This document shows positions 1-51,566 of a stretch of 51,566 nt of DNA, piece by piece. The stretch covers positions 1 to 51,566 of the forward strand of contig JAFGSS010000018.1 in assembly GCA_016934555.1 (NCBI GenBank), given 5' to 3'. A program made the translations under genes and the position numbers. Source of the stretch: Acidobacteriota bacterium (lineage in GTDB: Bacteria; Acidobacteriota; UBA6911). The notes under the pieces are model-generated. The model saw nothing but the letters and a program-made list of their open reading frames with translations. It did not search any database and was not told the DNA's origin. Position 1 is the stretch's first letter. Each line of letters opens with the position of its first letter.

Positions 1-1326
<1,326 letters not shown>

Positions 1327-1360
1327 CCGGGCCGGCCTCCGGCAGACAGGATCCCACTTC

Positions 1361-2251
1361 ATGCCCGAACTCTTTTCCCGAAAGACCTTCACCCTGGCGG
1401 CCGGAGACTGGACCCTCGAGCTGGGGGAACGAACCCTGGTCATGGGTATCCTCAATGTCACCCCCGATTCTTTCTCGGACCGGGGGGCGCATTTCGAGAT
1501 CGAGGCCGCCGTTCGGAGGGCTTGGCAGATCGCCGAGGAGGGAGCGGACATCCTCGACATCGGCGGGGAATCCACCCGCCCCGGGTCGCAGGGGGTCGAT
1601 GCGGAGGAGGAGCTCCGGAGGGTGATCCCCGTGCTCGAGGCCCTGGCCCGGGGGCCCGGATACCCCATCCCGGTCTCCGTGGACACCTCCAAAGCGCGGG
1701 TGGCGCGCGCGGCGCTCCAGTGCGGTGCCGCCGTCATCAACGACATCACCGCGCTCGACAACGACCCCGCCATCGCGACGGAAGTCGCGGCGCGGGGGGC
1801 CGCCTTGGTTCTGATGCACATGCGGGGGAAACCCTCCAACATGCAGGCGCTTCCGCCCAGCCCCGACATTCTCGGGGAGATCGACCGCTGGGCCCGGGAA
1901 GCGGTTGCGCGGGCCGAAGCCGGTGGTGTATCCTCAGACAAGGTGATTCTGGACCCTGGGATAGGGTTCGGGAAAACGGCGGCCCAGAACATCGAGATCA
2001 TAGTGAATCTCCCCCGGCTTGCGGCCGCGGGGTTTCCCGTCCTCGTCGGAACGTCGCGGAAATCGTTCATCGGTTCCATAGTAAAAAAAACTGCGGAAGA
2101 ACGGGTTCCGGGAACCTGCGCAACGGTGGCGGCCTCCATCCTGTACGGGGCCCACATCGTGCGCGTGCATGACGTCGCCGCGGCCCGGGATGTCGCCGAT
2201 GTCACCGACGCCATCGCGAGGGCCGCGGGGCGGACGCCGGGAGCAAGCTGA
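1361..2251 (+). CDS. folP: Dihydropteroate synthase
   Basis: Condenses 6-hydroxymethyl-dihydropterin diphosphate with p-aminobenzoate in cytoplasmic folate synthesis. The 296-residue protein is a TIM barrel of normal to slightly long size. It carries the family loops: NVTPDSFSD (residues 32-40), GGESTRPG, the pterin-binding LDPGIGFGKT, and SRKSFIG. The ATG follows ftsH by 34 bp, and cdaA begins 43 bp after its stop, so the three genes are probably co-transcribed. The ftsH-folP-cdaA-ybbR order occurs in several Gram-negative phyla. No oddities were seen. Confidence 0.96.
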   Translation: MPELFSRKTFTLAAGDWTLELGERTLVMGILNVTPDSFSDRGAHFEIEAAVRRAWQIAEEGADILDIGGESTRPGSQGVDAEEELRRVIPVLEALARGPGYPIPVSVDTSKARVARAALQCGAAVINDITALDNDPAIATEVAARGAALVLMHMRGKPSNMQALPPSPDILGEIDRWAREAVARAEAGGVSSDKVILDPGIGFGKTAAQNIEIIVNLPRLAAAGFPVLVGTSRKSFIGSIVKKTAEERVPGTCATVAASILYGAHIVRVHDVAAARDVADVTDAIARAAGRTPGAS

Positions 2252-2294
2252 AACAGGCCCTCTCCAGAACACTTTCCGGGGGTGACGCGGTTTC

Positions 2295-3113
2295 ATGGAT
2301 TCCATACCGGGATTTTTCCAGTCCACGCCGGTTTCGGTGCGAGATCTCGTGGATGTCGCACTGGTCGCCTATATCCTCTACCGGTTCCTCCTGCTCATGA
2401 AGGGGACCCGGGGCGTACAGATGACGTTCGGCATCGTCGTCCTGCTCGGCTTCTACTGGGTCATCCGGTTCTACAACCTGACGGCGGTGGAATGGCTGCT
2501 TTCGAACATCCTCACCTATATCGTCTTCGCCATCATCGTGCTCTACCAGAGTGAAATCCGGAGGGCCCTGGCCGGGATCGGGAAGACCTCCATCTGGGGG
2601 CGCAACCAGGACCGGGGCGGGAGCGGGTTTGACGAGATCGTCCAGGCCTCCACCAACCTGGCGTCCCGCCGCATCGGCGCCCTGATCATCATCGAGCGTG
2701 AAATCGGCCTCAGGAACTACGTGGAGAGCGGCATCACCCTGGATGCCGTCATCACCTACGACCTGCTGGTCACCATCTTCAATCCCAACACCCCGCTGCA
2801 TGACGGCGCCGTCATCGTGCAGAAGAACCGGATCCTGGCGGCCGGGTGCTTCCTGCCGCTCACCCTGGACCCGCACCTCAGCAACGAACTGGGAACGAGG
2901 CACCGGGCGGCCATCGGCATCACCGAGGAGACGGACGCCGTCGCCGTGGTCGTGTCCGAGGAAACGGGGACGATTTCGCTCGCCATCGGGGGGAACATCA
3001 CCCGCAACTACGACGGCCCGGGACTGCGCGCGGCGCTCTCCGCCGCCGTCGAGGGGAAAACGGAAGGCCGGGACTCCGATCCGGGCCCGAAGCCGCGCCG
3101 GGAAGCACCATGA
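2295..3113 (+). CDS. cdaA: Diadenylate cyclase, CdaA type (c-di-AMP synthase)
   Basis: Makes the second messenger cyclic di-AMP from two ATP at the inner membrane. The 272-residue protein has about three N-terminal transmembrane helices (roughly residues 15-80), then a DisA_N catalytic domain. The diagnostic motifs are present: DGA at 170-172 within PLHDGAVIV, and RHR at 202-204 within GTRHRAAIG. Its stop overlaps the start of the downstream YbbR-domain gene in an ATGA, so the two are translationally coupled. This is the usual cdaA-cdaR pairing. Substrate and product follow from the family; no c-di-AMP receptor was recognised in the window. Confidence 0.94.
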
Positions 3114-4045
3114 AAAGGACCTTTCGGGAATACGCACTGGAAAACTGGAGCCTGAAGGCCACCGCCACTTTCCTGGCCCTGGTCCTGTGGCTCTTCGTCC
3201 GAGGGGAACCCGGCCCGGAGCGGGTGCTCGCGGTTCCCCTCGAGGTCCACGTCCCCCACCAGATGGAAATCGTCAACGAACGCCCGACCACGGTCGAGGT
3301 GACGATGCGGGGGGCGCCCTTTTCCAACATGTGGTTCGGCAAGCTCCTCCCCTCCTGCGTCATCGACCTCGAGGGGGTCGCCGAGGGGGAGCACACCGTC
3401 GCCCTGACTCCGGAGCACGTGAAGGTGTCCAAGGGTTCCGGCATCCGGGTGCTGCAGGTCAGCCCCGCCCGGGTCTCCATCATCCTGGAAAAAACCATAT
3501 CCCGGGAAGTGCCCGTCGTGGTGCCGGTGCTGGAATCCCCACCGGAGGGCTTCGAGGTGTACGGCAAGACCCTGAACCCCCCGACCGTCCTGATTTCCGG
3601 CCCGCGTTCACGGGTCGACTCCCTGAACGACATCCCCACCGAGCCGATCTCCATCGGCGGCCAGACGCAGTCGGTCCGGTATTTCGTGAACCTGAACATC
3701 GCCGACCGCCTGGTCCGCACGCCGGCCAGGAAGCCGGTCCAGGTCGACATCGCGATCGGTCCGCGCAGAAGAACCCACACCGTCAACCATGTCCCGGTGG
3801 CGGCCGACAACAAGGCCTTTTCCGTAACCCCGGGGCATCTTTCGATTCAGATCCTCGCCCCCCCCGAGGTCATCGACAAAACGGGGGCCTCAAACTTCCG
3901 GGCCTCCGTCCGGACCGGGGCCCTCGATCCGTCCAAACTCCCGGGGAGGGTAAAACCCGCCGTGCAGGTCCTGGACGATTTCGGGGGCGCCCTCGCCATC
4001 AAGGGGATCACCCCTCCGGAAGTCACTGTAAAACGCGGGAAGTAG
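3110..4045 (+). CDS. cdaR: YbbR-domain protein, CdaA regulator (CdaR-like)
   Basis: Membrane-tethered extracytoplasmic protein expected to bind and tune the diadenylate cyclase encoded just upstream. The 311 residues begin with a basic stretch and one transmembrane segment (about residues 15-28, [14 protein letters not shown]), followed by repeated YbbR beta-domains. The repeats show as recurring short segments of the type [17 protein letters not shown] and [12 protein letters not shown]. The ATG at 3110 overlaps the cdaA stop (ATGA). An in-frame upstream extension exists but lies inside cdaA and is rejected. Function is assigned by domain and neighbour; the effect on cyclase activity is not readable from sequence. 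Confidence 0.87.
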
Positions 4046-4122
4046 CGGCCGTCGCCCCGCCCCCGGGGCGGCTCCGCCCGTCTTGTAGCCCACGGGGGCA
4101 TCTGCTATCCTCGAACTCGACC

Positions 4123-4605
4123 ATGACCTCTCACAAGTTGAAGACTCTCGAAGAACTGGTCCCGCTCCGGGCGGAACTGAGAAAGTCGGGCCGGAAACTG
4201 GTCTTCACCGACGGCTGCTTCGATCTCCTGCACGTGGGCCACGTGCGCACGCTCCAGCGGGCGCGCTCCCTCGGGGACGCGCTGGTCGTGGCGATCAACA
4301 GCGACCGTTCGGTCCGCGAGATCAAGGGCCCGGCGCGGCCCGTCATGCCCGAGGCGGAACGGGCCGAAATCCTGTCCGCGCTCGAGCCGGTCGATTTCGT
4401 GGTCGTTTTCGACGAAGCCACCCCGGAGGCCGTCATCGACGCCCTGGTCCCGGACGTGCTGGCCAAGGGTGCCGACTGCGGCCCCGAATCGATCGTCGGG
4501 CGGGAACGGGTCGAAGGCTCCGGGGGGCGCGTCTGCCGCATCCCGCTGGTCGAGGGGGTCTCCACAACGGATATCGTTCAAAGAGTTCTCGAGCGTTTCG
4601 GATAG
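4123..4605 (+). CDS. rfaE2: D-glycero-beta-D-manno-heptose 1-phosphate adenylyltransferase (RfaE domain II)
   Basis: Nucleotidyltransferase that forms ADP-heptose for the lipopolysaccharide inner core, or a close cytidylyltransferase-like relative. The 160-residue protein is a stand-alone HIGH-type domain: [14 protein letters not shown] holds the HxGH signature, and [13 protein letters not shown] is the typical C-terminal S/T-T motif. It corresponds to the C-terminal half of bifunctional HldE; no kinase domain is fused or adjacent. The start at 4123 is the first ATG after the 77-bp gap behind cdaR, and translation upstream in this frame is non-homologous. mfd begins 7 bp after its stop. Confidence 0.88.
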
Positions 4606-4612
4606 GCGGGCG

Positions 4613-7600
4613 GTGATTCCTCTGAAGCGGATATTGGAAACGGCGCTGCAAAGCGGAGCGTTCGAGCGGCTGGAGGGGGTGCTCAGCCGGGGCGAAGGCT
4701 CCATCACCGTCTCGGGAGCGGCTGGAGGGGCGAAAGCGCTGGTCCTCGCCGGGGCGGCGCTTCGCGGGCGGCGCCCGCTCGCCGTCATCACCCCCTCCGG
4801 CACCGAGGCGCAGACCCTCGCCGAGGAGCTCCGCTTCTACCTCGAGCTCCTCGCCCCCGCCCCGCCCGAGGTCGTCCATCTTCCCGATCTCGAAGTCGAT
4901 CCCTACCGGGGGCTCTCCCCCCACCCCGAGATCGCCGCCGCCCGCGCCCGGGCGCTCTGGCGGCTGCTCCAGGACACCCCCGCGGTCCTGGTCACCTCGG
5001 TAAAGGCCGCGGCGGTCCGCATGCATTCACCCGAGCGCTTCCTCGCCGGCTGCCTGTCGCTCGTCGAGGGGGAAGAACTCTCCCCGGACCTGGTGTGCGC
5101 ACATCTCAGGGAAACCGGATACCTGGAAGACGACCCCGTGACCGATCCGGGGGAATTCTCCCTCAGGGGGGGAATCCTGGACCTCTTCCCGCCGAACCTG
5201 GACCGGCCGGTCCGCCTGGAGTTCTTCGGAGACCAGATCGATTCCATGCGCCTGTTCGACCCCGATTCCCAGCGGTCCACCGCCAGGGCCGGGGCGCTCC
5301 AGGTCGTCCCGATGAGGGAGTACTGCCCGGGGCCCGGGCGGCTCAGGCGCTGGGCGGAGGAAGCCCCCTCCCTCTGGAACGCCCCCTTTCTGCCTCACCT
5401 CGAGGAGGAACTGGCGCTGGCGCGTCACGGGGAGCCTTTCCCCGCCTTCGAATTTCTCCTGCCGGCCGTGGATCCGCTCGAACACACCCTTTTCGACTAC
5501 GTCCGCGGGTCCCGCCTCGCCCTGCTCGAGCCCGAGGCGGTGCGCCACGCGCTCGAGCAGCATCACGCCGCCCTGTACGGGCGCTTCGTGGACCGGACGG
5601 AGGCGCAGAAGCCCGTGCTCGCGCCGGAGCGGCTCTCCGTGGCGGTCGACGATTTCTTTTCCGGGATCGAGCGTTTCGACCGGCTCGAACTGGAGGAGCT
5701 CGGCGTCACGGGGCCCGAAGCCTCCCGGATCTACGTCTCCTCCCAGCCGACGCGCAGATACCACGGCAACATCCGGGAGCTGATCGCCGACATCGGGAAA
5801 TTCCGGGCCGCGGGGGAAACCCTCGCCTTCGTGCTCTCGAATCTCGGGCGCGCGGAGCGCCTCCACGACATCCTGAAGGAATACGATATCCCCGCCCGCC
5901 TCTGCCGCCCCGGACAGGAGGAGCCGGAAGCCCCCGGGGGCGGCGTCCTCGTGGGCACGGGCGCCCTGCACGCGGGTTGCTTCCTGCCGGCGTCGAACCT
6001 GCGCCTGCTGGCCACCCCGGACGTTTTCGACGAGGCCGACATCGGGCTCGGGCCTAAAAAAATCAAGTCCGCCCAGCGCAACCTCTTCCTGTCCGACTTC
6101 CGCGACCTGAAACCGGGGGATTACGTCGTCCACGTGGATCACGGCATCGGGATGTTCCAGGGACTGCAGTCGATCGGGCTCCAGGAGGGGGCCAAAGAAT
6201 TCGTGCTGCTGACCTACCAGAACGACGCCCGGCTCTACGTCCCGGTCGAGCGGCTCGACCTGATCCAGAAATACAGCAGCATGGGGGGCACGCGCCCGAC
6301 CCTCGACCGGCTGGGGGGCACCAGCTGGGCGAGGACCAAGACCCGCATCAAGAAATCGATGCGGGACATGGCGGAAGAGCTCCTCAAGCTCTACGCCCAG
6401 CGCCAGACGGTTTCCGGCTACGCCTTCGCCCCCGATACAGCCTGGCAGCGGGAGTTCGAGGACGCCTTCGAATTCGAACTGACCCGGGACCAGGCGGACG
6501 CCCTGGAGGCGGTGAAGACCGACATGGAGGCGCCGCGGCCGATGGACCGGCTGCTCTGCGGCGATGTCGGCTACGGCAAGACGGAGGTCGCCATGCGGGC
6601 GGCTTTCAAGGCCGTCATGGACGGGAAGCAGGTGGCCGTGCTCGCCCCCACGACCGTGCTGGCCTTCCAGCATTACAATACGCTGGTCGGGCGCTTCACC
6701 GCCTTCCCCGTGCGCATCCAGCTGCTGTCGCGCTTCCGCAGTCCCCGCGAGCAGAAGCAGATCCTCGAGGACCTGGACACGGGCCAGGTCGACCTGGTCG
6801 TGGGAACGCACCGGCTTTTGTCCAAGGACGTGAAGTTCAAGGACCTGGGACTCGTCATCGTGGACGAAGAACAGCGCTTCGGCGTCACCCACAAGGAACG
6901 CCTGAAACGGCTGAAGACGCGGGTGGACGTGCTGACGCTCACGGCCACCCCCATCCCCAGGACGCTCAACATGGCGCTGCTGGGGATGCGGGACATGTCC
7001 ACGATCGAAACCCCGCCCAAGAACCGGCTCGCCATCCAGACCTCGGTCCTCAAATACAGCCCCGACGTCGTCCGCTCCGCCATCGAGATGGAGCTCGCCC
7101 GCAACGGCCAGGTGTACTACCTGCACAACCGGGTGGAGACCATTCACTCCGCGGCGGCGAAGGTGCAGCAGCTGCTCCCCGAGGCCAGGATAGGGGTGGC
7201 CCACGGCCAGATGAACGAACAGGAACTGGAGCGCATCATGCTCCGGTTCGTGCGCAACGAGCTGGACGTCCTGGTCGCCACCACCATCATCGAGAACGGG
7301 CTGGACATCCCGCGGGCCAACACCCTCATCGTGGACCGCGCCGACCTGTACGGCCTCTCGCAGCTCTATCAGCTGCGCGGGCGCGTGGGCCGGAGCGACC
7401 GCCGGGCCTACGCCTACCTCCTCATCCCCTCCGACGAGGCCCTTTCGGAGGTCGCCCGCAAACGCCTGTCGGCCATCCGCGAGTTCAGCGACCTGGGAAC
7501 GGGATTCCGCGTCGCCGCGCTGGACCTGGAGATCCGCGGCGCCGGCAACCTGCTGGGGGGGGAACAGCACGGGCATATCGAAACCGTGGGCTTCGACCTC

Positions 7601-8095
7601 TACTGCCAGCTGCTGGAGCGGGCGGTGGAGGAACTGCGCGGGGAGAAGCCGGAGGAGGAGATCGCCGCCACCATCAACCTCAACCTCGACATCCGCATCC
7701 CGGAAACCTACATCGCCGATTCGGGCCAGCGGCTGAGGATGTACAAGCGGGTATCCTCGGCCGACGGCACGGAAGAGCTCGACAGCCTCCGGCAGGAGAT
7801 GCGCGACCGCTTCGGCCAGTATCCCGAGCCGGTGGAAAACCTGTTCCGCTACGCCAGGCTGCGGCAGGAGATCCTCGCCCTGCAGATCCCTTCGGTGGAA
7901 AAGAACCGGGACCAGGTCTTCTTCCGCTTTGCGGACCACTCCCGGGTCGACGCGCAGAAGCTGCTCGCGATCGTCATGAGCAACCGCCGGGCGACCTTCT
8001 CGCCGCAGGGGCTGCTGACGCTCGACGTGCCCCGGCTCCCCCCCGCGCAGGTTTTCGACCGGATTCACGAAATCCTCGAGGAGATCCGGCTGTAG
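4613..8095 (+). CDS. mfd: Transcription-repair coupling factor Mfd
   Basis: DNA translocase that removes RNA polymerase stalled at lesions and recruits UvrA for nucleotide-excision repair. The GTG start at 4613 gives 1160 residues, the normal Mfd size. It lies 7 bp after the preceding stop; the frame is open further upstream, but only inside that gene. Domains in order: UvrB-like N-terminal region, CarD-like RNA polymerase interaction domain (near VVHVDHGIGMFQG), superfamily 2 helicase with Walker A GYGKT (653-657), DEEQ box (751-754) and LTATPIPRTLNMAL, the QLRGRVGR motif VI, and a C-terminal TRCF domain. All key motifs are intact. Confidence 0.97.
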   Translation: MIPLKRILETALQSGAFERLEGVLSRGEGSITVSGAAGGAKALVLAGAALRGRRPLAVITPSGTEAQTLAEELRFYLELLAPAPPEVVHLPDLEVDPYRGLSPHPEIAAARARALWRLLQDTPAVLVTSVKAAAVRMHSPERFLAGCLSLVEGEELSPDLVCAHLRETGYLEDDPVTDPGEFSLRGGILDLFPPNLDRPVRLEFFGDQIDSMRLFDPDSQRSTARAGALQVVPMREYCPGPGRLRRWAEEAPSLWNAPFLPHLEEELALARHGEPFPAFEFLLPAVDPLEHTLFDYVRGSRLALLEPEAVRHALEQHHAALYGRFVDRTEAQKPVLAPERLSVAVDDFFSGIERFDRLELEELGVTGPEASRIYVSSQPTRRYHGNIRELIADIGKFRAAGETLAFVLSNLGRAERLHDILKEYDIPARLCRPGQEEPEAPGGGVLVGTGALHAGCFLPASNLRLLATPDVFDEADIGLGPKKIKSAQRNLFLSDFRDLKPGDYVVHVDHGIGMFQGLQSIGLQEGAKEFVLLTYQNDARLYVPVERLDLIQKYSSMGGTRPTLDRLGGTSWARTKTRIKKSMRDMAEELLKLYAQRQTVSGYAFAPDTAWQREFEDAFEFELTRDQADALEAVKTDMEAPRPMDRLLCGDVGYGKTEVAMRAAFKAVMDGKQVAVLAPTTVLAFQHYNTLVGRFTAFPVRIQLLSRFRSPREQKQILEDLDTGQVDLVVGTHRLLSKDVKFKDLGLVIVDEEQRFGVTHKERLKRLKTRVDVLTLTATPIPRTLNMALLGMRDMSTIETPPKNRLAIQTSVLKYSPDVVRSAIEMELARNGQVYYLHNRVETIHSAAAKVQQLLPEARIGVAHGQMNEQELERIMLRFVRNELDVLVATTIIENGLDIPRANTLIVDRADLYGLSQLYQLRGRVGRSDRRAYAYLLIPSDEALSEVARKRLSAIREFSDLGTGFRVAALDLEIRGAGNLLGGEQHGHIETVGFDLYCQLLERAVEELRGEKPEEEIAATINLNLDIRIPETYIADSGQRLRMYKRVSSADGTEELDSLRQEMRDRFGQYPEPVENLFRYARLRQEILALQIPSVEKNRDQVFFRFADHSRVDAQKLLAIVMSNRRATFSPQGLLTLDVPRLPPAQVFDRIHEILEEIRL

Positions 8096-8179
8096 GGACG
8101 CGCAATCCGCTGTCCGTCCGGGGGATTTTGGGATAAAATGAAGGTTTGAGGCTTTCATCGACTATAAAGGGCAATCGAT

Positions 8180-9133
8180 ATGAAGAAGTTTTCCGTCATC
8201 CTTCCCCTCCTCCTCCTCCCCCTTGCCGAATCGGGCACGGTGGACCGGATTCTGGCCAAGGTCAACGAGGAGATCATCACCCTGTCCGAACTCAACCGGC
8301 ACATGGAGCCGGTCCGCAGGGAGTTGCGCTCCAAGCACTCCGGACCTGAGCTCGAGCGGGCCCTGGAAAAGGCGGAAAAGGGCACCCTGGACGCGCTGAT
8401 CGAGGAAAAGCTCATCTACCAGAAGGCCGTGGAGCTGGAATACGAAGCCAACGCCGACGACAAAGTCGACGATTACATCCAGCGGATCATGAAGGAAAAC
8501 AACCTGAAGGACACGGACGAACTCGAGGAGGCCCTGGCCCGCGAGGGGCAGAGCCTGAGGGAGTACCGCGAGCTTCTCCTGAGGCAGATCATCACCGGCG
8601 AGCTGGTCAACGACTTCATCAACTCCCGGATCAGCCTCCTCACCCCGGAAATCGAGAAGTATTACAAGAACCACCTCGCCGATTACACCACTCCCGAGGA
8701 GGTCACCCTCAGCGAGATCCTGATCACGGACTCCGGGGGGAGCGCGGCCGCCGAGACCCGTGCGGAAGACCTGTACCGGCGGCTCCGGCAGGGGGAACCG
8801 TTCGCCGCCCTGGCCAGCCAGTATTCCAAGGGTCCGACCGCGGACAAGGGGGGCGGCATCGGGACCTACCTCGGCGCCAAGCTCAATCCCGACACCGCCA
8901 AAGCCATAGCCGGGCTCGCGGAGGGGGAGGTTTCCAGGCCCTCGAAGCTGGAAGAGGGGTACGTGATCTACCGCGTGGACGCCCGCCGGGCGCCCGTGGT
9001 GCTCCCGCTGGAAGAGGTCAAGGAAGAGATCAAGAACAAGCTGTACCAGCAGAAACGCAGCCCCGAATACGATCGCTTCATCGCGCAGCTTCGCGAAGAG
9101 GCCTACATCCAGATATTCCCCGAAATGGAGTAG
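8180..9133 (+). CDS. SurA-like periplasmic peptidyl-prolyl isomerase/chaperone
   Basis: Exported chaperone with parvulin-type isomerase activity, expected to help fold outer-membrane proteins. The 317 residues comprise a hydrophobic signal-like N-terminus (about residues 4-17), a SurA N-terminal domain beginning VDRILAKVNEEIITLSEL, and a single PpiC/parvulin domain at roughly 165-260 containing GGIGTYLGAKLNP and the YVIYRV strand. It has one parvulin domain instead of the two in E. coli SurA. It follows mfd by 84 bp and precedes an AT-rich gap. The outer-membrane role is inferred from family and from the TolC and TonB proteins elsewhere in the window. Confidence 0.87.
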   Translation: MKKFSVILPLLLLPLAESGTVDRILAKVNEEIITLSELNRHMEPVRRELRSKHSGPELERALEKAEKGTLDALIEEKLIYQKAVELEYEANADDKVDDYIQRIMKENNLKDTDELEEALAREGQSLREYRELLLRQIITGELVNDFINSRISLLTPEIEKYYKNHLADYTTPEEVTLSEILITDSGGSAAAETRAEDLYRRLRQGEPFAALASQYSKGPTADKGGGIGTYLGAKLNPDTAKAIAGLAEGEVSRPSKLEEGYVIYRVDARRAPVVLPLEEVKEEIKNKLYQQKRSPEYDRFIAQLREEAYIQIFPEME

Positions 9134-9302
9134 GGCGCGGCGGTTTCTCCAGAAGGGGGGGCTGCCAAGCCCGGCCCCAAACTCGAATCCTCAGCGCTTG
9201 AAAATCCCTGGCATCGCGGGAAGGGACCGCGAATTATTTTCGTGCGCCGAAAACCAAGTTTCAGGGCCAGAGCCTGGATTTTGAAAATACCACCACGCTA
9301 GA

Positions 9303-9318
9303 AGCATATTCCATGCCA
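9303..9318 (-). promoter_or_regulatory. Sigma-54-like promoter (-24/-12)
   Basis: Read on the minus strand the site is TGGCATGGAATATGCT. It matches the sigma-54 consensus TGGCACGNNNNTTGCW at all but two positions, with the invariant GG and GC at the correct spacing. Transcription would start near 9291 and run left, antisense to the SurA-like gene. No clear coding gene follows, so the product might be a small RNA, or the match may be fortuitous. It lies beside the gene for a sigma-54 activator, which makes it worth testing. Confidence 0.35.
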
Positions 9319-9508
9319 ACCACAACCACCGGGAGCATAAAACTCATCTCTTTATTTTACAATAACTTAATTCAACTTCACTCCCGAACCTCCAGAATGG
9401 CGCCCCAGTATCATCCAATTATTTGGACAGACAAATGAAATTTTTGAAGCGCCCGGGAAGCGCCGCCGACTGAGCCGGCCCGCCCGAGGATTCCGCGCGA
9501 TCCCGGGC

Positions 9509-9537
9509 TTGACGCAGGTACCACGCTTCGGTAGGAT
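9509..9537 (+). promoter_or_regulatory. Sigma-70-type promoter of the NifA-like activator gene
   Basis: TTGACG (9509-9514), 17-bp spacer, TAGGAT (9532-9537). The expected start near 9544 gives a leader of about 30 nt, A/T-rich, ending in the ribosome site TGAGG at 9566-9570, four bases before the ATG at 9575. Confidence 0.6.
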
Positions 9538-9574
9538 GATTTTTTTGTTTTTACATTTTTGTAATTGAGGTTCC

Positions 9575-11107
9575 ATGCGCAGGCAACCCTCCACCGAGAC
9601 GCAGAGACTGGCCACCCTCCTGGAACTCAACCAGGCACTTTCCGGCACCCTGAATCTCAAGCACTCGCTCCACCGGGCGCTGGAAATACTGGAGAGCCGC
9701 CACGGGATGTTCCGCAGCGCGGTGACGCTCGAGAGGGCGGACGGCGAACTGCACATCGAAGCCTCCAACGGGATCAGCGCCGAGGGGCAGCGGGCGCAAT
9801 ACCGCCTCGGCGAGGGAATCACCGGGCGCGTGGTCGAAAGCGGCAAACCCATCATCGTGCCGCAGGTGAGCAAGGAACCGATGCTGCTCAACCGTGCGGC
9901 CCAGCGAAAGGGGCTCCGGGAGGAACTGACCTACTTCTGCGTACCGATCCTGGTGGGACGGAAGACGGTGGGGGCTCTCGGGGTGGACATGCGGTTCAAG
10001 AAGGACCGCGACTACGACCGCACCGTCAAGTTCCTCCGCGTCATCGCGGGCATCATCGGACAGGCCGTGAGGGTGGAGGGGCTCGTGCAGGCCGAAACCC
10101 GGAAACTCGTGGCGGAAAACACCCAGCTGCGGGAGGAACTGCGCGAGCGCTACGATTTCTCCAACATGGTGGGGAGCAGCGGCAGCATGCGCCAGGTCTA
10201 CGAGCAGATCGTCCAGGTCGCGGGGACGAACACCTCGGTGCTGATCCGGGGGGAATCGGGCACCGGGAAGGAGCTGATCGCCCACGCCATCCACTACAAT
10301 TCGCCCCGGGCCAAGAAGCCCTTCATCAAGGTCAGCTGCGCCGCCCTGCCCGACACCCTGATCGAGTCGGAGCTCTTCGGCTATGAAAAAGGCGCCTTCA
10401 CCGGGGCCCACGCGCGCAAGCCGGGGCGTTTGGAGATGGCGGAGGGGGGCACCCTCTTTCTCGACGAGATCGGCGACCTGAACCCGACGACCCAGGTGAA
10501 GCTCCTGCGCGTCATCCAGGAACGGGAGTTCGAGCGGCTCGGCGGCACGGAAACCATCAAGATCAAGGCCCGGCTGATCACGGCGACCAACAAGGACCTC
10601 GAGAAGGCGATCTCCGAAGGGACTTTCCGCGAAGACCTCTACTACCGCCTGAACGTATTCAGCATCTTCATCCCCCCGTTGAGGGAGCGCAAGCCCGACG
10701 TCATGGCGCTCACCGATTTCTTCCTGGAGAAGTACACCAAGGAACACGCCAAGAACATCCGGCGCATCTCCACCCCGGCCATCGACATGCTGATGAGCTA
10801 TCATTGGCCCGGAAATGTCCGGGAACTGGAAAACACCATCGAACGGGCGGTGCTGGTCTGCGACGGCAACGTCATCCACGCGCATCACCTCCCCCCGACG
10901 CTTCAGACCGCCGAGGCGAGCGAAACCGTCGTCAAGGTATCGCTCGGAGACGCCGTCGCCTCCTACGAAAAGGACCTCATCCTGGACGCCCTGAAGACGA
11001 CACGGGGCAACTGCAGCCGCGCGGCCCGGTTGATGAGCACGACGGAGCGCGTCCTGAATTACAAGGTCAAAAAATACGCGATTGATTGCGGACGGTTCCG
11101 CAAGTAA
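9575..11107 (+). CDS. Sigma-54-dependent transcriptional activator, NifA-like (GAF-AAA+-Fis HTH)
   Basis: Enhancer-binding protein that uses ATP to open sigma-54 promoters. Its 510 residues show an N-terminal GAF sensor domain (about 20-165), a short coiled linker, an AAA+ domain with Walker A GESGTGK at 226-232, the sigma-54 contact loop GAFTGA at 273-278, Walker [10 protein letters not shown], the sensor region [12 protein letters not shown], and a C-terminal Fis-type helix-turn-helix (about 475-503, [10 protein letters not shown]). Architecture is that of NifA. gltB starts 82 bp downstream on the same strand, so a role in nitrogen control of glutamate synthase is likely but inferred. No nif genes are visible, so the name nifA is not used. 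Confidence 0.9.
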
Positions 11108-11189
11108 ATCTTTACGGGGACCGGGAGGGCCGGGGAGGACCCGGGTTCCGGCGGTCCTGTGTCTTACTGGACAGAAAGGGTTCGCTCCA

Positions 11190-15735
<4,546 letters not shown>

Positions 15736-15743
<8 letters not shown>

Positions 15744-17157
15744 GGCAACGGGATTCCTGGAATATGAACGCACTACCGCCCCGAGGCGGCCGGTCGCGGA
15801 GCGCGTCCGGGACTTCTTTCCCGTCTATCAGAGCGTCCCCGAGGAGGAGCTGAGGATCCAGGGGGCGCGCTGCATGGATTGCGGTGTCCCCTTCTGCCAC
15901 TGGGGGTGCCCCCTGGGCAACCTCATCCCCGACTGGAACGACATGGTCTACCGCGGCCGCTGGCGGGACTCCATCCGCGCGCTGCACAGCACGAACAATT
16001 TCCCCGAATTCACCGGAACGGTCTGCCCCGCCCCGTGCGAGGCCTCCTGCGTGCTGGGGATCAACGAACCGGCGGTGAGCATCAAGACGATCGAGAACGC
16101 CATCGTCGAGCGGGCGTTCCACGAGGGGTGGATCCGTCCGGAACCCCCGGAAATCCGGAGCGGACGGCGCGTGGCCGTCATCGGGTCGGGGCCGGCGGGG
16201 CTCGCGGCGGCGCAGCAGCTCAACCGCGCGGGACACGCCGTCGTCGTCTTCGAGAAGGCGGACCGCATCGGCGGCCTGCTGCGCTACGGGATCCCCGACT
16301 TCAAGCTGGAGAAGGGGATCATCGACCGCCGTCTGGAGCAGCTCCGGGAGGAGGGGATCCGGTTCGAGACCGGCGCCCATGTCGGCGTGGACGTGCCTCT
16401 TCAGGGGCTGCGCCGGAAATTCGACGCGCTCCTGCTCGCGGGGGGGGCGGAGCGGCCGAGGGACCTCACGGTGCCCGGCCGGGAACTCGGGGGGATCCAT
16501 TTCGCCATGGACTTTCTCGTCCGGCAGAACCGCCGCTCGGCCGGAGCCCGCATCGACCCGGGGGACGACATCCAGGCCACCGGGAAACGGGTGGTGATTC
16601 TGGGAGGAGGGGACACGGGAGCCGACTGCCTCGGGACCTGCCACCGCCAGCGGGCGCTCTCCGTCCACCAGATCGAAATTCTCCCGGAACCCCCGGCGGA
16701 AAGGTCGCCCGAGACCCCCTGGCCCCTCTGGCCCCTGATGCTGCGCACGGAAAGCTCGCACGAGGAGGGGGGGGTGCGAGTGTGGGGCGCCGCCACCACC
16801 CGTTTCAGCGGGGACTCCCGGGGAAAGGTGACGCACTTGCACGCCGTCCGGGTGGGGGCGCCCCCCCGGTTCGAACCGGTCGCGGGCTCCGACTTCACCC
16901 TCGAGGCCGATCTCGTCCTGCTGGCGCTGGGGTTTACGGGGGCGGCGCCCAACCCGATGTTCGAGGAGACCGGCATCGGACTGGACGGGCGGGGAAACGT
17001 CGCTGCGAATGAAGCCTGCATGACGGCCGTCCCCGGAATTTTCGCCGCCGGGGACATGCAGTACGGGCAGTCCCTGGTGGTCCGGGCCATCGCGGAGGGG
17101 CGCCGCACGGCCCACGCCGTCGACCGCTACCTGCGACAGCTCTCGGGCGGGCGCTGA
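15736..17157 (+). CDS. gltD: Glutamate synthase, small (beta) subunit
   Basis: NADPH-oxidising FAD subunit that feeds electrons to GltB through two [4Fe-4S] clusters. The ATG at 15736 sits inside the gltB end (8-bp overlap) with GGGAGGA just upstream, so translation is coupled. An upstream in-frame start lies within gltB and is rejected. The 473-residue protein has cysteines C46, C49, C54 and C58 ([13 protein letters not shown]), a second set in CPAPCEASC, the FAD-binding [10 protein letters not shown], and the NADPH site GGGDTGADC. Its partner is encoded immediately upstream. It ends 39 bp before a convergent gene, with a strong hairpin between the two. Confidence 0.96.
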
Positions 17158-17169
17158 CCGGGGACCGCC

Positions 17170-17195
17170 CCCCGGGGGCGGGTGCGCCCCCGGGG
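17170..17195. terminator. Hairpin between convergent gltD and CoA-transferase genes
   Basis: A perfect 11-bp GC stem (17170-17180 with 17185-17195) with loop GGTG fills the 39-bp gap between two convergent stop codons. There is no T tract on either side. It may still slow or stabilise both transcripts, but intrinsic termination is uncertain. Confidence 0.45.
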
Positions 17196-17196
17196 A

Positions 17197-18720
17197 TCAG
17201 GCGGCCGGGTCGGGAAAGGAGCGGCAGGCGGCGTCGTAGTCCTTCCACCAGCCGTTGAGCAGGTCCATGTTGGCCAGCCGCGGCTGGTCGCCGTCTCCCG
17301 CTATCTTCATGTATTCGCGCAGCACCGGCTGGAAATGGGGGTGCGCGCACTTGGAGATGATGTCCTCGGCGCGCCGCCGCGCGGAACGGATCTCGGTATT
17401 CAGGGCGAACCCCTGCTCGGTCACCACGCAATGGATGTCGTGCTCGGTATGATCGATGTGGCGCACGTAGGGGAGCACGCAGCTGACGACCCTCCCGTCC
17501 CTCAGGCGCCGGATCGACGGGGTGTGGACGATGCTGAGGTAGGCGTGCCGGAAGAAATCGCCGCTTCCGCCGAGGCCGTTGACCACCCGGGAGCCGTCGA
17601 TGTGGGTCGAATTGACGTGACCGTAGATATCGACCTCGATCGGCGTGTTCATGGCGATCACGAACAGGCGCGTGATCATCTCCGCGTTGTTCGACATCCA
17701 CATCGGGCGCAGGACCACCTTTTCCCGGCACCGGGTGAAGAGGCGCAGGAATTCCTGGCGCTTGTCCTCCGAGAAGGAGACGGCCGTCGCCGACGCGTGA
17801 TCGAATTTCTCGTCGTCCTCGACGTAGCGCATCATCCCGTCCTGGAACACCTCGGTCCAGAAGCGGATCTTCTTGAACGGGGATTTGTAGAGTTCCCCGA
17901 CGATGGCGTTGGCCACGTTGCCGACCCCCGACTGGATGGGGGGGAGGCGGCTGCCCCAGTGGAACGTCTTGTGGCAGTACATGAGGAACTCGATGACGTT
18001 CTGGGCGATCCGGGTCTCCATTTCGGTCGTCGGCTTGAAGCTGACGGGGAAATCGGGCTTCTCGGAATGGATGATGGCGGCCACCCTGCTCTTGTCGATC
18101 TCGACGTAGGGAAGGCCGACGCGGTCGCCCACGTTGACGATGGGGATGGGCCAGCCCACCTTCGGGTGGACGCTCGGGAGCGCGATGTCGTGAAACCCGG
18201 TGTAATCGGGGATCGCCGTGTTCACCTCCAGGACGATCTTCTTCGCGATGGTCAGCGCTTCCGCCGACACCCCGACCGAACCGGACAGGACCACGCTGCC
18301 GTCGGGACGGATGCGGGAGACCTCCACCACCGCGAGATCGATTCCGCCGTAGAACCCGTAGATGAGGTTCCGGGCGAAGGAGGAGAGGTGGACGTCGGTG
18401 AAGTCCATTTCCCCCGAATGGATCAGCTTCCGGGAAGCCTTGGAGGACATGTACGGGCCGCGCTTGCCCACATACGAGGAGATCGGTCCCTCCACGTCCT
18501 CCGAAAGCGACGCCCCGCTGAAGAGGCCGATCCTGGTCTTGGGCGCGTACTGCGCCAGGTGGCGGGCCAGGGCGGGAATGAAGGTTTTGGGTTCCCCCGT
18601 CTTGGTGAACCCGCTGATGGCGATCTTCGAACGGTCCCCGACGAACTTGACCGCCTCTTCCACCGGCATCAGCTTATCCAGCAACTCCCTGCACTGCACA
18701 CGCTCGGTCAGTAGTGACAT
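17197..18720 (-). CDS. Acetyl-CoA hydrolase / CoA-transferase family protein
   Basis: Moves CoA between acyl-CoA and a carboxylic acid such as acetate or succinate, or hydrolyses acetyl-CoA; cytoplasmic carbon metabolism. The 507-residue length and the segments GVGNVANAIV and FWTEVFQDG fit the Ach1/AarC/Cat1 group. Glu290 in WTEVFQ is the expected catalytic glutamate that forms the CoA thioester. The frame opens with a GTG at 18744, but the ATG at 18720 is preferred because TTGGAG stands seven bases before it. A minus-strand promoter is predicted at 18866-18894. Which acyl group it uses cannot be read from sequence; succinyl-CoA:acetate transfer is a reasonable guess. Confidence 0.85.
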   Translation of the reverse strand: MSLLTERVQCRELLDKLMPVEEAVKFVGDRSKIAISGFTKTGEPKTFIPALARHLAQYAPKTRIGLFSGASLSEDVEGPISSYVGKRGPYMSSKASRKLIHSGEMDFTDVHLSSFARNLIYGFYGGIDLAVVEVSRIRPDGSVVLSGSVGVSAEALTIAKKIVLEVNTAIPDYTGFHDIALPSVHPKVGWPIPIVNVGDRVGLPYVEIDKSRVAAIIHSEKPDFPVSFKPTTEMETRIAQNVIEFLMYCHKTFHWGSRLPPIQSGVGNVANAIVGELYKSPFKKIRFWTEVFQDGMMRYVEDDEKFDHASATAVSFSEDKRQEFLRLFTRCREKVVLRPMWMSNNAEMITRLFVIAMNTPIEVDIYGHVNSTHIDGSRVVNGLGGSGDFFRHAYLSIVHTPSIRRLRDGRVVSCVLPYVRHIDHTEHDIHCVVTEQGFALNTEIRSARRRAEDIISKCAHPHFQPVLREYMKIAGDGDQPRLANMDLLNGWWKDYDAACRSFPDPAA

Positions 18721-19161
18721 GATCTGCTCCAACGAATTCCCCACGCGACGGAAACGCAGCCCTTCCAGCGGAGGCGGAAACGGTCGGAACCGCCCCTGGA
18801 AGGAGGCGGCCCGCAGCCGGGCGCCGTCAGGTTCCGAAACATGAGTATCTCACATTCTGGCTGAGGTATAAAGCCGGGCGGAACGGGACCTCAAGCACAC
18901 CCTTGCGGCCCGGCCCATCGCCGGCCGCAGGCTCCGGCGGGCCGCAGGCCCTAAACCGTCGCCGGCCGAATTTTACCCGGCCCGGACGCCATGTCAAGGC
19001 CAAACCGGTCCGGGCCCCCGGCCCGGAGGCAGCGGTATCCGAAAAATCGATTTCGCGCCTGTTTCCCGGAAGGGGTTGGTGGCATCATTGGAGTTTCGCT
19101 CCGGGGTTTGGATCCCGGCCCGGAATGGATTACGATGGGATCTTCGAGGAGGAGACGACAG
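18721..19161. other. Divergent intergenic region, CoA-transferase gene / serC
   Basis: This 441-bp gap separates the minus-strand CoA-transferase from plus-strand serC. It contains the minus promoter at 18866-18894 and several GC-rich short inverted repeats between about 18900 and 18990 built on GCCGGC and GGGCCG. The serC ribosome site is GAGGAGGAG at about 19146-19154. No convincing plus-strand promoter, RNA gene or small protein was found. Confidence 0.5.
18866..18894 (-). promoter_or_regulatory. Sigma-70-type promoter of the CoA-transferase gene
   Basis: On the minus strand: TTGAGG (18894-18889), 17-bp spacer, TTATAC (18871-18866). The predicted leader is about 140 nt before the ATG at 18720, long enough to hold regulation, although no known riboswitch was recognised. 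Confidence 0.45.
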
Positions 19162-20241
19162 ATGGCACGCATACATAATTTCAACGCAGGCCCGGCGGCG
19201 ATGCCGCTGGAAGTCATCGAGAAGGCCCGGGAGGAACTGACCGACCTGGGGGGCATCGGCATGTCGGTCATGGAGATCTCCCACCGCTCAAAGGAGTTCC
19301 AGGCCATCGTGGACGGCGCCGAGGCCGGGATCCGACGCCTGATGAAGGTGCCCGAAGACTATGCCGTTCTCTTCCTCCAGGGGGGGGCCAGCCTTCAGTT
19401 CGCCATGCTCCCGCTGAACCTGCGCAGGCCGGGGAAAAGCGCCGACTACGTCGACACCGGGAGCTGGGCCACCCGCGCCATCAAGGAAGCCCGGATTACG
19501 GGCCCCGTCAACGTGGCCTGGAGCGGGAAAGCGGACCGCTATGCCCGGATCCCCAAGTCGGCGGAGCTCCAGCTCCTCCCGGACGCGGAGTATGTCCACA
19601 TCTGCTCCAACGAAACCATCGGCGGCATCCGCTGGACCCGGTTTCCCGAAACGGAGGCCCCGCTCGTCGTGGATATGTCGAGCGACATCCTTTCGCGCGA
19701 AGTCGACATCACCCGGCTGGCCGTCGCCTACGCCGGCGCCCAGAAAAACCTGGGGCCGTCGGGCCTGGCGGTCGTGATCCTCCGCAGGGACCTCGCCGAA
19801 CGCGTGCCGGAGAACATCCCCCTCTTTTTCCGCTATTCGACCCACATCGCCGACGGCAGCCTGTACAACACCCCGAACACCTGGGCCATCTACATGCTCA
19901 AGCTCACGTGCGAATGGATGGAAGCGCGGGGAGGGGTGGCGGCGATGGAGCGGGAGAACGATCGGAAGGCGGCGACTCTCTACCGGGTGCTCGATTCCAG
20001 CGACTTCTGGCGCTCCCCCGTCGAGGTGGAGAGCCGCTCCATCATGAACGTCGTCTGGCGCCTCGGCACGGAGGAGCTGGAGGCAAGCTTCATCGCCGGG
20101 GCCAAAGCGGCGGGGATGGTGGGCCTCAAGGGGCACCGGTCGGTCGGCGGCATCCGGGCCAGCATCTACAACGCCGTGCCGACGGCTTCGGTAGAGGCGC
20201 TGGCGGAGTTCATGCGTGAATTCGAACGGAAAAACGGCTGA
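19162..20241 (+). CDS. serC: Phosphoserine aminotransferase
   Basis: PLP enzyme converting 3-phosphohydroxypyruvate and glutamate to phosphoserine in serine synthesis; also used in vitamin B6 synthesis in some bacteria. The ATG at 19162 is chosen because GAGGAGGAG lies just upstream and the protein then starts with the family's ARIHNFNAGPAAMP. The 359 residues match SerC size. The Schiff-base lysine is K195 in AGAQKNLGPSG. The final codons run into a 14-bp tandem repeat whose first copy contains the TGA stop, so the end of the protein may vary between strains. It takes glutamate, made by the nearby gltBD products. Confidence 0.95.
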   Translation: MARIHNFNAGPAAMPLEVIEKAREELTDLGGIGMSVMEISHRSKEFQAIVDGAEAGIRRLMKVPEDYAVLFLQGGASLQFAMLPLNLRRPGKSADYVDTGSWATRAIKEARITGPVNVAWSGKADRYARIPKSAELQLLPDAEYVHICSNETIGGIRWTRFPETEAPLVVDMSSDILSREVDITRLAVAYAGAQKNLGPSGLAVVILRRDLAERVPENIPLFFRYSTHIADGSLYNTPNTWAIYMLKLTCEWMEARGGVAAMERENDRKAATLYRVLDSSDFWRSPVEVESRSIMNVVWRLGTEELEASFIAGAKAAGMVGLKGHRSVGGIRASIYNAVPTASVEALAEFMREFERKNG

Positions 20242-20305
20242 GAAAAACAGGCTGAGAAAAACAGGCTGAGAAAAACCGGCTGAGAAAAACAGGCTGAGAT
20301 AAACG
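20237..20305. repeat. 14-bp tandem repeat, about five copies, over the serC stop
   Basis: The unit GCTGAGAAAAACAG occurs at 20237, 20251, 20265, 20279 and, degenerate, at 20293; the third copy has CG for AG at its end. The first copy includes the serC TGA stop (20239-20241). The array fills the space between convergent serC and the decarboxylase gene, ending 7 bp before the latter's stop codon. The unit is not a multiple of three, is short and has no spacers, so it is a minisatellite-like slippage array rather than a CRISPR. Confidence 0.9.
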
Positions 20306-20311
20306 TCTGGA

Positions 20312-21457
20312 TTAAAGCGGCTGGACGTTGATGTGAACCACCTTCGCCGGCGGGAATCCGTTGAACCAGGTGGAGGACGCGTGGCTGTAGGCCCCGATGT
20401 TCTCCGAGTAGACCAGGTCGCCCAGGTCGAGCTCGGGGAGATCTTCCGCCTGGGACACGGTATCCAGGGCGTCGCAGGTGGGGCCGAAGACGGCCGAAAT
20501 CCGCGCAGGTCCCCGTTTGAACGCCTTCAGGTGGTACTGGCAGTGATCGAACAGGATGCCTGAAAAGGTGTGGTAGATGCCGTCGTTGATGTAGTAGCAG
20601 CGCTTCCCGTCGCGGTCGGATTTGCCGATCACCTCGGCCACCACCGTGGCGGTGGTGCCCACCATGTACCGTCCCGGTTCCGCGATGACTTCCAGGTCCT
20701 TCGGGAACAGCCTGCGGATTTCGGCACCCAGGATCTTGGCCAGTTCCCGGAACGGGCGCACATGGCGGTCGTAGCGGGCGGGAAAACCGCCGCCGATATC
20801 CAGGAGCTTCAGCTCGAGCCCCCGGGCCTCCGCTTCCTCCATGATGCCGGCCGACGTCCCTAGCGCCTGGACGTAGTTCTCGAAATTCGTGCACTGGCTT
20901 CCCACATGGAACGCCAGTCCCTCCACCACGAGGCCCGCATCGGCCGCCCGGCTCATGAGGTCCACGGCTTCCCCGGGGGCGGCCCCGAACTTGCTCGACA
21001 GCTCCACCATCGAACCGGTGTTCGGGACCCGGATGCGGAGCGCCAGCCCGGCGTTGGGCGCGTGCCGGCGGATCTTCCCGATCTCCTCGGCGTTGTCGTA
21101 GACCACCAGGGGGCGGTAGCAGTCGAGCTCCTCGAGCGTGCGGCGGTCCTTGATGGGGTTGGAATAGATGATCTTGTCCCAGATGAAGTTCTGCCGCTCG
21201 TCGGCCGGGAGGGCGCGGATGTTTTCGTAGACGAGGTTGAACTCGGCGATGGAGGCCACGTCGAAACTGGACCCGATCCGGTAGAGGGTGCGCACGATTT
21301 CCGGGTCGGGGTTGGCCTTGACCGCGTAGTACGGCTGCACCCGCGGCAGGCAGCGCCGGAACGCATGGAAATTCCCGCGCAGGGCCTCGTGGTCCACGAC
21401 AAACAGGGGCGTCCCGTGCCTCCGCGCCAGCTCTTTCAGTTGCGATGTCTTGATCAT
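20312..21457 (-). CDS. Fold-III PLP amino-acid decarboxylase, ornithine decarboxylase-like
   Basis: Expected to decarboxylate ornithine to putrescine (or lysine to cadaverine) in the cytoplasm. The 381 residues follow the eukaryotic-type ODC layout: the PLP lysine is K47 in YYAVKANP, followed by HVGSQ, the glycine-rich phosphate loop DIGGGFP, EPGRY, and the active-site Cys328 in FGPTCDALD. The GPTCD motif separates it from diaminopimelate decarboxylase. It lies 51 bp downstream of the deoxyhypusine-synthase-like gene on the same strand, which suggests one polyamine route. Choice between ornithine and lysine is not resolvable here. Its end abuts the 14-bp tandem repeat. Confidence 0.86.
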   Translation of the reverse strand: MIKTSQLKELARRHGTPLFVVDHEALRGNFHAFRRCLPRVQPYYAVKANPDPEIVRTLYRIGSSFDVASIAEFNLVYENIRALPADERQNFIWDKIIYSNPIKDRRTLEELDCYRPLVVYDNAEEIGKIRRHAPNAGLALRIRVPNTGSMVELSSKFGAAPGEAVDLMSRAADAGLVVEGLAFHVGSQCTNFENYVQALGTSAGIMEEAEARGLELKLLDIGGGFPARYDRHVRPFRELAKILGAEIRRLFPKDLEVIAEPGRYMVGTTATVVAEVIGKSDRDGKRCYYINDGIYHTFSGILFDHCQYHLKAFKRGPARISAVFGPTCDALDTVSQAEDLPELDLGDLVYSENIGAYSHASSTWFNGFPPAKVVHINVQPL

Positions 21458-21508
21458 GGGCGGCCGCGCGGACCGGCGGCGGGGACGGACCCCACCGCCG
21501 TCCTCCGG

Positions 21509-22666
21509 TTACAGGGTTTTGTTGTGCTTCCAGTACTCCTCGGTCACCAGTTCCATGATCTCCGGAAGCCGGTCGTAAAGGCGCTTGAGCTTCCGCGGTC
21601 TGGAGCGGGCCAGGGCGTAGTGCGCGAGCAGGGGGAAGGCGACGGTCGAGTCGACATAGCAGACGACGGCGTCGGGGAGCTGCGACGGGTCCACCTTGCC
21701 CCAGGTGACCGCCTCCTGCGGGGTGGCCCCGGAAAGGCCCCCCGTGTCGGGGCGCGCGTCGGTGAACTGGATGAAGTAATCGTGCCCCTCTTCCTTGACC
21801 CGGAGGATTTCCTGGATCTGCGGCTCCGTCTGCAGCGTGAAGTTCTTGGGCGAGCCGCCGCCGATCAGCAGCGTCCCGGTCTTGTGCCCCGCGCGCTTGG
21901 CGGCCAGGACGATGCCGGTGCTTTCGTTGACGTCACGCGAGGGGTTGATGCGCAGCGCGTTCTTGCGCAGTTCCAGCCCGGCCACGTTCATGCCGATGGT
22001 GGAATCGCCCGGGGAGGGGCAGAAGCACGGGACCCCCGCGCGGTAGGCGGCGGCCAGCAGCGAACTGTCCGTGCGCCCGGTCTGCTCCTCGAACTCCGCG
22101 CAGTATTTCCCCAGGAGGTAGTGCAGCTCGGTGGTCCCCATCTCCTTCTGGAATTCGGGCTGCATCAGCACCTGGCGCAGGACATGGTCCGTCGCCATGA
22201 GGACGTCGTTGTAGTCGAGCAGGATGTCGTAGATGCGCACCACGCCCATCCTCCGGAGCTCGGGATCGGGGGAGAAGGGGGACCCGCGGTAAAGGGGGAG
22301 GTTCATCGCGTAGTGCATGTCGTGGTAGAGGTTGGCCCCCGTGGCCACGATCCAGTCCACGAACCCGGCCTTGATCAGGGGAACCACCACCGCGGCCCCC
22401 AGCCCGGCCGGCGTCATCGCCCCCGCCAGGCTCATACCCACGGTCACTTTCGGCTTGACCATTTTCTCGGTGAAGAGGCGGCAGGCTTCCTGGAGCCGTC
22501 CCCCGTTGTAGGCCAGAAACGCGCCGTCGATCAGTTCGGGCAGCGTCTCCTTCCCGGTGATCGGTGAGGGGAGGATGCGGCGCCCCCGCAGGAACTGCTG
22601 TTTCCCCTTGGAGAATTTGTGCGGATACTTGCTCACGAATTTCCGGGGCAGTTTGACCTCACCCAT
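21509..22666 (-). CDS. Deoxyhypusine synthase-like protein, probable polyamine aminobutyltransferase
   Basis: Family enzymes use NAD to move an aminobutyl group from a polyamine. Bacteria have no eIF5A, so transfer to a small amine (for example putrescine giving homospermidine) is the likely reaction; this is inference. The 385-residue protein keeps the catalytic lysine K324 in [11 protein letters not shown] and the NAD-site segments around VGMSLAGAM and [11 protein letters not shown]. The histidine pair following GGG in eukaryotic enzymes is replaced by NF ([10 protein letters not shown]). GGGAGG precedes the ATG at 22666. It is upstream of the ornithine-decarboxylase-like gene. No separate promoter is evident, so it may depend partly on readthrough from ilvC. 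Confidence 0.8.
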
Positions 22667-22701
22667 TTTCGCCTCCCGAATGAGACCCGCAACGCGGGCC
22701 T

Positions 22702-22734
22702 AAAAAGGGACGCCCCCCGGAATCTCCGGGGGGC
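22702..22734 (-). terminator. Intrinsic terminator after ilvC
   Basis: On the minus strand a perfect 10-bp stem (22734-22725 with 22721-22712, 3-nt loop) is followed by GTCCC and five Ts (22706-22702). It lies 31 bp past the ilvC stop and 36 bp before the start of the deoxyhypusine-synthase-like gene. It should end most ilvC transcripts, allowing partial readthrough. Confidence 0.75.
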
Positions 22735-22764
22735 TCCCGCACACCTGCAAGTCCGAGCGGAGCT

Positions 22765-23865
22765 CTAGTTGGACGCCCTTCCGACCGTCCCCTTGGCCAC
22801 GCCGATGTTCTTCTTCGCCGGCTCCTTCGGCCGCAGCGCGCGCGTCGCCTTGCCCGCCCGCCACATCTCGGAGTCCGCCATGGTCTTCAGCTCCTTGGTC
22901 AGCTGCTTCTGGTAATCGGGCTTGCCGCAGGACTGGAGGACCCGTTTGGTCTCCTCCCCGCTGGCCACCCGCTTGTAGAGCTCCGCGAAGACGGGCTTCA
23001 CCGCCTTCTTGAATTTCGGCAGCCAGTCCAGGGCGCCGCGCTGGGCGGTGGCGGAGCAGTTGGCGTACATCCAGTCCATCCCGTTTTCGGCGACCAGGCG
23101 GATCAGGCTTTCGGTCAGCTCCTCGACCGTTTCGTTGAAAGCCTCGCTGGGGCTGTGGCCGTGGCGCCGGAGCACGTCGTACTGGGCCTCCATCACCCCC
23201 GCCAGCGCTCCCATCAGGATCCCCCGCTCGCCGGTCAGGTCGCTGAAGACTTCCTTTTTGAACGTCGTCGGGAAGAGATACCCCGATCCCACCGCGATCC
23301 CGAGCGCCATGCACCTTTCACGGGCGCGGCCGGTAGCGTCCTGTTCCACGGCGAAGCTGGAGTTGATGCCCGCGCCGGAGAGGAAATTGCGCCGCAGCGA
23401 CGTCCCGGACCCCTTGGGGGCCACCATGATGACATCGACGTCCTTGGGGGGGACGACGCCCGTCTGCTTGCTGTAGGCGATGGAAAAGCCGTGGGAGAAA
23501 TAGAGCGCCTTTCCCGGGGCCAGCCTCTCCTTGACCACGGGCCAGATCCCCCGCTGCGCCGCGTCCGACACCAGCATCTCGATGATGGTCCCCCGCTCGC
23601 AGGCCTCCTCGATGGTAAAGAGGGTCTTCCCGGGCACCCACCCGTCCTTCCTGGCGCGATCCCAGTCCTTCGGATACTTTTTCGACTGCCCGATGATGAC
23701 GTTGAAACCGTTGTCCTTCATGTTCAAGGCCTGCGCCGGGCCCTGAACGCCGTATCCGATGACGGCGATCGTCTCCCCCTTGAGCACCTTGCGCGCGCGG
23801 CTCATGGGAAATTCCTTTCGCGTAACGACCTCTTCCTTAACGCCTCCAAAATCGATGAGCGCCAT
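22765..23865 (-). CDS. ilvC: Ketol-acid reductoisomerase
   Basis: NADPH- and magnesium-dependent isomerisation and reduction of acetolactate or acetohydroxybutyrate in valine, leucine and isoleucine synthesis. The 366 residues begin with the NFGGV-like segment IDFGGVKEEVVTRKEFP. A Rossmann domain (GYGVQGPAQALNMKDNG) and the knotted C-terminal domain (LMGALAGVMEAQYDVL, ETVEELTES) follow. A basic tail of about 25 residues extends beyond the core. The N-terminus resembles Bacteroidetes-type KARI more than the E. coli form. AAGGAGGG stands before the ATG. A strong promoter at 23931-23959 is bracketed by an 11-bp inverted repeat. The cimA gene of the same pathway lies 2.9 kb away on the other strand. 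Confidence 0.95.
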   Translation of the reverse strand: MALIDFGGVKEEVVTRKEFPMSRARKVLKGETIAVIGYGVQGPAQALNMKDNGFNVIIGQSKKYPKDWDRARKDGWVPGKTLFTIEEACERGTIIEMLVSDAAQRGIWPVVKERLAPGKALYFSHGFSIAYSKQTGVVPPKDVDVIMVAPKGSGTSLRRNFLSGAGINSSFAVEQDATGRARERCMALGIAVGSGYLFPTTFKKEVFSDLTGERGILMGALAGVMEAQYDVLRRHGHSPSEAFNETVEELTESLIRLVAENGMDWMYANCSATAQRGALDWLPKFKKAVKPVFAELYKRVASGEETKRVLQSCGKPDYQKQLTKELKTMADSEMWRAGKATRALRPKEPAKKNIGVAKGTVGRASN

Positions 23866-23920
23866 GATTGCGTCCCTCCTTCAGGGTAAGTTCCCGGCTG
23901 CCGGCATCCACATCCACGCA

Positions 23921-23974
23921 CGGGAAGATTTATATAAGTCATCCGGGATCCGGGTTCAAGGCGAAATCTTCCCG
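23921..23974 (-). promoter_or_regulatory. ilvC promoter flanked by an 11-bp inverted repeat
   Basis: Minus-strand TTGAAC (23959-23954), 17-bp spacer, TATATA (23936-23931); expected start near 23924, leader about 59 nt. A perfect inverted repeat CGGGAAGATTT / AAATCTTCCCG occupies 23921-23931 and 23964-23974. One arm overlaps the -10 edge and start site and the other lies just upstream of the -35. Arm centres are 43 bp apart, about four helical turns, as for a repressor that bridges two sites. Confidence 0.65.
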
Positions 23975-24127
23975 CGCCGCATGCCATTCTAACAGAAGCA
24001 CGGGGCGGAAGGGCGCAATCTTTATCGCTTCCGGCGGGGGGCAATCTGTTTTATCATGCCGACGGCCGGCCGTGACCGGCAGGCCCCGGACGGGGAGGAC
24101 CCATCCGCCGGAACCCGTAACCGCGCC

Positions 24128-25288
24128 ATGAGAATGATGATGATGCTCGTTTTCTTCACCCTGTTCCTGGCCATCCTGGGGCTGATCAGCTGGTACCTCT
24201 TCATCCGCGGTCTCGCCGCCATCCCCTGCGGCTCGGCGCTGCGCCGCCCCTACATCATCCTCTTCTGGTTTCTGACCCTGTCCTTCGTCGGCGGACGCAT
24301 CTTCGAGAACCTCCTCCCTTCCGCGCCGGCCACCATCCTCATCTGGATCGGCTCCTTCTGGCTGGGTGCCGTCGTCTACCTCCTGCTCGCCGCCCTCTCT
24401 GTCGACCTGCTGCGGCTGGTGCACCGGTTCTTCCCCTTCTTCCCCGCCGCCGTCACGCGTGACGTCGCCCGGGCAAAGCTCGTGACCCTCGCCACGGTCC
24501 TGGCGGCGACGGCCCTGTGCCTGGCCGGGGGGTACGTGAACTCGCTCTTCCCGGTGGTCCGGACGCTCGACATCGATGTGGCGCGCCGGTGCGGGGGGAT
24601 GGAAAGCCTCGACATCGTGGCCGCGTCCGACATTCACCTGGGAACCATCGTGGGGCGCTCCCGACTGGACGGCATCGTCGAGCGGATCAACCGCCTGAAC
24701 CCGGACATCGTGCTGCTGCCGGGCGACATCGTGGACGAGGACCTCGCCCCCGTCATCCGGCAGAACCTGGGGGCGGCGATCGAGAACATCCGTTCCCGCT
24801 TCGGAACGTACGCCGTGACCGGAAATCATGAATATATCGGAGGAGTGGAGGAGGCCGCCGCCTACCTCTGTGCCCACGGCGTCACCCTGCTGCGGGATGA
24901 AAAGGTCCGGATCGGGAACGCGTTCCACCTCGTTGGGCGCGAGGACCGCTCGATCGGACGCTTTTCCGGGCTGCGCCGGAAGGGGCTCGACGAGCTCATG
25001 GACGGGATCGACGACGGCTGCCCCGTCATCCTCCTCGACCACCAGCCCTTCGAACTGGAGGAAGCGGCCAGGCACGGCGTCACGCTCCAGCTCTCGGGGC
25101 ACACGCACTACGGGCAGCTGTGGCCGCTGCACCTCGTCGTCAGGATGATGTACGAGGTCCCGTGGGGGTACAGGCGCTCCGGGGACACTCATTATTACGT
25201 GTCCTCCGGGGTCGGGACCTGGGGGCCGCCCATGCGCATCGGGAACCGCCCCGAAATCGTGCGGATCCGGCTCCACTTCCGGCGGTAA
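24128..25288 (+). CDS. Membrane-anchored metallophosphoesterase (YkuE/YaeI-like)
   Basis: Calcineurin-like phosphoesterase with an N-terminal membrane domain. From the ATG at 24128 it has 386 residues: about four hydrophobic segments within the first 140, then a metal-binding domain with D168 and H170 (DIHLG), D200 (GDIVD), N233 and H234 (GNHE), H305 (LLDHQP), H325 and H327 (GHTHYGQ). All expected metal ligands are present. An in-frame ATG at 24056 would add 24 polar, composition-driven residues; neither start has a clear ribosome site, and the later one places the first membrane helix at the N-terminus. Relatives act on lipid-linked or UDP-sugar substrates; the substrate here is unknown. Confidence 0.8.
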   Translation: MRMMMMLVFFTLFLAILGLISWYLFIRGLAAIPCGSALRRPYIILFWFLTLSFVGGRIFENLLPSAPATILIWIGSFWLGAVVYLLLAALSVDLLRLVHRFFPFFPAAVTRDVARAKLVTLATVLAATALCLAGGYVNSLFPVVRTLDIDVARRCGGMESLDIVAASDIHLGTIVGRSRLDGIVERINRLNPDIVLLPGDIVDEDLAPVIRQNLGAAIENIRSRFGTYAVTGNHEYIGGVEEAAAYLCAHGVTLLRDEKVRIGNAFHLVGREDRSIGRFSGLRRKGLDELMDGIDDGCPVILLDHQPFELEEAARHGVTLQLSGHTHYGQLWPLHLVVRMMYEVPWGYRRSGDTHYYVSSGVGTWGPPMRIGNRPEIVRIRLHFRR

Positions 25289-25336
25289 GAAAACGTTCCC
25301 GACCTGCCGCGAGCCCCGGGGAGGCTGGCGTTCCTT

Positions 25337-26488
25337 ATGTTTGTCGACTGCATCGAACAGGGTCCCATCCGCCCCCCGAGCGAGGCCGCGAGCCTGCTGC
25401 TGCGGGTCACGCGCCATTGCCCGTGGAACCGCTGCGAGTTCTGCCACATTTACAGGGGCCGGCGCTTTGAACCCCGGAAGGCGGAGGAGGTCAAGCGGGA
25501 CATCGACACCCTGCGGGACCTTGCCTCCCGGATCCGGGACCTGTCCCTGCAACGGGGATTCGGAGGAACCATTCACGCCGCGCTGGCCCGGCACCTCGGC
25601 GACACCCCACGGCCGTATCCGGAAGGGGCCCGGAACCTCCTCTTCTGGATGGCGGGCGGCGCCCGGAACGTCTTTCTCCAGGATGCCGACAACCTGGCAC
25701 TGAAGACCGAGAAGCTGGTGGATATCCTCAGGTATCTCAGGGACGCCTTCCCCACCGTGGAAAGGATCACCACCTACGCCCGGTCGGCCACCCTGGCCCG
25801 GAAAAGCCCCGAAGAGCTCGCGGCCCTCCGCGAGGCTGGGCTGTCACGCATCCACACGGGCATGGAATCGGGTTGCGACACGATCCTGGCCCGCGTTCAG
25901 AAAGGGGTGACGGCGCGGGTCCTCATCGATGCCGGGAGGAAGGTGAAGCAGGCGGGGCTGGGCCTTTCGGAATACGTCATGCCGGGACTCGGAGGGAAAG
26001 CCCTGACGCGGGAACATGCCCTGGAAACCGCCAGGGCGCTCAACGAGATCGATCCCGACTTCATCCGGGTCCGCCCGCTGAAGGTCCTCTCCACCATGCC
26101 CCTTTTCCGGAGGGTGGAATCGGGCGAGATGGAGCTCCTCGGCGACGACGGGATCCTCGCCGAGGAGAGGCTCCTCATCGGGCACCTGGACCGGTTCACC
26201 GGCCGGCTCGAGAGCGATCACGTCCTGAACCTGCTCGAGGAGGTGGAAGGACGGTTCCCTGCAGCCCGCCGCCCCGTCCTCGCCCTTATCGACCGGTACC
26301 TGGCCCTGCCGGAAGGGGAGCGCGCCCACTTCCGGCTCGGCCGTCGCACCGGATTCTACCGCCGGCTCGCCGACCGGGAGAACCCCGTCCTCCGGGCCGA
26401 GGTGGCCGCCATCCTGCGCCGGGTCGAATCGGGCGATCCCGGGGGTCTCGACCTTTACCTCTCCCGGCAAACGGAATCGTTCATCTAG
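25337..26488 (+). CDS. Radical SAM protein with CX4CX2C cluster motif
   Basis: Radical S-adenosylmethionine enzyme of unknown substrate. The 383-residue protein has C28, C33 and C36 (HCPWNRCEFC). This CX4CX2C spacing differs by one residue from the classical CX3CX2C but is accompanied by a standard radical SAM barrel: ITTYARSATL, the HTGMESG strand, EYVMPGLGG, and LKVLSTMPLF. The barrel resembles the Elp3/HemN-like branch in outline. The start is the first ATG after the phosphoesterase stop, 48 bp away. No additional C-terminal cluster cysteines were found. The neighbours do not reveal its role. Confidence 0.8.
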   Translation: MFVDCIEQGPIRPPSEAASLLLRVTRHCPWNRCEFCHIYRGRRFEPRKAEEVKRDIDTLRDLASRIRDLSLQRGFGGTIHAALARHLGDTPRPYPEGARNLLFWMAGGARNVFLQDADNLALKTEKLVDILRYLRDAFPTVERITTYARSATLARKSPEELAALREAGLSRIHTGMESGCDTILARVQKGVTARVLIDAGRKVKQAGLGLSEYVMPGLGGKALTREHALETARALNEIDPDFIRVRPLKVLSTMPLFRRVESGEMELLGDDGILAEERLLIGHLDRFTGRLESDHVLNLLEEVEGRFPAARRPVLALIDRYLALPEGERAHFRLGRRTGFYRRLADRENPVLRAEVAAILRRVESGDPGGLDLYLSRQTESFI

Positions 26489-26592
26489 CGTGAAGGGAAC
26501 GAAGGCCGCCGGAAACCGCCCGCCCCTCTTTCCAATTGCAAACGGCCCCGCGCTGTGGCAACGTAAACGGGTAGGGGGATTTTCAGGGGAAA

Positions 26593-26667
26593 TGATGCAT
26601 CCAGACCGCACCGCAGTCACACGCATCGCCATTATCAACATTACCGGGGGGACGCCCGGCGGATAGA
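26593..26667 (+). CDS. cimA leader peptide (isoleucine-rich)
   Basis: A 24-codon frame with tandem ATG codons; the second, at 26596, is better spaced from AGGGG. Residues 12-17 read IAIINI, giving four isoleucines in six positions, preceded by Thr and Val codons. The peptide ends in GGTPGG and a TAG at 26665. Its likely role is to report charged tRNA-Ile to the attenuator rather than to act as a protein. It lies 25 bp before the terminator stem and about 100 bp before cimA. Confidence 0.8.
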
Positions 26668-26691
26668 GGCCTGTAAAGGTGCATGCACCCA

Positions 26692-26728
26692 GCCCTCATC
26701 CGCCGAACGGGTGAGGGCTTTTTTTTTT
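26692..26728 (+). terminator. Attenuator terminator upstream of cimA
   Basis: An 11-bp stem (26692-26702 with 26710-26720, one G-U pair), a 7-nt loop, and nine consecutive Ts at 26720-26728. This is the strongest intrinsic terminator in the window. It lies 41 bp before the cimA start, with no complete gene ending just upstream except the leader peptide. Confidence 0.92.
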
Positions 26729-26769
26729 GGCCCGGCGCGCGCTGGCGCCGCGGACCCACGGAGGCAGGC

Positions 26770-28332
26770 GTGAAAATATTCGTTTACGACACCACCCTGA
26801 GGGACGGGACCCAGGGGGAAAGCGTGGCCTTCTCGGTGCAGGACAAGCTGAGGGTGGCGCGAAAACTGGACGAACTGGGGATCCACTATATCGAGGGGGG
26901 GTGGCCCGGCTCCAACGAAAAGGATGCCGAATTCTTCAGGATCGCCGCCGGCCAGAGCTGGCGGACGGCCAAAATCGCCGCCTTCGGCAGCACCGCCCTG
27001 GCCCGGAACCAGCCGAGCGAGGACCCGAACCTCGGGGCGCTGCTCGAGGCCGGGACCCCCGTGGTCACCATCTTCGGGAAGACATGGGACTTCCACGTGC
27101 ACGCGGCCCTGAGGATCCCCCTGGCCCGGAACTGCGAACTGATCCAGGCCTCGGTCGCCTACCTCAAATCCAGGGGCCGGGAGGTGATCTTCGACGCCGA
27201 ACACTTTTTCGACGGCTTCGGCGCCAACCCCGAATACGCGCTGGAGACCCTCCGCGCCGCGGCCGAGGGGGGAGCGGACCTGATCACCCTGTGCGACACC
27301 AACGGGGGTTCCCTCCCTTCCCGCATTAGGGAGGCCGTCGGCCGGGTCCAGGCGGTGGTCGGGCTGCCGCTCGGCATCCACTGCCACAACGATTCCGAGC
27401 TCGCGGTCGCCAACACCCTCGCCGCGGTGGAATGCGGCGCCGTCCAGGTCCAGGGGACCATGAACGGCTACGGGGAACGGTGCGGAAACGCGAACCTCTG
27501 CTCCATCATCCCCAATCTCGAACTGAAGATGGGAATGACCGTCATCGGCGAAAAACGGCTCCAGCTTCTCACCAGCGCCTCCCGGTTCGTCAGCCAGATC
27601 GCCAACCTGCGGCACCGCAAGGATCTCGCCTTCGTCGGGGAGAGCGCCTTCGCCCACAAGGGGGGGGTCCACGTCAGCGCCGTCATCCGGGATGCCGCCA
27701 CGTACGAGCATGTCGTCCCCGAGAAAGTCGGGAACGTGCGCCGCGTCCTGGTCTCGGAGCTCTCCGGCAGGAGCAACCTCCTGTTCAAGGCCCGGGAGAT
27801 GAAGCTCGACATCGCCGAACAGGAGGAGAAGCTGAAACCCGCCCTCAGCCGGATCAAGAAGCTGGAGAGCCAGGGATACGAATTCGAGGCGGCGGAGGCC
27901 TCCGTGCGCGTGCTGCTGGAAACGGCCATCAACGGCGAACGGGAGTTCTTCAGGATCGACAATTTCCGCGTGTTCACCGACATGCACCGGAGCGGGGAGG
28001 TGACGTCCGAGGCCACGGTGAAGGTGCGCGTGGGGGATCAGTCCGTGCACACGGTGGCCGAGGGGGACGGTCCCGTGCATGCCCTGGACAAGGCCCTGCG
28101 CCTCGCCCTGAACCAGTTCTTCGAACCGCTGCGTTCGGTCGCGCTCATCGACTACAAGGTCCGGGTCCTGACCGGGACGCACGGCACGGGCTCGCGGGTG
28201 CGCGTGCACATCCAGCAGACGGACGGGGAGGAAACCTGGACGACCGTGGGGGTGTCGGAAAACATCCTGGAAGCGAGCTACATCGCCCTGGCCGACGGGA
28301 TCCGCTACAAACTCCTGCAGACGATGGGCTGA
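26770..28332 (+). CDS. cimA: (R)-citramalate synthase
   Basis: Condenses pyruvate and acetyl-CoA to citramalate, the entry to threonine-independent isoleucine synthesis. The GTG start at 26770 has GGAGG five bases before it. The 520 residues begin with DTTLRDGTQGESVAFSVQDK, the catalytic HMG-CoA-lyase-like barrel, and carry the metal site GIHCHNDSELA and the GNANL segment. The C-terminal LeuA-type regulatory domain fits the citramalate synthase subgroup more than 2-isopropylmalate synthase. Feedback by isoleucine on that domain is expected from the family. An isoleucine-rich leader and attenuator upstream independently support the pathway assignment. The gene ends 10 bp from a convergent TolC-like gene. 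Confidence 0.92.
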   Translation: MKIFVYDTTLRDGTQGESVAFSVQDKLRVARKLDELGIHYIEGGWPGSNEKDAEFFRIAAGQSWRTAKIAAFGSTALARNQPSEDPNLGALLEAGTPVVTIFGKTWDFHVHAALRIPLARNCELIQASVAYLKSRGREVIFDAEHFFDGFGANPEYALETLRAAAEGGADLITLCDTNGGSLPSRIREAVGRVQAVVGLPLGIHCHNDSELAVANTLAAVECGAVQVQGTMNGYGERCGNANLCSIIPNLELKMGMTVIGEKRLQLLTSASRFVSQIANLRHRKDLAFVGESAFAHKGGVHVSAVIRDAATYEHVVPEKVGNVRRVLVSELSGRSNLLFKAREMKLDIAEQEEKLKPALSRIKKLESQGYEFEAAEASVRVLLETAINGEREFFRIDNFRVFTDMHRSGEVTSEATVKVRVGDQSVHTVAEGDGPVHALDKALRLALNQFFEPLRSVALIDYKVRVLTGTHGTGSRVRVHIQQTDGEETWTTVGVSENILEASYIALADGIRYKLLQTMG

Positions 28333-28342
28333 GAGCGCCGCC

Positions 28343-30151
28343 TCAGTCCAGGGTTCCCGTCGCCCGTTTCAGCTCCACCAGAGCCTTGGCGTAGGCGGCC
28401 CGGGCCTCGACGGCAGCCAGCCGGGCGGCGCGGTACTCCCGCTGACGGCGGATGACGTCGTACGGCACCGAGGCCCCTTCCTCGAGCCGCGCCTCCTCGG
28501 CCGCCAGCACATCCCCGCTCAGCCGCTCCGCCTCGAGGGCGGCCTCGACCCGGGCCCGGGACTGGGCCAGGTCGATCAGGACCCGGCGCACTTCCAGGGC
28601 GATGTCGTTGCGCGTGCGCTCGAGCGCCGTCTCGCTCTGGGCCTTCTCCCGCCGGGCCCGGTGATAGTCCGCCTCGGCCGCCCGGTTCCGGATGTTGATG
28701 GAAAAGGAGAACCCGACGGCGTATTCGGGGTAGCTCCAGCCGCGCACCTGCCTGAGCGCCTGGGACAGCCCCCCGGGATAAAGCACCGGGACCCCCTCGG
28801 CATCGGGGATCCGGCGGTCGCCGTACAGGCCGGAGCTGTTGAAGTTCGCGAAGACCAGGAGGCTCGGCCGGAGGAGGTCCTTGCCGTAGCGGACGGCGAT
28901 TTCCTGGGTGCGGAGGCCGGTCTCGGCCTGCAGGACCTCCGGCCGGCGGCGCATGGCCTCGTCGAGCGCCTCGTCGAGTTCAGGGATGTCCCCGTCCCGC
29001 GGATCGGGGAGTGCGGCCGCCGGCTCGATGCGCACGGAGTCCCACTGGCCCGGGTCCCGGCTGATCAGGTTCTTCAGCTCCATCTCACGCATCTCAAGCG
29101 TCGTGCGGGCGGTCACCAGGTCGCGCCGGCGCGCGGCCACCTCGCTTTCGGCCGTCACGACGTCCAGCCCCGACGCGGCCCCGAACTCGTCCTTGATGCG
29201 GGTGTCCTCCAGCAGCCGCTCGGCCACCTCCAGGGACTGCCCGGCGACCTGGAGGCTCTCCCGCGCGGCGACCAGGTCCCAGTAGGCACCCTGCGCCCGG
29301 GCCAGGGTGGTGCTGACCTGGAGCCGCACCCCTTCCTTCATGACGGCCTCTGAATTTTTCACGACATCCAGGAAACGGCGCCCGATTTTCCTGCCGAACC
29401 CGCTCAGCAGCTGCTGCGTCACGCTGACGGACAGCTGGGAAACGACGGCGGGGTTGTAGAGGAGGAAACGCTGGGTCGAACTCTGGCGCATGTTGTTGAA
29501 GGAAACGCTGAGGCTGCTCCCCGTGGTGAAGGAGTGCGAATAGCGGGCCAGCAGGGCGGTCGAGCGGGTCGAAACCTCGGGGATGCCGGAGACGACGATC
29601 GAATTCAGCGGGCTGGTCGTGCGGTCGATGCTGAACCCGAGGGCCAGGGTCGGGTCGTAGCTTCCGCGCGGGAACCCGAACACCTGCCGGGCGCCCCCCG
29701 TGATCCCGCCCACCCCTCCGAATCCCCCCAGACCCCCTGCGCCCCCGACCCCGGCCCCGATCGCCCCGGCGAAAAGACCGCTGGGGATCTGGACCCCGGC
29801 CCCGCCGCGGGGGGCACCGCCCCCCTTGACCCGCAACATATCGGTCTCGGCGTACCGGGCCGCGTTCCTCGAGGACAGGATGTCCAGGTTGTTCTCCCTG
29901 ACCGATGTTTCGAGCCGGTCCATGGAAAGGCGCAGCGTCCGCCCCTCTCCGGGCCGCGGCAGCCCTTCGGGATTGGTGAACTCCGGCTCCGGAATCGGCC
30001 GCATGACGTAGGGCCGGTAGACCCTCGGGAACCACTCCGTGTTCCGGGAAAGGTCGCGCGCGGGTTCCTCCGCCGGGGCGGCCGCCGGAAGGATGCCGAG
30101 CAGCAGCGCCACCCGCACCGGGCGGCCGAAGAGGCGCATCAAGGCCGCCAT
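28343..30151 (-). CDS. TolC-family outer-membrane protein with glycine-rich insert (second of pair)
   Basis: Outer-membrane channel subunit of the OEP/TolC family. From the ATG at 30151, which overlaps the upstream stop (ATGA) and has GGGAGG before it, the protein is 602 residues. It has a signal peptide of about 25 residues, an N-terminal region with RLSMDRLETSVRENNLDIL, a glycine-rich insert (GAIGAGVGGAGGLGGFGG) near residues 120-150, and two OEP coiled-coil repeats (AQGAYWDLVAARESLQVA and RVEAALEAERLSG). It is a paralogue of the gene upstream. No membrane-fusion or pump protein is adjacent, so the substrate is unknown. Confidence 0.85.
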   Translation of the reverse strand: MAALMRLFGRPVRVALLLGILPAAAPAEEPARDLSRNTEWFPRVYRPYVMRPIPEPEFTNPEGLPRPGEGRTLRLSMDRLETSVRENNLDILSSRNAARYAETDMLRVKGGGAPRGGAGVQIPSGLFAGAIGAGVGGAGGLGGFGGVGGITGGARQVFGFPRGSYDPTLALGFSIDRTTSPLNSIVVSGIPEVSTRSTALLARYSHSFTTGSSLSVSFNNMRQSSTQRFLLYNPAVVSQLSVSVTQQLLSGFGRKIGRRFLDVVKNSEAVMKEGVRLQVSTTLARAQGAYWDLVAARESLQVAGQSLEVAERLLEDTRIKDEFGAASGLDVVTAESEVAARRRDLVTARTTLEMREMELKNLISRDPGQWDSVRIEPAAALPDPRDGDIPELDEALDEAMRRRPEVLQAETGLRTQEIAVRYGKDLLRPSLLVFANFNSSGLYGDRRIPDAEGVPVLYPGGLSQALRQVRGWSYPEYAVGFSFSINIRNRAAEADYHRARREKAQSETALERTRNDIALEVRRVLIDLAQSRARVEAALEAERLSGDVLAAEEARLEEGASVPYDVIRRQREYRAARLAAVEARAAYAKALVELKRATGTLD

Positions 30152-32049
30152 CACTCGACCTCCCGGGCGCCGGAAGGGGTGAAGGGGGTCACGGGAGCCC
30201 GCGAGATCTCCCCGCGGAGCGCCTCGGCGTATTCGATCCCGTTGCGGTCCAGGACCAGCCCGCGGGCGCGGTCCATTTCCACCATGGCCTTCACCCACGC
30301 GATCTGGGCGGCGACCTCCGCCTGCCGGGCCGCGGTGTAATCGCGTTCCCGCAGGATCACCTGGTAGGACGTGGACGCCCCCGCCTCCAGCCTTATCTTC
30401 TCCCCCTCCCAGATTTCACGCGCCAGTTCGGCCGCCTTGCGCGCGGCCTCGACCTGGGCCTTCCCCTGGATCAGCCCGATGACGGCCTTGCGCACCTCCA
30501 GTTCTATGGAGTTGCGCGAGCGCTGCCGGCTGATCAGCAGCTGGTTGCGCTCGAGCTGCGAACGGAGGTTGTCCGCCTGCGCCGTGCGGTTGCGCAACGG
30601 GATGTTCATGCTGAACCCCCCGGCATATTCCGGGTACGTACCCCGGAAGCTCTGGGAGAAGGCGTCGAAGATCCCCGACTCGGAATCCGCACCGGTCCCC
30701 TGGAGCCCGGCCCCCGCGTAGAAGCCGAAAACGGCCAGGCTGGGCATGAGCGCATTCCGGGTAAAGCGGACCGAGATATCCTGGTTTTGGAGGTTGATGT
30801 CCGCCTGCTCGAGCTCGAGCCGCTTCTCGAGGGCGACGGCGAGCGCGTCCCTCAAGTCGGGGATGTCCGGGTCGCCATGCTGCGGCATGCGGTCCCGGAG
30901 CACGATCCGGGCGGCGTCCAGCTCCGGGGTGACCCTTTTCACCAGCATGTTCTTGAGCGTGGCCTCCTGGAACTGGAGGTTCGTCCGGGCCACGGTCAGG
31001 TCCCGCGTCCGGGCGGCGACCTCGGACTCCGCGGAGGTCACGTCGAGGGGCGACATGGTGCCGACATCCAGCCGGATCCGGTTGTCTTCGAGCAGCCGCC
31101 GGGCGACGGCCAGGGACTGCTCCGCCACCTTCACGTTTTCCTCGAGGGCGGCCAGGTCCCAGTAGGCGTTCTCCACCGCGACCACCGTGTTGATGAGCTG
31201 GAGCCGGAACACGTTTTCGGCCACCCGGGTGTTGTTGCGGGCCACCATGATGTAGCGTTCGTTGGGCAGCCGCCCGAACCCGTTCAGGAGCGGCTGGTTG
31301 ACCCCCACCGCGAAGCGGGTGACGGAGGCGGGATTGTAGAGCAGGTTGCGCTGCGTCGAACTCTGGCGCTGGCCCGTGAGGGTCAGGGAATAGCTGGTGC
31401 CCAGGCCGAAGAGCTGCGCGTAGCTGGCGCTGAAAGCCGCGTTCTTCCCGGTCACGTTATAGATCCCGGAAACGACGCTCGTATTCAGGGGCGAGGTCAC
31501 GTGGTCGTAGCTGAAATTCACGCTCAGCGTGGGATCGAAATTCCCCGCCGAGCCGACCTGGACCGACCCGCCGCCCCCGGTGATGCCCCCGGCGCTCCCT
31601 ACTCCGGACCCGGCCCCCGAGCCGCTGATCCCGGCGCCCAGGGCGCCCGAGGTCAATCCCCCGGGGGTCGATCCCCCCGTAAACCCGCGCGGCGACTGCC
31701 CCGCCCTGCTCCGCAGCAGGTCGGTTGCGGAGTACTCCGGGACGAAGCGCTGCACGGCGATGTCGAGACTGTTCTCGAGCGCCAGCGCGAGCGCGTCGGA
31801 TAAGGTCAGCTCGAGCGACCCGTCACGCATCAGCCCCTCGATCCGGGGGGAGTTCTCCAGGACCGGTGAGGAAACGGGGCGCGCGCGGAAGATCCCGAGG
31901 GGGTTGGCCGGGGCTCCTGTTTTCTCCCCTCCGGCCCCGGAGAAGGAAAACCGTTCCGGGGCGGGCTGGGCGCCGAGGGGCGCCCGGGGCAGCATCCAGG
32001 CCAGGGCGAGCACCGTCACGATCGCCGGCCGACGGAATCTCTCAATCAT
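30151..32049 (-). CDS. TolC-family outer-membrane protein with glycine-rich insert (first of pair)
   Basis: Outer-membrane efflux/secretion channel component. The 632-residue protein has a signal peptide ending near LGAQ (about residue 28), an LTLSDALALALENSLDI helix, a glycine/serine-rich insert (GALGAGISGSGAGSGVGS) near residues 135-165, then FDPTLSVNFSYDHVTSPLN and two OEP helical repeats (VENAYWDLAALEENVKVAEQ, AQVEAARKAAELAREI). AGGAGG precedes the ATG. It overlaps its paralogue by one base. The inserts in both proteins sit at the same place, just before FDPTL/YDPTL, pointing to duplication. Such inserts are seen in TolC proteins of Acidobacteriota (general knowledge). Confidence 0.86.
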   Translation of the reverse strand: MIERFRRPAIVTVLALAWMLPRAPLGAQPAPERFSFSGAGGEKTGAPANPLGIFRARPVSSPVLENSPRIEGLMRDGSLELTLSDALALALENSLDIAVQRFVPEYSATDLLRSRAGQSPRGFTGGSTPGGLTSGALGAGISGSGAGSGVGSAGGITGGGGSVQVGSAGNFDPTLSVNFSYDHVTSPLNTSVVSGIYNVTGKNAAFSASYAQLFGLGTSYSLTLTGQRQSSTQRNLLYNPASVTRFAVGVNQPLLNGFGRLPNERYIMVARNNTRVAENVFRLQLINTVVAVENAYWDLAALEENVKVAEQSLAVARRLLEDNRIRLDVGTMSPLDVTSAESEVAARTRDLTVARTNLQFQEATLKNMLVKRVTPELDAARIVLRDRMPQHGDPDIPDLRDALAVALEKRLELEQADINLQNQDISVRFTRNALMPSLAVFGFYAGAGLQGTGADSESGIFDAFSQSFRGTYPEYAGGFSMNIPLRNRTAQADNLRSQLERNQLLISRQRSRNSIELEVRKAVIGLIQGKAQVEAARKAAELAREIWEGEKIRLEAGASTSYQVILRERDYTAARQAEVAAQIAWVKAMVEMDRARGLVLDRNGIEYAEALRGEISRAPVTPFTPSGAREVE

Positions 32050-32267
32050 CGCAACCTCCTGAAAACGGGGACGGACCAGGGCATACTATTGGAAACAGGC
32101 ATTTTATCCATGAATCACGCAGGATCGCGCCCGGTCGGCCGGGGATGGTTTTCACCCGGTGGGGCCATAATTGCGGCAACGCCGGACGCCCGACGGTCAA
32201 CTCTTTAAAATACGCCCGGTTGGGGAGCTTGTTTCGACCGGCGGCGGAGCCGGACTGACGGCATCCG

Positions 32268-32558
32268 CTACTGCATGGCGCATTTGCGCGCCGTCTCGTA
32301 GACCGGATCTTCCACCTTCAGGCCGACCACGAATCCCCCGGCCTGGGGCTTGCAGTACACCAGCTCCCCGGTGAAGGTAACGTCCCCCCACTCCACCCTG
32401 ACGAGGGCGCCCTCGGGAAGAGCCTCCTCCAGGAAGAGGCTGAGACCGTGGACCGACAAGTCCGACAGACGCGCACGGGCCGTGGAACCGGGAGGGTCCA
32501 CGCAGGTCACATTCGCCGTCAGGTCCGTTTTGAAGCGCGTCCGGGTTCTTCTGTTCAT
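32268..32558 (-). CDS. PilZ-domain protein
   Basis: Small cytoplasmic protein of 96 residues that is almost exactly one PilZ domain. The two c-di-GMP contact elements are present: RRTRTRF at residues 3-9 (RxxxR type) and DLSVHGLS, the D/NxSxxG motif. It may act as a diffusible c-di-GMP receptor. The ribosome site before the ATG at 32558 is weak. It stands about 220 bp upstream of the TolC pair on the same strand, with a gap holding no clear promoter. Binding is inferred from motifs. Confidence 0.82.
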   Translation of the reverse strand: MNRRTRTRFKTDLTANVTCVDPPGSTARARLSDLSVHGLSLFLEEALPEGALVRVEWGDVTFTGELVYCKPQAGGFVVGLKVEDPVYETARKCAMQ

Positions 32559-32626
32559 GATGGCTCAATCGGTCGCCGGCACCCCTCCCCTTAAGGAAAA
32601 GCCCGGCCAAAGCGGCCCCGACCCGT

Positions 32627-32655
32627 TTGACAACAACGCCGCGGCCCAGTATCCT
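32627..32655 (+). promoter_or_regulatory. Sigma-70-type promoter of the ferredoxin-nitroreductase gene
   Basis: TTGACA (32627-32632), 17-bp spacer, TATCCT (32650-32655). The -35 is a perfect match and the -10 keeps the two leading and the last base. The start is expected near 32662, exactly where a 13-bp hairpin begins. Confidence 0.72.
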
Positions 32656-32658
32656 GTG

Positions 32659-32688
32659 CCGCAAAGCCCCCGGTCGGGGGCTTTGCGG
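32659..32688 (+). other. 13-bp perfect hairpin at the 5' end of the nitroreductase mRNA
   Basis: Inverted repeat 32659-32671 / 32676-32688 around the tetraloop GGTC, fully complementary over 13 bp. No T tract follows, so it is not a normal terminator. Placed at the predicted transcript start it could protect the mRNA 5' end. As DNA, just downstream of the -10, it could be an operator. Confidence 0.7.
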
Positions 32689-32734
32689 AAAAGGACTCTT
32701 TTATCACATCGGCGGAAGGGAGACAACCGACAGC

Positions 32735-33556
32735 ATGGGACTCATAACCATCGATGAAGACAGGTGCCGGAAGGACGGCTTCTGCGCGCGGGAATGCCCG
32801 GCGGCCATAATCGAGCTTCCGGGGGGAGGGTGGCCCCGCATCAAGCCCGGCCAGGAGGAGGGGTGCATGGATTGCGGCCATTGCGTGGCCGTCTGCCCCC
32901 ACGACGCGCTCCGCCACGAGCGGATCCCGCAGGTGGGCTCCCCGGCGCTGCGGGACGATCTCCGCATCGGCGAAGCCCAGGCGGCGCAGTTTCTGCGCGC
33001 GCGCCGGTCGATCCGCCACTTCGCGGCCAGGCCGGTGGAAAAGGGGAAGATCCTGAAGCTCATCGAGACGGCGCGCTACGCGCCCACCGGAGGGAACCGG
33101 CAGGAGGTGGAGTGGCTCGTGATCGACGACGGGCCCCGGCTCCGGGAAATCGGGGCGCTCACCGTGGCCTGGCTCCGCAAGGTGGTCGAGGACCCGCGCG
33201 CCGTCGCCGCCGCCCCCTACCTGGTGCCGACCATCGCCGCCTGGGATGCGGGGGAGGACACGGTGCTCCGGGGCGCCCCTGCCCTGGTCGTCGCCATGGC
33301 GCCGGCGGAAGGGACGTCGGGTTCGGTCGACGTGGCGATCGCCCAGACCTACCTCGACCTCTACGCCCCCGTCCTGGGTCTGGGGACCTGCTGGGCGGGC
33401 CTGCTCCAGGGGGCCATGGCGAACGCCCCGGAAACGAGGGCGGCCGTGGGCATTCCCGAGGGCTACCCCCACCACTTCGCCCTGATGCTGGGGTATCCGG
33501 ACGTCCGCTTCTTCCGCACCCCGGAGCGGAAGGCTCCCAGAATCACCTTCACATAG
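32735..33556 (+). CDS. Ferredoxin-nitroreductase fusion protein
   Basis: Probable FMN oxidoreductase with its own iron-sulfur electron input. Its 273 residues start with a ferredoxin-like region: C11, D14, C17 and C21 (CRKDGFCAREC), then CMDCGHCVAVC. A nitroreductase domain follows from about residue 85 (ARRSIRHFAARPV, ARYAPTGGNRQEVEW, GTCWAGLL). In the first cluster the usual second cysteine is aspartate (CX2DX2C). GGAAGGGAG lies before the ATG. The substrate is unknown; relatives reduce nitroaromatics, quinones or flavins. It has a strong promoter and leader hairpin and ends 24 bp from convergent malic enzyme. Confidence 0.83.
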   Translation: MGLITIDEDRCRKDGFCARECPAAIIELPGGGWPRIKPGQEEGCMDCGHCVAVCPHDALRHERIPQVGSPALRDDLRIGEAQAAQFLRARRSIRHFAARPVEKGKILKLIETARYAPTGGNRQEVEWLVIDDGPRLREIGALTVAWLRKVVEDPRAVAAAPYLVPTIAAWDAGEDTVLRGAPALVVAMAPAEGTSGSVDVAIAQTYLDLYAPVLGLGTCWAGLLQGAMANAPETRAAVGIPEGYPHHFALMLGYPDVRFFRTPERKAPRITFT

Positions 33557-33580
33557 GACCAGGCCTTTCGGGCGCCCGGG

Positions 33581-34963
33581 CTACAGGTCCACCGGGCGGA
33601 TGATGCCCTCCTTCATCTTGACTTCGGTCTCCCGGCGCGCCCGGCTGATCATGAGATCGGCCTGCCGGTAGAGCTGGTCGCGGGTCAGGATTTTGCGGGC
33701 GACCCCCTGCTCGATGGCCTTCAACCCGACGGCCACCGCTTCCCGGACAAAGACGTTGGGCTCGTCCATCTTGGGGACGATGGAGTCCTCCCGCAGCCCC
33801 CGGTCCTCCGCGCATTTCGCCAGCTCCGTGGCCGCGGCGATGCACATCCCGTCGGTGATGGTCGAGGCGGCGACATCGAGCGCACCGCGGAAGATCCCGG
33901 GAAAACCGAGGGAATTGTTGATCTGGTTTGGGAAATCGCTCCTCCCGGTTCCCACCACACGGGCGCCCGCCTCGTGGGCGTCCCATGGCCACATCTCCGG
34001 GATCGGGTTGGCGGTCGTAAATACGATGGCGTCCCTGGCCATGCCGGCGACCCATTCCTTCCGGATGGTGTCCGGCCCGGGGGTGGAGGCGGCCGAGAGC
34101 ACGTCGGCCCCGGCAATCGCTTCCGCCGCCCCGCCGACCAGCTGGTCGCGGTTGGTGATCTGGCACATCTCCCATTTTTCCCGGTAGACCCCCCGGAGCT
34201 CGGTGCGCCCCTTGTGCAAGGTGCCCTTGCTGTCCACGAAGATCAGGTTCCCCGGCTTGGCGCCGTAGGCCATGTAGAGCGCCCCGATGCGGATGTTGGC
34301 CGCCCCGGACCCGACCAGGGTGATTTTGACGTCCTCGATCCGCTTGCCGACGATTTTCAGTGCGTTGATCAACCCCGCCAGGCACACGGTCGCCGTCCCC
34401 TGCTGGTCGTCGTGCCACACCGGGATCCGGCAGCGACGGCGCAGCTCCGCGAGGATCTCGAAGCACTTCGGCTGAGCGATGTCTTCGAGGTTGATCCCCC
34501 CGAAGGACGGCTGCAGCACCTCCACCGTACGGATGATCTCCTTGGGGTCCTTGGTGTCGATGCAGATCGGGAACGCATCCACCCCGCCCAGGTATTTGAA
34601 CAGGATCCCCTTCCCTTCCATGACGGGGAGACCCGCTTCCGGCCCGATGTCGCCCAGGCCCAGGACGCGGGTGCCGTCGCTCACCACCGCGACCATGTTC
34701 CCCTTGTTCGTGTGCTCGTAGACTTTTTCGGGGTTCCGGTGGATATCCTTGCAGACTTCCGCGACGCCCGGGGTGTACCAGATGGCAAAATCATCGAAGT
34801 CGCGGATGCAGCACTTCGGCGAGGTCTCCAGCTTCCCCCTGTAATAGGGGTGCAGCTTCATGGCATCCTCGGCCGGCTTGTAGGCTTTGGCCAGCAGTTC
34901 CTCCTTGGTCATGCGTTTCGGTTCCGGTGCTTTCGCCGCGTCCCCGGGCGATTGGTCGTTCAT
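33581..34963 (-). CDS. Malic enzyme, NAD(P)-dependent
   Basis: Oxidative decarboxylation of malate to pyruvate with NAD or NADP reduction. The 460-residue protein has the malic N domain (IWYTPGVAEVCKDI, GDIGPEAGLPVMEGK), the metal site PVWHDDQQGTATV, the Rossmann GSGAANIRIG and ANPIPEMWP. It is the short form, lacking the phosphotransacetylase domain of MaeB. The ATG at 34963 (MNDQSPG) is preferred to the longer frame, whose N-terminus is arginine/proline-rich and non-homologous; GGGAGG lies ten bases upstream of the ATG. NAD versus NADP use is not clear by eye. A promoter with a palindromic spacer is predicted at 35062-35090. Confidence 0.92.
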   Translation of the reverse strand: MNDQSPGDAAKAPEPKRMTKEELLAKAYKPAEDAMKLHPYYRGKLETSPKCCIRDFDDFAIWYTPGVAEVCKDIHRNPEKVYEHTNKGNMVAVVSDGTRVLGLGDIGPEAGLPVMEGKGILFKYLGGVDAFPICIDTKDPKEIIRTVEVLQPSFGGINLEDIAQPKCFEILAELRRRCRIPVWHDDQQGTATVCLAGLINALKIVGKRIEDVKITLVGSGAANIRIGALYMAYGAKPGNLIFVDSKGTLHKGRTELRGVYREKWEMCQITNRDQLVGGAAEAIAGADVLSAASTPGPDTIRKEWVAGMARDAIVFTTANPIPEMWPWDAHEAGARVVGTGRSDFPNQINNSLGFPGIFRGALDVAASTITDGMCIAAATELAKCAEDRGLREDSIVPKMDEPNVFVREAVAVGLKAIEQGVARKILTRDQLYRQADLMISRARRETEVKMKEGIIRPVDL

Positions 34964-35061
34964 GATTCTCGGTCCTCCCTCATGCGGCGGGGTGCCGGCG
35001 CGCCGCGGTCGAACCGTGCCCGGCGCACGCACATCCCCCATTAAATCTACTAATCGGATGC

Positions 35062-35090
35062 TGTATCGGGATAATATCCCTTTATCACAA
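35062..35090 (-). promoter_or_regulatory. Malic enzyme promoter with palindromic operator-like spacer
   Basis: Minus-strand TTGTGA (35090-35085), 17-bp spacer, GATACA (35067-35062). A perfect 13-bp palindrome GGGATAATATCCC (35068-35080) lies in the spacer directly against the -10. A protein bound there would block RNA polymerase. The hexamers are only moderate matches. Confidence 0.42.
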
Positions 35091-35200
35091 TACTATCGCG
35101 CCGCGGGGGAATGCAAGGCCCACCCTCGGGGCCCTGCGTGGGCCCCGGGCCGGCAGGGGAGCCGGCCCGGAAGGGGCCCGCGAACGGGGAGACGATCGCC

Positions 35201-37582
35201 TCATTCCGACCGGGATTCGGCCGACGGCGTCGGGCGGAGCCCCATGTACTCGAGCATGCCGCGCGCCGCGCGCCGTCCGGCACCCATCGCCAGGATCACC
35301 GTGGCCGAGCCGGTCACGATGTCGCCCCCGGCGAAGACTCCGGGGACGCTCGTCATGCCCGTCCGCTCGTCCACCTCGATGTACCCCCAGCGGTTCACCT
35401 TGAGTCCCGGCGTGCTCTGGGCGATGATGGGGTTGGCCGTGGTCCCCAGCGCGTAAACGACCATGTCCACGTCGAGCATGTACTCGGACCCCTTTTTCGG
35501 GACCGGGCTCCGGCGGCCCGAGGCGTCGGGCTCCCCCAGTTCCATCTCGATGACCTCCATCCCGGTGACCCACCCCTGGTCGTTGCCGAGGATGCGCACC
35601 GGGTTGGTCAGCCATTTGGCGATGATGCCCTCCTCCAGGGCGTGGTGCAGTTCCTCGGCCCGGGCCGGGGACTCCTTGATGCTCCGGCGGTAGACCAGGT
35701 ACACCTTCTCGGCCCCCATGCGCAGGGACACCCTCATCGCGTCCATGGCCGTGTTCCCGGCCCCGATCACGGCCACGCGCCGGCCCATCCCCACCGGCGT
35801 GTCGTACAGAGGCTGCCGGAAACCCTGCATGAGGTTGACGCGCGTCAGCAGTTCGTTGGCGCTGACCACCCCGTTGTAGGCCTCGCCCGGGATCCCCATG
35901 AATTTGGGGCTGCCCGCGCCGGTGGCGATGAAGGCCGAGTCGCAGCCCATTTCACCCAGGAGCTGGGGAATGGTGAACAGCTTGCCGATGATGCAATCGA
36001 GCTCGAACTTGACCCCCAGCCGGGCGAGGTTCTCGATCTCGATGTCGATGATGTCGTTCGGAAGGCGGAATTCGGGGATGCCGTACTTCAGCACGCCGCC
36101 GGCCACGTGCAGGGCTTCGTAGACGGTGACGTCCACCCCCGCCTTGACGAGGTCCCCGGCGCAGGCCAGGCTCGCGGGACCGGAGCCGACGACGGCCGCC
36201 TTCTTCCCCGTCTTCACGAATTGCGGCGGCTTGTCCCACCCCCGGCCCGCGGCGAAATCGGCGACGAAGCGCTCCAGGCGGCCGATGGCGACGGGTTCCA
36301 GCTTCCGGCCGATGATGCAGGTGGCTTCGCACTGCACCTCCTGCGGGCAGACCCGGCCGCACACGGCGGGGAGCGCGTTGGAGTCCTTCAGGATCCGGTA
36401 CGATTCCCTGATGTCCCTGCGGGCCAGGGCGCCGATGAAGCCCGGGATGTCGATCTCCACCGGGCAGCCGGGCACGCACTGCGGCTTCTTGCACTGCAGG
36501 CAGCGGTCGGCCTCGCAGAGCGCCATCTCCAGGGTGTACCCCCGGGCCACCTCCTCGAAATTGCCGGCGCGCACCACGGGGTCCTGTTCCGGCATCGGGG
36601 TGCGCACGGGGGCGATCGTCTTGATGTTCTTGGGCACCCGGGCCTCGGCCGCTTCCGCGGGCACGGGGGTGGGAGGCGCTTCGGCGATCGGCGGCCGGCT
36701 GCGCGACACGGGGATCGCCGGATTCTCCCCGCCCGGGCCGAGCGACGCAAGCTTCCGGCGCTCCTCCTCGTAGCGCGTCAGGCATCCCTTCTCCTCGCAT
36801 TCGAAACGCTTCTGCCGGAGCATCAGCTCGTCGAAATTGACCTGGTGCCCGTCGAAATCGGGCCCGTCGACGCAGGCGAATTTCATCCGCCCGCCAACGG
36901 TGACCCTGCAGGAGCCGCACATGCCGGTCCCGTCCACCATGATGGAGTTGAGGCTCACCATGGTGCGGATGCCGTAGGGGCGGGTCAGTTCCGAGCACGC
37001 CTTCATCATCGGCAGAGGCCCGATGGCAATCACCTCCTCGATGTCCTTGTGCTCCTCGAGCACCTGGGCGAGCACCACGGTGACGAAGCCCTTGGTCCCG
37101 TAGGAACCGTCATCGGTCGCCACCCGGAACTCGTCCGAATAGGCCGAAAAGCGGTCGGCCCAGAACATCAGGTCCCGGCTGCGGAAGCCGATGATGGAAA
37201 TCGTGGTGGATCCCAGCTCCTTGTGCCGGCGCAACTGCGGAAACACGGGGGCCACCCCCAGCCCCCCGCCCACGAGCACCGCCTTCTTCCGCCGCTCGAG
37301 GTGGGACTCCACCCCCAGCGGTCCGATGAAATCGATGATGGAGGAGCCCTCCGGGAGGGCCATCATCTGGTGGGTGGTTTTGCCCACCGCCTGCACCACC
37401 ACCGTGACGGTCCCCCGGCCGCGATCGAAATCGGCGACGGTCAGGGGGATACGCTCGCCGGTGTCGTCGATGCGCACCATGACGAAATGCCCCGGCTGGC
37501 ACGCCCTCGCCACGTCCGGGGCCTCCACTTCCCAAAGAAAGGTTACGGGCCCGAATTGCTCGCGCTTGACGATCCGATACAT
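35201..37582 (-). CDS. Fused NfnA-NfnB-type ferredoxin-NADP oxidoreductase / glutamate-synthase-like flavoprotein
   Basis: Two-domain flavoprotein of 793 residues. Residues 1-265 form an NfnA/PyrK-like FAD module with the [2Fe-2S] cysteines C222, C225 and C237 (MCGSCRVTVGGRMKFAC). A proline/alanine-rich linker spans about 275-325. The remainder is NfnB/GltD-like, with cluster cysteines in CLQCKKPQCVPGC and CGRVCPQEVQCEATC, the FAD site GSGPASLACAG, and the NADP site GAGNTAMDAMR. In clostridia NfnAB couples NADH and reduced ferredoxin to NADP reduction; whether the fusion bifurcates here is unknown. The ATG at 37582 (GAGGG upstream) is chosen over GTG at 37588. It has its own promoter at 37628-37657. 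Confidence 0.9.
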   Translation of the reverse strand: MYRIVKREQFGPVTFLWEVEAPDVARACQPGHFVMVRIDDTGERIPLTVADFDRGRGTVTVVVQAVGKTTHQMMALPEGSSIIDFIGPLGVESHLERRKKAVLVGGGLGVAPVFPQLRRHKELGSTTISIIGFRSRDLMFWADRFSAYSDEFRVATDDGSYGTKGFVTVVLAQVLEEHKDIEEVIAIGPLPMMKACSELTRPYGIRTMVSLNSIMVDGTGMCGSCRVTVGGRMKFACVDGPDFDGHQVNFDELMLRQKRFECEEKGCLTRYEEERRKLASLGPGGENPAIPVSRSRPPIAEAPPTPVPAEAAEARVPKNIKTIAPVRTPMPEQDPVVRAGNFEEVARGYTLEMALCEADRCLQCKKPQCVPGCPVEIDIPGFIGALARRDIRESYRILKDSNALPAVCGRVCPQEVQCEATCIIGRKLEPVAIGRLERFVADFAAGRGWDKPPQFVKTGKKAAVVGSGPASLACAGDLVKAGVDVTVYEALHVAGGVLKYGIPEFRLPNDIIDIEIENLARLGVKFELDCIIGKLFTIPQLLGEMGCDSAFIATGAGSPKFMGIPGEAYNGVVSANELLTRVNLMQGFRQPLYDTPVGMGRRVAVIGAGNTAMDAMRVSLRMGAEKVYLVYRRSIKESPARAEELHHALEEGIIAKWLTNPVRILGNDQGWVTGMEVIEMELGEPDASGRRSPVPKKGSEYMLDVDMVVYALGTTANPIIAQSTPGLKVNRWGYIEVDERTGMTSVPGVFAGGDIVTGSATVILAMGAGRRAARGMLEYMGLRPTPSAESRSE

Positions 37583-37627
37583 AGGCACCCTCGCACTGGT
37601 TTCCGGTCAGGGTTCAGAAGTGGGGCC

Positions 37628-37657
37628 AGTATAGCAAACGGCCGACGAGGGCAACAA
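37628..37657 (-). promoter_or_regulatory. Promoter of the fused nfnAB-like gene
   Basis: Minus-strand TTGTTG (37657-37652), 18-bp spacer, TATACT (37633-37628) preceded by TGC, making an extended -10. The start is expected about 40 nt before the ATG. It lies between the TonB receptor stop and the nfnAB-like gene, so that gene is a separate unit. Confidence 0.6.
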
Positions 37658-37697
37658 GCGCATTCCGGGCGGCGGGAAGGCGGGGGCGGCGGAGGGG

Positions 37698-39497
37698 TCA
37701 GCGCGTGCGCACGCTGATGCCCAGCCAGCGCCCGGGCATGTCGACCCCGCGGATTTCCTGGTAGCCGCTGTCGAGCAGGTTGGTCCCCTCGACGGCGAGG
37801 GTGAAACGGGGGAAAGCCTTCTCCAGCGCGCCGTCGAGGATCCAGTAGCCGCGGCCGTCGGCCCGCCGCTTGTAGCGGAACGACTGCCGGGAACGGAGCC
37901 CGAGCGGAAGGGGAAAATGAAGGGCCGTAACCCAGCCGTGCCGCGCGTAGTCGAGCACGTACTTCGAGACGTAATCCACCGAACCCGCGTCGGACGCGAT
38001 CAGGCTGTAGCGCGTCTCCAGGCCCGCGCGCGGGCCCAGGGCGTGCCGGAGCCCGATTTCGATCCCCTCGGTGCGGAGGCTGCGGATGTTGGCGGTGCGC
38101 CATTTCTCTTCGGGCGCGGAGCGGATCCAGTCGATGACGCCGGTCTCCCGGCGGGAGAAGAGGGTGAGGGACCCGAGCCAGTCCGCGGCGGGGATGAAAT
38201 CGGCGCCCAGCTCGGCCGACCAGGCCCGTTCGGGCCCGAGCCGGGGGCTGGCCTCGTGATTCGGGTCGCGGTAGTGGAGTTCGGTGAAGGTGGGGATCCG
38301 GAACGCGCGGCCGATGGAGGAACGGAGCCGGATGCGCGGGGTGGCCCACAGGCTGCCGCTGAGAGAGGGGCTGACGGCGGAACCGAAGTTGGAGTAGTGA
38401 TCGAAGCGGAGCCCCGGGTAGACTGCCGCCCGCTTCAGCGCGCTCCATTCGAGTTCGGCGAACAGGCTCGTTTTCGAGAAGGAGTGGTCCCCGAGGGTGC
38501 CGGAGGCGATCCAGTCCGCACCCGCCTCCCCCCCCAGCGTGAGGGCGGCCGCGTCGGCGAGGGACACCCGGGCCCTGGCCGACGCGCCCGCGGCATGGGT
38601 GCGGTGCCGGCTCTCGAAAAGGCCGGGGGAGCGGACGTCGTACAGGAACCGGTCCCCGTGGGTCCGATACCAGCCCCGGACGTCGACGCGGATCCCGGCG
38701 GCCGCCTCGCGGCTGCGGGACACGGAGACCAGCGTCTGGCTCGTCCATTCCCTGGAAGGGGCCGGCCCGTAGAAGCCGTCGGCGCCGAATTCCCGGTCGG
38801 CGTGGGACACCGCCAGGGTCGTGGAATTCCCGATCCGCGAACGGGCGGAGAGGGTCACGCCGCGGGAATCCCGGTCGGGCCGGAATCCCGAGGAACGGCC
38901 GGCGGTGACGCTGAAGGACTGCCGGAGCGCCCCCTTTTCAAATCCCGCGGAGAGGGAGCCCTCGGCCAACCCGTGCATCCCGAGGCGGACGCCCGCGCCC
39001 GCGCCCGGGCGGAAGCCGCGCGTGATGATGTTGACGGTGCCGCCGAAGGCGTCGGCCCCGTAGATCGAGGAACCGGGCCCCAGCAGGACCTCGATCCGCT
39101 CGATCTCGTCCATGGGGACGGGGATATCGGTGTTGTGGTGCCCCGTCTGGGAATCGTTGAGCCGCACCCCGTCGACCAGGACCAGCACCTGCGAAAACGA
39201 AGACCCGCGCAGCCTGAGGTCCGCCTGCATGCCGAACGGGGCGCGGGAACCGACGTCGGCGGAAAGGGCGTGGGCCAGGATGTCGGGAACGGAGTGCACC
39301 GGGAGATCCGCGATCTCCTCCCGGGTGAGGACCGTCACGGTCCTCGACAGGTTTCCGAACGGGACCGGGTAGGCGTTGGCCGTCACCACCACCTCTTCGT
39401 CGGACGGATCCCCGGCGCCCATCAGGGAATCGGTGCAAAGAGGAGAAGCCGCCAGGAGGGAGAGAAAAAAGGGGACAACCGGAAAGCGAAACTCCAT
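37698..39497 (-). CDS. TonB-dependent outer-membrane receptor (BtuB/CirA-like)
   Basis: Outer-membrane active-transport receptor for a scarce ligand such as corrinoid, siderophore or metal. The 599-residue protein has a signal peptide (about residues 1-29), a TonB-box-like EEVVVTA just after it, a plug domain (LRLRGSSFSQVLVLVDGVRLND, RIEVLLGPGSSIYGADAFGGTVNIITR), and a beta-barrel ending in the aromatic-poor GRWLGISVRTR. The size and plug resemble BtuB, but no cobalamin riboswitch or transport gene is adjacent. It lies 52 bp downstream of trpB2, separated by a 12-bp hairpin, and may be co-transcribed with it. The ligand is unresolved. Confidence 0.87.
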   Translation of the reverse strand: MEFRFPVVPFFLSLLAASPLCTDSLMGAGDPSDEEVVVTANAYPVPFGNLSRTVTVLTREEIADLPVHSVPDILAHALSADVGSRAPFGMQADLRLRGSSFSQVLVLVDGVRLNDSQTGHHNTDIPVPMDEIERIEVLLGPGSSIYGADAFGGTVNIITRGFRPGAGAGVRLGMHGLAEGSLSAGFEKGALRQSFSVTAGRSSGFRPDRDSRGVTLSARSRIGNSTTLAVSHADREFGADGFYGPAPSREWTSQTLVSVSRSREAAAGIRVDVRGWYRTHGDRFLYDVRSPGLFESRHRTHAAGASARARVSLADAAALTLGGEAGADWIASGTLGDHSFSKTSLFAELEWSALKRAAVYPGLRFDHYSNFGSAVSPSLSGSLWATPRIRLRSSIGRAFRIPTFTELHYRDPNHEASPRLGPERAWSAELGADFIPAADWLGSLTLFSRRETGVIDWIRSAPEEKWRTANIRSLRTEGIEIGLRHALGPRAGLETRYSLIASDAGSVDYVSKYVLDYARHGWVTALHFPLPLGLRSRQSFRYKRRADGRGYWILDGALEKAFPRFTLAVEGTNLLDSGYQEIRGVDMPGRWLGISVRTR

Positions 39498-39510
39498 GGT
39501 TCGATACGGC

Positions 39511-39538
39511 CGGGGTCCGGGCTTCGGCCCGGACCCCG
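39511..39538 (-). other. 12-bp hairpin between trpB2 and the TonB receptor gene
   Basis: Perfect 12-bp stem (39511-39522 with 39527-39538) around a 4-nt loop that reads TTCG on the plus strand. On the transcribed minus strand no T tract follows, so full termination is unlikely. An intercistronic stability or attenuation role is possible. Confidence 0.55.
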
Positions 39539-39549
39539 TCGGCGCGACG

Positions 39550-40860
39550 TCAGGCCTTCATGTCCATCTCACCGGAAAGGTAGGATTCGTAGGCCGCCAG
39601 GTCGAAGTGGCCATGGCCGGAGAGGTTGAAGAGAATGACCTTCTTTTCCCCGGCTTCGCGCGCCTCGAGCGCATGGACGACGGCGCTGTGGATGGCGTGG
39701 GCGCTTTCGGGCGCGGGAATGGTCCCCTCGCACTGGGCGAACCGGAGGGCGCTCGCGAAACAGTCCCCCTGGTTGTAGGCTTCCGCCTCGATGAACTTCC
39801 CGGCCAACAGGTGGCTCACGAGGGGGGCGGAACCGTGGTAGCGCAATCCGCCGGCGTGAACCGGGGGGGGGATGAACTTGTGCCCCAGCGTGTGCATCAT
39901 CATCAGCGGGGTGTTGCCCGCCACGTCCCCGAAGTCGTACTCGCGCGGCCCCTTGGTCAGCGTGGGGCAGGAGAGCGGTTCCACGGCGATCACCCGCATC
40001 TTCGATTCGGTCCCTTTCAGGCGCCCCTTGAGGAAGGGGAACGCCAGGCCGGCGAAATTGCTCCCGCCCCCGTGACACCCGATCACGTAATCGGGGTATT
40101 CGCCCGCCATCTCCATCTGCTTCATCGCCTCCTGGCCGATGATGGTCTGGTGGAGCAGGACATGGTTGAGCACGCTCCCGAGGGCGTACTTGGTGTCGTC
40201 CCGCTTGACGGCGTCCTCGACCGCCTCGGAGATGGCCAGGCCGAGGCTTCCGGGGGAATCTGGTCTTTCGGCCAGGGCCTGGCGTCCAGCCTCCGTCAGT
40301 TCGGAGGGGCTGGGGACGATGGTTCCCCCGTAGGCGTTGACCATGATCCGGCGGTACGGCTTCTGGTCGTAGCTGACGCGCACCATGTAGACCATGCACT
40401 CCAGCCCCATCAGCTTGCAGGCGCACGCCAGCGCGCACCCCCACTGCCCGGCGCCCGTCTCGGTGGCCAGGCGCTTGACCCCCTCCTGCTTGTTGACATA
40501 CGCCTGCATCAGGGCCGTGTTGAGTTTGTGGCTCCCCACCGGGCTGACGTGCTCCGACTTGTAGTAGATGTGGGCCGGGGTGTCCAGGGCCGCCTCCAGG
40601 GTGCGCGCGCGGTAGACCGGGCTCGGACGGTAGAGGCGGTAGATGTCCCTCACCTGGTCGGGAATCTCGACCGTAGGCTCCAGGGTCACTTCCTGCTGGA
40701 TCAGGCCCATGGGAAAGATCGGGGCCAGATCCTGGGGACCGATCGGCTCCCGGGTGCCGGGATGCAGCGCCGGGGCTAGCGGAGTCGGCAGATCCGCCTG
40801 GATATTGTAAAAATGCGTGGGAATCTCGGATTCCGGAAGAGTGATCTTGGTATCGGTCAT
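39550..40860 (-). CDS. TrpB2-type tryptophan synthase beta chain-like protein
   Basis: PLP enzyme that joins indole and serine to tryptophan; the TrpB2 subgroup often acts without TrpA. The 436-residue length and N-terminal extension (residues 1-75, IPTHFYNIQADLP) are typical of TrpB2. The PLP lysine is K112 in GSHKLNTAL, and the glycine-rich phosphate site is GCHGGGSNFAG. No trpA or other trp gene is nearby. The ATG at 40860 has GGAG eight bases upstream; a longer frame to 40899 runs into the predicted promoter. Salvage of indole, or serine deamination, are alternative roles proposed for the subgroup. Confidence 0.9.
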   Translation of the reverse strand: MTDTKITLPESEIPTHFYNIQADLPTPLAPALHPGTREPIGPQDLAPIFPMGLIQQEVTLEPTVEIPDQVRDIYRLYRPSPVYRARTLEAALDTPAHIYYKSEHVSPVGSHKLNTALMQAYVNKQEGVKRLATETGAGQWGCALACACKLMGLECMVYMVRVSYDQKPYRRIMVNAYGGTIVPSPSELTEAGRQALAERPDSPGSLGLAISEAVEDAVKRDDTKYALGSVLNHVLLHQTIIGQEAMKQMEMAGEYPDYVIGCHGGGSNFAGLAFPFLKGRLKGTESKMRVIAVEPLSCPTLTKGPREYDFGDVAGNTPLMMMHTLGHKFIPPPVHAGGLRYHGSAPLVSHLLAGKFIEAEAYNQGDCFASALRFAQCEGTIPAPESAHAIHSAVVHALEAREAGEKKVILFNLSGHGHFDLAAYESYLSGEMDMKA

Positions 40861-40889
40861 GGCCTGTTCTCCTTTTAATGGAAACTGCG

Positions 40890-40918
40890 AGCATAACACA
40901 GGACGGACCGGACGTCAG
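40890..40918 (-). promoter_or_regulatory. Promoter of trpB2
   Basis: Minus-strand CTGACG (40918-40913), 17-bp spacer, TATGCT (40895-40890) with an upstream TG giving an extended -10. The start near 40883 leaves only about 23 nt before the ATG, so there is no room for a leader peptide, T-box or TRAP-type attenuator. Confidence 0.55.
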
Positions 40919-41033
40919 CGGGGATTATGCCGCTGCGGCGATTTCCGGTCCCCCTCCAAGCCGGAATCCCGAGTGTCCCCTTTTGCTCTCCCCTGGGTAT
41001 TTCTACCATCTCGAAAATGGGTAATTGCACGAA

Positions 41034-41063
41034 TTGAACCCGCCCCCCCTTCCGGAGTGTAAT
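41034..41063 (+). promoter_or_regulatory. Promoter of the candidate structured RNA
   Basis: TTGAAC (41034-41039), 18-bp spacer, TGTAAT (41058-41063). Four and five of six positions match the sigma-70 consensus. The start is expected near 41070, just before the first hairpin of the candidate RNA. Confidence 0.5.
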
Positions 41064-41069
41064 GGAGGC

Positions 41070-41339
41070 GCAGACCAGGAAAGAACAACTTTCCCGGCGG
41101 ACTCTATCGCCGCCGGGACAAGGTTGTGGGGATACGGTTCCCGGGTCCGGTTTTCCTGGGGGGGGGCCGGACACGGGAACCATCCCCACGCGAGTGTCAC
41201 GCAAGTGACACGGGCAGAAAGAAGCGCGAACCAACCCACCCCCTGAACCGGCGGTCCTGTCCCCGCAGGACCGTTCCCGCCTGATGAACCTGCTGCGAAC
41301 ATGGGGCTCCGGCCGCCAGGCCGGGGCCCTCTTCTTTTT
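41070..41339 (+). ncRNA. Candidate free-standing structured RNA, family unknown
   Basis: About 270 nt between a plus-strand promoter and an intrinsic terminator, with four further hairpins. A: 41092-41100 with 41110-41118, closed outside by ACAAC/GTTGT at 41085-41089 and 41123-41127. B: a long arm with 8-bp (41126-41133/41182-41189), 8-bp (41136-41143/41174-41181) and 6-bp (41145-41150/41167-41172) stems in series. C: 7 bp with a GCAA tetraloop (41194-41211). D: 8 bp (41252-41259/41266-41273). The closing pairs of A and B compete at 41126-41127. No conserved motifs of RNase P RNA, tmRNA, SRP RNA or common riboswitches were recognised; 6S RNA was considered and not matched. Confidence 0.55.
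41304..41339 (+). terminator. Intrinsic terminator of the candidate RNA
   Basis: An 11-bp stem with one G-U pair (41304-41314 with 41319-41329), loop GCCA, then a T-rich tail TCTTCTTTTT (41330-41339). The T tract is on the plus strand only, although both neighbouring genes are on the minus strand. It therefore implies a plus-strand transcript from within this gap. Confidence 0.75.
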
Positions 41340-41350
41340 GGCAGCAGGCG

Positions 41351-42304
41351 TTATCGCAGGCTCCGGATGTAGTCCACCATCCGCCGGAGTTCCTCGTCCG
41401 TCATCACGGTTTCGGGCATGGCGGGGGGGTACCCCCGGGTGATTTCGGCGGCGGGGTCCACGATCGCCCGCCGGACGTAATCGTCATCGATCATCACGGC
41501 GCGCTCCCTTCCGTCCCGGTCCAGGACCGCCCCCTCCCTGCCGTAAATCCCCTTCAGGGTGGGGCCGACCATGGGGCTTCCGTCGACCGAATGGCACTCG
41601 GTGCACGACTTGCGGTTCAGCAGCTCCAGGGCCGATTCCGGGGCCGGGGCGGGAGCCGGGGAAGCGGGTTTCAGGAAGCGTGCAGGAATGTCGTCCTCCT
41701 CGCCGAAGTACCAGGCTTCAAAACCCTCGACCGGGACGACCACGGCCTTGGCGTTCATGATCGCGTGGCTCACGCCGCAGATGACGGTGCATTCGATGTC
41801 GAAGGTCCCCAGCTGCGTCGGAACGAACCAGGTGTAATTCACCTTCCCGGGCACCACGTCCTGCTTGATCCGGAAAGCCGCGATGAAAAACCCGTGGATC
41901 ACGTCCAGGGAGTGGAGCTCGAGCTTCACCGGCCGGTCGGCCGCCAGCAGCAGGTGGGAGGTGCGCTTCCCGTTGGGATACCGGAAGGACCACGCCCACT
42001 GCCTCCCCGTGACCTCGATGACCATGGCGTCGCGCGGGACCTCGCGCATGTAGCTGTAGTTGGTCCACCCGTAGAGGAACATCGTGATGAAAATCAGCGT
42101 CGGGATCGCCGTCCAGGCGAACTCCAGCCATCCGTTCCCCTCGATGTCCACTCCCCGTGGGTGGCGCTTCCGGTTGTAGCGGATGACGAACCAGACCAGC
42201 GTGGCCGTAATGAAGACGAGGAAGACCGCGCTGAGCACGAGGATGAAGAGAAAAACCGCATCCACCCTTCCCGCGGCGCTTGAGGCTTGTGGAATGAACG
42301 GCAT
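41351..42304 (-). CDS. ctaC: Cytochrome c oxidase subunit II with fused cytochrome c (caa3 type)
   Basis: Electron-entry subunit of the terminal oxidase. The 317-residue protein has two N-terminal membrane helices (about 15-41 and 62-81), a periplasmic cupredoxin domain with the CuA ligands H137, C172, C176, H180 and M183 (CTVICGVSHAIM), a proline/alanine linker (about 213-222), and a C-terminal cytochrome c domain with CTECH at 234-238. The fused haem domain defines the caa3 class. It is the last gene of the respiratory operon, four bases after ctaF. No signal peptide or lipobox cysteine is visible at the N-terminus. Confidence 0.95.
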   Translation of the reverse strand: MPFIPQASSAAGRVDAVFLFILVLSAVFLVFITATLVWFVIRYNRKRHPRGVDIEGNGWLEFAWTAIPTLIFITMFLYGWTNYSYMREVPRDAMVIEVTGRQWAWSFRYPNGKRTSHLLLAADRPVKLELHSLDVIHGFFIAAFRIKQDVVPGKVNYTWFVPTQLGTFDIECTVICGVSHAIMNAKAVVVPVEGFEAWYFGEEDDIPARFLKPASPAPAPAPESALELLNRKSCTECHSVDGSPMVGPTLKGIYGREGAVLDRDGRERAVMIDDDYVRRAIVDPAAEITRGYPPAMPETVMTDEELRRMVDYIRSLR

Positions 42305-42308
42305 GGCT

Positions 42309-42599
42309 TCACCTGTAGAAGAGATCGGAAAAGAGCAGCCCGATGACCAGGACCAGCAGCCCCAGGGTGACGAAGACCAGCCCCGTCAGCAGCGGTTTTT
42401 CATACTTCAGGTGCATGAAATAGTAGAAGATCAGCCCCGCCTTGACCGGCGTGATCACCAGCATGGCCCAGACCGACAGGGAGGGATGAAGCGTCGTGCC
42501 CGCCGCGACCAGAGCTCCCGTCAGGCCGAGGAGCACGAGCCAGACGCGGACCAGGGTCCGGTAAGGCATTACGTGGGTTTCCGATCCGGTCCGGTCCAT
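42309..42599 (-). CDS. ctaF: Cytochrome c oxidase subunit IV (small membrane subunit)
   Basis: Small oxidase subunit that stabilises the complex in the inner membrane. The 96 residues form three hydrophobic segments (about 17-35, 42-61 and 72-92) with the family-like ITPVKAGLIFYYFMHLKYE. It begins 9 bp after the ctaE stop, with a purine-rich GGGGGGAGG directly before the ATG. An internal ATG at residue 11 has no ribosome site. Position between ctaE and ctaC supports the call. Confidence 0.87.
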   Translation of the reverse strand: MDRTGSETHVMPYRTLVRVWLVLLGLTGALVAAGTTLHPSLSVWAMLVITPVKAGLIFYYFMHLKYEKPLLTGLVFVTLGLLVLVIGLLFSDLFYR

Positions 42600-42608
42600 C
42601 CTCCCCCC

Positions 42609-43226
42609 TCAGGCCGCCAGGTAGAACAGGGGCAGCAGAAACACCCAGATCACGTCGACCAGGTGCCAGTAGAGTCCGGCGTTTTCGAGCTTGTGGTATT
42701 CCCCGCCCGTGATCCGGTGCCGGAGCACGAGCGCCAGCATGACGGCCAGCAGCACGATGCCGGCCATGACGTGGAGCCCGTGCAGCCCCGTCATGCTGTA
42801 GTAGAGCCCGAAGAAGATCTGCTCCCCCTGGGGCCTTCCGGCCAGCAGGGGGGAGTCGGGATAGAAACCCCGGGCGATCTCCCCGCTCCACTCGAAGTAC
42901 TTGTTGACGAGGAAGAGGACCCCCAAAGCGATCGTGCCGGCGAGGCTCGCCAGGGCCCTGCGCCGCTGCCCCGTCCGGAGTGCCGTGATCGAGGCCGCCA
43001 TCGTGAGGCTGCTCGTCAGCAGGATGACGGTGTTCGCGACCCCGATCACGGCGTCGAGGTGGCCGCCGGCCTCGTGGAATTCGTTCGGGTACCGCGCCCG
43101 GTAGGCGGCATAGAGGATGAAGAGCCCCCCGAAGAGCAGGATCTCGGTGAAGAGAAAGAGCCACATCCCGAACCGGGCGCCTTCGTGGTCCACATGCCCC
43201 CCATGGGCCCCCGCGGCCGTGGTCAT
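42609..43226 (-). CDS. ctaE: Cytochrome c oxidase subunit III
   Basis: Core membrane subunit of the oxidase without redox centres. The 205 residues encode about five helices, with the family segments RFGMWLFLFTEILLFGGLF, YYSMTGLHGLHVMAG and YWHLVDVIWVFLLPLFYL. It is the short five-helix form. The ATG at 43226 overlaps the ctaD stop in ATGA. The conserved glutamate of the first segment (FTEILLF) is present. Confidence 0.95.
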   Translation of the reverse strand: MTTAAGAHGGHVDHEGARFGMWLFLFTEILLFGGLFILYAAYRARYPNEFHEAGGHLDAVIGVANTVILLTSSLTMAASITALRTGQRRRALASLAGTIALGVLFLVNKYFEWSGEIARGFYPDSPLLAGRPQGEQIFFGLYYSMTGLHGLHVMAGIVLLAVMLALVLRHRITGGEYHKLENAGLYWHLVDVIWVFLLPLFYLAA

Positions 43227-44839
43227 TCGGAAACCTCCGGGTTGAAGCGGTAGGGGCGCCCCTGGATCTCGGGGATGACGTCGAAATTCTCCGCCGGCGG
43301 AGGGGAACCGATGCGCCATTCGAGCGTCACGCCCCCCCACGGGTTGGACTCGGCCCTTTTTCCCCGCAGCAGGGCCACGACCAGGTTGGCGAAGAAAAGC
43401 ACCAGCCCCGCCGCCAGGATGAAGCTCCCCACGCTCGCGATGACGTGGCCCGTGTGGTACTGCGGCAGGTGGGTGAAATAGCGCCGCGGCATCCCCATGT
43501 ACCCCAGCACCAGCATGCCGAAATAGAGCAGGTTGAAGCCGACGAAGATGGGGGCCCAGGCGAGGTTCGCCACCCTTTCGTTGTAGGTCCGGCCGAACAT
43601 CTTGGGGAACCAGTAGAGGAGCGCGGCGAAAAAGGCCACACCCGTCCCCCCGAACATCACGTAATGGAAATGGCCGACGATGAAATAGGTGTCGTGCAGG
43701 TGGACGTTCACCGCCAGGGCCCCCTGCATCAGCCCCGTCAGCCCGCCGATGGCGAAGAGAAACACGAAGGTGAGCGCATACAGCATCGGGGGCCGGACCT
43801 CGATGGATCCCTTGTAGAGGGTGGAGGTCCAGTTAAAGACCTTGATGGCGCTGGGCACCGCCACGAGAAAGGTGAAGAGGGAGAAGAGGAGGTTGGCCTG
43901 TTCCGACATCCCGCTCGTGAACATGTGGTGGCCCCAGACCAGGGAGCCCAGAAAGGCGATGGCCATCGAGGAATAGGCGATGGCTTTGTACCCGAAAACC
44001 GTGCGATGGGCGAAGGTCGGGAGGATTTCGGTGATGGCCCCCATCGCGGGCAGAATCATGATGTAGACCGCCGGGTGGGAATAGGTCCAGAACAGGTGCT
44101 GGTACAGGATCGGGTCCCCCCCCTTGGCCGGGTCGAACACGCCGATGCCGAACACCCGCTCCGCGATGACGAGCAGGAGCGTGATGCCGACGATGGGGGT
44201 GGCCAGGAGCTGGACCCAGGCGGTTCCGTACAGCGACCAGGCGAACAGCGGCATCCGGTGCCACGTCATGCCCGGGGCCCGCAGCCGGTGGATGGTGGTG
44301 ATGAAATTGAGCCCGGTCAGGATGGAGCTGAACCCCAGCATGAAGACCCCGGTGAGCCCCAGGGTGACGTTCGTGCCGGTGCGGACGCTGAAGGGGACGT
44401 AGAACGTCCACCCGGTGTCGGGGGCCCCGTCCCCCGTGAAGAGGGAGACGAACACGATGACGGTGCCGGCGACGAAGGCGTACCACGACATCAGGTTCAG
44501 GCGCGGGAAGGAGACGTCCCGGGCTCCGATCATGATGGGGAGGAAGAAGTTCCCGAACACGGCCCCGAGCCCCGGCAGGACGAACATGAAGATCATGATG
44601 ACGCCGTGGACCGTGAAGAAGGCGTTGTACACCTGCGGCGCAAACAGCGGCGGGTCGAGCACCAGCTGCTCCACCCGCATGAGCACCCCGATGACGACGG
44701 CGACGAAGAACAGCCCTGTCATGGTGGCCAGGTACAGAATCCCGATCCTCTTGTGGTCGGTGGAAAAAATCCAGCCCGCAATTCCCCCGCGCCCGCCCGT
44801 ATCCAGGTAGCTCGACATCTCAGGCCCCTCCGCGGTCAT
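43223..44839 (-). CDS. ctaD: Cytochrome c oxidase subunit I, A2-type haem-copper oxidase
   Basis: Catalytic subunit reducing oxygen to water with proton pumping. The 538-residue protein has about twelve helices; H78 (FTVHGV) is a haem a ligand, H255 and Y259 (TYSHPAVY) are the CuB ligand and cross-linked tyrosine, and WGHHMF holds the other CuB histidines. HDTYFIVGHFHYV carries the haem a3 and haem a ligands. YSHP in place of the GHPE motif, so no glutamate at that site, marks subfamily A2, as in Thermus and Rhodothermus caa3 enzymes. Two start ATGs (residues 1 and 8) both have purine-rich sites; the longer is given. The SCO gene ends 9 bp upstream. Confidence 0.95.
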   Translation of the reverse strand: MTAEGPEMSSYLDTGGRGGIAGWIFSTDHKRIGILYLATMTGLFFVAVVIGVLMRVEQLVLDPPLFAPQVYNAFFTVHGVIMIFMFVLPGLGAVFGNFFLPIMIGARDVSFPRLNLMSWYAFVAGTVIVFVSLFTGDGAPDTGWTFYVPFSVRTGTNVTLGLTGVFMLGFSSILTGLNFITTIHRLRAPGMTWHRMPLFAWSLYGTAWVQLLATPIVGITLLLVIAERVFGIGVFDPAKGGDPILYQHLFWTYSHPAVYIMILPAMGAITEILPTFAHRTVFGYKAIAYSSMAIAFLGSLVWGHHMFTSGMSEQANLLFSLFTFLVAVPSAIKVFNWTSTLYKGSIEVRPPMLYALTFVFLFAIGGLTGLMQGALAVNVHLHDTYFIVGHFHYVMFGGTGVAFFAALLYWFPKMFGRTYNERVANLAWAPIFVGFNLLYFGMLVLGYMGMPRRYFTHLPQYHTGHVIASVGSFILAAGLVLFFANLVVALLRGKRAESNPWGGVTLEWRIGSPPPAENFDVIPEIQGRPYRFNPEVSE

Positions 44840-44848
44840 TTTCCGCCC

Positions 44849-45652
44849 TCATTCAGAGTCTCCGCCCCGGGAAGCGGAGCGCGTCCCCCTCCTGGACCGC
44901 CGGAGGACCAGGACGACAAACACCACGACGAGGAGGAGGATGAGGCCCCCCGCCAGGCGCGTCACGCTCAGGACATAGGTCCGCCCCTCGGGATCGTAGG
45001 TGTAGCAGAAAGCCAGCACCCGGGAAATGGTCGGGCGCACCCGCCCGCCGGCCGCCTCCTTTATGGCCATCTCCACGTCCGCCGGGACATAACTGGTGCC
45101 GTAGATATAGCGGCTGATGATCCCATCGGGCGTCAGCAGGATGATGGCGCCCGGGTGGGCGAACATCTCCCCCTGCCGCAGGTAGCGGTAGCCGGTCGAA
45201 TCGGCCACCTTCCGGGTGTTTTCGCCCGTTCCGGTCAGGAAGCGCCAGGCTCCCGGGGGGAAAGGGCGGCGCATCCGGTTCAGGTAGTTGGCCTTCTTCT
45301 CGCGCGCCAGCACGGGGGTATCGGCGGGGTCGAAGCTGACAGCGACGATGTCGTAGTCCTTTCCCGGCTCCGCCTCGAGCCGGTTCACCACGCTGACCAT
45401 GTTGTTGAGCATCGTGGGACAGATCCCGGGACAGCTGAAATAGTTGAAGATCAGGATCACCGGCCGCTCGTCGAATTGCCCGAGCGTGACCTCCGCGCCG
45501 CTTTCGTCCCGGAGCGGCACATCCAGGGCGACACGCGCGCCCAGCCGCTCGTCGATGCCGACCTCGGCCCTTTCCTTCATCTGACCGCTGCCGGCGGGGA
45601 CGAGCCCCGCGAGCGGCACCAGAAGCGACACCAGCATCCATATTTTTCGCAT
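44849..45652 (-). CDS. SCO1/SenC copper-delivery protein
   Basis: Thioredoxin-fold copper chaperone that helps assemble the CuA site of oxidase subunit II. Copper ligands C74 and C78 (SCPGICP) and H166 (MFAHPGAI) are present in 267 residues. The N-terminus is a signal peptide (LVSLLVPLAGLVPAG) and a second hydrophobic segment near the C-terminus (GLILLLVVVFVVLVLRR) could anchor it; C-terminal anchoring is less common for SCO proteins. The ATG at 45652 is preferred because GGGAGGGGGG stands eight bases upstream; an ATG at 45673 overlaps the preceding stop. It lies between the ACIII and oxidase genes, as expected for oxidase assembly. Confidence 0.92.
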   Translation of the reverse strand: MRKIWMLVSLLVPLAGLVPAGSGQMKERAEVGIDERLGARVALDVPLRDESGAEVTLGQFDERPVILIFNYFSCPGICPTMLNNMVSVVNRLEAEPGKDYDIVAVSFDPADTPVLAREKKANYLNRMRRPFPPGAWRFLTGTGENTRKVADSTGYRYLRQGEMFAHPGAIILLTPDGIISRYIYGTSYVPADVEMAIKEAAGGRVRPTISRVLAFCYTYDPEGRTYVLSVTRLAGGLILLLVVVFVVLVLRRSRRGTRSASRGGDSE

Positions 45653-45672
45653 TCCCGTTCCCCCCTCCCGCA

Positions 45673-46599
45673 TTATTTCACAGCCACCGGCCTGCGCGCG
45701 ACCAAACGCAGCAGTTCCCGGTGGAGCCGCTCCCACTCCTCCGGCGTCAGCGTGGCCGCGCGGGGTGAAAATCCGTTGCCCGGGATCCCGGGGAGCAGAA
45801 ACGTCGCGAGATCGGCCTCGCTCGGCCGCCACCGGTCGGACCGCGCGAGAACCAGGGAAGCCCGGGAGGGGTCGGCCACCACCCGCCCGAGGATCTCCGA
45901 CCCCGAAAGCTCGAGCGGGGGACCCCCGCCGTCCGCGGCCGCGTTTTCGTCCGCCAGCCGCGCCATCGCCATGCTCACCGGGATCCGGTTCGGCACCCGC
46001 TCCCCCGCCGAGGCGAGCGCGTCCCGGAGCGCCGCGACCGCACCGGCGTCGGCCGATTCGGCCTCCGGGGGGCCGAGCGCCAGGACATGGTGCGCAAGGG
46101 CCATGCGGTCCTTCCGTGAGAGGAAGTCGTAGGGCGTCATCGACGTCTTCGGGATCCCCTCGTCCAGCGTCCGGAAAAGACCCGGAAGATGGCGGCCGTG
46201 GACCCATCCTTCCGGCCCCGCGAGGTTGCGCGGCCGCGGGTTCATCGTTCCCGCGGCCGGCCCGTCCCCCTCCCCGCGCGGGCCGTGGCAGGTGACGCAG
46301 TGGACGGCGTAGAGTTCCTCCCCGCGCGCGCGCAGTTCGGGCGTCGGCTCCATCAGGGAGTCGGGATCGACGGGGGGGATGTCCCTCCCCCGGGCCGGGG
46401 GGAATTCGGTGGGATCGAGCCAGCCCGAATTTCCCGTCACCGGGCGCACCGCCGCCTCGGCCTCGGGGCGGGAGGCGTTGCGCATCCCGGGCACCACGAG
46501 GATGGCGAAGAGCGCGGCCACCGACAGCCCCGCCAGCACGACGGCCAGGGCCGCGAGCAGCCGCCGGAGTTCCTCCCGGTCCAGGTATCGTTCGATCAT
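45673..46599 (-). CDS. Membrane-anchored monohaem cytochrome c of the ACIII cluster
   Basis: Probable electron carrier between ACIII and the caa3 oxidase. The 308-residue protein has an N-terminal anchor helix (about 14-37), one haem site CVTCH at 101-105, and long C-terminal sequence without a second CxxCH. The start overlaps the actF stop (ATGA), and a longer frame upstream is the actF region. In Rhodothermus the single ActE is a monohaem cytochrome. Here an ActE-like domain is also fused to ActD, so this gene is an additional or replacement cytochrome; naming it actE would be ambiguous. Confidence 0.82.
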
Positions 46600-47738
46600 A
46601 GCCGGAACTCCAGGCCCTCGCGCAGGAAGGGGTCGCCGACCGGCATCGCCTCGCCTCGGTCCATCAGGCGGCGCACCCACCAGATCCCCCCGGAGAGAAA
46701 GAGCAGGGCGAAGGACAGTTCGGGCCAGCCGAACAGGGGCCCCCCCGCTACGGAGGGGAAGAGCATCCAGTATAGATCCAGCCAGTGCATGGCCAGCATG
46801 AGGAGCGCAACCCCGAAAAGGAGCCGGGGACGGCTCTTGGCGTCACGCGGGATCAGGATCAGAAACGGCACCAGGAAATGGAGCAGCGCCAGGGCCAGCA
46901 GGATCCCCCCCCAGGCGCCGTGGAGGCGTTCCCCGTACCAGAAGACCTCCTCGGGGATATTGGCATACCACATGAGCAGGTACTGCGCGAAGCCGATGTA
47001 GGCCCAGAACACCGTGAAGGCGAAGAGGAACCCGCCGAGATTATGAAGGTGGTCGGGCCCGACGCCGTCGAGCCGCCCCGCGTCCCTCAGGTGAAGGGTG
47101 AAGAGGGTGGTGGCCGCCAGCCCGGCGAGGAAGGCGCCGGCGAAGACATACACCCCGAAGATGTCGCTGTACCACACCGGCTCGAGGCTCGAGATCCAGT
47201 CGAAGGCCGTCACCGTGACGGTGAGCCCCAGGATCACCATGAAGAGGGGGGCGAAGCGGCGGGCGCGGCGGTTGAACCGGGGGTCCCCCGTCTGGTCCTG
47301 ACGCCGCGACCCGCCCACCAGGACCACGTAGGAGACCGTCCAGAGGAGGACGCAGGCCGCGGCCCGGAGGGCGAAAAAGGGCTCGTTGAGCCACCCCGCC
47401 TTTGCTGCGACCAGCGGATCGCGGAGCCCCTCGGCCGACGTCCAGGGGTAGAGGGTCCCGAGCGACAGAAGGCCCACGAGCGCCGCCGCCCCCATCGGCG
47501 GGACCAGGCCCGCGATCGTCTCCGGCACCCGCCGCAGCGGCACGCTCCAGCGCGCCCCCACCACGTGCTCCAGGGCCACCAGGAAGAGGCTGCCGAGCCC
47601 CGTCGTGAGCAGGAACAGGAACCAGAGGACCCAGTTGATCCAGAACCGCTCCCGCTCGCAGAGGAAGAAGGCCGCGGCCACCCCCGCGAGCCCCAGGGCG
47701 CCTGCAAGCATCGTCACCTGCCTGGAGTTTCCTCTCAC
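46596..47738 (-). CDS. actF: Alternative complex III membrane subunit ActF (NrfD/PsrC-like)
   Basis: Integral subunit of the quinol:cytochrome c oxidoreductase. The 380-residue protein has about ten hydrophobic helices, including WINWVLWFLFLLTTGLGSLFLVALEHVVGARW, a segment with the conserved histidine typical of ActF/ActC quinol-site helices. The start is the GTG at 47738, which overlaps the actDE stop (GTGA). An ATG nine codons later (47711) is an alternative. It is paralogous in fold to ActC two genes upstream. Confidence 0.87.
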   Translation of the reverse strand: MRGNSRQVTMLAGALGLAGVAAAFFLCERERFWINWVLWFLFLLTTGLGSLFLVALEHVVGARWSVPLRRVPETIAGLVPPMGAAALVGLLSLGTLYPWTSAEGLRDPLVAAKAGWLNEPFFALRAAACVLLWTVSYVVLVGGSRRQDQTGDPRFNRRARRFAPLFMVILGLTVTVTAFDWISSLEPVWYSDIFGVYVFAGAFLAGLAATTLFTLHLRDAGRLDGVGPDHLHNLGGFLFAFTVFWAYIGFAQYLLMWYANIPEEVFWYGERLHGAWGGILLALALLHFLVPFLILIPRDAKSRPRLLFGVALLMLAMHWLDLYWMLFPSVAGGPLFGWPELSFALLFLSGGIWWVRRLMDRGEAMPVGDPFLREGLEFRL

Positions 47739-48883
47739 CGCGCCCCCCCCTGGAAATCGGTGTCGAGCGCGTCGAGCGCCCGCTCGAGCACCCGGACATA
47801 GTGCACCGCCGCCCAGCGCTCCTCCTCGGTGAGATCGGACGAGTAGGGGGGCATGGCGTTTTTGCCGGATACGATGACATGATAGATCGCGCCGTCGGAG
47901 AGTTCGCGCCCGGCACCGGCCGTGAGATGGGTCGGCCGGGCCCCGTAGGCGTCCGTGAGGGAACCCTCCCCGTTCCCCAGGAGGCCGTGGCATACGGCGC
48001 AGTGGGTGTCATAGGCCGCGCGCCCCCGCCGGAATACCGCGGCGCTCCCCGGCAGCGGGTTCACCAGGCCCTCGGAGGCCTCCGCGTTCGGGAGCGGCCG
48101 GGGGGGCGCCCCCTGGCTGACGGTGCCCGCCACCGGGGGCCGCATGCCGGAACCGTCCGCGAAAAACGAGCTCCCCGACTGCGGGTCGAGCCGCGGCTGA
48201 TCGAGCATGTGCGCCATGGGGATCAGGCGGGGAAAGAGCTTGATCCCCCAGTAGGTCGTTCCCGCCGCGGCGAGGCACGCCAGGAGGATCGCGCCGAGCG
48301 CGGCCGCCAGGAGTTTCGGGGAAGCGGGGCCGGGCGCGGGAGGGCGCTCCACCACCTCGATCGCCGCGGCCCCCGCGTCCTCGAGGAGGAGGGCGAGCGC
48401 TTCCGGGTCGAGCGGTTCCCCGGCCGATTCCACCGCCAGGCCGAACCGGTCCCGGGTCAGGAGCGCCATGGACCTCGAGCGGAGCATGGGGTGCCGGAGG
48501 GCGGGCAGGCGGTTGAGCAGCAGCAGCATCCCGAGCCCGGCGGTGAGGGCGGCGAACAGGACGGTGATCTCGAAAAGGATCGGGACGAAGGCTTCCCAGG
48601 AAACCACCGGCTTGCCCGCCGTCACCAGCGGGTAGTCCCACCCGCTGGTCCACAGTTCGAGCACCAGGGCCGAAAGCGCCCCGACGAGGCCCATGACGAA
48701 CACCATCCCCCCGATCGGGGATTTCCGGTAGCCCAGCGCCCGGTCGAGTCCATGCACGGGGTAGGGGGTGTAGGCCTCCAGGCGGTGGCCCGTCCTCCCC
48801 TTCACCTTCCCGATCGCCTCGAGGAGCGCGTCGGGGGTGTCAAACACTCCCAGGACCGAGAAAGGACCCTGCGCGGGATTCAT
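47735..48883 (-). CDS. Fused ACIII subunits ActD (DUF3341) and ActE-like cytochrome c
   Basis: A single 382-residue protein joins two ACIII subunits. Residues 1-175 are ActD-like: FSVLGVFDTPDALLEAI, then two membrane helices (about 57-77 and 97-123). Residues 190-382 resemble ActE: an anchor helix (LLAAALGAILLACLAAAGTT), a proline-rich stretch, then a cytochrome c domain with CAVCH at 295-299 and a likely Met344 axial ligand in KNAMPPY. The reading frame is uninterrupted, so this is a true fusion. The start overlaps the actC stop (ATGA). Function is electron transfer out of ACIII, by family. Confidence 0.87.
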   Translation of the reverse strand: MNPAQGPFSVLGVFDTPDALLEAIGKVKGRTGHRLEAYTPYPVHGLDRALGYRKSPIGGMVFVMGLVGALSALVLELWTSGWDYPLVTAGKPVVSWEAFVPILFEITVLFAALTAGLGMLLLLNRLPALRHPMLRSRSMALLTRDRFGLAVESAGEPLDPEALALLLEDAGAAAIEVVERPPAPGPASPKLLAAALGAILLACLAAAGTTYWGIKLFPRLIPMAHMLDQPRLDPQSGSSFFADGSGMRPPVAGTVSQGAPPRPLPNAEASEGLVNPLPGSAAVFRRGRAAYDTHCAVCHGLLGNGEGSLTDAYGARPTHLTAGAGRELSDGAIYHVIVSGKNAMPPYSSDLTEEERWAAVHYVRVLERALDALDTDFQGGAR

Positions 48884-50280
48884 CGCTCCCCCTTTCCGGA
48901 ACGGGGCTGGGCCCCCGGGAGGACCATTTTCATCTCCGTGGTGGCGATCACGGGGAGCACCCGGGCAAACAGCAGCACCAGGGAGAAGAAGAGGCCGAAC
49001 GACCCGAGCAGGATGCCGTAGTCCACCAGCGTCGGGCGGTAGACGTGCCACGAGGAGGAGAGGAAGTCCTGGTGCAGGGAGCTGACGATGATGACGAAGC
49101 GCTCGAACCACATCCCGACGGTCACCGCCAGGGAGACAAAGACCATCCCCGCGATGTTGCGCCGGAACCAGCGCAGCCAGAGCAGCTGCGGGATGACGAC
49201 GTTGCAGACGATGGTGATCCAGCCCGCCAGCCCGTAGGTCCCCCCTATGTACTGCCGGAAGGTGTGATGGATGCTCGGGTTCATACTGTACCAGGCGGTG
49301 AACCCCTCGAGGAGATAGGCGTACCCCATCAGGCAGGAGCAGGCCAGGATCACGCGGTTCATCATGTCGAGGTGGTAGGCGGTGATGAGGTGCTCGAGGT
49401 GCATGGTGGAGCGCACCACGACCATGGCCATGACCACCATGGCGAAGCCGGCGAAGACGGCGCCCGCCACGAAATAGGGGGGGAAGATGGTCATGTGCCA
49501 GCCCGGCACCAGCGAGACCGCGAAATCGAAGGAGACCACGCTGTGCACGGACAGGACCAGGCCGGTGGCCAGGCCGGCGATGACGAGGTAGGCCCGCTCG
49601 TAATGGTGCCAGTGCGAGGAGGCCGCGCGCCAGCCGAGGGAAAGGACGGAATAGACGAAGCGGCGGGCCCCGGGCGGGGTCCGGTCCCGGAGCGAGGCCA
49701 GGTCGGGGATGAGGCCGATGTACCAGAAGAGGAGGGAGATGAGGAAGTAGGTGTTGACGGCGAAAACGTCCCAGAGGAGGGGGGAGCGGAAGTTGGGCCA
49801 CATCCCGCGCTGGTTGGGATAGGGGGCGAGCCAGAAGGCGAGCCACGGCCGCCCCACGTGGATGAGGGGGAAGAGCGTGGCGCAGATCACCGCGAAGATC
49901 GTCATCGCCTCGGCGAAGCGCGAAATCGAGTTGCGCCAGCGGGCGCGGAAGAGGAGGAGGATGGCCGAGATCAGGGTGCCGGCGTGGCCGATCCCGACCC
50001 AGAACACGAAGTTGATGATGTCGAACGCCCAGGCGACCGGGATGTTGTTCCCCCAGACCCCGATCCCGGTGGCGATCGTGTAGAGGATGAGGACGATCCC
50101 CAGAAGCGCCGCGGTCGAGGTGACGCCGAAGGCAATGAACCAGGCGAGCGGGGGGCGCCGGCCCACGGGGGTGAGCAGCTGGTCGTCGAGGTCCCCGATG
50201 CGGACCGGCCCCTGGAGCACCGGGGGGGGCCTGAGGGACTCCAGGATCGACGCGCGCGCGGCCGCTGCCGGTCCCGTCAT
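48880..50280 (-). CDS. actC: Alternative complex III membrane subunit ActC (NrfD-like)
   Basis: Inner-membrane quinol-oxidising subunit of ACIII. The 466-residue protein starts with a cytoplasmic stretch, then about ten helices; segments such as VFWVGIGHAGTLISAILLL, SVHSVVSFDFAVSLVPGWHMTIFP and ILACSCLMGYAYLLEGF are typical. The ATG at 50280 overlaps the actB stop (ATGA). The much longer open frame running to 51102 is the shadow of actB. ActC should contact the iron-sulfur domain of ActB encoded upstream and relay electrons to the cytochrome c subunits. Confidence 0.92.
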   Translation of the reverse strand: MTGPAAAARASILESLRPPPVLQGPVRIGDLDDQLLTPVGRRPPLAWFIAFGVTSTAALLGIVLILYTIATGIGVWGNNIPVAWAFDIINFVFWVGIGHAGTLISAILLLFRARWRNSISRFAEAMTIFAVICATLFPLIHVGRPWLAFWLAPYPNQRGMWPNFRSPLLWDVFAVNTYFLISLLFWYIGLIPDLASLRDRTPPGARRFVYSVLSLGWRAASSHWHHYERAYLVIAGLATGLVLSVHSVVSFDFAVSLVPGWHMTIFPPYFVAGAVFAGFAMVVMAMVVVRSTMHLEHLITAYHLDMMNRVILACSCLMGYAYLLEGFTAWYSMNPSIHHTFRQYIGGTYGLAGWITIVCNVVIPQLLWLRWFRRNIAGMVFVSLAVTVGMWFERFVIIVSSLHQDFLSSSWHVYRPTLVDYGILLGSFGLFFSLVLLFARVLPVIATTEMKMVLPGAQPRSGKGER

Positions 50281-51566
50281 GATTCCCCCTTCCCGGCGGT
50301 GGGGATCGGATCCGGGTTGACCAAATCCGCCAGGTAGGTCACCTTGGGCCCGATCCCCAGGTCCTCGAGCAAATGGTAGCCGCGCTCGGACGCCGCGAGG
50401 CGGGAGACCCGGCTGGCGGGATCGTTGAGGTCGCCGAACACGATGGCGGAGGCGGGGCACGCGGCGGCGCAGGCGGGAAGGATGTCGCCGTCGGCCAGGG
50501 GGCGCCCCTCCCCCTTCGCCCGCTGTTTCGCCTCCTGGATCCGCTGCACGCAGAAGGTGCATTTTTCCATCACCCCCCGGGGACGGACCGTGACCTCCGG
50601 GTTGTGCACCAGGGTTTCCGGCTCCCTCTTCATCGAGGTGTAGTCGAAGAAGTTGAAGCGCCGGACCTTGAAGGGGCAATTGTTGGAACAGTAGCGCGTC
50701 CCCACGCACCGGTTGTACGCCATCTGGTTCAGCCCGTCGGGACTGTGGGTCGTCGCGTTGACGGGACAGACGATCTCGCAGGGAGCGTTTTCGCACTGCT
50801 GGCACAACATCGGCTGGTGGAGCACCCGGGGGGCTTTCGGGTCCCCCTGGTAGTAGCGGTCGACGCGCAGCCACTGCATGTCCCGGCCGAGCGCCACCTG
50901 CTCCGGGCCGACCACCGGGACGTTGTTTTCGCTCTGGCAGGCGACGACGCAGGCGCTGCAGCCGACGCAGGCGGAAAGATCGATCGCCATGCCCCACTTC
51001 TGTCCCGGGTAGTCGCGCTTCGGGATCAGCGACGCCGTGGCATGGGCTTCCGGGTGGTGTCCCGCCCGGCCCGCCCCGGCGGCGAATTCGGCCAGGGTCC
51101 ACGACTGCACCGGGCGCCGCGGTTCCATGCGCGGGTGCGTCTGCCTGCGGACGACGGCGCCCCTTTTCCCCTTCCCCGCCGGGAGGATGCGGATCCCGGG
51201 GACCAGGCAGGGGGACCCGGACCGGGAATCGGCCAGGCGGAACGCGTTGACCCCGATCCCTGCGGCCACGCTCCCCGTGCGCCGGCCGTAGCCCAGGGCG
51301 ATGGAGGCTACCCCCGGGGCCTGCCCCGGCTGGACGATGACCGGGGCCTCGAGCGCGGCGCCGCCCGCGGAGAGCTCCACGAGCGCCCCCTCCTCGAGCC
51401 GAAGCCGGTCCGCGTCCTCGGGGGAGAGGAGGAGCGGATTTCCCCAGGTCACCTTGGTGACCGGGTCGGGCAGTTCCTGCAGCCAGCCGTTGTTGCCGTA
51501 GCGGCCGTCGTACACCCCCGTCCCCGGGGAAAGGACCAGTTCCAGTTCCTCCCCGCCGTCCGGGAG
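50277..51566 (-). CDS. actB: Alternative complex III subunit ActB, iron-sulfur C-terminal part; 5' end outside window
   Basis: Peripheral ACIII subunit combining a molybdopterin-oxidoreductase-like domain (normally without molybdenum) and a four-cluster ferredoxin domain. The frame is open to the right edge, so only the last 429 codons are seen. First comes the end of the large domain (WGNPLLLSPEDADRLRLEEG, GYGRRTG). The ferredoxin part follows: CVGCSACVVAC, CQQCENAPCEIVC, CVGTRYCSNNC, CTFCVQRI and the last CAAAC. The GTG at 51515 is internal, since homologous residues continue to the edge. It is the first visible gene of the respiratory operon; actA should lie beyond the window. Confidence 0.92.
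   Translation of the reverse strand, partial: LPDGGEELELVLSPGTGVYDGRYGNNGWLQELPDPVTKVTWGNPLLLSPEDADRLRLEEGALVELSAGGAALEAPVIVQPGQAPGVASIALGYGRRTGSVAAGIGVNAFRLADSRSGSPCLVPGIRILPAGKGKRGAVVRRQTHPRMEPRRPVQSWTLAEFAAGAGRAGHHPEAHATASLIPKRDYPGQKWGMAIDLSACVGCSACVVACQSENNVPVVGPEQVALGRDMQWLRVDRYYQGDPKAPRVLHQPMLCQQCENAPCEIVCPVNATTHSPDGLNQMAYNRCVGTRYCSNNCPFKVRRFNFFDYTSMKREPETLVHNPEVTVRPRGVMEKCTFCVQRIQEAKQRAKGEGRPLADGDILPACAAACPASAIVFGDLNDPASRVSRLAASERGYHLLEDLGIGPKVTYLADLVNPDPIPTAGKGES

Follow-up and report, generated by a model that had tools for sequence, protein, structure and literature searches.

What controls the expression of citramalate synthase in a bacterium that seems to rely on this enzyme for its isoleucine? 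The question is raised by a locus in the window, as we call the whole stretch of acidobacterial DNA that was analysed (51,566 nucleotides). The source genome is a draft in 233 contigs. A short isoleucine-rich reading frame and an intrinsic terminator precede the gene cimA, and all features of the window described here lie on the + strand unless stated otherwise. The gene (26770–28332) has a GTG start, is preceded by a GGAGG ribosome binding site (26760–26764) and encodes 520 amino acids. That it encodes (R)-citramalate synthase, as the initial annotation had claimed, was confirmed by a profile search: the product scored 711.5 bits against the TIGR00977 equivalog, with a cut-off of 450, and remained far under the cut-offs of the 2-isopropylmalate synthase models. 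A radical-SAM-like gene (25337–26488) precedes the leader on the same strand as cimA, and the gene 3' of cimA is on the opposite strand.

A model search of the source genome for threonine dehydratase at E ≤ 1e-40 found none; the same model gave matches in 10 of 14 control genomes. Because no threonine dehydratase was found, the citramalate route seems, judged by gene content, to be the sole entry into isoleucine in this genome. Citramalate synthase, the first enzyme here that is specific to isoleucine, feeds this amino acid only, and an isoleucine-only signal is therefore to be expected in its control region. In three genomes of the same genus (G001, G007 and G009) neither a full-length citramalate synthase nor a threonine dehydratase match was found, which may reflect either gaps in the drafts or isoleucine auxotrophy.

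The leader has a ribosome binding site, AGGGG (26585–26589), followed by the frame MHPDRTAVTRIAIINITGGTPGG (26595–26666), which ends with the TAG stop codon and has Ile-rich homologues in 11 other genomes. The second of two ATG codons, at 26595, is the likelier start, since its spacing from AGGGG is better than that of the ATG at 26592, which is short, and since the first ATG is absent from the relative G006. Four of six codons (26625–26642) specify isoleucine: ATC at 26625, ATT at 26631, ATC at 26634 and ATT at 26640. The last of these (26640–26642) precedes the stop by exactly seven codons. ATG frames with at least four Ile in six codons arose in 0 of 20,000 dinucleotide shuffles of 26487–26769, and the leader is the sole short frame with this property in the whole window, both strands included. 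The ribosome site and the frame with four Ile codons in six had been noticed in the initial annotation and are indeed present, offset by about one base. The same holds for its coordinates in general: the features stand, but most positions had to be moved by about one base, the stop codon lying at 26664–26666 and not at 26665–26667.

Beyond the Ile codons, the RNA is predicted to fold in mutually exclusive ways. The sequence CCGGG(N6)CCCGG (26644–26659) can form a 1:2 protector hairpin of 5 bp, pairing 26644–26648 with 26655–26659. This hairpin, an addition to the features of the initial annotation, is predicted in the window, has 78% of cells paired among nine aligned sequences and is not kept in every relative. 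The 5' arm of the antiterminator (region 2, 26657–26669) includes the leader stop codon, as had been proposed, and its 3' arm (region 3, 26694–26705) is shared with the 5' arm of the terminator. There are 12 pairs, 26657–26664 and 26666–26669 with 26694–26705, and A26665 is bulged. This is the 12-bp pairing with one bulged A first placed at 26658–26670 and 26695–26706; among 1000 shuffles of the leader segment, one did as well. Within the antiterminator loop a small hairpin, GGTG/CACC (26678–26689), folds, and its sequence is largely conserved in the genus. The intrinsic terminator (26691–26728) sits between the leader frame and cimA. It consists of a 12-bp stem (26691–26702 with 26708–26719), a loop (26703–26707) and a run of 10 T residues (26719–26728); it had been recognized before at 26692–26728, with a tail counted as nine T.

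A conserved pattern suggests a promoter upstream of the leader. The putative -35 element, TTGCAA (26536–26541), recurs upstream of related leaders, and the putative -10 element, CAACGT (26559–26564), follows an extended -10 TGG (26556–26558). TTGCAA or TTTACA, a spacing of 17–18 nt and TGG-CANNNT are common to the regions upstream of the cimA leaders and of a pheA leader described below. The -10 hexamer of this promoter-like pattern (26530–26570 in the window, and the equivalent site in relatives) is unusual. A promoter consensus scan of the leader region called no promoter.

We are highly confident that the element would act as a ribosome-mediated transcription attenuator coupling isoleucine supply to citramalate synthase. 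The course of events that we infer, from promoter to ribosome to isoleucine response, is as follows. Transcription would start near 26570. When Ile-tRNA is sufficient, the ribosome would pass the Ile codons, reach the stop at 26664 and cover the 5' arm of the antiterminator; the nascent RNA would then fold into the terminator and transcription would end near 26728, giving a leader RNA of roughly 155 nt. Under a shortage of Ile-tRNA, the ribosome would stall at 26625–26642 with its edge just before 26657, leaving the antiterminator arm free. The free arm would pair with 26694–26705 before the 3' arm of the terminator is made, and polymerase would continue into cimA. In an untranslated leader the 1:2 hairpin and the terminator would form, so that the default state would be off. 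That the position of the ribosome selects between terminator and antiterminator had been suggested in the initial annotation, and the suggestion is supported by the predicted folds and by conservation.

The predicted folds were examined with the ribosome masking different parts of the leader. When the ribosome occupies the last Ile codon, so that the RNA is free from 26650 or 26653 onwards, the window RNA has the antiterminator as its lowest-energy fold. For a ribosome at earlier Ile codons, it is found in the partial transcript, before the 3' arm of the terminator exists. The terminator forms when the ribosome is placed at the stop codon. In the ribosome-free leader stretch (fold from 26635) the minimum combines the 1:2 hairpin and the terminator, and the fold of the whole leader contains the terminator. 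Folding was also carried out on 21 elements, comprising 12 before cimA, 8 before ilvN and 1 before pheA. In every one of the 21, the partial transcript has the terminator's 5' arm paired with upstream sequence, with shuffles as good in 0–30 of 1000, values which are not independent between relatives, and the terminator re-forms with the ribosome at the stop in 21/21. When the ribosome is stalled at the last Ile, the complete terminator persists in the full-length minimum of 8 of the 12 cimA elements, and the minimum of a ninth, that of G004, keeps part of it; the antiterminator must therefore win in these by forming first. In classical attenuators the antiterminator is likewise believed to win by the timing of its formation.

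Fifteen genomes of the order were sampled; cimA was found in ten, and the upstream DNA was readable in nine. Each of the nine readable loci, that of the window included, has a leader rich in Ile together with antiterminator and terminator. Examples of these leaders, each followed by its stop codon, are MVQRTAYTFFNIAIISISGISPGG, MAQRTITHIGIAIIIITGVSPGG, MMKSFEITGIAIAGKPPGG, MIRAANISIAIIIPRSAPGG and MFAQIGIIIIAISSPPPGG. The relative G006 has a CimA 88% identical to that of the window. When 26 further regions upstream of acidobacterial cimA genes were searched, the device was found only in family f83 (3/3), which lies outside the window's class and whose CimA is 61–64% identical. Leaders of f83 end with AIIIRSIILPGSGSG and similar sequences, the antiterminator has 17–18 bp, and the sequences of both antiterminator and terminator are different. 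Clusters of Ile codons thus occur in all 12 cimA elements, nine from the order and three from f83, representing two classes, and from the last Ile codon of each cluster to the stop the distance is always exactly seven codons, f83 again included. Conservation of the leader frame and of the alternative pairing in relatives had been named beforehand as the test on which the reading would stand or fall; when it was run, both were found in 9/9 and 3/3 loci. In a CimA tree, f83 groups with the window's family (support 90/92), and other families of the window's class are placed elsewhere. This topology is consistent with a shared origin of leader and gene in f83 and the window's family, possibly by transfer. 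Three loci of family f8, of the same class (L014, L018 and L022), have the Ile-rich frames FIIPIGIIIPAAGI, GIGIIIISTTIPSAGF and EIGVIIISTIIPSAGF upstream of cimA, each closed by a stop codon, with a hairpin arrangement that differs from that of the window.

In the alignment of nine sequences, 100% of the terminator cells are paired. For the antiterminator the figure is 88%, as against 39–52% when the arms are slid by 1–3 columns. Covariation is modest, and shuffle controls often reach the same level, because most helix positions are invariant. The initial annotation had asked for covarying arms, and some compensatory changes were found. G004 has C-G in place of a U-A pair of the terminator, and G-C in place of the antiterminator A-U that shares its middle base; in G006 another antiterminator A-U has become G-C. 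The strongest evidence for the predicted pairing is its survival through wholesale sequence replacement in the f83 and ilvN leaders.

Within the order the leader peptide nearly always ends in PGG or AGG, as would be seen if the peptide arrested the ribosome by its own sequence, through nascent-peptide sensing of a signal other than Ile-tRNA. This is very unlikely. The codons involved, GGC GGA TAG (or with GGG or TAA), lie within the antiterminator arm in the order's leaders; the f83 peptide ends in GSGSG before its stop, yet the pairing is kept; and the Ile codons are conserved through synonymous ATT, ATC and ATA changes, with their neighbours changing. It might also be argued that the terminator only ends the radical-SAM-like gene, which is on the same strand and stops about 200 bases ahead of it, and that the Ile frame and the pairing are coincidental. 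Such a coincidence is extremely unlikely, given that no shuffle yielded a frame of this kind, that 12 genomes from two classes have retained the frame with its Ile cluster, the spacing and both pairings, and that the device also precedes ilvN and pheA. A T-box, riboswitch or protein-bound leader sensing isoleucine or tRNA directly, for which T-boxes that control leuA-type synthases (COG0119) of Bacillota set a precedent (PMC12452182), is hardly credible in a leader that has only about 120 nt ahead of the terminator, occupied by the reading frame, and no Rfam match at gathering score.

The ribosome-mediated cimA attenuator is very probably real. The classical attenuators of enterobacteria are those of trp, his, leu, thr, ilvGMEDA and ilvBN. 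Like these, the cimA element combines a short translated leader rich in codons for the end product with an antiterminator and a terminator that exclude each other, and its intrinsic terminator stands ahead of a biosynthetic gene; the 1:2 protector hairpin of the classical systems is predicted in the window. Unlike them, it would control an isoleucine-only gene, with Ile as the sole over-represented regulatory codon; its antiterminator arm sits within the final codons and the stop of the leader, at a fixed seven codons from the last Ile; it matches no Rfam model; and it belongs to the phylum Acidobacteriota. Attenuation by a leader peptide is reported to have been predicted or tested for actinobacterial ilvBNC and leuA (PMC1262725, PMC11857589, PMC10272879). 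Such systems share with the cimA element leader-peptide attenuation of branched-chain genes outside Proteobacteria, and they are set apart by gene and phylum. The Bacillota T-box (PMC12452182) has in common with the cimA element the control of COG0119 enzymes at the RNA level by amino-acid supply, but binds uncharged tRNA directly, and the cimA leader has no T-box match.

A scan of the window with Rfam 15, amino-acid leaders and T-box included, gave no match at gathering score. At E ≤ 1 only sub-threshold NsiR1 and HTH-XRE matches appeared, the former sitting on the terminator, and a scan of 16 cimA loci from other phyla gave neither a T-box nor another element. The open-access literature yielded no described cimA attenuator, although a prediction may be contained in Lopatovskaya et al., 2010 (PubMed 20198868); these searches bear out the earlier statement that no described example was known for this gene. 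A 2010 survey states that functions have been assigned to almost none of the attenuators predicted in acidobacteria. The cimA attenuator is apparently new in its gene and in its phylum; the mechanism is classical. If the reading is true, the citramalate pathway would gain its first known attenuator, and Acidobacteriota one of their first attenuators with an assigned function.

An RNA model built from the nine cimA elements was used to search genomes for related elements. They precede ilvN in several of the family's genomes, the source genome included, and pheA in G014. The ilvN leader of the source genome, MGASGRNRSNHSIDTLKNTSLPVTVGIVPIISNVLTGVLRFG followed by a stop codon (L148, G000:C12:8106-11609), is rich in Val, Ile and Leu; its antiterminator includes the stop codon, and a terminator is present. 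Leaders of this type are kept before ilvN in at least seven relatives. The leader upstream of pheA (L121, G014:C436) is Phe-rich, with FSTFAFGFF, and has the antiterminator/terminator design and promoter type of the cimA leaders. Of the model matches below about 22 bits that were inspected, most either fell within coding sequence or consisted of a terminator alone. There is a fitting logic in these leaders: ilvN, a shared gene, carries mixed branched-chain codons, and the cimA leader is Ile-only. Acidobacteriota probably have a recurrent leader-peptide attenuation design, with Ile before cimA in two classes, Val/Ile/Leu before ilvN and Phe before pheA. In this design the antiterminator arm would be formed by the final leader codons together with the stop, at a fixed distance of seven codons from the last conserved regulatory codon (cimA and ilvN). 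With so fixed a geometry, searching further genomes for such elements is easy, and a reporter test is readily available.

When the regions upstream of 80 cimA homologues from many phyla were tested for four Ile in eight residues, nothing convincing was found; the genuine leader of G006 (L032), with three Ile in eight, fails this test as well. One locus of BRC1/Sumerlaeota (L052) has the short frame MTGLTAYSIFISCGIIIGPPQVR, with its stop codon, about 260 to 188 bases upstream of cimA, which may be an independent Ile leader in another phylum, and an Ile-rich short frame was also seen in L096, among the same upstream regions. In the source genome a Leu-rich short frame lies upstream of leuA (L002, G000:C75, minus strand), where no T-run terminator was found. 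Further Leu-rich frames without a T-run terminator lie upstream of leuA in L030, L175, L176, L178 and L179; RCDAIFHLRILRLKVRLNLPRP is one of these leuA frames, and control in all these cases is perhaps Rho-dependent or translational. In G025 a short frame with LIILVIITSGS (L224:5566-5697) lies upstream of ilvN, which is itself upstream of cimA, and is a possible branched-chain leader of ilvN.
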